From Lutjanus erythropterus (lineage: Eukaryota; Chordata; Actinopteri; Lutjaniformes; Lutjanidae), in NCBI GenBank assembly GCA_020091685.1, contig CM034612.1, positions 24,513,158 through 24,577,157 on the forward strand: 64,000 nucleotides of DNA, written 5' to 3'. A program made the position numbers and the translations under genes. Shown here piece after piece: positions 1 through 64,000 of this stretch. How positions within the stretch are numbered: the stretch's first letter is position 1; every line of letters starts with the position of its first letter. The notes beneath the pieces were generated by a model. That model was not told the origin of the DNA. It worked only from the letters and a program-made list of their open reading frames with translations, and made no database searches.

Positions 1-939
1 CGCTCAGCTCGCTCCCCAGGGCTCCGTCAATGGATCTTCTTTGGGCCAATAGAAGGATTACAGTTTATACAAGGGGATGCTGGGTGTATCTGTGGTCAGC
101 GCCAACCTCAGCACGCTCCATTCTTCAATTTTTAACCAGGATCTTAAAAAAATCAACAGCCCGCTGAGTAACGCGAATCCTCCTTTCCGCTTTGATGTTC
201 GTCTGACATGCGAGGCGAGCGTCAGAGCCGATGAGCCCTCATTGATGTTTGAAGGGGTGTTTGGTCACTGCGGCAGCAAAGAAGATGGGATATGAGAGAT
301 GAAAATACTGACAGTCAGAGACAACATCCTCATTGTGTTTCCTGGCTGGGAAAGCAGAGACAGATTTACATGTTTGTAGTCAACAGATTTGTAAATTTAC
401 AGTTCAGCGCACGAGCAGGTGTGTAGTTGAGTGAATGTGGATTCTGACATTATGAGCTTTACACAGCAGATGTGCAAATTTGCATCCTGCAGCCTACTAC
501 TCCCCCTGCACATTGTAAATAGAGACTAACATAGACAGAACTAAGTCCACCAATGCAAATGTGCATAATTAGCAACTGATTATGACACAATGGGCCCCTG
601 CTGGCTCCTAACCTTTCTATACACGAGCAAGACTGAAAGATGAAAAAGTTTTACGTCTTTCCTTTCTTTCAGTGACAGTTTGCAGGTCAAAGCCCAGGGA
701 CTCCCTGATCCTCTTTGGCTCCTGGGTTGAAAAATGCTGCAAAATTCTCCTGTCAGTACCATTAACCAAGATGCTGGCTTAGAACTGAAGTTGGTCCCTG
801 GGTGCTGTATAGCACCTGCCCATTGCTCATAATAGTAGGATGTGTCAAATCCAGAGATTTGATTGTATGATCATGGTAAAGTTGATATTTTTTTACCCTT
901 ATAATAACACAAATTACATAAGACTAGCCTTGAAACATA

Positions 940-1290
940 ACTAGAGTTTGCACTATTAGTTGATTAACCAGTTAGTTGTCAACTAAATTAATCCTGAACT
1001 ACTTTGACAATTCATTAATTGAGTTTTTTTTTTTTTTTTACAGAATTTTTTTTTATTTTCAGCCTCTCATATGTGAATATTTTCTAGTTTCTTTACTCCT
1101 CTATGACAGCAAACTGAATATTCTTAGGCTGTGGATAAAATGAGACATTTGAAGGCATCACCTTGGGCTTTGGGAAACAGTGATCAACATTTTATGACAT
1201 TTGTATGGACCAAACAACGAATCAGTTAATCAAGAAAATGACTGACAGCTTCATCAATAGTGAAAATAATCCTTAGTTGCAGCCCTAAAT
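940..1290. mobile_element. Short inverted-repeat DNA element (teleost 'GGGCTGCAACTA' family)
   Basis: The right end reads TTAGTTGCAGCCCTA (1272-1286), the reverse complement of the TAGGGCTGCAACTAA terminus of a very common teleost non-autonomous element. The left end (TAGAGTTTGCACTATTAGTTG, about 942) is a decayed partner. The interior has the family's GATTAATC/GTTAATCAAG-type core. It has no coding capacity. Confidence 0.7.
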
Positions 1291-1529
1291 GTAACTTTAC
1301 TCAATAGTGTGTTATGTTGTTCCCTCAATATGTCTTTTTTTAGCTTTAAACATACATCATAAGTTCTGGAACATCATGTTAAATGTCTCCAGCTTCAGAG
1401 AATGAGACAAAGAGAGAGGACTGAGTGATGTTAGAGCTTTTAGACAGCAGAGATTACAGCTAAAAAGTTGTAAAAATAACTAAAGCAAGTGAATATCATG
1501 GATATGGAAGAAATCAAGCTGTGATGACA

Positions 1530-2070
1530 CCAGAGGGGGGAGTCATAAGTAAGTCTTTGCACTCAAGTTCCAAGTCAAGTCCTTAGTCCTAAACTTTGAA
1601 TTTCGGTCATAAACAAGTCATGATGTAACAGAGTTTCCCGCCTCATTGCTTTATAAAGTTACTTAGCTGTTAAGCTAACATTAGCTGAGCATTATCTTGC
1701 TAACTCTGTTAATATTAAGCTTACTGTTCAAATGCTGAACGAAGCTGAAAATTGTCGTGTCTCCATCTGTAATTTTTGACCCACATTTTTGCATACTGCA
1801 ATTCATTTTTTGTTGAACACCTCGTAGTTGCTGTACATGAGCAATATGACCTTTGGTATCATTTTTTCCAAGCGGAGCTCAGTAACTTGACGTTAGTTCT
1901 TCATGGTTTTCTTCTGCAACTTGTTTGGAAATTGTCCTACTACTACTGTACCTTTTAATCTTTGGCTGGAAGGGAGGTAAGATTTTTCAAGTCAAAAGAC
2001 TTGAGTCCAAATCTTTTTTAAAAAATGTCATCAAATTTGTGATTCAAGTCTGACTTGGTACCCACTGCTG
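1530..2070. repeat. Dispersed repeat, copy 1 (AAGTCCTnAGTC family)
   Basis: The left part has AAGTCAAGTCCTTAGTCCTAAACTTTG; the right part has TTTTGCATACTGCAAT and TTAATCTTTGGCTGG. The same phrases in the same order and strand recur at 38287-39590. This is a teleost interspersed repeat of unknown class; no coding region was seen. Confidence 0.65.
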
Positions 2071-3734
2071 CTTGGAAATTACTCTGGGAGCTGAAAAATG
2101 AACCCTCGAAACGCTATTATTTTCAGAAATATTGCTGAAAATGCTCAATAAGAGGCTGCATTTAGTTACAGAAGCCAGAGGAAGATGTCAAGACTTCGGC
2201 TCTCAATAATTAGTAGAATTATATGGTACTGTCAAATTATTGCAAAATTGCAGGCCCATAAAATAGAGCATTTCTGTTTCATTACCCATCTTGACGGTCT
2301 AAATGCAGGTTCAAAGTCCTCTCCACACTGCCAGAAATACATTTCTGGTGGTGAAATACTGAATCCCGGTGGAAAATGCTGCAATTAGGCTGTAAAAAAG
2401 TTTAGAACACAGATAAAACCCCAGCTCCCAGGGTCCTTGATGGAAATATGAAAATTGTGAAAATTATCTCTCAAAATAATCTAAGAATCCAAGGTGACAT
2501 CTTTTAAATGACTTATCCACCCGAAGATACGCCATTTAATTACATAAAACATAGAAAAGTAGCAAATCCTCACATTTGAGACTTATTTAAAAATCAAAAC
2601 TGTCAATTACATCCTTTCAAATGTCAAGTAAATGGTTCTGAACTCCTTAAAAACCTAAGGTTACTAATTGAAATAGGTACCAAGAGTGTATCAACAAGTT
2701 TGAAAAAGTATAATTTGTTTTTGACATTGTTGCATAATCTTACTTGAGATTTGAATGGCAAACATGCAAACATTAGAGGAGTTACTGAAGGTTGCTGTAT
2801 AGAAATGTATCCAATGAGAATGTGGATCATTTGTTATTCTCATCATGAGCTTTCCTGATGGCACTAACACATGTTCATCCATGAACATGAGGCAGATGAC
2901 GTGTGGAATAAACTGCCATTAAATCCTTGGCTTTCTCGTTAGCGCTTCATTTTCTTTCCTGCCGATCCCGCGCCGTCCTTCAGCGCTTTTCCATCCAGAG
3001 TAATTGGAGAGAGTGTGTTGGCGGGGGCGGAGTGTTGCGCTGGCTGCTCCCACTGAGCCGCTGCCAGCAGCTACTGCTCTGTATCGAGTTGTGTAAAGAG
3101 CTGAGATCCAGCCAAACAAACGCTGAACTGTGGCTTCGCCCTTGGCATATAGTCACTGCTCTCATTATTTATCCCTGTAGCTTTCTGCCTCCTTCGCACA
3201 GCAGTTGGTCGTTTAAAGCGATGGCTCCCAAAGTGGCGTCCTTGAGGAGAGGTCCAGGGGGACCACAGCAAAACAAAGACTAGTTAGATTTGACTCTCGC
3301 ATCAATAACAGGAATACAATCCTTCTGATCATCAGCTTTCTCTCTCCACCATTAATGAAAGATGACAAAAATGTGAAAGTTGGCAGGTTAATGAGGTGTT
3401 TCTTTTTGGCTTAATGATACTGAAATCCACTAAGAAGAAAGGGACACACAGTAAACAAAAGCCAAATAAAAACCAGTGTCCACACCTTTGTCAATATATT
3501 ACTTACACATGTCCCAAAAATCCACAACTCAACAGTTTAGCTTCTTTAAAATGAGACTTGTAAGTGTTAAAAGAAGACATATTTTTCATCTTACAGGAGA
3601 AAAGTTTAATTCGTAACAAATAAAATGCCCCCTTACTCAATTTAATACACTCAGTATATCTATCTATCTGCTATCTAACTGTTAGCAGACTTTAAATAAA
3701 TATTGCTAGTTATTAATATTGTTAACTTTAATGA

Positions 3735-3794
<60 letters not shown>
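3735..3794. repeat. (ATCT)15 microsatellite
   Basis: Uninterrupted tetranucleotide run, with shorter TATC runs just upstream (about 3657-3671). It sits in an A/T-rich area of imperfect duplicates containing GTTAGCTA. Confidence 0.98.
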
Positions 3795-3795
<1 letters not shown>

Positions 3796-4423
3796 CTGTT
3801 AGCTAGCTTTAATGAATTCCCCCAAGGGGATGAATGAAGTATATCTACTGTTAGCTAATTTTAAATAAATGTTGTGGTGTTATCTGCTGTTAGCTAACCT
3901 CAGACAAATAACATGAGGTAAATATTGAGATGAATATTGCTTGTATATCTTTTTTCTACTTGTGGTAGACTGGTGTCATTGTGATCGTGCTGATTGTCTT
4001 GTTCAGGCAGCCACTACAGACACTGATCTACTGTGTATGTATGGAACACATTCTCCAAGCAAACTTTGTGGGCATCTGTGGTGTGTCTGTGTACATGTAT
4101 AATCCAGGCCTTCCTGTTACACTACTCTGTAGCATGTCACAGATGAACATTTCAAAGGTTTTATGGCAAAAGTACAATATGTATTGTGGTTCATGGATGT
4201 TTCGCAAGAAATGGATACACAACTCCAGGTTGGTGAATGTCCTCCTAAAGTTGTTCACCCTGTGCAAACACCAAAAGAGTCAGTGTTCTTGAGCGTGAAA
4301 GTCAATGTTCCTGAGTGAGAAAGGTCTTGACAGATCCCTCTGAACTTGTTGCTCTGTTTTGATTTGGTTGGCTGGTTTGAAAGATCCTCAGTTCTTAGCG
4401 GTGTCTCTTCTGTGTTCTTTCAG

Positions 4424-4509
4424 TCATGCGAAGGAATCCCTTCGTGGTGGACGGCTGCTGTAGAAAAGGGTCCCGCAACGCCCTGCAGGAGCTCTACAAC
4501 CCCACCCAG
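4424..4509 (+). CDS. chst11: chst11 coding exon 2 (lumenal stem start)
   Basis: The 86-nt exon starts after a polypyrimidine tract and CAG. TC completes a valine codon begun in exon 1 (phase 1), and 28 whole codons follow ([16 protein letters not shown]... ending NPTQ). The donor is CAG|GTAGGA, phase 0. The ATG at 4426 is an internal methionine, because human CHST11 has valine-methionine-arginine-arginine here; it should not be taken as the start codon. The encoded segment is the lumenal stem just after the membrane anchor and includes the CCRKGSR cluster. Confidence 0.95.
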
Positions 4510-7500
4510 GTAGGAGGCAAACTGCTCTGTCTTTCTAAGTCTCTCTGTCTGTCTCTGTTAACCCTAATCTGTTTCTATTCTCCTCCTCGCCCGGCTGTCA
4601 GAGGTCTGACCCAACAAGGCCCTCTGAGGCGCTGACCCTCGCTGGCTGTAGTTTAGCCTGTGTGCAAGCCTGTTTTTAGATTACAGCTGAATCTCTACTG
4701 ACCGTGATGTGTGTGAGTCAGTGCCTGAATGTCAACCTGGAAGTGACAGCAGTCTTCCACACTGACCGCTCCATGAAAACTCCAGGGGACAGCATTAGCA
4801 TAATGACCGCCCGTCTTCCGTCCGGTAGTCAGGGAACTTTACAGGCCCGAGGCGACGAAGCCATCTTCAGTCAGTCCAGGAATGAGAACAGACAACAAGG
4901 GGCAAAACAGGACGAGGATGAGGTTTTACTGAAGTCTTACCTCTCTCAAGGACACGGAGAAAAGAACAAGCTACTAAAATAAAGTGTTTAGCATCAGTGG
5001 GTATACAGTATTCCTCACTTGTCTCCATGAATAGCAGGACTGTTATTGCTCTGTCAGTGTCTGTTCCAGCCAATGAAGCCTCACTTCATTTAGTATTTCA
5101 CAATTTAGATATAAAAGCTTGACGAGATGGCAGCCATCTGAGAACATGACACCTGCTATAACTACATGATTGCCGGCATGAAATTAAAGCATATTACGGG
5201 TTGGAGTTTTAATGGCATTTCTGCTTTATTGGGCAGTTTACAGAGAGGAGAGACAGAGGGAGGATGGCAGAATGGAATGGAGATGGTGACAAAGGTCTTG
5301 GTGTGCTGAGTTAGCAAGACACCCAGTGTTAACAGTTACTATAAAACAGAGGTGGTGTACGTCCACATATTCTTTATTCAAGCAGAAGTGCAGATATTTG
5401 TGGAATAAAGGCTCTGGTAAAAGTAGAAGTACTCTTCTACTACTTTTCGTCTTGTTACATTGTTTAGTCTTGCTGCGTCTTTTACAATGTTTTTGTCATT
5501 ACTTCTTTTACGTCGTTTTCACCTTATTACTTCTTTCACGTCGTTTTCACCTTATTACTTCTTTTATGTCGTTTTCACCTTATTACTTCTTTTATGTCGT
5601 TTTCACCTTATTACTTCTTTTACGATGTTTTCACCTTATTACTTCTTTTACGTCGTTTTTGCCTTAATACTTCTTTGATGTCATTTTCATCTTGTTACGT
5701 CTTTTATGTAGTTTTGTCTTGTTATGTTGTTTTTGTCGTTAATTCTTTTACATCGTTTTTGTCTTGTCACATCTTTAACGTTAGTTTTGTCTTGTCATGT
5801 CTTTTATGTCACTTGCATCTTGTAATGTCTTTTACATTGCTTGCATCTCGTTGCTTCTTATACTTCATTTTTGTCATGTTACTTATTTTTGCCGTGGTAC
5901 CTTTTTATGTGTTTTTGTCTTGTCACATCTTTTACGTTCTATTTGTCTTATCACGTCTTTTACATTGTTTATGTCTTGTTATGTCTTTTACAATGTTTTT
6001 GTCTTGTTATATCTTTTACATTCTTTTTGTATTGTCACATTGTATTGTCATTTTTGTCTTGTTACGTCTTCATCTTGTTATGTCTGTCATATGTGATATG
6101 CACTGATGGATACACCAGGGAATGGTCTTTTCTGCGTGGTCTTGTCCTATCCATTGAGAATGAAATTGGTCTTGCTGTTGGGAAGGCTGCACACAATTAA
6201 TAATTCCCTTCAAGTGCATTAAAACTAAAGTAACAAGCTTGTTTTGAAAATGTAAGGAGCAGAAAATACAGATATATGTGTTAAAATGTAAGGAGTAAAA
6301 TTAAAAAGTTCCCCCAAATAATAAATAATAATAAAATAAATACTCAAAGATGCATTAAAAATCTACTTAAGCACAGTCACTAAGTACTTACATTTAGTTA
6401 CTTTGTATCCCTGCTATTAAAACTGCACAGGAAAGATTTTAAAGCAAAATACATCCATGTTAATAATTTCACAAGTCAAAATATGGGGTAAAAGTGTCCC
6501 ATCAACACTAAAGATTCAGTGTTTTTGACCGATACAAAAGAACTCTATTGATGCTTTCTCTCAATTAAGCCCATTAACTGCAAATCTTGTGTACTTGATG
6601 TTCATTATTGCCGACCACTTTCCAAAGCATATGATACATTTTAGGATGATTTCCAACCACGCAGGCAGTCATTAGTTTTAAAGGAAAAAAAATAAGCTCT
6701 TTGGCAGCCAAAACAGTTTCTATGTGGCTGCCAAAGAGTATTGCATTCATAAGCTTTATTGTAAGGAAATCAAATTTGGAAGACAAAGAGCAAATGTTGT
6801 AAAAAGGATAATGCTTAGTGAGTCATTGCTAACCTCAAAGCTCCCATGTATAGAATTTTCTTTGTCGTTACAGCTTTCTTTCAAGGTTTTCTGAGGGCAC
6901 AAGTTTTTGTTTTCTAGAAATATGGGACAATCCCAGTGGCAGCTGGTGCAATCTGTGTGTGGTTATAGCCAACTGATTCTCAGTGCAGGGAGGTGGAGGT
7001 ACAGTACTGGCACGCGTTGCTGTTGGCCACACTGATAGCTGCAGAAACACGTTTTCCCAGAACAAAAACAAATGATTAAATGATTTGCATGCAAAAACCA
7101 ACAGTAAACACACCCAACACATTCTGATCTCAGGTTATTAAACTGCTTTGTCATTGGTATCCCTAGTGTAGATACCTTTTAGAGTCTGAAATGTTTCTGC
7201 CAGAAAGCTTTTCTGACACATGCTTGTGAAATGGTCAGTTTGGTTAAGTTTAAGTTTAACAAATTCACAAGCCAATTCATTGTCTAATATGCATTCTGCA
7301 AACAAAGAAACCTGAAACCCCCAGTACAGAGTCAATACAGAGAGTAAGAATTAGCATTAGCTGTGTCAGCCACTGCCAGTTACAAGCTAACAAGCTGACA
7401 AACAACATAAACAAATAAAAGATGCTAAATACACTAATCATTCTGATACATCTACTAGTCACTGACTTTGGTGCACAACTCCTAATCTGCACCTGGCTGA

Positions 7501-9183
7501 GGCTCAAATATGTATGATAATGCTAACACTACCCATCTTGATACACACTGCTCTTTTACTGGTTAACCTAGCAAAAGCTGTGGTGGGGCGCAGGGCCTGG
7601 GTCCAGATCCAGAATTTAGCAGAACCCTTTGCAGAGGTAAAAGAACTTAAAGGAACTTTTTTATGTGGGAAACCAATATTAAACAAAATATGAATCACAG
7701 CAGAGTATTTTTACATACTTTTTACAGGCTTTAACCAAAGAAACTAAAAAAAGAAGGAAGGAACATTAGATAGAGCATTAGATTCTCTGCTTGGTGCCAG
7801 ATTTTGGTGGCAGCTGTATTGAAGCTTATGGGAGATGCTGGAGAAGCAAACAACCTTGTACTTGTTGGCCTTTTGGACCTATCTTTAGCCATGCTGCTAC
7901 ATCTCAGCACTTACTCTGATTAGTACAATGCTATTATGACCAACAGAACTATGTAAGGGATAACGTACAGTGAGCAGGTCATTAGTGTGAAATTAACCCT
8001 GACAGGGTGATAAAGGATCCTGACACGAAGCAGAGGGTTCTTGATTGATCTTGAATCATGGGTACATAGAAAAAAGATCAATAATTCGACACAAATCATT
8101 TTATTGCTATTGCTATGATAGAACTGCATCCACAGCAATGTCCTGCTCTTCATTAGCAACAGTCCGTTATAAAGAAATAATAGACCTTAGAATTTTATAA
8201 TTGACCAATAAGAAGTGAGCATTCAACAAAGCCATGTAATAAAATCTTAAACTACAAGCTTTCAAGTTAAGGAAATAAAACCTAAATTAAACTGTAAAGA
8301 ATGATGTTTTTTGGCAGAGCCCTACTAGTGTCCTTGAATGCATCATTGAAGAGAGTTTTCAAAACAGCCCTTGCTTGCGATGATAATTTAATTCTGACAA
8401 AAAATACGGCAACTTAATGTTCACTGTGATGGATTACCAATCTGCAGCAAGTGAACTGAAACCAATGGGTGCCTTGAAGGTTGGAAATCAATTCTACAAC
8501 CTAAAAAGGGTTGGCAAGGATCAAAAGTATACACAGTCTGTGCTTTATGGGCTAAACCATGCAAAACCATGTTTTTACCAAAATGGACAGTTTGGAACAC
8601 AGTGGAGGAAAGCCTGGAGATATATATGTATATATTCAGCAGAGGCTTTCTACAGGCATGTGTGCTGTGTTTGAGGACAGCCTGTGGTGCAGCAGCTGAA
8701 GAGAAGAGTGAGACAGGGGGGACACTGCTGGAGGTGATGCTATCACAGTGACGGATTGGATGGTTTCTGCTCCTCTTCTGTTCTCCCATCACTGTCCTCA
8801 CCATCTATCACTTCCTGTCCGCAGCCTCTTTCTTCTGGGACTAACCCCGGCCTGTCTCCTCACATCTCCGACTGCCTCGTCTGTCCTCTGCTGTCTCGAG
8901 CTCTCACATTCTCCCTATTCATGTCTTTTTTCTCTGTCGGCCATTTATCACCGTGCACCTCCTAAACCTATACGGGGGGCTTTAAGTGGTTTTCTGGACG
9001 GCTAAGAATAGTCCAGGTGCACGTGGACGCAGCGTAGGCTCATTTTCCGTGGCGGATTTTTCCACACGTTCTCACTCATGTGAAGTCCCATTGATATATT
9101 TCTGTGTGCACAGGCGGGTGTTACTGCAGCTAGAGTAAACTGTAGCAGGGTGCTTGGGGTCAGTGGTCAACACAGAGCTGTTG

Positions 9184-9264
<81 letters not shown>

Positions 9265-12200
9265 CCTGGAGCTCTGTCCTTGTCAGAAGCCGTATGAATT
9301 ATAGACCTTCAGAGTGAGGACATTTTTGCCATATTTTGGCGAGGACATTTTCACTCCTTCACTTTAGTTCTCTCACTGAGGTTAAAGACATACACAGAAT
9401 ATTTGGGACATGTCCTATTGGTTGTCACACTTGCAAAATGGCAAAAAAAATAAAGTAGACACACGAAATGTTAAAACCTTTTCCATTTCTGTTTCTTTCC
9501 ATTAACCATGAGGCAGGTCCTGAGACTTGGTGCCACTTCCCAAAGTCCTGGCATCACAGTGAGGTTGCCATGTTTGGTACCATCATGTCTATACAGAGAT
9601 GAAATACCTGAGATCACTTCCTGTATCTGACAACTTGCACTATAGCCAGACCAGATAGATAAGTTGTTGTTTTGTCAATAAAACTAATTTGACAAAAGAA
9701 AAAAGTTCTTGTCACTCGTTGAAGTGAAAGTGAACAATGGTCTAAAACTGAAAAGTTTTGAAAAGTGAATTATCTCAAATAAAGATTACAAGTCGTCAAA
9801 ACATTTTTTTAGTTTATTTCAAAACTTAAGAGTTTGAGTTGGCTCAAAACTCATAAATCTATTACAGTTGGTTGCTGTGAGATTTTGACTTGTCTCAGCT
9901 ATTTATTTGTGCCAAATTTAGAAAAATCACTCATGGATTGAAAATGGCTTAACACACTATCTCCTCTTTTAAATCATCTTGAACCTTGCAAGGCCAGTGC
10001 TGACAAATACATAAATGTGGGGGCGTGGCCATCACATGCCAAGGCAAACGTCTTTGCTATTGGTTGCGGCTGTGACTCCACCCACTCAAAGTTCTGAACC
10101 TAAGTTGAACTTAACATGAATACCGGACACAAACTTGTGGTCACGCCCCTTAATGCACATACCCGTGACCTTACCATAAGAATACCAGCTGAGTAGCTTT
10201 CACCTCAGCTCAATCAGCAGCTCCTGCCTCACACACCCCCCCAACTCTCACCCACACCCCTCCTTAGCCCCTCCCTGCTACTGCTCTTAGCCCCTTTCCC
10301 ATTTTTTCTCCCAACATTATTCAAAATGATGCGGACCTCGGGGTGAAGTTACACTTTAAAGGTCAGCTTTTTACAGAAAATGTGAATCAGCACATACAAC
10401 AGACAAATAACCTAATTAGCATAAACAACCACAACTAGAATAAATTATTTTAATGTGTGGTTAATGTTGTGACATAATCAGTGTGGTTAGGTTCAGGCAC
10501 AAACAGCTCTTGGTTAAATTTAGGAAAAGATTGCGTTTGGGTTAAAATATACATGCTATGTTATATAAGTCATGTGATGCCCATAACTTAGGTAACTTAA
10601 AATCCATAGTTGTTTCTTTTAAAGGTTATTTTTTCTGGCTTTTTGCCTTTATTTTGACAGAACAGGAGAGGGGCAGGCAGGTAGAGAGAGAGGGTATGAC
10701 ATGCAGCAAGGGGCCACAGGCGGGAGGTGAAGCAGCAGCCACACAGGGACACACCCTATAGTTTGTTTGACGCATCCATCCACCACACCTTCTCCATACG
10801 TGGACTTTCTCACTCTTTATATTACATCACCAGACGCCAGTGGGTTTACATTAAGTTACTTGGAGGAATGGTTCATCTCATACTGACACTAAAGGCTACT
10901 CTGGGTGCCTCTGTGAGACACCAAGAGGTGTAATTTAAAAAAAAGTGCTTTTTAATGCAGGGGGTAAATGCACACACAACACATTGTAATCAAAATGTAT
11001 TCAAATTGGAGGCTCACATTGAAATTCAGGTGCCACTGTAAAGGTAACTCATACAGTTTGGCCACTTTCATTGGAATAAATCTACATAAAAAGTTGAGAG
11101 GTCACTTAATTCTGAAAACCTTTTCTTGGCAAAGGTAAAAAGCCAGGCTCTGTCTTCCAGCTCCACCTTCTTAATTTGCATTATGGTGGTTTATTTATGG
11201 GAATATTTTAGAGCTTTGTTTTTAATATGGCAGATTAAAAATCTGCTGATATTCATTTTTTTCACGGCTGTGTATTGTAAAACTCCTGTCTTCCTGCTTT
11301 CCTGTCTTTAAGTTTCTTCCTTTTTATAATGTTTTACATTAAAGTAATACATGTTCTGTGGTTCCATTACAAATTCAGACATCACACTGAATAAATATGG
11401 AGATACAGAGGGGAAAAATGTGGTGTCAAGTCTTCAGCTGGAGGATTAGCTTCCCACTTGCTGAGGCCTGAAGGTACTGTAGGCAGTGTGTCTTTGAGGC
11501 TTCCAAAAGCTCAGAGATCCTCGCCTGTGCTATTTTTTACCTGTGGTGTGTTTGCTCTGCATTACAGTGAACCTGAACTCTGCGTCCTTGGGGCTTACAC
11601 TGGTTTCATTAATCAGAATTAACATCTGAATGAGCTGATTTGCCAAATGCAGCAAGGCTCCTGAGGGAACGATTTGATGTGGCCACACACATGGTCAGAT
11701 ATCATCTAAGTACAGGGAAGGAAACTGTAATAATGTTTCCTCCTCATGGAAATGTTTTTTTTTTCCTACCAGTAATCACAGGCTGGCTCACGCAGGCATG
11801 TAGACACCATTATTACCGAGCCAGAGCCTGGCTCACAGCTAAATGCTGATTCAGAGATCAGAAGTGAGGCTGGTGAAGAGGATGTGCACCGTCCTGCGCT
11901 GGGTTAGAATCAGGGACGAATGACTCAAAGCTAACATGAGCACTAATGGAGTGTTCCTGTAATGGAAGTATGTGTTCATAGTCTCTGTGTGTTTTATCTG
12001 TGTTTTTGAGCAACAAAAATGTCCTCACAAGAATAGAAACATGAACAAACCCTCCAAAGTAAAAGCCTTTGGTGCGCTGTAATTTAAGGTTTGAGGGGAC
12101 AGTTTACTATAAAATCAAAAATACATATTTTCCTCTTATCTGTAGTGCTGTTTATCCATTTAGATTGCTTTGGTGTGAGCTGCAGAGTTTTAGAAATGTC

Positions 12201-15200
12201 AACCTTCTCTTTACTTTCTGGTTACTCAAGATAATCCATAGATCGTGTTGTGAGAAGCTTTATATAGGAACTATTTTCTTTATGCTGAACTACACCTGCC
12301 AACTTTATCACTGCGCAGATGGAAGCGTGCATCTACTCATGGATGAAAGGCTCATGCTTGTGAAGTGCAGGATGTAAACCTTGAGTAGATCACTGGCCAA
12401 ATATCAACCCAGCATAAGTAGGTTTTAAGTTTAAAATGCTTAGATGTCTTTGTTTGAAGGCACACCAACAATGTTGTCCCGCTGAAAGGGGTTCTAGGTC
12501 AGAAAACTCTTACAGGGGTTTATTTTGGTAGCAAATGACCCATTGTGTCATTAATGTTGGAGAGTTGTTGAGCAAGAAAGGTCCACAATCAGCATGTCAT
12601 CCTCTTTCCACTGCTTATCTTGGTTTGGGTTGCCTGGGCAGCAGTCTAAGCAAGACAGCCTACACATCCTTCACCCCAACCACAACCCCCAGCTTTTCCA
12701 AACGGACATCCAAGCCGGTGTCTTCAGTCTGTGTACAAATAATATGATTCGATACTTTCAAATAGCATGCGGTGCGTACACCAGAGCCCTGGGTTAGAGA
12801 TTCCAAGGCGTTGCCGAAGCAGATGGAATCCCTCCAACATGTTCTGGTTCAATCCCAGGGTCTCTTCCCATTCAGAATATAGACAATGCTTCCAGGCGGG
12901 AAAAGTGAAGCCAGTGTAGAAGCACCTTAACCCTGCATTTATTCTAATGTCCAGCAGGGGCCAACAGCACTGGTGGTAAAAAGAAGTCTGATTGTATGTA
13001 CACTTATGGCAAAATTACCCTAGTTCTGACTTGATTTATGACCTCAGTAAACAGTTTCTTAATGACTTTATGGTTTCAGTCAATAGTTTCAAGTCTTCCT
13101 CAATACAGTATGATGCTAATTTTGTAAATTATGGTCCTATTTAGAGTAAATAGACAAGAAATCAGGGTACATTTTGTGGACAAGTCATTTTCAGTGAGTT
13201 CGTCCAGTGCATGAAGCTCAGATCACTTTGTCAAATGAGGCAGTGCTGATCCAGTGTGGGTCAGGATTATGGTACAGTCATAGGTATGTTATGCTTGACA
13301 CACATAACCTTTTGGTTTCCCAAGGGGACAAGAACACTGGTCTCCACGTTGAAAAGCCATGGTTTGTTGGATCGATCCATCAACCCCAACCTCCACCACA
13401 CACAGACTTTCTTGGTCTCCTTTGGCACTTGCACTGCACACAAATTGAAAGTTCCATGCAGATTGCAGAGGCTGGACTGGGGATACCAAGGTGTTACCAA
13501 TCAAATGGAATTCCTTCAACATACTCTGATTCGATTCCAGGGTCTACTCCCTGGTCACATGCTACTTGGAGCTCCTTCAGATTGTTCCAAAACACATTTT
13601 GGCCATTTGCGCCTGTGGTCTCATTCTTTCAGTCATTACCCAGAGCTCATGATCATCAGGATGGAAGGGCCGATTGACTGGTAAATGGAGAGACTCAGAC
13701 TTTTAGCAGTGAAGACTCTGTTGGTCCAAAAAATACAACTTTGTACAAATGAGGATACCGGCAGCTGTACAACACTTTAAATTCATTACTCAAGTCACTT
13801 GACATAATTACTCTTTTGGTTTCCCATGGGACAAGAGCATTGGTCTCCTGAGTGATTGTCCCGTTTGTTTCACTGATCCATCAATCTGTATCCCAACCCT
13901 ACACAGACTTTCTTGCTCTTTATATTACGTCACCCTCAACAAGTTCTATTGGGACACATTATCTCTTCACAGAGCTGGGGATTCCAAGGTGTTGCCAAGG
14001 TAAATTGAATCCCTTCAGTGTGTTCTGGTTCGATCCTGGGGTCTCCTTCCATTCAGACTACCTAGGAAGGTGTCCAGGAGTCACCCTGGACACATGCTAT
14101 TCAGTTTTCCTTCAGAATACTCCAAGGCACATTTTGGCCATTATCTCATCCTTTCAGTCATTACCCAGAGCTCATGATCATCAGGATGGATTGGCTGATT
14201 GACAGGTAAATGGAGAGACTCAAACTTTTGGCAGTGGAAACTCTGTTGGTCCAAAAAAAAAAAAAAAATACAACTTGATTGAAATTTCTACAAATGTTAA
14301 TTTGTGGGAGACGAAGTCATCACGTCCTGGTTGGCAACCAACAGTTATCTCTGGAAATGGTTTGAAATACAGTAAACATGCTCTGAATATTCATGATGTT
14401 GTCATGGAGAGACGTAATTCCAGTGTTTCAAAATGAGTGTATTCAGTGAAGGGTGCAAAGTGTCTGCATGTGTCTGTGCCACTAGATAATACCTGTCTGG
14501 ATTGTTTCACCAGCTGCAGATATCCTGCTAACCCCACAATCCCTTCACTTTAGTCGAGTGTGTGTGTATGTGTGTGTTTTCTCACGCTTCCTCCTCTCGC
14601 CCTCCCTGGAATTGGCACCCTGGGCCAGATTATGCAGGAACAGAGCGGCAGAGACTGGCACGGACTTGAAAGAAACGTCGCACCTTTCACCCACAGCAAA
14701 GAAGCGAAAGCAGCTGTCGGGATGTTGCTCTGCTGTAAAACCATCAGACCAGAGCACAGCTATACGCCGTGGGTACGGGTTTAAGATGTGTGTGTGTGTT
14801 TGTGTGTGTGGGAAGCTGGATAAGTCATTCTGGGTTTAAAGACAAAGGGATTTAGAGGAGGAGGCTTTACTTCTTTTGTGTCTGTCCATCTCTGGAGGCT
14901 GCATATGAACAGGGCTGAAGAAAAGAGGTGAAAGGAGAGAGACAAAGGGATTTAGAGCAGATGAGCGCTCTCTGCTCGCTGAGAAGATAAACTGTGGAGA
15001 GAGAAGAGACAGTATGGTACAGAAGCCTACATGGATAAATAAGATTTATAGTTTCCTCATGATCAGAGGGAAATTGTTTCATAATCTTAACATTACATGC
15101 ATGTCTCCTTGAGATCATCATATTATGACATTGTGGAACACCATACAGTTCAAATCCAGCTGGGGCCCTTGATTCATGTCCTCCCTTTGTCTTTTTTCAG

Positions 15201-18200
15201 AGCGGGCATTAATCTTGTTTCTGTCACCAATTCTCTCTGAAAAATACCTAGAATTATATATAAGGTCTGTATATAAGTTTTCAATTGTTTTTCCACTGAG
15301 TTTCATGTCCACACTTGTCAAATTTCTTTGTTTTTCTTGCTGCAAGAGGAACCATCCACTGCAGTTTACAACAAACAGTTTTCTTGTGACAGCTGAGAAA
15401 ATGCTTCTGGCACAAGACAGTGAAAAGAAAATGAAAGAATTGACTAAGCACCAGCATTCCTCAAAGTAATTACAAAATGCAATGAAACTAAAATGAAAAC
15501 TGAACTGAAAGATATTTATATAAGAGGAGAACACAATCAAGGCGAAAAAATGCAATCACAACAAATGTTTGGTTATGTTGTGCTAATTCCGACTCTGCTT
15601 CATTTTGAAATAATGTTTGTAACAGCCTGTTATTTAAGATGATAACATCTGTAATTATGGCCAAAATAATATAAAGAGAATATCATCCAAGGATAACGCA
15701 TCAATGAAGAGTAAGGCCTGCACACATCTCAACATGTGATTAACACATCTGTTTACATTTGTGGTTTAAACTTGGTTTGAAATAGTAAAAATACATATAT
15801 GATATCAAAGTTTAGTTTGTCTTTAAGCATCCACAACAATCTGTATGAAAATAAATGTTCATAAGTATTAGAAAACCTGGTTCAAAAGCAGCTCATTTTG
15901 CTGTTTAGACCATTTTTCAAGAGTGTGTGGGAGTGTCAAGCTCATGTTTGATTGACAGCTCCCTCAGGAATCCCAACACAAAAGCTGCGTAATGTACTGC
16001 CATTGAAGTGCTGTCGATGCAGCCAGCAGACGTTTCATCTGGGAAGTCGTCCATAGAAATGGTTTGGAAAACGGCAGACACCTTCAAAGAACATTTGGCA
16101 AATGATTGGATGAACCATCTGTTTATCACGGCCAACTGCAACCAATCATATCAAATTCTTGTGGAAGCCAGTCAGGAGAAGACCAAAAACTCTCAAAAAA
16201 AATACTCAAAAAAATTATTTTAAGGACCAGTGCGTAGTGTAGTGCTTACAGATTGCAAACACTTCATCTCATGCTCCCCAGAATGTAGGGCAACCTACAA
16301 TGGCCACAAAACTAAAGGCCATATCCAGAGCTGGTGTTCGGTTTGTCCATTTTGGGCTACCATAAAACATGGCAGTGCAATGTTTAATGCCATTAAATCT
16401 CTGTAAATCTTAGACACTGGACCTTTGAAACATAGGCTCTTGCAGTCTGCTTGCTGTAAATCATGTCATCTGATTTTGAGGGGAATCTGAACCAATCCGC
16501 CCCAGTGGCATAAAGAAAATCTATAGAAACAACCAGTCTTCTTGCTGAAAGTGTAATTTGCTCACGTAGGCCCTATAGAAGCATCAGTATTAAATTGAGA
16601 CTGTTTCATAACCAGTTAAAAACTCCTTGAACTACATTTAAATTATGTTTTGTGAAGCACAACAGAAAAACAACCCATTAGCAACCCCTTTTTTACCAAC
16701 TAGCTTTGAAATTAGCTGACATCAGAGTACATGACATGTGGGTAATGAAGCCTTCAAAGTTCAAACAAATTCTTTCTTGCTGCCATTTGATGGAACCAAA
16801 CTTCCCAGATCCAACTTTAAAAAGTGAGAGTACAGTTGTTGTGTGATGAAATCCTCCGTTTCACTTTTTCTCCCTTCACCTCCTCTTACTTCTTCCTCTC
16901 TGATTTTTGCTCCCTGGGGGGTAGAACACACCATGCCGAGAGAAAAAGGGTAAAGTGCTCATGAAAGCAGAGAGAAACTTTGATGGCTCTGAGGGAAAGT
17001 CAGAGCAGTTTGTCATTATCTTGTCTGTGGTGCTATAATTATACCCCCACTTTTCTCTTTGAGATACACACACATACACACTCAGACACACACTGGTCTC
17101 TACACATGTAGTGCTACGTGCACGCATGCACACACATGCACAGATTATGTGTTTTACAGCACAAGTATACACACGTCGCACAAACAGTAAACACATATCA
17201 CTGCCTGCTATGTATTGTGCAGCTACAGAATTAGTGACACCTTTTCTTCTTCTTCTACTGTCCTGCTGTTCACAACACCACCTGTGTCTAACACTTTATA
17301 TGAAGGGGTGTACATAAGACTGTCATTACCATGTCATGACACCTAGTATGAACATGCAGGAGTGTTTATGAATACTAATGACTGCTGTCATTAAGTGTCA
17401 TTTGGTCAATTATGTCATTTTTCATGCAACATTGACATTGCTCGAAATGACTTTGTTATGACAGCTTGACATTAATCAAGCCAATAATGTCTTTGTTATA
17501 AAAACTTGACATTAACCTAAGCAGACTGTCTTTTTTATGGCAACTTGACATTAATCAAGACAAAATGTCTTTGTTATGCCAACTTGATTTTTATCAAACT
17601 TAAGGAAATTGTTCAGCTTTATGTTTTAAAATTACATTATTCTGTCATATGTGGTTGGTTTTGACATTGGCTGTCATGAGATCATTATAACCATGTCATG
17701 AATATTTTCCTTGACTTGAAGTTAAGTGGTACATTTTGGGCTTGTCGTTAAGACATTATTAAGTTTTATTACACTGTAAAGTGCTTTTGTAACTGTGTCA
17801 TGAATACTTTCCCTGGCTTCAAGTAAAGTGGTACCATTTGGACTTGTCATAAAGATGTCATTAAATGTTTATTAGGCCAGTTTGAGAGGAGTACAGTACC
17901 AAAGTGATTTAGCTTACAAAGTTAGATGATGTAGCCTACATATAGTAGTTAGCTAGTTTACTTTTTGCTAAAGTAGGCTAACTGCAGTCTGCTGTTATCT
18001 ATAGCTGGCATTAGCTAGTTTTAATTAGCTGACTCAGCCCCAGGGTGCCAGGAGCCAAACCTAGCAAGAAAACCACCTTGGTACCGTATTCCCTGATGTC
18101 AAGGTGGCCACCCACTAATGTCAAGTTGTCGTAACAAACACACGACAACAGTGTCAACTTTGCATTAAAAATGACATAACTGAGCAGATGCCAACAGTCG

Positions 18201-21200
18201 CAAGCCTTCATAAAGACTCCTTCATGTTCCTGGCAGGTGTCATGTCATGGTTGTGGCCAGGCTAACTTTCCCCTGGGAAGCAGCCATGTCTCTGAGCTCA
18301 GGTTACTGGTTTACTGTTGCCGTGGGACAGGGAGAGTCGGTCTTACCCAGGTGTCACATATCCTGGACATTTTACCTGAAGTGACCACAGCAGAGTTCAA
18401 TGAACTCTCTTTAGTCTGTGTTTACATGTTTATGTGCTTATAGTTCCACATGAGCTGCCAGCTGGAGGGCACGTGTTCCATTCATAGTATTTTTTTTCTA
18501 TCATGCATTGTGGTGCATGTTGTGGTGAAGCAGCTTGGTTGCAGGATGGTTTTCAAAATGTTATTAAAGGCATACTGGGGCATTCAAGGACACACCAGAA
18601 TAAAATTCATACAATCTCATAGGCAGAGTCCCTGTACCCAATTGCATCATTGCACAATGATAACCTAACATTGACACTAAAGATGATGAGGTTTCGTCAA
18701 ATTGATTTTCAAAGTGTACAGAAATTAAAGAATACCTCATGCAGTTTTCAACCTTGAGTTTATTTCCCCATGTTTTTGTGTCTTCTTCCTACTATCTATG
18801 CATGGCAACTCTTGTATGGTTAGGGGAAAAGTCATGGTTATAGAGCTCAACAGTGACTCAGCAGCTGCGGTTCTGGAAATGAATTTCCCGTTCATTCACT
18901 CCACTGATGTTTCAGGAAATCGAAAAGTATAAAGCCTGGGACCAAACCAGGCAACTCTGTGATGAATCATGACCACAGAAAAAAAACAAAAACAAAAAAA
19001 AAGAAAATGATGCCACTTCTTAAATGTAATTTCTGTTATGTTTTCGCAGGGTGGTAAACATTTCCATGGTAACAGCAAGCTCCTCCAATCAGAGATGTTG
19101 CTGTTACACTTTAGGATTGTTGGTATTTTAGTACTACTCTATGATATCGCTAATAAAACATATTTTTCTTTTAAAAAAGGTTGATATCCAACAGATTACT
19201 GGAGCATATACCATCATTTCACAATCTCATAGCTCTTTGTAAGTCTGCCTTGGATGGTTACTAAATTATGGCTAATATTCCAAATCCATTAATCAGCATG
19301 AATGGGATTTTCACTCGCTTTATGTCAAATAAACTATGATATAGTTATGATAAGATATGCTAATGTCATGCAGCCAAGGTTAGGGTTAGTATGGCTCTAT
19401 GACAGACCTGGGAAAATTGCAGCCTGCTGAAAGGTTTCATGTGGCCTGCAAGGCCATTACGAAAATTAAAAATCCAGCAAAGACAGTCAGTAGTATTTTG
19501 CTTATCATGAAATGGTTGTCAGACCTTTATTTTGAAAGGGGTCCGTGCTGTGTTCATCGGTAATGACAATGAACTGTATCTTTTATATTAAACTGTAACT
19601 TTATTCACTCAGTTCTAGTTTTTTTGCTGCTACGTTCCAACCTGTATGCAGCATACATGGTTCACTGTAAAACATCAAGTTTTGGACATTGCCAACAAAA
19701 TATTAGCCCACAGTTCATCACAGAGCAGTTCAGAGCGGGTGAACAGCAGTAGAAGTGCCCTATATAGGACACTGCTGTCCATTCCATCATTAGGGATTTG
19801 GCTATTATTAGGACCTTATATCATTTGCGTCTGGCCCACAGCAGACTAATCAATTTCTTATGTGCCCCCCTGATGAAAAATAATTGCCCACCCCTGCTCT
19901 ATGATGTTGCATCTGCAACATTGTTTTGATCCGTCCTCCACATGGCTTCATACCTCTCCAGTGTTTCAGAGGCCTGCCTGATTTTATTGACTTGCTCAGA
20001 TTTCCTTGATTTGCTCATTATTTCCTCGAATTTTGTGCTTCTACCATGTTGTTATGATCGAGAATCTGCAGAGGACATTTTATACTCAATCAAGCCTATT
20101 TCATTGGGCCGTGTTGAACCCGTATCAGCTCGTGCGCTGTTGCTCTAAGCTGTCCTCTGGCCTTTGAATATGAGCTAATATCAGTGTTATGCGACCATAT
20201 GGCCTCGACAGCACAAGACTATACTAGTTTTCATTGCAGCTATACATAAAGGAGGCACTAAGTGTGTGAATATCTGGGCCGTAGCTTTCATTCGAGCATT
20301 CGTCTCAGAGTTATATCCCTGTCAGGGTGAAAAAGACCATCATGAGGCACTAAAAACTCTCCATTAAAACCTCTGCCAGTGAAATTCTTACGATGGCTGT
20401 TAACAGCACCTTTAGGCGAGGTGAGGCCTCAGGGTTTCACTGCAACTTTTACAGACAACCATCCCTGAAGTGCTTAGAGTGAAATAATATCCAGCCTCCC
20501 GTCATATGTTTGGTGGGCAACACTGGCGCACTTATCTCTGACTTTTGCTCAAAGGTAAATAAAGGGATATTTGCATTAGATTGCATTATTATTATTATTA
20601 TTATTATTAGCATTAATTGCTGCTGAGAAACAATTAAAAACTACAAGAAGCCCCGCAGTAAATAGCATCACATTCTAACACGGTGCCACAAACTTCGCTA
20701 TATATTTGTTTTTCATTTTTTTATTTGCCTTTATTACCAAATCACATAAAAATACACGCATCAGTGTTGTAAAATGAAGTGCAGTGATTGGATAAGATTG
20801 CAGCAGATCTCCTGCACCTTGCACTTCGTTGTACAACTCTGTGTTGTAGAGTGATAAATAACCAGACTGTATCTTGCATGGTGTGTATGTCTGTGTGTGT
20901 TTGCGTGTTTGTCTGGCCCCGTTGGCCCCAGCAGGGAAGCCCAGCGCTTATAGCTCCTGGCATACACACTGTGTCCATTCACTGCCTCCCCGCAGCGCCA
21001 TTATATAACTGGCATCTGCAGAAAATCATGAATCAGTAGATTCACTGCTTTAAAGTTTCCTTTTTTTTGCTGCTTTTTGGAAAGTGTAGGGACGTGCAGA
21101 GGTTAGAGAAGCTGCATTATTGTTTTTTGGAATCCCAGCAACCTGTTGCGCCAGCTCTGTCTACAGTATGAAAGAAATAATTTGCATTGAAATTACATTA

Positions 21201-24200
21201 GTGACAAAATGAACTTTTATCACCATTTGTGTAACTATTTTGTTTATTTTTTATTCAGTTTTTATTCGGTATTCTTTCCCTTTACCCAGACTGATTTCTA
21301 TATTTCCCCAGAGACCAGATCAGTAATTTAAAAAGAAGTGATAGTATTTAATTAATATACAGGCTTTATTTATATCCAATATTGAAGTCAAGGAAGCAGG
21401 AGGATTTTTATTAATGTCTTCAAACAGGCATGTAAATTAAATTGTTACAGCTTATTTCCCTGCTACTCTCTGTCTGATCATGCCAGCTTAACTTCCAACT
21501 TGTTTCTGACTAATTGCTGCTGATCATTCCAGGTTAACTGAGAGTTAGTTTCTGTCTAACTTTTGTGGACCATGCCAGCTTAACTTCCAACTAGTTTCTG
21601 ACTAACTTCTGCTGAGTAGGCCACAGAATCGAAGTCAGATGTTGGCAGCTGAAATGGGAAACCCTCAGTTGGCTTACTGTGTTGATAACCACCATCATGT
21701 GATCACTTAGTGTGATTGTGGTTTCAATTTAGATGATTTGAGGTTAGTGAGCCAGATGACAAAAAGATATCTTGTCTATGTTGATCTTTCTTAAGGGAGA
21801 TATACCAGATATGTTTCCAAATGACTAAGAATTGCATTGAATGAAATGCAATTACATGTGATAACCTACATTTATGGCATGTATCAGAATAACTTATTAT
21901 CTGACACACTGAGTAAGAGCTAAAGTAGCCAGTGGTAACTTGTAGAACTGGATAGTGTGGGCTTTCTGAAAAAGTTGCTAAAAGAAGGATAGAAAACAGC
22001 CTGAAAGACAGCAAACACCTCCTTGATGCTGCTTCGGTGTTAAAACATGAACAAGTAACTTCCGGTTTAATTTCTGGTTTTCAGGGTTATGACGGTGGTT
22101 TGCTTCTTACCAGAATACACCACCATGGTAATTTAGGCTGCACACCTAACTTGCTCCGGAGCAGGTTATGTTTGAGATAACGAATAGGCTATAAAAGCAC
22201 CACCTACTGACCAATCAATTCTCTCGGCTTCACCATTTATAGACAAACCCAAGAAGCTCGGTGCGTGGTGTTGTGGAGATGGATCATGAGAGGTTCTCTT
22301 CACAGGCCAAGAGTGTTTCAGAGACCAGCAAAGACCTTTGGCTTTCCCTGATGATTTTCTGAGCAGGAGCAGCAGGAGTGTACTCCTGTGTGGGAGGGCC
22401 CCCTCCTGTCTTCTTCGGTTCATTTTTTTTTTTTTCTGTCAGCTACAAGCAATGTCAATGCTTGTTTTCTTTCAGGCTGTTTCCAACAGTGGTTGTAGGA
22501 GCAGAATACGGATGAAATTGACAGGAGTATGGTGAGATACATGGTGACAAAAATACAGGACATTGTTAAAAAAGATAGGATTTTCTTATTTTCTCTTTAT
22601 TTTGCTGTGTTCAGAACAGGGTGTGAGGTTGGGACTATAAAAAAAAATGTAGCAACCAGGTCACATCTCTGTCTTTCTCTGCTGGGAGCTGCAGCTGCTG
22701 CTGTGTGTTTGAGGTCTTCACAGGTCCTGTGAAATGTGTGGCCAAAAACCCAGAAATGTACCACCCAAAACCAAACCATTACAAGTATTTGAAAGCTGGG
22801 AACTTGTTTGCACGTGGGAGGTTGAGCCCTGCCATTAAAATGTCTAAATCCCCACAAAAGAAAAGGAGCAACCATTAGCAACCAGGTTAAGTAAGTTAAG
22901 TGTATGTTGCTAGCTCAGCGGTAGTTGTTGTTTTACATAGCGACAAGGATTTTGAAAAAGATGTCACACAGACAGCACAATGGGGAGAGAATGTCAGCCA
23001 ACGGCCAAGTGCAAAGTTAGCACAACCCATAAAGCCACATTAGCCACATTTATGGGAAATTTCCTCGAAATATGTGTTAACTTTGGCTATATTTTTGCAT
23101 GAAAATGTAAAGGAAGTCGATCATTCTGTAGTTTTTTCTAATGAGGTGTTACCTGTCAGACAAAAATGGATTGTGTTTTAGGCCTGTCATGGTGATGGAA
23201 TTTTCTCTGCGGTTATTAGGTTAGCTTAGGCCTGGGCGATAGCTGAAAAACCTATCACAATAGTGCCGTTCATATTGGTCCATACCGATAATTACTGATC
23301 ATGAAGGTCGTGATGGCGACATGTTTTGTTCTCCAAAGGGTGGAAGCAGCTGAGTGGATAAAATGAGAACGTGTCGCACTATTTTTGACCAAATACCTCA
23401 ACATGGTGACAATATTGTAGTGCTGACTATTAGTGCTCCAGAAAATATTAATCAGTGAGATTTTTTGGTAAATAATCATCAGTAATGTAGATATACTGAT
23501 TAAATGGGCAAAGTCAAATAATAGAACAGTTAGAAATTCTGAGAAGTTCAGAAAATTACTTCACTTTACTGTAATTCAGTCTTTAAAACCAGAAACAGAC
23601 AACACAGACAGACATATCACGATATAACGATATCCAAAAAGTATCACGATAACTTGTCTTATATCATGATACAGTATAATATCAATATATTGCCCAGCTC
23701 TAGGTTAACTCAACAGTGTGGTATGTGGTAGCACCATTCTTAAATTTATTCTTGCAAATTACCTTATTTGTGATAGCCTGAACAAAGTAGCTTAATTTGG
23801 TGCAGTAACACTAAGTGTAACATTATCTGTTATTCCTACAGTTTGACTTTTCACACGTAGCTATATCTTTACCTCCAGGGCACGTCTCTCTGTAAATACA
23901 GCAGCAACACACACACAACAGCAAAAGGATCACAAAGCAGAACCATCCTCCATTCAATAGCAAGGCTAACACAGTTTGCGTTGCAGCATAAACTTTAACA
24001 AAAAGCAACATAAGAAAAGTTACAAGCATGTGACCTACTCCTCTCATTATTTAGTTAGCTTCAAGTGAGGCTTAGTCTCTTGACTGTCCCTCAATATTAC
24101 AACATCTGTCCAACATTAGCTTAGCATGCTAACGCAGACAGGTTAACCTTCCAAGTTTGAAGTTGGGTCACATACAGCTGGGATTGATTAATAAATTATT

Positions 24201-27200
24201 TTGAAGCATTAATTAATTCATTTAACACTCATTGAAGTGTAAAATGAGATGTGCAGTTGCTTGCCATTCCCTTGTGATGCCATATAATATTTACTTTTTT
24301 TAATACAAAATGCTGCTGTCTTTTAATATTAGTTACTGCTTTGTCCTGTTTGTCTTTTTTATCCGAATGCTACACTAAATGAATATAAAGTCATAAAGTA
24401 ATTCAGTAATAATGGTTGTTTATAGCACTTGTTATTTCTTACAGTTTCCTTTATTTGCCATTGAGTTGCCTTGGATGAATACATTTACCCATGACCCCTC
24501 CCTTGGAGCTGCTCAGTAGACGTCTGTGGTTGTACTGAACATTTTCCAGGTATAAATGTGTGGAGCTGCATGAATATGAAGCAGGGCATCCCAGAAAAAG
24601 AGCATGTGTTCTCAGTCGTTTCCTCGGATAAATAAAGCTAAAGAAACATTTCCTCGGGTCTTTTCCGTGTCGCCATGGGTGCAGGTGGTCAGCGGCTGGC
24701 ATGTCACGGCCGGCGAGGGCCCGGCCGGTCGCCCTCTGCCAGTTCGACTTCTCATAAATGACATTATGGAAAGTTAATGTGACGCTGGCCTCAGTGGAAA
24801 GGATGAATCTGCCTCATAAACTGTCAGCATTGTTAAAGTTTTATAGAAGGGACTTTGCCTTGTTGCTTTTTACAGAGACTCAGGTGAAGCATTATGCACT
24901 TTAAAATCAGGTGTGTGTCTGAATGTGTGAGTGTGTGTACAGTTGTGGTACACTGGCAGCTTTATGCTCTATGAATGCCAGTCTGTAAGCAGAGAGGGTC
25001 AGAGAGACAGACTGCCTTTAGTGCTCAGTGTGTGTCAAAGAAAGAGAGGTGCTTTGATGAACGCTATTGATCTTTGTTTCGATGACTTAACAGTGAGTGA
25101 GAGGAGAGGGAAGCTGATGCACAAACAGAAGACGAGACGAGTGGACGGATCAGGTTTTAGGAGACAAAATGGAGAAATAGTTTAGCTGAAAACAAGCATG
25201 CCTCCAACCTTACACTCTTAGAAATAAGGAGTTCAGAAGAGCTGAGGCTTTACAAAGAACCCATCATTTGGTTAAATGACATTCAATCATTTTTGCCTCA
25301 TCTGTAGAATACAACATGGTTCTTCATGGAACCCTCACGTTTTGGTAAAACCCTAGCCAGAAGGCTATTTTAGATCCCCCTGTATGAGTTCTAGATGAAA
25401 CCCTTGGACTATAAAAAGTGTTATCAATAGAACTGCCATGATGGGCTGTAGATGAAACCCTTAGAATATAAAAGGGTTCTTTGAAGAACCCTTTAGAACC
25501 CTCTAGATGAAAGCACTGGAATAGAAAGCAAGTCCAGTTGCCTACAATAACCCTTAGCAAATACCATGACCTGGATGACTGAGAATCTTCACAGTGACAT
25601 TGGAATACAAAGATTATTAGCAGAACCCCTGGAGGGGTTGTAAACGAAACCCTCAGAATATAAAAGGCTACTTGTTAGAACCCTCTGGAAGGGTTCTAGA
25701 TGAAACCCTTGGTATATAATAGCATTATTGGTAGAACTCTCTGGGTGGATTGTAGATGACCCCTGTGGAATTTAAAAAGGTTCTTGATCTCCTGGGTGGG
25801 TTTTTGTTAGCCCCCACCCAGGGTCAAGTGGAATTTGCAAACTTGAGAAAGCAACAGCCCAGTTTGAAATCTCAAAACCTTCACAGCATTGATCAAAACA
25901 CACGACTAGTCGTACTAATGGCGAAATATAAGATATGTTCTGGTGTTCATGTGACAGGTCACCAAAGACAGTGTAACACCTGTTAAACTAGGCCAGATAA
26001 AGCCCTACCTGCAAAAGTTGGCCAGGGCACATACTTTGGGAATCACTGCCCTTTATGGTTCAATTTAGCACCTTTATTTCTAAGAGTGTACTAACATCAG
26101 ACTGAAGTGAGGAGATTTTTCTCTGCAGCACTTTGCTTTCACCTCCGTCACTCTGGACAGGAGGAGCATGAATTCGCCAATTCTCCAAGACAGTGATGTT
26201 TTTTCTGTGGCCTGTTTCCAGACACTTTCAAATCTTCCAGAGACAGACGAGTCTACATACCCGAGCAGCAGCACCAGAAAATAAACACGGCTGTGCAATT
26301 AATTGAGGAAAATATCTAAATAGCAGTATTGACTGCCGCAGTGTTTAAATTGCAATAGGAAGCAGGTTTTTCATTTCTTAGAGGAAAATATGTTTCAGGC
26401 ATCTTCCCCAAACAAAGTACTCTGATGCTCTGCAGAATCCCTGGGCTACAAATCACGATGCATTAGCATCTCATTTCCCCCCAACAGTATTTAAAACATA
26501 TTTCTCAAGTTCTAAGGAATAAATTATCAGCAGAAAGCTCTTTCCATATGTATGCTAATTCTAAGTGCAAATGTTACATTCTGAAGATAATTCTTAGTCT
26601 ATGAATAATTTCAACAGATTCTATATTGTGATTTCACCATGGCCAGATTAAAAAGTCAGAGGGCCCTTGGGGAAATATTTGTGGTTAGGCCCCTGCTGAC
26701 CTTCCATGCCCCCCTCACACCTCCTCAGAGTTTTCCTCTCCTTTTTTTCCTTTACATCCATACTATACTGTGTGTATCATTGAAGCCTAACAAATGCATT
26801 TAAAGCATTTCATAAAATATTTGTAACTGCTACTTTATGAACCTAGAACCTTTATTGCAGATTTGCTATTTATACTTCCAGTAGCAAGCAGTTTTTTCAG
26901 TTAAGTAATGGGGGAGCACGACCAAGCACTTCACTGCTATATATTATTTTCCCTTAAAGGGAAAACAAGACTAAGTGGGTGTTCAAACTGAACACAGCAG
27001 GGGTCTGCACAGTGGGGGCCATGTTGTTTCAGGCAACAGCGAGACATGATATTTGATACAGGAAGTCCTGCTGGAGTAACAGTTTAATGAAGGCTTATCA
27101 GACACCAAAATACTGGACAGACAGAATTTTACCTTTTTTTTACAGCAACAAATGTTTAATCTTTTAATGCAACAACTCCCACACAAACCCACATGAGCAT

Positions 27201-28222
27201 GGAGAGAAAACGCAACTATTTTAACCCAAACCATGATGTTTTTCTGAACCTAACCAAGGTGACAATTGCCACACAAACCTATACAAGCATGGGGGGAATA
27301 TGCAACGCAACGCAACACAACAATTTTAACCCAAACCATGATGATTTTCTGAACATAACCAAGTGGTTTTGTTGCCTAAACCTAACCAATGTTTCAGAAC
27401 GATAACCTTTCTGGCAGCATCTTAAACAGGTGCAAGGACAGAACAAAACAAACAAAACTAATTGGTTAGGTTTTACACTTAGGTGCTTGTCTCTGCCATA
27501 GGTTTTATTATGCCATAGGTCAGGTTATAAACACTCAGGTGTAAATAGCCACACTTGTCATTCCAACCTGGGTGCAAATAGCCACACTGGCTATTCCACA
27601 TGGGGTGCAAATAGCATCTGCCAAAATTAAGTGACCAAAAGTTATTTTAAACTTTTTTTTTAGGTTTAGGGGCTCTTGAGGATGCAGGGTGATTAATAAC
27701 CTGCTTCCTTCCTTACTTCCTTCCATCCTTCCTTCTGTAATCTGCTGCTCGCTTCCTTCCACTATCATTCTTCCTTTGCAAACATCAGCAGATCAGCAGC
27801 AGGCCATTCATTACCTCCAAGTCTCCATGCTGATTCTCGGATCATTTTTCAAAGTCATAACAACTTTCAGCGAGAATAATACGGCCATGGCGAGGAAATG
27901 AAGACTTGAAATATGGAAACACAATCTCCACGTCCCCTTGTCATCAGTTTCTCACACATTTTAACAACAAATGTGCAGCGACAAGAAAAGAGCGCCGTCG
28001 TGAATGCACAATGGGGCTGTCTTGAACTACTGCCGACATCTGAAGATAAGAAAATAGAGATTTTTCTATTTGCATCCACAGCCCTGATAATGACTTTTAT
28101 GGTGAGATTAGGTTTAAATGTATGTGTAAGGATTTTCTGTCCCTCTCCTCCCATTTGCATTTTCACCCAGTTGTGATGGACCAGTTTCCCACCGAGAATG
28201 GTTTCAGGTGCAAATAAAGTCT

Positions 28223-28276
<54 letters not shown>

Positions 28277-31200
28277 CTAAATTAAATTAATATAGTATAT
28301 ATGCTGTAATGCTAGTAATTCATCATATAAGCCCAGTGCAGGTGCTCAGGGAAACTGCTGAGCTGAAGGTTTGAGGCCCTTGTGGGACATTGACCAATCA
28401 GAGGAGATCAAACTAAATTGACCATATCATGTGAAGCTGCTCACTACTTTTATAGCTGTGACTTTATGACTTTTGTGAGCTCTTATCCGATGCTGACCCG
28501 CTAGTTCATGTCCACAGGGGATTAGTGAGGTAATGTGCAAGCAAATCGCACGTAATGGTATTTGCTCTCCCGTGGGAATGTCTTGACATGGCCAGAGGTC
28601 AGCAATCTCCATCACAGCTTCCTCTCGCGCTGCATCGACATATCGCCTCTCTCATCTCCCTCTCATCCTCAACCTTTCATCGAAACCCAGCACAAGAGAC
28701 TTGACTTTGTTGCTTGAAGAGGAGATAAAATGGCAGAAAGTAATCCTGTGGAAAGAAGAGAGATAAGGAGAGGAACACTGAGGCAGAGCAGGAGATGACA
28801 AGATTCCCTCCCTTGTCTCTTTTTCCCATGTTAATTACAGCGTTTGTCCTCCTCTGGGATGGAGGGTTGCACGCTCTGTGCAACATTTGTGTGAATCATA
28901 GCTTGATGTCTCTGAGCGGATATAAAAAGGAAAGATTTTCATCAACAAAGAGCTGCTATTTGCTATGCGCTGTTACGCCTTAGTGGGCTTTGATGATGAA
29001 TAGAGAAGAGTAGGGAGCACACAAAGAGCGAAGAAGCAGGAGGGGTGCAGAACGAGGCCTTCTTCTTGAGCAGAGACGTTCGAAATCCATCGTGCCTTGT
29101 CAATTTACGCTCCCCTCAAAATGCTTTAAAGGAGCATTTGATATGACAGAGTAAGGCGAACAAGGTAAAAAAATAAGTAGTAAGAGTGTAACAGGTTCAA
29201 GCAGAGGTAACAACATGGAGATGAAAGTCAGGATTTGTATAAATTTCTTCCAAGAAAAGAAGAATCTGATAAAATTCTATGTAAAAACTTCCAAGAACTT
29301 AATTTTTCCCATCAATAATTGGGAAAATATTAGATGTTCTGGGAACAGGATATGAAAATGTCAACATAAGATGTTATCATGGCGAAATAAGATACTGTAT
29401 TATGTTTTGGGCACAATTTTGTGTGAACAAGATCTAGATAGTGTGCAAACAAGTTATGCTGCGTGGGAACCAGATTCATATGTTGTCTGCACATGTTATT
29501 ATCTTGATAGAAGAAGACTTATATGTTACCATATAATGTGCACACAAACTATTACTTTGTGGGAACAAGATGCATATGTTGTGCACTTAAATCATCATCT
29601 GGTGGGGGCAAGATCGTTATGTCTGCACAAGTTATTAACTCAAGGGAACATGATCCATACCCATACAGTATACTGTGCACCCAAATTTCAAGACTGTACA
29701 TATAATAGTCACCAAAATTGTGCAGTAAATCTAACAATCTAGCCTTTTAAATAAATTACATACAGCAATATGAATGATTTCCCTGGATGAATCTTGGATC
29801 AGTTCACTAATTTTGCACTGCATAGTGCTGCAAATATTCTCCAAAGGAGTGTTTCCCAAAGTGGGTCACAGGTGGAGCTTGAGATCTGTGCCCGAACCCG
29901 ATGGGAACTGACCGGGCCGGGCCGTATTTCTCACATATTTAATGGGCTCATGTCAAGTTTGAGCTGTACATATTGTCACCATTACTGCCAGCTCCTACTG
30001 ATTGGTACATAGAGGGAAGTTTGTTAAGAAAAATGTCGGCTGTAATCAGGTTCAGGCTGAAATATGCTAATGAGGGACGGGTTCGGGTCGGGTTCAGATA
30101 GAATTGTGTCAGGCTTGGCCCTTTTCAGGCTCAATTTCAAGTTATTGTCACAGCCCCATTTTTTATAGGGGTTTTTGTGTATTCTCACCTTAATTCATCA
30201 AAAACTGCTGTTTTGTCACTGCCCCTCTGTGTCTCATACTGATGCACAAGGTGGCTAGTGGTAGTGGCTGTATGAGATGCTGCCAGATAGCCAGTTTTGG
30301 GAGGTCTGGCCACAAAAACTACATGGGTAGATTTATGGGTAGATTTAAAACTTTTAATAATGTTTTTGGACTTCTTCCTCTTTATGCTACATCAAAAGCC
30401 TGGTGCGTCTCATTCACCTGCAGATATATTTACTTTGAAGTCACTTGCAAGCCTCCTGTCTGTATGAATAGCTGAGGGGCGGTGACAAAATGTTAGTATC
30501 TGACAAGCTGGGAATGAGAATGTGCTGGGTAATGATGATGGTAACCTCTATTTGAAGCAGGCTTTTATTTCAGAAGTCTTATTTGTGACATCATAGTTTG
30601 CAGCCAATGAGACAGAAATTGGCTTTCAGTGACATTAACCTGTTAATGTACAGCCATCTCACTAATGGACAAAACTATAAACCAGCACAACAATGACAAT
30701 TAGGCTACCAGTATAAACCATCATGGACAGAACATGGTGCAAAAACAAAAGGTAAGAAACTACTCAGTCCAGCACTAGGCATGATGGGAATTGTGGGCCA
30801 TCACTGCAATATTTTGTGTGAAGCCTCATTTCATCCCGTTTGCCTTTTTAAAGTTACTGTATTAATAGTAAATAATACAAACTACACACTTCCTGTATGT
30901 GTTATTATAATTATAAGCCTTCAAGTGTTTCAGTGCACTGTGCGAGTTTGTTATGAGTTTGTGAGAAACATTACACTTTTAATTATTGCTGTAATGTACT
31001 TTTATAGTAAAATTTATACCTCTCATATATGTTTTAATTCATGGTGTGTAAAAGTAGATGTTATGGTAATTCATGATCTATTTTTGCAAGTTTAGGTACC
31101 AGGGAGACACCAGATTTCTCTTTTGGGTCTTGAAATGAAAAGTTTTGGAAAACCCCTGCTTTAAACACTGATGTCACAGCTCTGGCTGAGAGCCTTTCCA

Positions 31201-34200
31201 TAGCGATGCCCAAACTCACTAAAAATGCACAACAAAACATGCTTTCTCAAAAAACTCTTCAGTTTTAACACAGCATTTAAAATATTAATGAGTGTTTTTT
31301 GTGGTAAATAATGTGAATTCCCAGTGGGAAAAATCCTTACCCACACCTCTTCACCTTATTGATTTTACAAGGAAATAAAGACAGAGAGCATCGACCTATG
31401 ACTCGTGTCCTCACATGACTTTCTAATGGAGCTTCTTAAGAAAGTAACAGACTATGAAACATGACTTTTACAGACATCATTCAGAAATATTTGGAGGTCA
31501 TGTGTTTGTTTCCTTCGTGACTTCTATGTCGTAATCAGATAAAAAGGTGTAAAACTTGGTTTTCACCCTGGTTCCTGTAGCCAGTTCTGTGTATGATGAA
31601 TTGCCCTCTTGAACACATGAGGAGTGACTTCAAAGAGGAATACGTACAAACCTCTTTAGTCGAGCTGTCGTCGTGTAGAGCGCTTGGTGGTGGTCCCTGA
31701 GTTATTTCAGCACTTCATGTCAGCGGCTCTCCCTCCCTCTCCACCCCGGCCAGTGCAGCGCTGAAAGGCCACACTTGTTGTGAGCGGGACGGAGCGGTGA
31801 GGATGCAGGCCACAGTACAATCAATTTAGATTCCTTGAGGAAACCGGGGCACTGCCCTGGAGGGGAATTCAGACCCAGAGGAAAAATAATCAAGAGGTGC
31901 AAGAAAACATTCCTGCCCTTCAGATGCAAAAATCCCTCAGGCTTCTCCCTGCCCCAGACTCCTTTAATTCCTCCCCAGCCTGATCCTTTTCCCTCCTGCC
32001 GCGATCCACTTCATCACTGGCGTCATGGTGAATATGAAATATGCCTCAGATGAATGATTGCTGACTGGATCTGCGCATATTGAACACTCAATATCTGTAA
32101 TATCCTCCAATATCATTATTATCTTCCATACCCATGGCCTAATCTCTATCATGGTCTATGGAGCGACTCAGATAGGAGAAAAAGATAGAGTCAATAAAGA
32201 GATGAGTGTGTGATAATAAAGGCTGAGATTAATAACTCTCCCCCACTATCTGTCTGCCCGTCTTCCCACCTATCTCTCTTCATCTCTCTCTCCCTCTTTC
32301 TGCTTTGGTTCAGTTTCATTCATTTTAGAGTGCTCGACTGGCATGGTGAGAGTGTCCTTACACTGCCAAGGATATTATATAGTAACATAACAAAAGACTG
32401 AGAGATAGGAAGTAATATCACGAACCTCTGATCTGTGGAATCAGTGTGTTAATATACAACAAACAGATAAGAAAAATATATACCTTAAAGAGTGTAAAAA
32501 GTGATATTCCATATATTGAGATTTAAGATATTTTGTAATTTATTGTAAAACCTTTCAGATAATGTATTGGTTTTATATTGCGTGATGCTGTGGCAATTAT
32601 TTCCATATAATTTGCATACATTTATATTTATATATTTTTTAAATAAACTGCAAATATAAGCAAGAAAGATTGTTAGTTTTTACGTATTTTATACAGCACA
32701 CTGCCAACACATTTTCACACAACTCATCCAGTGTGGTCAGTGGCCATATGCTTCAAACTATGATGTTCTACGTACTCTTCTAGCATCGGGTTTTGCACGT
32801 GCAGGACACCTCAGCCAAATTATAAATGATAAATACGCAACATCTAGGTAGACTGTCAAAATAAAGGCACAAAAACTTCAGTAACTTCAATAATCTCCCA
32901 AAAAATTAAAATCTAACAATTGTTATTAATGTCTAGTCAGTGTTTTAGCGTAATTAATTCCCATGCATCCTGTAATCTTAGTCAGCCCTCCTCTGGCAGC
33001 AGCATTGCATCAATCCATGTCCCCTCATGCTGAGCTCCACAGGCAGGAGTCTGACCGGCTTTTTCTACTACTAACAGGGACACTCGCCACAAGTGAACTG
33101 ACTTTATCGTCCCCACCAACTGTGACATGAAATATCCTCCCTTGCATAAGTTATGTACGTAAAGTAACGTAAAGTAACAGTACACTGACCCTGGTCTCCT
33201 TTGTGAAAGCCCTATGTTTGTTTGAGACATCCATCCACCCAAACTCCTCCATATGCTGACTTTCTTGCTTTTTATACTACGTCACCTGACTTCTACAGCC
33301 CATCAAACCTAACACTAGCTGGGCATCTCCTGAAATGACACTACAGGGGTGCCTATAGCATCATAGTTTGTATCTTATAGGCACTGACCAAGCTGTTGTT
33401 GTTGCTGTTTTGAGTAAAACACATTTTACTTTCTATTTCTTCTTGGTGCTTCTTTACTTTCTATTTCTAATTTGACCACCAAGGCAACTAACTTTGATGT
33501 CACACCTAGCATCTAAAAGCTGGGTTCATTAATCAGTATATCAGACATGTTGAAGTAGACCAACTGACACCGTGGCTACTTGGCTCACACCCCAAAACTA
33601 TTGTATTAGATGTATCTTTTACAAAATTATCCTTTTCAGCCAAAGGGGCAAGAAATTACCAATGTATTTCTGTTGTTCTGTTAAACTGGCTAATCACTTT
33701 GTACCAAATGATTAGAAAGGCAGTGTTTAACAGTTAACAGTGTCCAGATCTTCATAAGCCCCTGGTTTAAATTTCACAGCAACGTCTCTTTTTTTCTCCC
33801 TCCAATCCCTCCTTCTCTACCTTTTCCCCGACCAGCCGGAGTTGTCCGGAGCAGCCGTCCTCCACCAGGCCAGGAGGGATCAGGTAGTGGATGCCTGTCG
33901 AGTCTACAGTGCATCCAGCCGTAAACGCAGAGTCCTCACACCATCAGACCTCAAACACCTTGTGGTGGATGAGGATCATGAGCTCATCTACTGCTACGTC
34001 CCCAAGGTGGCCTGCACCAACTGGAAACGTGTCATGATGGTGCTCACAGGCCGGGGCAAATACAGGTGAGTCTAGACTGTTAGATGGGTTCAGAGAGTGT
34101 TGGGGGAATTCATTCCCTTTTTGAAATATATTGCTTTTGGAAATAAAAAGCACAGGCTATGTGTTGTATGATTCAATCCAAGCCAAGTCTAATTTTATTC

Positions 34201-36151
34201 ATATAATCCAACACCACCAATCACAATTTGCCCCAGGGGCTTTACACTCTGTACAGTGAAGGACAACCTTTGTCCTTTAGACCCTTGATCAGGTAATATA
34301 CTCACCAGCAGTGTGAAGTGTTCCCCACCTTTTTTTGTCAGAAATGTAAAGTAGTGGTTCCCAGCATTATGAAACTGTTAGATGCTAACTTTCATATGTT
34401 GTGCAATTTGCATAATTAGCAATAATTAGCACAATCACCCGTATGAACAATATGTCAGCAACTGCTTGTCTGATTCGGATAATACTGGTGTCATACTGGG
34501 GGGAGGGTTGTCAAGGATGCTGAATTCATTTCTGAAAATTTAAACTGGCAATTTGAACAGGTAGAAGCCAAATTCAGTCTCCTGTAGGCCAATTTTGATT
34601 CAGTTCTATTCAATTTAGACGCTTTAGAACACACTGGTCTTCTGTTTTTGACTCATCTGTTCTACTTGTCATTTTTTACTTGTATTATAACCCACTCTCT
34701 CTCTCTCTCTTTCTGAGGTTAGAATTTAACTACAGTCATATTATTCTGGTACTTCCCTCAGAGTGTAATCGGCTGTGCATCAAAATGTACAAGTTCCGCA
34801 TCATTTAGTTAATTGTGCTCATAAACTTCCTATAAAAATATCAAAATCAGCCCACCAGGAGTTGAAGTATGGTTAATTTGGCTGAAATGGCTATTTTGAA
34901 TTTTAAATAGACTGAAATAAGTAAATTTTAAACATCATTTGCATAATTGTGTTCATAAACATCCTATAATTTATAACCGCGTTGAAGTTATTTCAGTAAG
35001 TTATCAGTACAATCGATTCAGTGAGTTCTAAAACTTCTAAATTGACTGGAACTTCTTTTGTTTGGATGTGAAATGTTGTGTTTTGTTTGTTTCTGCACAT
35101 GAAAGCAAAGACAAATTTCTTCCATTTGCACGCACATAGTAGATGATTTTTTCTATTCTGTTTGATTCTGAATCAGCCAAGCAGTTGCTGAAATATTGTC
35201 CATATAGGTGATTATGCTAATTATTGCTAATTATACTAATTACACAAATGGCCCAACACATGCAAGTTAGCATCTGGCGGTTTCATAATACTGGGGACCC
35301 ATGCTTTACATTTCTGATATAAAACTTTGGGGTCCTCAACATTTCCAGGTTCAAAATAGCTCTATTAGCTGGCAAATAGACTATAAGGAAAAAATACCCC
35401 CCAAAAAGGTGTAGTCCAGTATCTCTGCATGCTGGCCTCATTACACTGAAATGTTGTGATGATACAAGGACATGAATGCATAATGTTTGTTTTGTTCTTC
35501 ACTGCCCTTGCATCTCTTTTCCACAGTGACCCAATGGAAATCCCTTCCAATGAAGCCCACATTCCCTCCAACCTGAAGACGCTGAACCAGTACAGCATTG
35601 CCGAGATCAACCACCGCCTCAAGAACTACCTCAAATTCCTCTTTGTTCGCGAGCCCTTTGAGAGGCTGGTCTCCGCGTACCGCAACAAGTTCACCCTCAA
35701 GTACAACTCGTCCTTCCACAAGCGCTTTGGCACCCGCATCATCCGGCGCTACCGCAAGAACGCCACGCAGGATGCTCTGATTAACGGGGCTGATGTCAAA
35801 TTCAAAGAATTCGCAGAGTACTTGGTGGACCCTGCCACGCAGCGTGACGGGCCACTCAACGAGCACTGGCAGACCGTCTACCAGCTTTGCCACCCGTGTC
35901 ACATCCACTACGACCTGGTGGGCAAGTACGAGACGCTGGAAGACGACGCAAACTACGTGCTGCGACTGGTGGGTGTTGGAGACTCTTTGCGCTTCCCGAG
36001 CTACGCCAAGTCCACTCGTACCACAGACGCCATGACAGCCCAGTTCTTCAGCAATATCAGCACTCAGCAGCAGGTCCAACTCTACCAGCTTTACAAGTTG
36101 GACTTCCTCATGTTCAACTACTCCACACCCAGCTACCTCCGGCTGGACTAA
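4424..36151 (+). CDS. chst11: Carbohydrate sulfotransferase 11 (chondroitin 4-O-sulfotransferase 1), exons 2-4, 5' partial
   Basis: Golgi type II membrane enzyme that moves sulfate from PAPS to the 4-hydroxyl of N-acetylgalactosamine in chondroitin, a key step in making cartilage matrix. The join is 4424-4509, 33836-34065 and 35527-36151, all with GT-AG sites. Intron phases are 1 (before exon 2), 0 and 2. The product covers residues 41-352 plus the end of codon 40, numbered by human CHST11, which is also 352 residues. Seen in the sequence: a basic stem (RKRR, 97-100), the 5'-phosphosulfate-binding motif [10 protein letters not shown] (124-133), the 3'-phosphate-binding motif [13 protein letters not shown] (185-197), and N-glycosylation sequons at 205, 223, 321 and 342, where human CHST11 also has them. 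The missing exon 1 should encode the cytosolic tail and signal anchor. The family also contains CHST12 and CHST13, but the near-identity around [19 protein letters not shown] favours CHST11. Confidence 0.97.
5346..6415. mobile_element. Non-autonomous hAT-like element carrying a 28-bp minisatellite
   Basis: The left end is ACAGAGGTGG followed by AAGCAGAAGTGCAGATA and AAAAGTAGAAGTACT, the outer sequence of a common teleost CAGAGGTGG-ended element. The right end is worn (ATCTACTTAAG...TACTTTGTATCCCTGCT). The interior is almost wholly replaced by tandem units (5440-6085). A second copy in inverse orientation lies at 59095-59623. Confidence 0.65.
5440..6085. repeat. 28-bp minisatellite
   Basis: Near-identical units of the form TTACTTCTTTTACGTCGT plus TTTCACCTTA run from about 5499 to 5675, then diverge into TCTTGTTATGTCTTTTA-type units. 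A period of 28 keeps shifting the frame, so all three forward frames stay open and give look-alike Phe/Leu-rich reading frames. They are not proteins. Confidence 0.93.
6697..6738. other. Perfect 13-bp hairpin
   Basis: CTCTTTGGCAGCC (6697-6709) and GGCTGCCAAAGAG (6726-6738) are exact reverse complements around a 16-base loop. The left arm also starts a separate palindrome, TTTGGCAGCCAAA. The stem is short for a microRNA precursor and no longer pairing was found outside it. Function unknown. Confidence 0.6.
6739..9184. other. Intronic DNA without recognised genes
   Basis: A/T-rich sequence with no exon-like segment recognised. The stretch at about 8700-9000 is more G+C-rich and C/T-rich, with overlapping open frames on both strands that resemble no known protein. 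Confidence 0.6.
9185..9263. repeat. (GT)n microsatellite, about 39 repeats
   Basis: Uninterrupted TG run, the longest dinucleotide repeat in the window. Confidence 0.98.
10770..10930. repeat. Dispersed repeat 'GACGCATCCATCCACC', copy in intron 2
   Basis: Contains ATCCATCCACC, then CGTGGACTTTCTCACTCTTT and ATATTACATCACC. The same ordered phrases occur at 13370-13440, 13865-13935, 33220-33290 and 58075-58140, with varying decay. Class unknown; no coding region. Confidence 0.6.
12095..12290. repeat. Dispersed repeat 'GGACAGTTyAC', copy 1
   Basis: GGGGACAGTTTACTATAAAA, then ATCAAAAATACATATTTTCC, TAGTGCTGTTTATCCAT and TTGGTGTGAGCTGC. The same order is found at 51325-51605. This is a familiar teleost interspersed element, probably non-autonomous. 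Confidence 0.7.
12570..12900 (-). mobile_element. LINE reverse-transcriptase 3' remnant (antisense), copy 1
   Basis: The + strand phrases GGGCAGCAGTCTAAGCAAGAC, ATTCCAAGGCGTTGCC and CCAACATGTTCTGGTTC are worn versions of the antisense 3' coding end of a common teleost LINE, whose protein there reads roughly GRPRTRWRD...WERLG...LLRLLP. Too many frameshifts to be coding. Confidence 0.6.
13465..13730 (-). mobile_element. LINE reverse-transcriptase remnant (antisense), copy 2
   Basis: Has GGGATACCAAGGTGTTACC and, on the minus strand at 13631-13651, codons for HELWVMT, a phrase from the C-terminal region of a fish LINE ORF (the ..[11 protein letters not shown].. segment). The middle of the family sequence is missing. 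It shares its tail with copy 3, including GAGAGACTCArACTTTTrGC and CTCTGTTGGTCCAAAAAA. Confidence 0.65.
13810..14275 (-). mobile_element. LINE-associated repeat unit, copy 3
   Basis: Starts like the sequence at about 13313 (GGTTTCCCA, GGGACAAGAGCATTGGTCTCC) and ends like copy 2, so 13313-13730 and 13810-14275 are a diverged direct duplication of a composite repeat. Minus strand 14156-14176 again encodes HELWVMT. CCTAGGAAGGTGTCCAGGAG at about 14060 is the antisense of the family's RRPRGRP-preceding region. An A-rich run (14255-14270) follows. Confidence 0.65.
14290..17285. other. Intronic DNA without recognised genes
   Basis: Contains GT-rich patches (14558-14580, 14785-14810) and a CA-rich patch (17065-17175) that open spurious frames. 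No exon, RNA gene or clear element end was recognised. Confidence 0.6.
17286..18250. mobile_element. Foldback element with ~140-bp inverted arms
   Basis: The left arm (about 17329-17482) starts CCATGTCATGACACCT and the right arm (about 18112-18250) ends AGGTGTCATGTCATGG. Matching phrases run inward in inverted order (GTGTTTATGAATACT against the right-arm complement GTCTTTATGAAGGCT; TTATGTCATTTTTmATGCAA in both). The interior holds about four 49-bp units ending in CTTGACATTAATCAAG and a direct duplication containing GTGTCATGAATACTTTCC. It has no coding capacity. This is a known teleost repeat type. Confidence 0.8.
19403..19896. mobile_element. Non-autonomous hAT-type element
   Basis: The right end, read on the minus strand, is CAGGGGTGGGCAATTATTTT, a classic hAT terminus; the left end CAGACCTGGGAAAATTG is its worn partner. 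The inside has GTGGCCTGCAAGGCC and GTCTGGCCCACAGCAGAC phrases of the family. Open frames inside are short and unlike a transposase. Confidence 0.7.
19900..21474. other. Intronic DNA; possible conserved stretch
   Basis: Holds the short (ATT)n run at 20585-20609. The sequence from about 20270 to 20680 has mixed composition and homeobox-like TAATTAG/CATTAATTGC words. No gene recognised. Confidence 0.5.
21475..21613. repeat. ~46-bp tandem repeat, three units
   Basis: Units begin TGATCATGCCAGCTTAACTT, TGATCATTCCAGGTTAACTG and TGGACCATGCCAGCTTAACTT. Units 1 and 3 are nearly identical and unit 2 is diverged, which suggests a 92-bp higher-order step. Confidence 0.8.
23229..23704. mobile_element. Short inverted-repeat element (CTGGGCGATA ends)
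   Basis: The left end is GGCCTGGGCGATAG and the right end is ATATTGCCCAGCTCTAGG, inverted with respect to each other. The inside has ATATCACGATATAACGATAT, typical of a widespread vertebrate, mainly teleost, non-autonomous DNA element. Confidence 0.75.
25211..26090. mobile_element. TIR element (TACACTCTTAGAAATAA) with internal tandem units
   Basis: A perfect 17-bp inverted repeat: TACACTCTTAGAAATAA at 25211-25227 and its complement at 26074-26090. The interior (about 25320-25790) contains repeated blocks of the form GTAGATGAAACCCTtrGAAT plus ATAAAAGGGTTCTT, 60-70 bp apart. A known teleost non-autonomous family; no transposase. Confidence 0.85.
27172..27385. repeat. Direct duplication of ~110 bp
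   Basis: Two blocks share CACACAAACC, then ACATGAGCATGGnGnGAA, then ATTTTAACCCAAACCATGAT and TTTCTGAACnTAACCAAG. The second block has a small CAACG expansion (27303-27321). Confidence 0.8.
27760..28190. promoter_or_regulatory. Candidate conserved non-coding stretch in intron 2
   Basis: Non-repetitive, balanced composition, ending just before the CA run. It contains an octamer-like ATTTGCAT word twice (28068-28075 and 28154-28161). There is no exon signature. Proposed only because it stands out from the repeat-rich surroundings; conservation is not tested. Confidence 0.25.
28226..28273. repeat. (CA)24 microsatellite
   Basis: Uninterrupted AC run. Confidence 0.97.
29370..29700. repeat. Degenerate tandem repeat 'GTTATTATCTTGnGGGAACAAGAT'
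   Basis: Blocks of GTGGGAACAAGAT followed by a GTTGTGCACA-type phrase and then CAAGTTATTA recur about every 50-60 bases with heavy divergence. The 123-codon open frame here is a by-product. Confidence 0.7.
29710..33189. other. Intronic DNA without recognised genes
   Basis: Contains relics related to the CATTCACCTGCAG-type repeat near 30180-30480 and CATCACTGCAATATTTTG-type A/T-rich sequence. The segment 31730-32170 is less repetitive and is noted among the findings. No exon or RNA gene seen. Confidence 0.55.
33190..33365. repeat. Dispersed repeat 'AGACATCCATCCACCC', copy near chst11 exon 3
   Basis: CTGGTCTCCTTTGTGAAAGC, then GAGACATCCATCCACCC, CTGACTTTCTTGCTTTTTAT, ACTACGTCACCTGACTTC, the fullest copy of the family also seen at 10770, 13313, 13815 and 58040. 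Confidence 0.65.
33836..34065 (+). CDS. chst11: chst11 coding exon 3 (5'-phosphosulfate-binding loop)
   Basis: The 230-nt exon follows a long C/T tract and CAG. It begins [16 protein letters not shown] and encodes residues 69-144 plus two bases of Ser145; the donor is CAG|GTGAGT, phase 2. It carries the RKRR stem cluster and [14 protein letters not shown], which holds the Lys/Thr-type loop that contacts the 5'-phosphosulfate of PAPS. There is no stop or frameshift. Confidence 0.96.
34066..35526 (+). other. chst11 intron 3 (1.46 kb)
   Basis: Bounded by GTGAGT and CCACAG. About two thirds of it is one foldback element (34338-35317). The final 200 bases before the acceptor are open in the downstream frame from about 35456, but this is read-through intron, because the acceptor and the Ser145 split codon match the family. 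Confidence 0.93.
34338..35317. mobile_element. Foldback element with ~140-bp inverted arms inside chst11 intron 3
   Basis: The left arm (about 34338-34480) begins TCAGAAATGTAAAG and holds TTATGAAACTG, AGATGCTAACTT and CAATAATTAGCACAATCACC. The right arm (about 35175-35317), read on the minus strand, gives TCAGAAATGTAAAG, TTATGAAACCG, AGATGCTAACTT and CAATAATTAGCATAATCACC in the same order. The arms are about 85-90 percent alike by eye. The interior (about 700 bp) is A/T-rich and non-coding. Confidence 0.85.
35527..36151 (+). CDS. chst11: chst11 terminal coding exon (catalytic domain and stop)
   Basis: After TTTTCCACAG a T completes Ser145, and 207 codons run to TAA at 36149-36151. The exon encodes most of the sulfotransferase fold: the 3'-phosphate motif [17 protein letters not shown], the [21 protein letters not shown] segment typical of the HNK-1/chondroitin sulfotransferase family, and the C-terminal [15 protein letters not shown]. 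The exon is clearly richer in G+C than the flanking introns. This composition creates a long open frame on the opposite strand that is not a gene. Confidence 0.97.
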
Positions 36152-38280
36152 CGGAGGACAGAGCTGGGACTCTGAGAATGGCTGCCTTGGTTATAGAAAG
36201 GCAACAAAATGAGTGAAGGGCAGAATTTTTTGGAAGCAAACTTGATTTAAAAAACTGTCGTTGTATGCAGGCGTGGGGTCTGAATTAGACATATAAACAG
36301 GTGCTGAAAGAAAGAAAGGTAATGCGCGCTTGTCTGGGCATAAAGGGGAGGATATCCAGTCAACTCTGGGTGACACAGAGAGCTCTGATTGGTTGAGAAT
36401 GTGGGCTAAATGAACCAAACGCATGCAAAGACAAAAATGTGTGGGTGAAGCAGGTCTTCAAGATGTTTTAAATGGGGAACTCACCCTCAGAGGACGGACT
36501 TGAAGAGGGATTCTCCTGATGATGTTCCCTACATGTTTAAACAAACTGCTGACAAATTAGGCTGCTTCTGATTCTACGGCCTCGCACGCGCCCTGACCCC
36601 AATGCATCGTGGGAGCTAAGCTTATCTCCCTCTCCCCCTGATCAATAGAGACACTCCGTCAAATTGTAAAACACAATTCATGCCCTTTGCTGCGCTGTCA
36701 GCGCAGTGTTAGCACCCATCACCCCTTGCCCTCATTAGATTTATACATTTCAGAGGGAAACTGGCTCATCACCGCCTCAAGGACGCCCTGGAATAGATGG
36801 CTACTGACTTCACTCTCAAGACCTCTACAACTGTAACTGTGGCCTTCAGCCAACAGTTGTAACGAGTGGTCTCTATCATTACGATGTTGGCAGAAGGGAC
36901 CTCTTGTGTTACGACCCGAGGACCCCGTGAAAACTCCTGTTGCAGCAGTAAAGTGTGGAAGTGCTAAACAAATCATTGCCTGTAACACCAAGCATCCTTA
37001 ACACTTTGGGCTACAGGACGTGGTTAGAAAGGTACAAGGACGCTCTCATGAGAGTGGGCGCACCAGCTGGAAGTCTGAGCTGAAAGAAAAGAGACAGCCC
37101 GTGTGGTTGTGGAAGGGTTAAAGGCACTGGATCTCATAACCCCGCCCTGCCGTGCCCCACCACGCCCCACCCAGGGGCTCAGTGGACACACCCAGGGCAC
37201 CAAGCCCCTACTCCAACGACCAAACGTGTTTCAGTAAATTAAGATTATCCTTTGTCTTCTTGCTTATTTTTGTTATTATTGTCTTATGAAGCATTGCTGC
37301 GAGCAGCAATAACTAAAGATTATTTAATTTGCTTTGTTGATGAAAGAGAGAAAGATTTAATTTTTCCTGGGCCTGATGAACAATTTAGGAAATTTTTAAA
37401 GTTGAACTGTTGTTAAGAGTTTTGTTTTGTCATGTCAGTTTCTTCTTCACAACTTGCCTCCGATACATTATTAATGCATCACAGGATTCTCGTTTCTAAA
37501 GGGTGTACGGTACATTTCCGCCCATGGCTTTGTCCTTCTGTGTCTCAGATCATCAGAGATTTATGGCTTATTTTCCATTTCCTGTTGTTAAACATTTGGT
37601 GCCAAAATTGCTGTGAGAGCCTCAGAGATCCACACTCGGTGTTTGGTGCACATCACCCCTACCACCACCCACCACCCCCACCCCCATCTGACCCCCAGCC
37701 TCACCCCTTTCCCAGCCAGAACATGAGAACTGGCTGCTGCTCTCAGTGTACATATCAACAATCTGCTGCCTGCATCACAGAATCAGAGACTCTATCTCAT
37801 ACTGTAATGTGATTAATGTTAGCTATGTTAAGCAATGTCAAGGTTAATAACTGCACTCTCCATCATGCTGTGAATTGGATTACAGGCTGTTGTGTAAGCA
37901 TTATACAGGAGAGAGTAGAGAGGGAAAGGAGACAGAGAGAGTCCCTTTGTTTTTTACACCTCTTTATAAATTCTAAACCACTCCGGCTTCAAAGTGAAAG
38001 ATATGTCGTTTTTTTAGAAAAGCTGCATCTCTTTGTTGCACTTGATTGAACCAGAAATATTTTTCTTATTCATTTATGCTATTTTGAATTTGACCGCTCA
38101 TTTTGAAATCTGTCTCAGCCTTTTGGAAGTTCAATAATTAATAAGAACATCATCACCTTTAAAGCAGTCTTGCAGTGCAAGAGATGTTTTTAATGGGCTG
38201 TTTACCCTCACATTTTCACATCAAAATTGATAGTCAGGTAAAGTGTACTTAACTTGGTCATACCACAAGTCAAGGTCCTC
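36152..38280 (+). other. chst11: Probable chst11 3' UTR and downstream flank
   Basis: This non-coding stretch directly follows the stop codon and is mostly unique in appearance. It includes a C-rich run at about 37130-37210 and CCACC runs at about 37660-37690. Long 3' UTRs are usual for CHST11, so part of this should be transcribed. I saw no AATAAA or ATTAAA here; the first ones found are near 39657 (ATTAAA) and 39891 (AATAAA). The transcript end is therefore not placed. Confidence 0.5.
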
Positions 38281-38286
38281 TTCTCC

Positions 38287-39590
38287 AGAGGTGGGACCAA
38301 GTCATTGTTTTGCAAGTCAAAAGTCTAAATTTTGACTTTTTGCTAAGTCCTGAGTCAAGTCCCAATTTCTAAACTTTGAGATGTTCCAAAACTATCTTTG
38401 TCCTTCCTGATACCAATTCCAATACCTGAACTTTGGCATGGAGGCTGATCCAGAGTACCGATCCAATACCAGTGCGTTTTGTTTGGGTTTTTTGTTTTTT
38501 TGTTTTTTTGTTTTTTTGTTTTCTTTTCTTTTCTTTTTTTAATCTCCAAGTTCAATCTGCTCAGCAAAGAGTCTGTTTTCTTCTCCCCACAACCCCAAGA
38601 GACCAGTCCAGGTCACAATCATACAAGAAACCACACTGGGTTTTACTGCAGATCGCCACAAAAACAAACCGAATCAAGCAATACAGATTGAGGTCCACTT
38701 CTCCAGAAGTCACAAGTACATCTCAAGTTTTTGCATTTAAGTCTTGATACAAGACAGTCAAGTCCTGAGTCAAGTCCCAATTCCTAAACTTTTGAGTTTG
38801 GAGTCTGGTTCACAATCATACAAGGAAGTCCACTCTGGGTTATACCATGGATCCAAACAAAGACAAACTGAATCAGGAAATAGAGATTGAAATACCACCG
38901 TCTGTATTTGTAGTTCAATAACAGAGATCATGTACTGTCAGTGAGTCAGGTAATAACTTAGTCAGGTGTCTCCCGTAGCTCTGCTAAGACACCAGCAACT
39001 CTTGGAAAAACTCCGACTGGAAAATATACTGTCCATCATGTGCTTACCACGTGGTGTCTACAATAACTCGGACTTTGCAGAGTGATCTGAAGCGGAGGTA
39101 AACCTGAGATTTCCGTTTTCCACTGACCAGAAAATTTGGTGTTTGCTGGGAAGTAGCGGGATTCTGTTTCGGGTCTAGTATGGGGTAGTATTGCATCGGT
39201 GCAGACTCCCACTCACTGATGCCCGATGCTGCATTTTAGTCAGCATCAGAGGCATTTTTCGATACTAACCCTAGTCACAACATGCTCTTCGCTAAAAGTA
39301 AGGCCATTTAAAAACACAGCCTCAACTTACTGTTGTTTGTGCAACTTCAAATGTTGCCTCTCTGGCTGGAATTGTCGGCCTGCACATTTTGCATACTGCA
39401 TCTTGCTTTTTGTTTGCCATCCTGTAGTTTTTGTATGTGAATGTAATGCTAGTTCTTCATGGTTCTCTCCTGCAACTCTGTTGCTGTCAGATTGGTTCAA
39501 ACAAAGTTGATCTGAGGACTTGCTGGGAATGAACAGCTTTAACAATAGTTAAGTTTAATCTTTGGGCTTGGTGTAAGGTATCAGGTGTTG
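38287..39590. repeat. Dispersed repeat, copy 2, with nested insertion
   Basis: Left phrases AGGTGGGACCAAGTCATTG and AGTCCTGAGTCAAGTCCCAA and right phrases TTTTGCATACTGCATC and TTTAATCTTTGGGCTTGG correspond to 1530-2070. Between them lie a second AGTCCTGAGTCAAGTCCCAA block (38762) and a different repeat with CCGATCCAATACCAGTGCG (38458-38476) plus a T-rich run. This suggests nested insertion. Confidence 0.65.
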
Positions 39591-40737
39591 TCAAAAGGCT
39601 CAAGGTCCACTCCTCTTCACTCTACTCTAAAGTTGTATCTGTGGTGACCCAGTGTCATTAAAATGAAGCTGGTAAGTGAAATGTCAGCGTAACTGATACA
39701 GTAGGTGTGCTGACCAAATCTTGTCCTTCGGGACACATTCTGTTGGATATTTTAGCTGCAAACCTCTTCTTGCAGCTTTTGAAGTCTTGTTACCGTACAT
39801 GTGTGCGCACATGCCTGTGTGTGTGGGTTATAATGAGAGAACTGCTCTTATTTTTCTCTTTTTTTAACCTCCACACAGACATCTGGCTCTAATAAAGGAG
39901 AACAGCTACTGGCCTGGCCTGTAGCCCCGTCCGGCGTCCTCCTGCAGAAACAATGGCTGTATTCTCAGCACGGCCTCCTCCTGGGACAGGCGCACAAAAA
40001 TACACACACACATTAGCACTCCTGCTGATGTTGATGCCACGCAGCGTCTTACTCAGCAGTTGTAGGCAGAGGCACGGTCGGGCAGCACCTCTCCACTTTA
40101 ACACACTGACTGAGCCTCAGCTTAAACTGCTCATTTAACCCCCAGAATGGAAGACGAACGATACACAAAGGACCTCTTAGCCTGCAAACAAGCCATTACA
40201 GAGGCCTCCCTTCTCCTCGCACCATTTTCTCCTCTCCCACCTCACTCCAAGTGGCCTCCTGTATAAGAATACAGAAGCAAGTCAGTGTCGATGATCCCTG
40301 TCATCCCTGCAGGAAAAGGGCAGCCTGCTTAAACAAACAGAGCGCCTAAAAATCCCCACTGGGGGAACAAAGCGAGCACCGAGAGGCCCCGGCTGATTTT
40401 CTGCCTCGGCCAAAAACAACCACATTTTGAGCACTTTTGTCCCTATTCTTAACTGCTCAGTGTGTATAAATCCAGGCCTGTTTACTGCCCAGTCTTCACT
40501 CCTACTGCTGCAGAGTGTTTATATTCAAGTCAAGCCAACAGGTATATTTATGTTGTTGTTGACGAGGTCTATTGTTAGACTGAATTACATATTTGCTGTT
40601 TTGCTGAGCTTTTTCTCTCAAGGAGGAGTGAATAATGTGATTTGTGCTTATATCTTTATTTTGTTATTTATGCTAAAATGAAATCACATGTATATATAGT
40701 AAAGCATAGCGTCTTAGCAGGTAAATATTGTTGTCTA

Positions 40738-41511
40738 TTAAAGGGATAGTTTGGCAATTCTGAAAAAACACTTATTTCATACCTGACAAATTTTGTGAGA
40801 AGATTAATACCATTCTCATATCTGTTAAATACGAAGCAACAACCAGAACCTAGTTAGCTTAGCATGAAAACTGGAAACGGGAACAGCTAGCTTGGCTCTG
40901 ACCAAAGGTAAAACAAGACTAAGAGCCTGTAGCCAGGCTAGCTGCTCTCTGAAGTCTCCATTGTTGGTTGCTTTCCAGGTAACTTAGCTATGTTAGCTAA
41001 TGTTAGTGATGGTTAATTGATTAGCTCTTGCAAATTGCCACGTTTTCACCAAAAACATTTATCAGTCCATGCATTTACTGATACTTTTAGCAAAATATTT
41101 ATTTCCAGTTATAATTGCAGTGAAAAATGACATATTGACGTTAACATTACATTTTTACGTGTCCTAGCTGACATGACGTTTTATACTGGTACCATGTTAG
41201 AATGATAAACAACAACAAGCTTTGTTATTTGTACAGTGAATGATAAACAACAGCATCATATAGGCTGTTCACTAGCTAATGCACAGAATGTATGCTAGCT
41301 AGCTAATATTCTGACACGAACAAAAGCAATGTATGTGCATGTTATATTTACGTTTTGCAAGCTGTTTCCAGTTATTTTATGCTATAAGAAGCTAACTGGC
41401 TGCTAGGTGTAGCTTTATAATGAGCAGACCTGTGTGGCATCAATCTTCTCATCTAACGCACAGTAAGATATCAAAAAAGTGTATTTCCAAAATGTCAAAC
41501 TACTCCTTTAA
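40738..41511. mobile_element. TTAA-ended inverted-repeat element, 774 bp
   Basis: The left end is TTAAAGGGATAGTTTGGCAA and the right end on the minus strand is TTAAAGGAGTAGTTTGACAT; both abut TTAA. TTAA ends fit a piggyBac- or Kolobok-type non-autonomous element. The interior is rich in GTTAGCTA/GCTAGCT words and is non-coding. Confidence 0.85.
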
Positions 41512-44500
41512 AGGGCAGAAGATATCTTAGAGTATAAATAAAAATGTTTCTATGCTTTTGGAGTTTTTTTTTTCTTTTATTCTGGTTCCTTTTTGGCACC
41601 AAAAACACAATATTTTAAACTACCAAAACTTTTCTAATATCTCATCTCATCAGCACAGAAGGACAAAGCCGGGAAGCTTTTATCAGCCTCGCTCATTCTC
41701 TGTCTGTTTCATTTCACACATATCTACAGTCCCAATGCAGGATGTTTTTGTACAATGTGGACATGATGTCATTCATACTGCTGTTGTTTTTGAGCTGTCA
41801 TGTTTGGATGTTGGATCGATTAATTACTCCGGCTGCCTCACACACTTATACACACATACGCACACTCTGTTTGTGTGGCACTCTTGTTTCTGCTGTGCCT
41901 TTCATTCGCAGCAACACAGAGCCGCTGAGAAGATTCAGAGCCTCTTCTCTCTGTGGTCGCCTGGGCTTTCCTCCACACTGACACACACACATGTACACAC
42001 ACACACCAGGAAGCACCCAAATTTTAAAAACTGGCTTGAATTTGAGGAACACAAAATGCATCACATTCAGTAACACCAGTAAGGATGTTTTTTAGTTGAA
42101 GAGAAGCCCATTCACACTCCCTACACTACAGTACACACACACACACACACAGTTACATACACCCACTGTGATATCACACAGTGAAGCACCTGCAGAAGCC
42201 CATGTGACTGCAGAGACACACAGAGAGCAAAGCTCTGGAGCCTTGCAAGCTCATGTAATGTGGATACATTTTAATCTTTTTCTCTTATTGAAGTGATTCT
42301 TACACATGGATTAAAAAAAATATATATCAAAAATCTCTTTAATGTAATGTAATCATGTGATCCATTTTGTGGAACGTCATTTGCTGACACTCCCTTTCCC
42401 TTTTTGCACTTGCCCTGTAAACAACAAAGAATATTTTTGGTAGAATTCAGGTGAAGAAACCTGCTTAAAATATTTATTTTCTAACGACGTAGGCCTTATT
42501 ACAAAAGATTACTTCCATTAAGAAGTAATTTGTTATGTTAATGTGTCATGTACTGAAAAAAGGAGCTCGCTAAAGTACTTTTGCATTACCAAAAATGAAA
42601 ACCACTTTGTGATAACTTGTGCATGTTAGTTATGTTGTCATGATCTGACAGCAAACAGAGGAAACAGGAGGAAACACACAGTCCATCATGTTTCAACAAG
42701 CAACTAATGAAGCACTTAGTTTCCCAAACTACATGCCTACATACGCACTGTAAAAGTGCACAGGCTTTGCAAATCGCCCAACCAATGTTCTCTGTAGTGT
42801 ATTTTTTTTTAAAACTGCTAGTTTTTCAAATATGTGTCAGATAGTCGTTCCTCTGATGAGATTTCCAAAGCAAAGCAGTCTCTCCATAAGTGCACCAGTC
42901 TGGATGGTGTTAGAAGTGTCTCAAACAAAGATTTGATCATGGAGGATTTGTTCAATGCATCCATGAGATCCGACTTAGGATATGCAATGTTCAGTGTCCA
43001 CCGAGGGACTCTGGGTGTCTGTCCTACGTCACGCTTGGAGTCTCCTCCACTGATAGAGGCAGGTATTGGTATTTCTTACCCCCAACACTGGTAAAATTTT
43101 CTTTCATTGGCTGAAGGTTTGTGGTATCAGATTTCTTTCAGACTTATTGAGGTACTTTTTGCCTACTTTAGTATTTCAGCATAAATTGTAAAATAAAATA
43201 TAATTATTATGAAGGATTAGCACAAATTGAAGTACCTTAACTTACCTTAACTAACTAAGTTCCCATCAGGTTATAAAACATGTTAATTTAGTTCTGCAAG
43301 TACAAATAAAGTCCTTTTCATATATTAAAATACTCTTACGATGTTTGACTGAAATCCTTTTCAGTCCTCATTAAAATGTTAGCTGCTCCTAGCAGCTACC
43401 ACAGTTTCCCAACAAGAACTTTGTTAACACAATTTTTAGCTTGTTTGTCATCTGACACAACAGTCAGAGATTATATCTCATCCATACAGGGTTAGTAGTA
43501 TACAGCTGTTAATTTTCAGGAATTACCAGGATGGAGAAAATTGCACTGGATCATCTCTAGTCATGTTTCCAGGTCACAACAATGACTTTAATGACTACAG
43601 TGTTATCATAACATCCCATTAAATGATGAACAAAAGTACTAAAATATGATCCACGAGGTAATAAAGTGAAATGACCCTCTTTCTTTATGTGATCTCTGCC
43701 GTTTTTGAAACATTCATTGTTGTTTACAGAGCTAGTGTGAAGAACAGGCCCAGTGGAAGCTATTTAAGTCATTTTCTGTGATAAATTAGAGTGGGTGGAA
43801 GCTCATTATCACATCTTAACAGCATTTGTCAAATGTGTCCATATTAGTGTGGCTGCATGTGTCTCTGTGCTGCCCTGACATCTCGTACATACATCCTCCG
43901 TCAGCGAGCAGAGGTCACACACACCCTCTGTCCTCCTGAGTGTGTCCAGCAGCCTCGTGTAGTGTAACCTGTACAGTAATGTGTGCGTGTGTGTGCGTGT
44001 GTGTGTGTGACCTTTTGAGGAATGAGTTTTAAATCAGCCGTGTCTGTTACTGAATTTATATCATCAGCATTCATCAGTGTGTATCGGAGTGCCTCATGTG
44101 CTGTAAGTACAAGTGGAGCGGCTGGATGTTGGCTGCATGAGTGTGTGTAGGTGGTCTGTGTGTGTGTGTGCGTGTGTGTGGACACTCTGTGCTGTACCCA
44201 CTCTGCCTTAGAGGGAACCGCTCCAAGGGAGGCGAGACTCTCATTCAAACAGGCGCCATTTATTTATTTATTTATTCTCAGACAACTCCCTGTACTCCTT
44301 CCTCGCTGTCACCATGGCAACACACCTAAACTCTCTGTATCTCCGGTTTTTCCTCCCGGGACAGCCTCTCGCTGTTCTGTTTTACTCCGTTCATTTTCAG
44401 GCGCACTCACTGAAATCATGAATAATTGACTGTGTACTGTACACTGAGTGTGGGAGAGTGGTGTCGATCCTACAGCAGCACGACCCGCGGTTCATCTGTC

Positions 44501-44914
44501 TGATGTTTTCACAATAAAATAACACTGAAATTCCCAGAGCCTCCCGGTGCTGCTTATTTCATGTGTGGATGTGAAATATGTAACATACCAGCTGTACATG
44601 ACCTCTGACACAGAACAGTCCACGCAGCACTTGAACACACCATACAGGACATGAATAAAGCCATGAATTCAGCTCGCTTCCAGGAACTTCCTCTACATGT
44701 CCATCAAGATAATGGTGATCCAACTCAAGAGGGTAAAATACTAGCACTGGTACACACACTGTAAGGATAACACAGTGTGAGTCCACACACAAGGAAAATG
44801 ATCATCATTATTTATAATCCAGTAATTTTGCTGGAGTTTGTTAAAAGGTTTTCCTGAGTCAGTACAGATAGTATTACTGCCACATCAAGAAAAGAAAAAT
44901 TGATCAGTATCACA
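41512..44914. other. Intergenic DNA
   Basis: Contains GT/CA-rich patches (41845-42005, 42130-42152, 43980-44010, 44140-44182) and a TTTA run (44258-44277). The open frame at 42834-43094 resembles no protein I know. The 44190-44560 stretch is more G+C-rich and ends near an AATAAA (44513), so a transcribed 3' end is conceivable but unsupported. I looked here for upstream STAT exons and saw none. Confidence 0.5.
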
Positions 44915-45076
44915 TTATAACATGAAGAGTTCACTGTTATAAAAAGATATAGTCTTTATCTCATTATAAAATTAAATGTTTCATGTTATAACATGGTAAC
45001 TTATTGTTATAACAAAATATTTCATGTCATGTATTAACTTTTCGTTATACTAGTTATCTTGTTATAAAATGATAAC
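44915..45076. repeat. TTATAACATGATAA-rich array, left segment
   Basis: Irregular repetition of TTATAACATG, GTTATAA and ATGATAACTTA words, both strands alike because the core is near-palindromic. Continues at 45618 after an inserted element. Confidence 0.8.
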
Positions 45077-45617
45077 TTAAAGGAGAAGTCTGTATGTATA
45101 TTTATTGTAGTAAATCATAAAATGTCCATATGTCATCAGAGATTATGGAAACATGTTGAAATATTTGCTTCTCTAACAACAAAGTTGCAGCTGCAGTGTC
45201 CCTTGAAATTTGTGTTCCAGGCCAGAATAACTTAATTTGCCCATTTCACATTAATTAGAGTTCATATTAATGTCGAATGTTTGCTGAATGAGTTAGTGTC
45301 TCTTAATGAAGAGAAATCATTAGTAATATTGCAGAAGACGTAGATGTTTGTGATATTTAAAGTGAGAAAAATGTTGATGGAGTTTGGCAGACAGTGAGAC
45401 AGACAGCCACTTAACTAAAACTAACTAAAACTTATTTCAGAGCAGTGGGCTTTTTTGTCTTTGCATTACTTTACGTTGACAGACAACTCACTTCAACAAT
45501 AAATCATATATTAAATAGGATTTCAAGCTAATGAATATACAGTCAATGGCTCCAACTCTCTATCTGGACTGCAGTATTCATTTTTGCACATGCAATTGTT
45601 ACATATTGCTCCTTTAA
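45077..45617. mobile_element. TTAA-ended inverted-repeat element, 541 bp, inserted in the TTATAAC array
   Basis: The left end is TTAAAGGAGAAGTCTGTATG and the right end on the minus strand is TTAAAGGAGCAATATGTAAC. The array resumes immediately on the far side (AATTGTTATAATGTG), so the element landed in the array. It is non-coding and has the same TTAAAGG terminus as 40738-41511 but a different interior. Confidence 0.85.
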
Positions 45618-45815
45618 ATTGTTATAATGTGCCTTTATAAAGATATAACTTATCAACTTATGAGAACATCACATGAAACATGAAACATTTCAGGTTATAA
45701 TGTGATAACTTAAATTGTTATAATGTGACATTATAAGGATATGAGTTATTGCATTGTTATAACATGATAAGTTATCGTTTTAACATATAACATTTCACAT
45801 TATAATGTGATCATT
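45618..45815. repeat. TTATAACATGATAA-rich array, right segment
   Basis: GTTATAATGTG, ACATTATAAGGATATGA and GTTATAACATGATAAG words. It ends about 140 bases before the STAT1-like exon. Confidence 0.8.
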
Positions 45816-45952
45816 TTACTTTTGATACTTTAAATAAACCCTCTGACACAAATGTACTTTTACTCAAACTATTTTTAAAGTATGGTTTATACTACTGTGA
45901 CTTAAATAAAGAATCTGAATCAATCAGTCTTTTTCTGTTTAATGACCTCCAG

Positions 45953-46028
45953 CTCCAGAGCCTATGGACATGGAGAACCTGGAGAGGACAGGCTACATGA
46001 AGACAGAGCTCATATCTGTCTCAGAAGT
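45953..46028 (+). CDS. stat1: stat1-like exon with the activating tyrosine
   Basis: The 76-nt exon lies between TTTTTCTGTTTAATGACCTCCAG and GTGAGC. CT completes an alanine codon begun upstream; 24 codons follow, then GT of a split valine codon. The tyrosine of TGYMKTEL corresponds to human Y701, whose phosphorylation drives SH2-mediated dimerisation. No upstream exon ending in a phase-1 donor was identified. Confidence 0.88.
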
Positions 46029-46256
46029 GTGAGCATCAGTCCCTGACACACATTTAAAATCCCAGCATGATAGATTTAGTTATTGATTGATTGATCGATC
46101 AGAGTTAACGTAGGTGTTTTTCTGTACCTTTGGTCCAAACATCCGTCCAGACTACAGGACAACATGATGCCAGTGTCTCCTGATGACTACAAGGCTCTGG
46201 CGCAGTACATCAGTCCCGGAGACATGGACGCTGTGGTGAGTAACGCTTCATACTGA
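45953..46256 (+). CDS. stat1: STAT1 C-terminal transactivation domain fragment (two exons, orphan)
   Basis: Two exons joined in frame (45953-46028, 46151-46235) match the C-terminal end of STAT1, the interferon-activated transcription factor. Seen: APEPMDM (first residue split across the missing upstream exon), GYMKTELISVSEV, then LQDNMMPVSPDDYKAL. Human STAT1 has APEPMEL, GYIKTELISVSEV and LQTTDNLLPMSPEEF. The Jak-phosphorylated tyrosine (Y701 in human), the K-x-E SUMO site next to it, and the serine of the P-x-S-P motif (S727 in human) are all kept. Reading on past the second exon gives VSNASY and a TGA at 46254-46256. No SH2, DNA-binding, coiled-coil or N-terminal STAT exon was seen in the window, so this cannot make a full STAT. 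It is either a partial gene duplication that kept its introns, and so not a retrocopy, or an assembly artefact. The intact frame argues that it is young or still used. Confidence 0.88.
46151..46235 (+). CDS. stat1: stat1-like exon with the PxSP serine
   Basis: The 85-nt exon follows a 122-bp intron with a T/C-rich tract and TCCAG. A completes the valine codon; 28 codons follow, ending GDMDAV before GTGAGT. The serine of PVSPDDY matches human S727, needed for full transactivation. The exon could splice on to a tiny last exon, as in human STAT1 (Asn-Thr-Val-stop), or end by read-through, because a TGA at 46254 is followed by AATAAA at 46340. Confidence 0.85.
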
Positions 46257-48254
46257 GACACTGCTGCTGTCCACAATCACAATCTGAGCTAAAAATCTTC
46301 TCCAGGTCAAAGAAAACATGTTTGTTTGGTTCACACCTCAATAAATATCACATCATCACGTTTTTTTCAGTGAACATGAAAATTGTGATGGAAAACTCAT
46401 CATTTCCACTAATCATATCACATATTCAAATTCAGTCAAAATAATTGTATTTGTACTTTTGTGCCACATCATGCAGCTCTTGTAGGCGACTGAAACACTT
46501 GTGATGTCAGGTGGTACAGCTGATGAAAAAACAGTCAAATGATATTTTATCATAAATGCATGAACTTCCTAATAAACTTACTTCATTAGAGATTGTTGAC
46601 AAAAAAAAAACACTTTTTTGTGTTTGAAATAAAAATGCAATAATTCATCATATTTCCTGTCATCACTGTCAGGTGGTACAACTGATCACAGTCAGGTTGT
46701 GAGACCAGGTCAAATATTTCATATAGAACTTAAACCAATACATAACAGGTTGAAGTGAACAAATTATTTGTAACTATGATGTTAATAGTTGTTGTACTGA
46801 TACATTCATTTACATGTTTGTATAATTATTTGGGGTATTTAAATGTAAAATTGGATGCTAAAAATTCTAAATACCTGGCCAATATAATAGACAAATACTA
46901 CTGCTTGCTATATATTTTAAAACGGGACAGGAAGTTAGAGATCTCACGATGTCAAATCTATAATATCATGAAGAGATTTAGACAATTCAGAGAAATCGCT
47001 GCATGTAAGAAGTGACATTCAATGTCTGTGACCTTTGACCCGTCAGTCAGCACTGCTTTAAAACCTGCATATGACTGAAAAAAAAAAAAACACTATTATA
47101 ATGATGATGATGTGGTATTTGTTGGGGTCTGTACCAAACAAACGTTTTTCATCTGGAGAAGAAGATTTGAAAATACATTTCATTGCTGACTCTGTTCACA
47201 GTAGTACATTCTTAGCTTTCAGTAAGTACAATTACAATTGATATGTGTTATTTCATGGAAAGTATTAAAAATTATTTTAGGATAAATAAAAGTTGATTTA
47301 CCACAAAATCATCATATCTACGTTCAAAATTCAACTATTCAATTAATTTATCTTATAAACCAAAACACCATCATTAAACATAATCAAATTTAATTAAAGA
47401 TTTTATTTTTTTTCATATTTGTTTTTAGGGATTTTGAAGGCAGCACAGCAGAAAAATAAGTGATGATTCAGGTGCAAACAAAATCAAACAAAATCAGAAT
47501 GCTAAGTTTTATATTCAATTTGCACTCAAAATAAAATAAAAATTACAAATCAATCTTGAATCTTTTTTAATATCCACGACATACACAGTGAACCAGAGCA
47601 GCCTGTAGGGGGCGTTGCTCTGCTGGTGCCTTTAAAGACAACACATGTCCTCAAGCAGGATTCAATCCAACACTGAGTTGAAGTTAAATCTTAGCAGGTC
47701 ATCCTCTTGAGCGTCTCTCTGCATCAACTTCAGCTCAGAACTAACCCAAGGACTGAACCTGCTTCCTCAGAACTTCCTAAGTCAATGAATCAGAGATACA
47801 TGAAGACTCTCTTAAAGCTTTTCACTTTCACTAACCCCAAGCGTCTTTCTGAGAGCCTTTCAATCTTTCCGTTGTATTGATGAAACCTGGGGCCTCAGAA
47901 CCTCTGAGTGGTGATTTTACTTCTTAAGCCAATGAACCAGAGACACTGGTGAGCTCTGTGTTTCACTCTTTCCTTTGGAAACAGAAAACACAAAAGTTGT
48001 TCTTTGTGTCTGTAAGGGGACTTTTATTGACATACACTCTCACCCATATACATACAAACACGCATGATAACACACACTTGCATACATACACACATGCATG
48101 CAACAGCGCGTGCATGTGCACACACACACACACACACACAACACAACCTCAATGATACATCTACTGCTATTAATACTTCTGGCAATATGTTAGGGAGACT
48201 AGTCAGCAGCGAGCGTCAGGAACACTCAAAACTTTGTGCGGAATTTTCTAGTTA
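46257..48254. other. Intergenic DNA after the STAT1-like exons
   Basis: Has a local duplication of GTCAGGTGGTACAnCTGAT (46507 and 46671). AATAAA at 46340-46345 could serve the STAT1-like transcript. The 86-codon open frame at 46755-47015 is A/T-rich and not recognised. CA-rich runs lie at 48050-48140. Confidence 0.5.
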
Positions 48255-48560
48255 ACATTATAACCCCATGTTATAACATGAAATGTCTTGTGTTAGAAAG
48301 TGATAACTTATGTTTAGAACACACAGTAAAACACTCCACATTATAATGTGATAACTTTGTTTGTTATAACATAATGTTAACATGTTATAACAATGTTTTA
48401 TGTCATAACTATAAGCTATCACATTATAACATGAAGCATTTTACATTATAATAACAAATATATTGTTATGACAAGAAAAGTTTGTTATAACACGATAAGT
48501 TTGTATGTTGTAACAAAGTTGAAATATCTTGTTATGGCAGAAAAAACAAAAACTTTTTAC
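48255..48560. repeat. TTATAACATGATAA-rich array, downstream of the STAT1-like exons
   Basis: Same word set as 44915-45815: CATGTTATAACATGAAATG, CATTATAATGTGATAACTT, TTGTTATAACACGATAAG. Confidence 0.8.
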
Positions 48561-49639
48561 ATTATGATGTCATACTGATCGTTTTTTCTTTTTCTGGCCT
48601 TGCAGCAATACACTGCCACCATCACCTCACCCCATCATTACCAGTCAGTGCTCTGTCTATGGCTCCCTTTGCGGGGGGGCATCTCTGAATGACTTCTATT
48701 TACAGGGTTTTACCCCTTCAAATGGATCTAATTGACAGGATATCTTCATCTATTCAGCTGAAGCATCTGCACACTTGTGGTGGTGTTTTTTTTTTTCTTC
48801 TTGATTGAAATGAACTGAAAGTTCGAGGGGAGTGTGTTGAGTGCAAACATAGACTGTGTCCAAGATCACTCCCTCACTCCCTAAATAACAGATACTCACT
48901 GCTTCACTCTCTAATGAGCTGTAAACTGAGAACTTGGTCGCTTATGAATCATCGTCATTCTACGTTATTACTGGTCATTTTTTCATCTATAAAAGGCAAC
49001 ACATTGCATTGTGGGATTGTTAGTAGAAAGCGGTACACATAATATGGACACAAGTTTTCACGTTTCATTGTGTGAATTTTTGTGGGTGCTGTTAAATGCA
49101 TATATTCCACACTATTTTAAAAGTATATACTGTAAGGTAAATAGAGTGCTTTAAAAAATAGAAAAATAGAAATATTAGCATCTCATGAAGCTGGTAGAAA
49201 ACCAAAATAATGAGCTACATTACACTAAAGGTCCAGTCAATCCAGTCATGTAAAATATTGATTAATGCAGCTTTAAAGTGGTGATTCACCCAGAATGCAA
49301 ACATTAATGTTCTCACCTAAAATATCAATTTTTGAGACTCACTGTTTTGTGGTGATGATGAGACAGATATCTCAAAGCCTGGGGGCATAAACCTAAAGCC
49401 TGAGGTTATTAGCATGGCTAGATACTGCTAGCTATATGTTAAGAAATGTGTTTTAATCTAAGTGAATTGACCCTTTAAAAATCTTCATATCCCAGCTGGC
49501 AAAGTTCAGTTCCCAAAATGATCTGGGAGCATTTGTTTATGATTTTGGGAGTGTTTTCTGATGTACAGCCAATGTTATTCTTACGTTTTTCCTGGCTTAA
49601 AATTAATATTTTAGTTACAGTCCTATAATGTCCTGGTAA

Positions 49640-50105
49640 GATTTGTTGAATGTTCCTCATAACATTTCTTACATGTTACAACAGCAAGTTTTACTACTGT
49701 AAAGCTAATGTAAAGGTTAGAGATCTAAAACATTTTGTACATTTGCACATTTTTACAACATTATGGAAGGGGTTCTTAAAATGTTACCAACAGAGAACCT
49801 CAGAGCAGCGTTATTACTTCGACGCACACACAAAAATGGTACTTCATGTAATAATTACAATGTTTTGGGAATGTTACATCGCACAAAATCAGTCAAAGAA
49901 CACTGTGAGAAGGTCACCTAAAAGACTACATGCAGAGAACCTCAGGAGAACGTTATTAAAATTACCCCCCAAAATGTCACTTCATGTGATTATAATACTG
50001 TTTAGAAAATCTTACACTGCACAAAAACATTAGCACAACATTGTGGGAAGGTTACCTTAAAAAAGGCTACAACTGAGAACCTCAGGGGAACGATGAATGA
50101 AAAAA
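49640..50105. repeat. ~141-bp tandem repeat, about three units
   Basis: The phrase (A/T)GAGAACCTCAG recurs at about 49792, 49933 and 50074, a step of 141. The shared unit has TCACTTCATGTnATnATnAT, TTACATCGCACAAA and ACATTGTGGGAAGGTnACCT. The long open frame here is a by-product. Confidence 0.8.
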
Positions 50106-51044
50106 CACTGTGGTATGTAATATGTATTATAATTGTAATAATGCAATATATAATAACTATGTATTTTGAACTTAAAAACACAAAACAAGTCCGAGTAAAT
50201 GGCAGCTTTTTTGCAACAAAAAGCATGGCAACAATAACTATGAATGTATCATTCATACAGTTTGTGTATTGCGCTGCTGGGTGATATTAGAATGATTTGT
50301 AGCCTCCAGTAGCTCATCATGTCGCTGCCTCTGATGCACCTGCTAGTTGTGAGGCACGGCTCATTAAAGCTGCAGCAGCTGTGTTTGTATCTCAGCCTAC
50401 ATCTCTGTCCGTCTCTGAGGCTGCACGGCTTCGCTGCCAAGACCACCATCTCTCTCATTACGCCAACACTGCGCTCTGCTGCATACGGCGGCTCCTTTAA
50501 AGTGGCCCGCTTTAAAGAAATGGCCCCGGGTCCAAAAACTACCACATGAAAAATGCAAAACTAAAAGAGAGAAAGGCAGGGTAAGACTGCGCTCATCCAT
50601 GAGGGTTGTTAGAAATATATACAACGAACTGACCTCACGCACAAACTCTGTGACATAGTGTAGAGTCTGCAGGCCAAGTTTAACCCCTCGACACAGCTGT
50701 GTTTCCTGCTTTACAATCAGGTCCAGAGGATCACTCATATAACTGCTGCATATTTTATAGACTATTTCATGGCAGTTCAGGTTTACTGGGTGGTTTATAG
50801 CAGGAGAGGCAGGAGACATGGGAGATGAAATGATGAAATGTGTCCAAGCCCTGAGGCCAGCTGTGTTCTGTGAGTGCTGTACTTATTTACTGTATGTCTC
50901 TGGGACAAACTGGGGGCATTTCTGAGGAGTGATTTGATGAGGAGCTGAAACAACGTAAGTCCTTCACAATAATCACATATAAATGAGCTATGCTGTAGAG
51001 TACACAGGTGTTACTAATAATACTAACTTAAGTTCCATTTGTTA

Positions 51045-51265
51045 GCACTTTATATTAAGGTGCCTGTAATAAGCATTAGTTAATAATAATAAAGCCTTTA
51101 TAAAATGTTTATTAACAGTAATATATGTTAACAAGACATTTATAAGCACTTAAAAAGTTTCTTATAATAGCATTACAAACACATTTATTGAGTCTAACCA
51201 TCTTACCTATTATATCATTTTTTTATTATAATTTCTTCATACTTTATTATGCATTTATTACCAGT
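51045..51265. repeat. Dispersed A/T-rich repeat (GCACTTTATATTAAGGTG)
   Basis: Starts TTAGCACTTTATATTAAGGT, followed by AAAATGTTTATTAACAGTAA and AAGACATTTATAAGCAC, a common teleost interspersed repeat. Non-coding. Confidence 0.6.
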
Positions 51266-51324
51266 TAAGTATGCACTTAGAAACAGTTGAATTTGAGATG
51301 TCTGTTTTAGATGTTTCCCAGCCA

Positions 51325-51605
51325 AAAGGGACAGTTCACCCCAAAAATCAAAAATACATATATTTCCTCTGGCTTGTAGTGTTGTTTATCCATGTAGATA
51401 GTGTTGGTGTGAGGTGCGATGTCTGCCTTTTTTCCAATATAATGGGACTAAATGAGACTGGTGCTCAAAGCTCCATGAAAATACATTTGAAAAATATAAA
51501 ACCAGTCTCTTTCTCAGTCTCTTTCCAAAAATCAAGACCCAGGTGCTTAAGATAATCCATGTTACCTTGATATCTTCCTCCTTATATACTTGAAACATCA
51601 CACAT
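51325..51605. repeat. Dispersed repeat 'GGACAGTTyAC', copy 2
   Basis: GGGACAGTTCACCCCAAAAA, ATCAAAAATACATATATTTC, TAGTGTTGTTTATCCATGTAG and GTGTTGGTGTGAGGTGC parallel 12095-12290 on the same strand. AAGATAATCCATG occurs in both tails. Confidence 0.7.
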
Positions 51606-52166
51606 TAAAACAATTATGAGTCCAAGCTCAGTTTAGACCTGAGACCCCCGGCCATTTCTCATGGTCTGGGGCGGCTGTGACTCTGGTGTGGAAGCTGCTT
51701 GTTCATTAATTACAGGGGTCATGGTTTAAAGTCTTGGTTCCTTTGGTTTACCTGTCGAAGAGTCCTTGAGCAAGACGCTGACACTGATAAATGCAGTCTA
51801 TTTATTTAACGTGATGTTTTAGCTCCTGGCCATCAGAACAAGTGTGATGAAAACATCTTTTTACATCTGCTCATAACAACACTGATGCTGCTGTATTCAA
51901 ACACTGCATGTGTCCTGCTGTAAACAGCACACACTGAAATGACAGGGAGTGGTGTTGTTGTTTTGATGGGCAGCCGAGTGCAACAACCTGCCTCACCCCC
52001 CCCACCCTCCACCCCACCCACTCAGCAACCACACATTTAGACACACACACAATTGGCAGCGGTCCTCCTCCTGGCTGACCTTGTGGTCTCATCTCTGAAA
52101 TACACATTGCCCTTCCTACCCTCTTCAGCAATACACCCTGTCATTAGAGGGAGGCCAACAGCAACT

Positions 52167-52167
<1 letters not shown>

Positions 52168-52229
<62 letters not shown>
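52168..52229. repeat. (GT)31 microsatellite
   Basis: Uninterrupted GT run; it opens spurious Cys-Val and Thr-His frames on both strands. Confidence 0.97.
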
Positions 52230-52231
<2 letters not shown>

Positions 52232-53094
52232 CAGTGGAGGTCGAAAAACAGCAAAAGCTGCTTTATATTCCAACCAAGAAAAAGCAAAAGAGAGGGAGGG
52301 AAGCTTCTTAAACAAGCTGTGTTCCACTGGTCTGTTTGCAAATGTAATTGTCTTGTTTTGATGACAAAACAGACTCTGACCCAAGCAAGTAAGACACACA
52401 GTCAACTGTCTCATGTCTCTGTTATGTCCTGAAGGTTTGTTTTTGACCATAAATATACAAAAATCTAGATTCTGTGTGATACAAATGTGATATATTCAGC
52501 CTTCATGAACTTCAGTCACATTTTCAAACTATTAAAGGTCACTCAGTGGAGTGCAGATCTATTCCAGGCAACATATGCTGAAGCACCTGCTGCAATGAGA
52601 TTTTGGAAAGTTTTGAATAAAGTGTTTTTGTATGGTATAGGCTCAGTTTTCTTTAAAATGCATAGAATATTTTAATGGTATTGTAACCAAGTGTCCTGGG
52701 CTCACTGAACTGTATAAACGAAATAAGGAAACAATAAACAACAAACTTTTATTTCAACCTGTTTTATCATTACTCATCAAATACCGCCATTTTATAGCAT
52801 CTGTATGAGGCACATCTGGTCATCTATTCACTTGAATTGTAACCCATTTACAGCACTATAAGACACTTTAAACATCCAATCCATTCCCATCCCAGCTCAT
52901 CAACCATGACACTGTTTTCTCAACTCCCCTTAATGTTTCATACTAACATACAAGGCACTCTTTAGTGGCTGCATGAAACCTTTCTGCCAGAAAGCCATTT
53001 AAACACGTGGTTCATGTTGTAAAATAGTCATACTGTGGGAAAGAAATCTACTTGGGTAAGTGTAGAATGAGACCATGTTTGGGGTCACAATAAC

Positions 53095-53480
53095 TAAGTT
53101 ACGTTGCGTTACGTTGCATTCATTGTGTTCGTTGTATTTGTTACGCTACATTATGTTACGCTGCATTGTGTTGCATTGTGTTACTTTGTGTTACATTACA
53201 TTACATTATGTAATGATGCGTTGTGTTACTTTGTGTTATGTTGCATTACGTTGTTACGTTACATTTCATTATGTTACGTTATGTTACATTATGTTACGTT
53301 ACATTATGTTAAGTTACATTATGTTAAGTTACATTATGCTACATTATATTATGTTACCTTGCATTGCATTGTGTTGTGTTGCGTTACTTTGTGTTTCATT
53401 GCGTTATGTTGTGTTATGTTACGTTACGTTACATTACATTACATCACATTACGTTACGTCACATTACATTACGTTCATCA
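53095..53480. repeat. Degenerate 5-bp-based array (TTACG/TTACA/TTGCG)
   Basis: About 380 bases of G-T-T-A-C-G, A-C-A-T-T-A and T-T-G-C-A-T words, mostly in steps of 5. The 5-bp step keeps forward frames open (three overlapping frames of 91-185 codons rich in Tyr/Leu/Cys), so none is a gene. A shorter relative lies at 57870-57950. Confidence 0.9.
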
Positions 53481-56400
53481 CTTGATGTGGCAACTCACCA
53501 AACAAAAGTCACATTACACAAGTCATGTGACACACATAATGACATTAAAACTTTTAATAACATTTTGCTTTCACATGAGATACATCCATCCCACTTCCAG
53601 CCAGCTTCACAACAATATGGAGAAACCTATCAAAACTGAACCTGATGTTGCCTTTTCATAGGTCAAAATTTGCATGACCCAATGGAAGTTAAGGTTATTT
53701 AGAAGGTTAAGGTTTTAGCACAGAGCTGATTACATTGCCCCAAGTAGCCAAATTTAAGTGAAGGAAGTATCATGTTATCAGTTAAAACCAGTAGTGTTTC
53801 AGGACCCCAGTATGCAGAAATGTTCAAATACAACATTTTTGGAATAACATTTGTGTTGCAGTAGCTCCTTCAAACTTTGCTACTTTTCTCCATTAATCTG
53901 TTATTTTCTCGGCTTTATTGCTGACCTCACCTCACCTACAACTGAATATACTCATAAGCATGCAAGTGTGGGGTTTGAATTAAAGAGCAGTGGTTCTTGA
54001 GACGATCAATAATGTACATGGCATCCTTCGACCACTGATTAGCAGGGACACACTGTGTAACCACCCCAGGAAGATTGGAGGAGAAGAGCTGTGCTTACCC
54101 AGCTTGGACTTAATGTTGCTCCTGGCTAATGTGCGGTCAGGAAAATTAAATCACCAAAATGGGACTGGCCAAACAATGGGTAACCAGAGACTGTTGTGCC
54201 CACAAAGTGAGAGCTGCTCCACCACAGGATCAAGCTGTTGCACTTGACGGACAGACCGTACTCCGAGTGGACAGGACTCATCTTGCAAGACTCTGGTAGG
54301 ATGATGGAAAGAGGACTCTGTGTTTTGATCGATGATGCTTCGTGCAAGAAGACAGTCAAAGGTGATGGACAATTGAGATGTTGAACTTTTTATGTGAAGA
54401 TGTAAATCCTATTATGTTGTATAATGATAAAACATTACCTTGATACCTTGATACAGCCTCTGAAAGATGGACAGATGTAACACTCGCAGGAGGACAGTTA
54501 CCTCTTAAGTAAATACTACAGGACAAATGAAAGAATAGATATTTAATTTTTTTTAAGTCTGTCTGGAAACAATTACCAGGCGCCCATATAAGCTTTGCAG
54601 CAGGTCATACAGGTCTTTAAGAGAACATCCCTTCCTAATGTACATTTAATATAACTGATGGGGGACAAAAACACAGTCCTTCTGTTCATAAATGTATTTC
54701 AAAGTTTATCTGAAGTTAATATGAAGCTTCAGCTGTCTGAGTCACACAACTCAAGTGGGTGTCTCCCAAAGAAATAAGCTTTTTGGTATAAGAATCTCTC
54801 TTTGTATTTCCCTTGACAGTGGTTCTCTGCTGAGCTGCAGGGGAGGGACAGCAACAAAAAGGGAATTTTTGAACTAAAAAGACTGTAACTTTGAAGATAT
54901 CTACTTGATTTGACTTACTAAGGCTGAAGAAACCTTGACATTTGTGCACAAATTGTGGATTTTGTTCCCCGTTGCTTTCTGTTTCGCGTTCACTCAAGAG
55001 TTTCCTCTTAAGACTCCTTCACAAAGCTGCTGAGAGACACTTTTACTAAACAACTAAGATCTCACCATGTCTACAGTGACTTGGATTTTACAGGTGTCTT
55101 GTACAGGTGTGAAATTATATTCATTACTACACAGGGGAAAAAATCGTAGTATCTGCTATCTGTGTTTTCAAAGCCCCCAGGAAACAAAAAAAACTTCCGA
55201 TATAGCAACCTACACACTGAAAATGTCAAATTAGTGCATAGGACACTAATGGTACAAACTTAAACAAGCTAACAGCTGTTAGCTTTTCTTCCACACTGAT
55301 GTTGTCATTTTATTGCCCGGGATCGCCTCCTGATGTGTAAAACAAGTCCCTCTTGACACTATTTTGCCGTGGCATCATTGCTGCATAAGACTATGAGGCA
55401 GTAATTCTATTTTTTGACTGCTCTGTTTTATACAACTGCTTCAGTTTGAAATCTTGTTTCAGCTCACGACATTGTATGTGGGGCTCATGTTAATGTTGAT
55501 GGAACTTTACAAATCTCTCCACTGCAGTTGTGGTGACATTGCAGCAGGTGTTTCACCATCCGTTGCCTTGACACTAGAGACCCCTTTCACATTACACAGT
55601 CATTGTTCTTATAAAAATATGTAGGTTAACTTAAAGGGCATGTAATCTGTAGCATTCCAGCAGTGTTCCATATATATTCAAACAATCAATATTTGATCAA
55701 AGCACAACTGTTTTAGCATCAAAATGCTATTTTCCCAAACCCTACTCTGCTAAAAATGTTTCCCCACATGACCTGACATAGGTTTCCGCATCAGGTGCTC
55801 TAATCCACGTCACCGCTGAGTGGGATTTTCCATGTGAAAAACCCAGAAAAGAATGTAGATGGAGTCGTCCTTTAACATGGTAAATTCTAAAGTTCAGGTA
55901 AGGTCTAACGAAAGATCAGACATAAGTTATCTTGTCTTCCTGCTCCACCATAAAACGTACTGTACAAGGATGAGAATAATTACTGTGGACCGTGCAGAGG
56001 AATCTGAGCAGTAGTGTGAAACCTGAACTGACACACTGCAGTAAATAAATGTGATAAGATGGTTTTCATGCCTCGTTATCACAGATAACATCAGATTTAC
56101 TGAGGTCTCTTCAACTTTCCCATGACTGGGATAAGCAGGCTTGTCACCACAGTGTTACAGGTCACACCAGCAACTTTTGATTCTCAACCGCACAGCTCCA
56201 ACCTCCAGGAAAGGCACTTTTCTCCCCAGCGGCTGCACACTGGCAGCAATAAAGATCTGTCAATGCACAAGTGTTAGGGAGGGTTTTGCTGTAAAACAAT
56301 AATTTTTTTCGTCCATAAAGATGAAGTGTTGGCAGGATATCCAAACTGAATGGATTACCTGATATGATGATAAATCACCTGCTGATTTATGCAAATGATG

Positions 56401-58039
56401 ACATTTAGAGTTGAGGGCTAAATGAACAGAATATAGGCGGACCGCTCCACTCACATCTCAGGCATTTTGCATCCTGAGGGTTAGTGTTGCCGTAAAAATG
56501 TCATCTGTCATCAGGAGGGAGAATTTATAGTGTAAGTTGGCCTGGTGTTCAGAGGGACTGGGCTTATAACCACAGGAAAATGTTGAGCCGTTCATTCTGT
56601 TCAAGTGTCCGTGGGCAAGACAAGTCCCCACGTAACAGATGCTGGTTGTGCCTTAGGACTCTGTCACACCAGCATTTATAACAGCAAATTTAAGTACTTT
56701 CAATTCAACAAGAGGAGAGTGGGGCAGCAGTAGTAGAGTAGAGTAAGTCTGAGCAGAGTTCAAGTTAGTTGAAGTATGATGCATACATTTTCGGCGACAG
56801 TGCTGACCTTTAAGGAAATAGAGAGAGCTTCAGGAGAGTCCAAAATGGAAGAAGCTGTCCTATTAACTGACTTGTATCATCCAGTGCAATATTATGCTCT
56901 GCTGCAGTCACTGACCCTTCTAAAGTCCCGCCCCTTGACCAATCCTCAGTCAACTTTATACTTTTTGATTTCCTGTACTTAGATATGCTATGTGCTGGGC
57001 TTTTCTGTACTGAAAAGAAATTTTGAAGATGGTTAAGATGTTAATGGGAAACCCGTAAAAGGGACATATACATATGTCACACCTTAAGTTAGCTCATGCT
57101 AACAATCTACATTATTCATTAGCTAGCTATTTCATTTAATGCTGGATAAATGGGGAGGGTTGTACGAGGAAGGACATCTGGCGTAAAATGTCCATACCAA
57201 AGTCATTAGGACCATGAATGTACAAAATGTCATGGTGGCCTGTATCAAAGTGGTGGAACGTCCTAGTATGGCTAAAAATATACACCCTAAGGTGCAGATC
57301 AGGGCAGACTTACAGCTGGCTGACTCTGAGATATCTTCTGTGAGCTTCTCTTTAAATGTGGTGACACTTCTGTTTATTCATATCCTGATATATTGCCCCC
57401 TACTGTTTATGTGCTTAACTGCATATTGTAGGCAAGAGGCGATAATGTATGAGAACATAGAACGGCTCTGGAGGAGAGCAGGATGCATGTGACAGCTATG
57501 ATGCACATGTGAAAATGACTGGTGTTTTTGAAGCATGTTAGGTTCTCCTTGACTGACAGGTTTCTGAGCCAGTCGTGCTTGCTTATGCCACCTTAGTTCC
57601 ACCAAACACCAAATGAGAATTTCCAGGCCTCAGTTACTGGCACAGCCTTGCATCGCCAGACCAATTTGGAAATGCAAATTAACCCAGAATCTCTCACTTC
57701 ATTTTTGGTTTCCGAGGGATGTTATCAGTGAGCAGAGATCTAAAATGCCTCTGGATGCAAGTGGATCGACCTACAACCAATCAGAGCAATAAAACGTGAA
57801 AAAGTGTAATTGGTTAATTAAACTTTTTAAATGAGGAGTCAAGAAGTTTGGGGTTACAATAACTGTGTTTCATACATTACATGACATTGTGTGACATTAC
57901 GTTACAGTACAGTACATACATATGTTACATATGTTATGTATGTAAGGTGACGTCAATGAAGTGACCCGCAAGATGAAAGTCACATGACGTATACAATGCT
58001 TTGCACTTTAAAACTTTTTATAACTTTTTGGTTTCTTGA
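53481..58039. other. Intergenic DNA
   Basis: No exon recognised. Includes the small TTACATnAC array (57870-57950) and mixed A/T-rich sequence. A segment at 53990-54370 has open frames on both strands but no resemblance to a known protein. Confidence 0.5.
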
Positions 58040-58270
58040 CATAGGACACAAACGGTCTCCAGGGTGAAAGTGTTTCCATCCACCTCAACTCCTCCACATG
58101 TGGACTTTATCGCGTTTTATACTAAGCTAAAAGTGGGTGTGTCTCATACAGCCACTGATGGGTTTAAAGTGAAATCACTTCAAAGTCCTGTGCGTCTCCT
58201 TCACCCGGGCACAGTGTATGTGTGCATGAGTCATAAAGGGGCAGCGACAAAACATCTGTATTTGATGATT
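58040..58270. repeat. Dispersed repeat 'CATCCACCTCnACTCCTCC', downstream copy
   Basis: AACGGTCTCCAGGGTGAAAG, CATCCACCTCAACTCCTCCA, ATGTGGACTTTATCGCGTTT. Same family as 10770 and 33190. It follows a TTACAT-type array at 57870, as the related phrases at 53480-53610 follow the 53095 array. Confidence 0.6.
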
Positions 58271-59094
58271 TAGGAATGTAAGCATGCTGGGTGGAAATCT
58301 GTTTGAATGGGAGGTGGTCTGGACGTGTCTGCCGGAGCAAATGAAACACGAGCTCACAGATTCGTCTGGTTCCCAGGCGAGAAAACGATAGTCAAAAGTC
58401 AAAGTCAAACACAAAGGCTTTAAAATGTTCCCTCAGAAAAAACACACCATGGCTGACAGCACAGATGGTACGGCCCTACACACTGTTCTGAAGGTGACCT
58501 CTGACTACATAAAGGGAGGAAGCAGTAAAACAGTTCCTTCACAGCGTTTAGCAAACTACATTTACTTTCCGGTCAGGACGACCGGCATGTTGAAATAACA
58601 CGGTTATTGATGGTTTTGTTGGACTAGACCTGCTTTTATGGCTCTTTGCTGCACATGAATTTAACTTCTGTCAGAATCCCCCAGCAGCAGATCTGCAATT
58701 ACATGCTGTTTGCCAGACTGGATATGAGGGTGGGCAGCTACATATTCGGCATGAATAATTACTCTGTGAGCTATAATATGCAACGTTTCACCTTCAGGCT
58801 GCACTGTATACGCCACTCATCCTGATGAGCTGTCTGCGCCCAGACAGTTTGCAGCTTGAGGCTGAGCTAAAAACACCATAGGCTCTGGACAAACAGATGG
58901 GGAGAGCAGCCAATCGTCTCTTAAGTTGATATATGGACGGAGGCACAAAGTTGTCGGATCAAAGTTTGACTTCTCCTGTTTTATGAGGGCTTTTTTCTGC
59001 TGCTGCTGCTGCTGTGAAGTCTGTGGGTGCTACATCACTGAGAGGGATCTCCAGGCCGAGCAGGCATGAAAACTGTTCACACAGAAACAAACCA

Positions 59095-59623
59095 CCAGAG
59101 GTGTGAAGTAATTAAGTACAAATACTTTGTTGCTGTACCCGAGTAGAGTTTTCAGGTATCTGTTCTTTTACTTGAGTATTTCATTTTCTTTTTCTTTTTA
59201 AAAATTTTCTTTTTACTTTTACCTTACATTTTGAAAACTGGTTCATTTAGTTTTAAAGGGGATATATTGATTATTTTTATTTTGCATCATCGACGGGTCA
59301 GTAACACATAGAAAAGACGACTCCCTGGTGAATCCATCAGTGCAGATCACGCAAGACACATGTAACAAGATGAAAAACCATGTAACAAGACAAAAATGAT
59401 GTAACAAGATGAAAAACAACATGAAAGATGTAACAAGACAAAAAATATGTCAAAAGACACAAATGATGCAACAAGACAAAAAAGATGTAAGAGGTCATAA
59501 AAGATGCAACAAGATATAAAAGACAAAAAAGATGCAACAAGACTTAAAAGACAACACAAGACATAAAAGACACAAGTATCTGTCATGTACTTGAGTACAG
59601 TGTGTGTACTTTTGCCACCTCTG
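59095..59623. mobile_element. Non-autonomous hAT-like element with internal minisatellite, inverse copy
   Basis: Ends CCAGAGGTG (59095) and CCACCTCTG (59615-59623). Element-specific words AAGTAATTAAGTACAAATAC and TTTTACTTGAGTATTTCATT lie on the left and TACTTGAGTACAGTG on the right. The interior (about 59360-59575) is units of ATGTAACAAGACAAAAATG, the reverse complement of the TTTTTGTCTTGTTACAT units at 5700-6085. Confidence 0.8.
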
Positions 59624-59795
59624 CATACGACTGTGTTCTCTATAAACTGTACATACTCTATTCTGATCACACTAAATACAGTATATTCTATTTACTGATT
59701 ATTTTAATGTGAAATCGCATTAGTCTGTTTTCATAATTTACTTGTGTTTCCAGTAAAAACAGGACATCAAGATGTAAAACACTGAGTTGCCACTC

Positions 59796-60725
59796 AGGGC
59801 CGGCTCTAGCCATTTTGGTGCCCTGGGCAAGATTAGGTTTTGGTGCCTGCACCCAACACCACTACCAATATATTACTCCACCAGTACTGCCTCATCACTA
59901 ACGGCTCATTCTGCAGTAAAAAAAAAAAAAGTATGAACAGGGACATGAGTCACCACAATGATTTCAAGACAAAAATATTTTTTTAAATTATAAATTAAAC
60001 AAAGTACAAATAAACTTAATTTACTTATAGACGTAAAGTAGTTTGTAATACAAGGTGTAACTGAAATATTTAACCACAACAACAACAATAATAATAAGAA
60101 GAAGAAGAAGAAGAAGAAGAAAGAAGAAGAAGATAGCAGTGTATTATCAGGTGCAGAGTAGACATTGTTCTATTAAAGGTGAAAACATGAAATGCAGAGT
60201 AGAACAAACAACTCCTGCAGTCTGTGTGTAAATTCAAACTTAGCCTGGTTATAATGTAAATTATTAGTACGTTGTGATGTATGCAGTACTAAAATAAAAG
60301 CAGTTGCACCAGAGAGAGAAGTTTCAACATAACTCTAAATAAGAACTACATATTCAGCCACACAGATGAACCTCAGACAGCTGTAAATTATAAAATGTTC
60401 TGATGTTGGTCAGGTAAAGCAGCTACAGTAGCATCATTATCTTGCGTTATTGCTGCTTAGCCAGCAAAGTACTACAAATGAAAGGTCTAATGTCGCAAAA
60501 CGTCACTTTAATATAAGCATAACACCACATACTCTCTTTTCCTCCTCCTCTTCTCTCCTTTTTCCTCCTTTCACACCCGAGGGCTGAGCTGTTTCATTAT
60601 GAAATGAATGTGTAAAGAGATGGGAGGAAGGACGCCCACCTGCTATTTTTTCTTTATTGTTTTATGTTTTATTTTGTCCAGCGCTCACCAGATGTTGGTG
60701 CCCTTGGCGACCATCTTTGCATGTG
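59796..60725. repeat. Dispersed repeat beginning AGGGCCGGCTCTAGCC
   Basis: The start AGGGCCGGCTCTAGCCATTT and the phrase TTGGTGCCCTGGGCAAGAT (also TTGGTGCCCTTGGCGACCAT at about 60695, same strand) belong to a teleost interspersed repeat. It includes an AAC/AAT/AAG run (60075-60133). The right boundary is uncertain. Confidence 0.5.
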
Positions 60726-63499
60726 AAAAAAGTGGTATAAAACTTATTTCCTTTCTCTGATATATTACCTCAAGTGATGTCACTTGAGTCAGGGTCGGCC
60801 GGGGCTGAAGACAACAAGGCTGAATGAAAATGAAAAATGGGGGCAAGAAAAATAAATCTAGGGATGTGTAGTTAGTAATTAATGATACATGGTGTTTTGT
60901 TGTTTACCTGAACCTTGAGTGTGTAATAAAGTTTGAACTGAATTAGAAAGAAGTGAGCTCAGCACACCTCTGTAACTCTGCTGCAGGCTCGAAGCTCCAG
61001 GCGACACTTGTCACTACTGAGCTACGCCTGTAGCCGTGTGTAGCAGGGTGAGAACATGTTAACTCTGCATAATTAGTATGTAAAAGGTCACAATGGGATT
61101 CTTCTCAAGGCTGATTCATATTTGTCTTTCCTGTGATGACGGCAGGATATTTAAGAATGTTGGAAGAGAAAAAAAAGGTTGGGTAAAAAACTTTTTTTAC
61201 ACAAGTAACAAACTCCAGTCCCCTGTGTCCTCCTCCATGTGTCACTCTTAATACAAGCATTACCTTTATCCTTTGCTGACTGTTACTTAATCACTTATGT
61301 AACTTTATTTTAAACCAGATTTTCTTTTATTATAATTATCTTTTCCTAAATGTAACCAAGTAGATTTGGTGCCTAAAATTAACCAAATTACAGCTGTTAA
61401 ACGGTAACAGACTGTGTCATGTTGGACGCTCTAACGCAGTGGTTCCTGTATGTCAGGAAAGCTGAAAAGTGTATTTTATAACATTAATTATTAAAAATTC
61501 ATCAATTAATCAATTGTTAGCATTTTCAACTATTGGTTCAGGAAAATGAACATGTGTAACCCTAATAGGAAGCCAAGTAACACATTCTGAAACATTAAAC
61601 TTTGTGTCTCAAGACATAGTCTTGGTTGCACAATAACATCTGATTTAATGTGATGAAGAGGTGAAATAATCATCTTGTACATTCATATGTAATTTACCAC
61701 AGCTGGAAAATGATGGAAAAGCTTGAAATACTTGAAAAGAGCTTCAATTTGATTTTGGAAATGGTGAAATTGTGATTTTAGTTGAGGTGCAAATCTGATT
61801 TTGTGGACGCCAGGCAAAATCTTGGGGACCCCTTGTGATTTCTGGCGCCCCACTAAAGGGGGGCTGAACCCCAGGTTTAAACATAAAGATAGTAAGTAAT
61901 GTAAAATGTTGGTGTCACCATTACTTTTTTTTGGCCATGAACACAACATGAACAGATTATCACTTTATAAAGTTGATATAGATAAGATGTTGTCTGTTTG
62001 TTGTTTATTTGCACATCAAGAGAATATGTTGCAACATTAACAGTGTTCATCATCTGCAACACTTTTCAAATAAAATGTAATTATAATTTTATGAATCATT
62101 AATATAAGACATTCATTTGTGCTTTTTTTTAAAGCTATGTGTGTAGATGTAAACCTTCTTACTTTTGTACTTTTATTCTGGTGGTAAGAGGATTGGGGCA
62201 TGTTTTGTGTTTTTACCATTTTGATTTCATTCTGCCTGGCAAACAAATAAATAAATAAAAATCCTTTTCTGATTTATTTATTTATTTTCTAATACTAAAA
62301 AATGACTCTCTCCTTGACATTTTCACTTTATTCCAGACTTTTTGACTTTATTCTTGAGAATAAAATAATTCACTTACAATTCCCAAAGTTAATTTCCTCA
62401 TTTTGATTTTGTTCTTGCCATGTTGACTGACATTTCAAATCTATCTCTACTGACATGTCTCAGCATTTCAACTTTATTATCTGACTTTATTCTTGAAATG
62501 CAAAGTTAAAAATAATATTCCTTCTCTAATTCCTGGCCCTCACACCCCTCCGTCCAGTGCACACAACTTTATGCTGTCATCACATAAAATCTTACACAGC
62601 GACTTTAAATTTAGTATTTTTTCCTCAGCAGACGTCTGCAGTGTGTCATGAAGAATTAGTTGAAGGGTGAAGAGAGCTGTGACAGCTCGCATATGTGATG
62701 ATCTGTCAGTGTTGACGTGTTTTGCTGGGTGGAGGGTGAAGGACAGCGACTGGCCGTTTCCCCTGGAATCAAGTGAGGACATGTGAGGACCAGAATACTC
62801 TGTCACTCTGCCTGAAATGTGTCCTCGCTCTGTGTCCCTCTGTGGTGATGGGCAATTAGTGTGTCTGGGATGTTCACAGGGTGCTTCACATACAGTTGTG
62901 AATCTCCCCACAGACTAAAGGCTGTCAGCCTCCTCCTGCTGTCTCGGTTTGGGTTTGGTGCCAAATGAGATTGATAACCACCTAAATAAAGACGGATCGA
63001 CCGGCGTTTCACTCCAAGAGCACTGAGCACCCACTACAGGCTGAGTCATCTGTCCTCGGTAACACCAGTATCGATCTTCCCTTGTCCAAAATACAGTTAC
63101 TGTCAGTGTAAAAGATAGAGGACACCGTGGTGGGGGCGCAGAGGTCACAGTGTCACATCCAGGCTGGCAACCAGCTGTCTTTGGGCTTTTCTGAGAAATG
63201 ACTCAACATTTAAAACAGTGGGATGTTGCCTGTTTGAGCAGCAACCGTCTGAAGAGGACGGAGAAGTGCAGGTCAACGCAGGTCAACGTAAGAGCTCAAT
63301 AAATTCAACAGGGAAATATCCAGAGTATGTGCAGTCCATCTCCAGAGGAATGTCACCCTAAGGTGTCAGAATCGTCTCTGTTTACCCAATAAGAACACAT
63401 ACATGCTCAGGACACTTTGTGTCTGCAGTGGCAACCTCGATTTCAGGTGGTTCTGGAACTTAAACTGCAACCCTAATTCCTAAAAGGTTGGTTTAAAAC
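60726..63499. other. Intergenic DNA
   Basis: Contains a degenerate repeat of TTTnGACTTTATTCTTGA words at about 62270-62510 and a TAACCCTAATAGG-ended relic at about 61430-61570. From about 62540 to 63300 composition is more balanced, but no exon was recognised. Confidence 0.5.
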
Positions 63500-64000
63500 A
63501 GAACTCAGTGATTTATGCAAAACTTTTCAACCTATTTTCAGTTACAAACACAAAATATTTAATGTCAAAACTGACTAACTTTATTGTTTTTTGTAAATAT
63601 ACTCTGAATTTGATGTCTGCAACAAGTTTCAAAAAAGTTGGGACAGGAGTGTGATACATACTGACAGAAGTTTTGAAAGTGAAATTCTTTCTCATTCTTA
63701 CTTGATATATGACTTCAGGTGCTCAACAATCCGGGGTCTCTGTTGTTGTATTTTGTGCTTCATAATGCACCACACATTTTCAATGGGAGACAAGTCTGGA
63801 CTGCAGGCAGGTCAGTCTAGTACCTGAACTCTTTTACTATGAAGCCACGATGTTGGGACACGTGCAGAATGTGTCTTGACATTGCCTCACTGAAATAAGC
63901 AGGAGCATCTCTGAAAAAGAGGTCTGGATGGCAGCATATGTCCCTCCAAAACCTTTATTTACCTTTCAGCATTAATGTGGATGTGACAGTTAATGCTGGT
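63500..64000. mobile_element. High-copy teleost repeat, cut by the window edge
   Basis: AACTTTATTGTTTTTTGTAAAT, TTTCAAAAAAGTTGGGACAGG, then CTTCAGGTGCTCAACAATCC, AATGCACCACACATTTTCAA, GGGAGACAAGTCTGGACTGC and TACTATGAAGCCACG: the ordered phrases of a very common teleost element I recognise by sequence but cannot name. It runs past the last base. No open frame. Confidence 0.8.

Follow-up and report, generated by a model that had tools for sequence, protein, structure and literature searches.

Two stat1 exons downstream of chst11 in Lutjanus erythropterus as a probable passenger of a Helitron/Helentron-like transposon

STAT1 exons and their surroundings in the window

The stretch of Lutjanus erythropterus DNA that was analysed (64,000 nucleotides, hereafter the window) contains exons of chst11 and, downstream of them, two C-terminal exons of STAT1. 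Human STAT1 protein was used as a tblastn query against these 64 kb, and two matches with a combined E of 1e-9 were obtained: APEPMDMENLERTGYMKTELISVSEV at 45952-46029, 69% identical to the human protein, and HPSRLQDNMMPVSPDDYKALAQYISPGDMDAV at 46140-46241. The peptide joined from both matched Pfam STAT1_TAZ2bind (1.4e-13) and STAT1 in PDB (8.9e-14). An earlier annotation made from the letters alone (the sequence-only reading) had described this exon pair, and these searches agreed with it that the exons are real. Their position about 9.8 kb downstream of chst11, whose end lies at ~36151 according to the Sulfotransfer_2 match, was also borne out, as was the preservation of the Tyr701-, SUMO- and Ser727-like positions, judged by eye. 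That reading had further noted that no other STAT exon was nearby. Indeed, tblastn detected no further STAT1 exon in the 64-kb window, the next best match having an E of 1.4; with only two exons detected, the N-terminal, coiled-coil, DNA-binding and SH2 exons were absent as an ordered series. An ordinary stat1 gene with its remaining exons directly upstream was rejected on this ground.

The features of the region are given below. P coordinates refer to the parent stat1 region read in the gene direction, and C numbers designate contigs.

33758..34069, + strand: chst11 exon, open frame with the start of the sulfotransferase domain (Pfam Sulfotransfer_2, 8e-13)
35450..36151, + strand: last coding exon of chst11 (Pfam Sulfotransfer_2, 1.9e-61)
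44871..45813, no strand: left host flank, AT-rich palindromic array of TTATAACATG-type units, inverted relative to the right flank
45814..48251, + strand: probable 5'-truncated composite rolling-circle insert with captured stat1 DNA, A before and T after
45814..46281, + strand: stat1-derived block corresponding to parent P12501-12955, 91.4% identical by sequence comparison
45953..46028, + strand: stat1 exon, human residues 687-712, Tyr701-like and SUMO-site-like positions, donor GT kept
46029..46138, + strand: stat1 intron, native acceptor lost (alignment with 12 other copies, parent included)
46139..46241, + strand: stat1 exon, human residues 713-748, TAZ2-binding, Ser727-like position (tblastn, Pfam, copy alignment)
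46308..47222, + strand: element interior in common with the C24:15.77M copy (84-89%) and partly with C24:2.57M (83-87%)
47216..47826, + strand: element interior matching the stat1 downstream region P19369-20019 (85%)
47834..47948, + strand: element interior in common with a copy at C7 (96%)
47988..48251, + strand: 3' terminal part of the element with a CA microsatellite, ending TTTTCTAG
48252..48611, no strand: right host flank, inverted arm of the palindromic array (inverted alignment)

Similarity to the parent stat1 gene and to three other copies begins at 45814, and the pieces P12501-12955 and P19369-20019 keep the parental order in the window. The insert ends with CTAG at 48248-48251, followed by T, and the host flanks that meet at it read ...GTGATCA on the left and TTAACATT... 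on the right. The window copy has no 5' terminus; therefore, its own transposition was read from the 3' end and the A and T flanks alone. The search of the genome for a paralogous empty site of this insertion returned none.

The two arms of the palindromic array are 72-80% complementary, and their inverted alignment scored 136, compared with a maximum of 62 in 100 shuffles. The TTATAACATG-type motif was matched 13 times in the window, always within 44915-48501, and 0 times in 26 other loci that included the other retrieved stat1 copies. Because of this absence, the arms were read as the host site and not as the carrier of the stat1 piece. Distant relatives of the array were seen at C11:19706625 and C8:19081939. 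Other repeats in the window were a sequence at 45520-45620 that has a sharp edge after ~98 bases and recurs elsewhere at more than 30 places with 84-90% identity, a degenerate 5/10-base GTTAC-type tandem array at 53142-53492 and a 28-base minisatellite at 5432-6045. Scanning with Rfam gave 0 matches. Among 88 ORFs of the insert region, Pfam found only the TAZ2-binding match and weak matches to DUF7751 and HTH_28 (E ~0.008), and 0 families were found in 73 of the 89 downstream ORFs of at least 55 aa.

Parent stat1 gene and dispersed copies

The assembly searched was that of the window itself (937.6 Mb, 444 contigs); loci retrieved from it carry L numbers. A search of the whole assembly with STAT1, which the sequence-only reading had proposed for finding the parent gene, located a near-complete stat1-like gene at C24:16860333-16847569 (minus strand), in which residues 1-748 were matched in order, with frame breaks. 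A glutaminase exon (PDB glutaminase, 7e-11) lies downstream of it at C24:16.837M, and in human GLS is the neighbour of STAT1. Contig C126 carries a partial duplicate of the parent that is 95% identical. The parental frame is broken at residue 71, a break that C126 lacks, and in the transactivation-domain (TAD) exon, a break that other copies lack; these could be either assembly errors or real decay. The STAT gene on C19 presumably resembles stat3 and that on C6, read in L035, presumably resembles stat4; the STAT gene on C2 is nearest to STAT2. In lumpfish, stat1a neighbours mstn/nab1a and stat1b neighbours stat4, and neither is placed next to chst11 (PMC10556531). A piece downstream of the parent stat1, P16418-16900, is repeated seven times ~2.1 kb apart at C24:16380448-16393532 and gave 1988 first-look candidates genome-wide, 40 of which were scored.

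The window exon pair was found to have many relatives. Its 304 bp matched 13 genomic places at 83-100%, the window included, while SH2-region DNA gave 41 matches and human STAT1 protein gave 67 (60 of 156 candidates scored). All 13 of the first, 24 of the second and 34 of the third set were clustered into places. Excluded from the SH2-region matches were 2 in STAT genes on C6 and 15 short ones (34-52 bp, E 3e-8 or worse); excluded from the protein matches were 31 in the parent, C126 and the STAT genes on C19, C6:9.33-9.43M and C2:22.35-22.37M, as well as 2 at places already counted. At least 34 stat1 places resulted, or at least 33 without the parent, some of which rest on little sequence (51 bp at C19:27.86M). 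Thus, the exon pair, which had been considered a singular orphan, belongs to a set of dispersed partial stat1 copies that numbers at least 33.

In the protein search, for which 60 of the 156 candidates were scored, there were 36 matches at dispersed places and none of them lay before human residue 444, so that among the matches listed there is a strong tendency for dispersed copies to lack the exons before residue ~444. N-terminal STAT1 exons were found, among the matches listed, only at C24:16.85M, on C126 and in other STAT genes. Many of the copies are decayed, and order or orientation is scrambled in several; the T2 piece (P19104-21414) is inverted in most other copies relative to the parent and the window. 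A few copies also match the parent intron upstream of the element described below (P1306-1606 and P7940-8185, 67-75%), and these matches were taken as repeats. Crowding towards chromosome ends was observed: 35 of 37 5' ends of the element, 33 of 35 3' ends and 31 of 33 stat1 places lay within 20% of an end, where 40% would be expected (20-kb bins, parent included, only contigs of known length). The window itself lies at C22:24.56M of 28.69M.

Termini of the element

An intron of the parent stat1 gene harbors an element whose 5' end, which is decayed, lies at ~P8208 and whose 3' CTAG, at P9462, is located a short way ahead of the exon of residue ~450. The 5' end of this family consists of TTCAG with the hairpin AGTGTGCC..GGCACACT; a CA microsatellite, an inverted subterminal repeat and a 3' CTAG are further features. 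The left terminus TTCAGTGTGCCTGAGGAGGCACACTATATATAATCC is common, with small changes, to L011, L016, L017, L018 and L020, the outer flanks of which are unrelated. The right terminus, ending ...GAAATTTTCTAG, was found at P9462 in the parent, at 48251 in the window, in L010 and in other elements. After the CTAG, the parent, L011, L015 and L020 continue into stat1 intron, and the window and L010 continue into unrelated DNA. Spans with both ends measured 612 bp (L043, A before TTCAG and T after CTAG) and 1108 bp (L044, G before and T after), and 1123 and 1532 bp inside the stat1 copies L011 and L020.

In the retrieved loci, TT preceded CAG at 16 of 17 5' ends (at L016 after a shift by hand), and A preceded TT at 11 of 16. 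CTAG was present at 10 of 13 3' ends, and the next base was T at 11 of 13. Genome-wide, the 5' end pattern was matched exactly 15 times and the 3' end pattern, including CTAGT and with up to 2 mismatches, 88 times, each with 0 matches in the control. The 3' end of the window has more than 2 mismatches to this pattern and is outside the 88; when window positions 48146-48251 were used as the query, 118 first-look candidates were obtained, and all 40 that were scored matched.

The folding of one copy of the 5' hairpin gave z -5.1, and 0 of 200 shuffles were as good. The repeat AGTGTGCCTGA occurs inverted near the 3' end of the parent's element, 25 nt from the end, and with one mismatch in the window. 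At the 3' end, folding gave a weak stem-loop for the parent (z -0.93, with 34 of 200 shuffles folding at least as well) and none for the window (z +1.35, with 189 of 200 doing so). Since a clear 3' stem-loop was not found, the element is named Helitron/Helentron-"like" and is not assigned to one proven subclass. Judged from its termini, it appears to be a short non-autonomous, HINE-like rolling-circle transposon. The genome contains 15 matches to Helitron_like_N, with open frames of up to 3033 aa (on C20, C7 and C12 and at C4:27.5M, among other places), and hence rolling-circle machinery is present in it. None of the listed 5' and 3' element ends was found beside these frames. Within 40 kb of the starts of large contigs, Helitron_like_N was seen at C12:7961, C7:12003, C7:32730, C10:36178 and C23:30110, two of these matches being in open frames of ~3000 aa, and it was also seen on C115 and C317.

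Position of the element ends relative to stat1 exons

Of 83 candidate 5' ends, 40 were scored; 10 of these precede stat1 exons by 0.2-2.0 kb and share their strand. A further one is within 10 kb of stat1 exons on the opposite strand, and 29 lie elsewhere. L017 provides an eleventh 5' end of the same-strand upstream type, outside the scored 40. Of 89 3' ends (the 88 and that of the window), 17 are within 15 kb of stat1 exons: 8 are upstream of them on the same strand at 0.4-1.3 kb, the parent included, 7 are downstream on the same strand at 2.3-12.4 kb, the window included, and 2 are on the opposite strand. Accordingly, the other 30 scored 5' ends and the other 72 3' ends are away from stat1 exons, and either terminus was demonstrated at a minority of the 33 dispersed places. 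At C1:46.00M, the bases after the downstream 3' end resemble the flank in the stat1 intron, and this end may be another internal one; the flank after another downstream 3' end looks unrelated to stat1.

The 8 upstream and 7 downstream same-strand 3' ends form the pattern expected if copying started at a 5' end in the intron, bypassed the CTAG and ended later. The following course of events is proposed. The element sits in the stat1 intron before the exon of residue ~450, with a decayed 5' end. In at least one transposition, copying would have started at the 5' end and run past the 3' CTAG through the rest of stat1 and kilobases beyond, as the junctions suggest. The composite would then have multiplied by copy-and-paste. 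For some copies the end is a comparable 3' terminus 2-12 kb beyond the exons, where transposition presumably terminated, and copies would afterwards have lost pieces and gained other repeats. The window holds one 5'-truncated copy with its own CTAG end, located in the AT-rich palindromic array downstream of chst11. Capture of stat1 by 3'-end bypass of a rolling-circle element, followed by rolling-circle spread that left a pseudogene fragment in the window, is therefore considered the probable explanation, with a probability of about 0.85. Such events have been quantified for Helraiser, for which capture of flanking DNA was estimated at about 11.7% of events in the intact state and at least 36% without the hairpin (Grabundzija et al., PMC4778049).

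Coding state of the exon pair

The sequence-only reading had called the two exons well formed. This holds for the donor GT, which is canonical, and does not hold for the second exon, whose native acceptor is AA (46137-46138). Alignment of the window with 12 further copies showed CCAG at this site in the parent and 8 others, and CCAA in two, the window and L013; L020 and L021 were uninformative. At 46150, where an acceptor had been placed, there is a cryptic AG that belongs to the ancestral exon. Reading past the window exon 46139..46241 leads to a stop at 46254-46256.

Changes private to one copy were counted over all copies. They occupied 24 of 1879 coding cells and 20 of 1162 intron cells, with 7/625, 6/628 and 11/626 at codon positions 1, 2 and 3, respectively; these counts are small and partly come from near indels in L015. 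The window has 1 private coding change, at a third position, and 3 in the intron. Given the small numbers, the private changes are compatible with unconstrained DNA and reveal no clear coding constraint. Compared with L011, the window shows 11 differences in 174 coding sites and 8 in 106 intron sites. When every copy was compared with L011, the differences leaned towards third positions, which was read as constraint on the parent lineage. Because upstream exons are missing, the native acceptor is lost and no sign of constraint was seen, the window copy most likely does nothing, and it would not be expected to be expressed. The exon pair is very probably a fossil passenger and not a working part of a gene.

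Alternative explanations

A functional role was considered for the pair, either as an orphan transactivation-domain gene or as a decoy spliced onto another transcript; action as a decoy and splicing onto another gene had both been raised by the sequence-only reading. Both exons have an open frame, the donor is canonical, use of the cryptic in-frame acceptor at 46150 (junction 46028/46151) would skip four residues, and private changes slightly favor third codon positions (11 versus 7 and 6). However, the native acceptor is lost, private changes in coding and intron cells are as given above and few in number, no upstream STAT1 exon is present in the window and the same exons are scattered among many decayed copies. 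The decoy idea thus found no support, and a functional pair is highly improbable. It is also very doubtful, if slightly less so, that some of the at least 33 SH2/TAD copies, possibly including that of the window, are transcribed and that spliced fragments or antisense or small RNA dampen the parent stat1 in the interferon response; if this were true, a rolling-circle transposon would have spread a regulator of antiviral signalling in Lutjanus erythropterus.

Plain segmental duplication, or another rearrangement of the stat1 3' half that involved no transposon, would account for the retained introns, the inclusion of downstream intergenic DNA and the scrambling of several copies, and both element ends were demonstrated at a minority of places; nevertheless, it is unlikely in view of the sharp common 5' and 3' termini that occur at many places with differing flanks and of the consistent strand relation of the element ends to stat1 exons. 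Pack-type capture by a cut-and-paste transposon, with the arms at 44871 and 48611 as terminal inverted repeats, is quite unlikely as well. The inverted arms do flank the stat1 piece with the complementarity given above, but the insert ends inside them with a rolling-circle 3' end at 48251, and no target duplication was noticed; this candidate was rejected because the arm motif is absent from the 26 other loci. A processed pseudogene or an assembly error is hardly conceivable: the missing upstream exons, and nothing else, speak for it, whereas the intron is kept and aligned across copies, 33 dispersed places carry stat1 pieces and there is no N in the window. Both a processed pseudogene and an assembly chimera were accordingly rejected. 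The retained intron bears out the view of the sequence-only reading that the pair was copied from stat1 at the DNA level, and no other exon of the gene was detected with it.

Relation to known rolling-circle elements

Gene capture by Helitrons is established (PMC4778049), with bats and maize named as examples (PMC4067079, PMC5148889). Helraiser, reconstructed from bats, copies host DNA beyond its 3' end to new sites, ends with CTAG-3' followed by T and spreads by copy-and-paste (PMC4778049), as is proposed here for the stat1 element. Unlike Helraiser, the family described here has TTCAG at the 5' end together with a subterminal palindrome of the Helentron kind, its 3' hairpin is weak and the captured DNA consists of stat1 3' exons in a fish. 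HINEs and Helentrons share with it a subterminal palindrome, which lies 2-4 nt inside their 5' end and recurs inverted near the 3' end, and microsatellites in some elements; they prefer TT (PMC4067079), and the stat1 element may do so too. In contrast to them, the stat1 element has a 3' CTAG, folding gives no clear 3' stem-loop and the inverted repeat of the parent's element lies 25 nt from the 3' end, compared with ~38-60 nt (PMC4067079). Proto-Helentrons of Phytophthora have a 5' TT and a 3' CTAG and insert between A and T (PMC4067079). The stat1 element has these end motifs and may likewise insert between A and T, but it has a vertebrate host and is known here from non-autonomous copies. 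FoHeli1/2 of Fusarium, which are Helitron2-like, have a 5' TCAG directly with a hairpin, an inverted copy of which lies near the 3' end, but end with ATTTT instead of CTAG (PMC5148889). The termini of the stat1 element resemble HINE/Helentron and Helitron2 elements at the 5' end and canonical Helitrons or proto-Helentrons at the 3' end.

Judged from search results, the literature search found no published capture of stat1 and no capture by a fish Helitron; the portion of PMC8232201 in which Helitron, STAT1 and capture occur speaks of STAT1 binding sites only. What is new here is the stat1 cargo, the fish host and the mixed termini, Helitron gene capture itself being known.

The donor site and both ends of the element were seen in a single genome, and the stat1 element offers a natural case for the 3'-end bypass model. 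It is probable that a vertebrate rolling-circle element took up the 3' half of this immune transcription-factor gene and carried it to dozens of places; in such genomes, STAT1-like matches and reads mapped to stat1 may stem from transposon passengers. The combination of Helentron-like 5' and canonical 3' termini bears on the relationships of these lineages.
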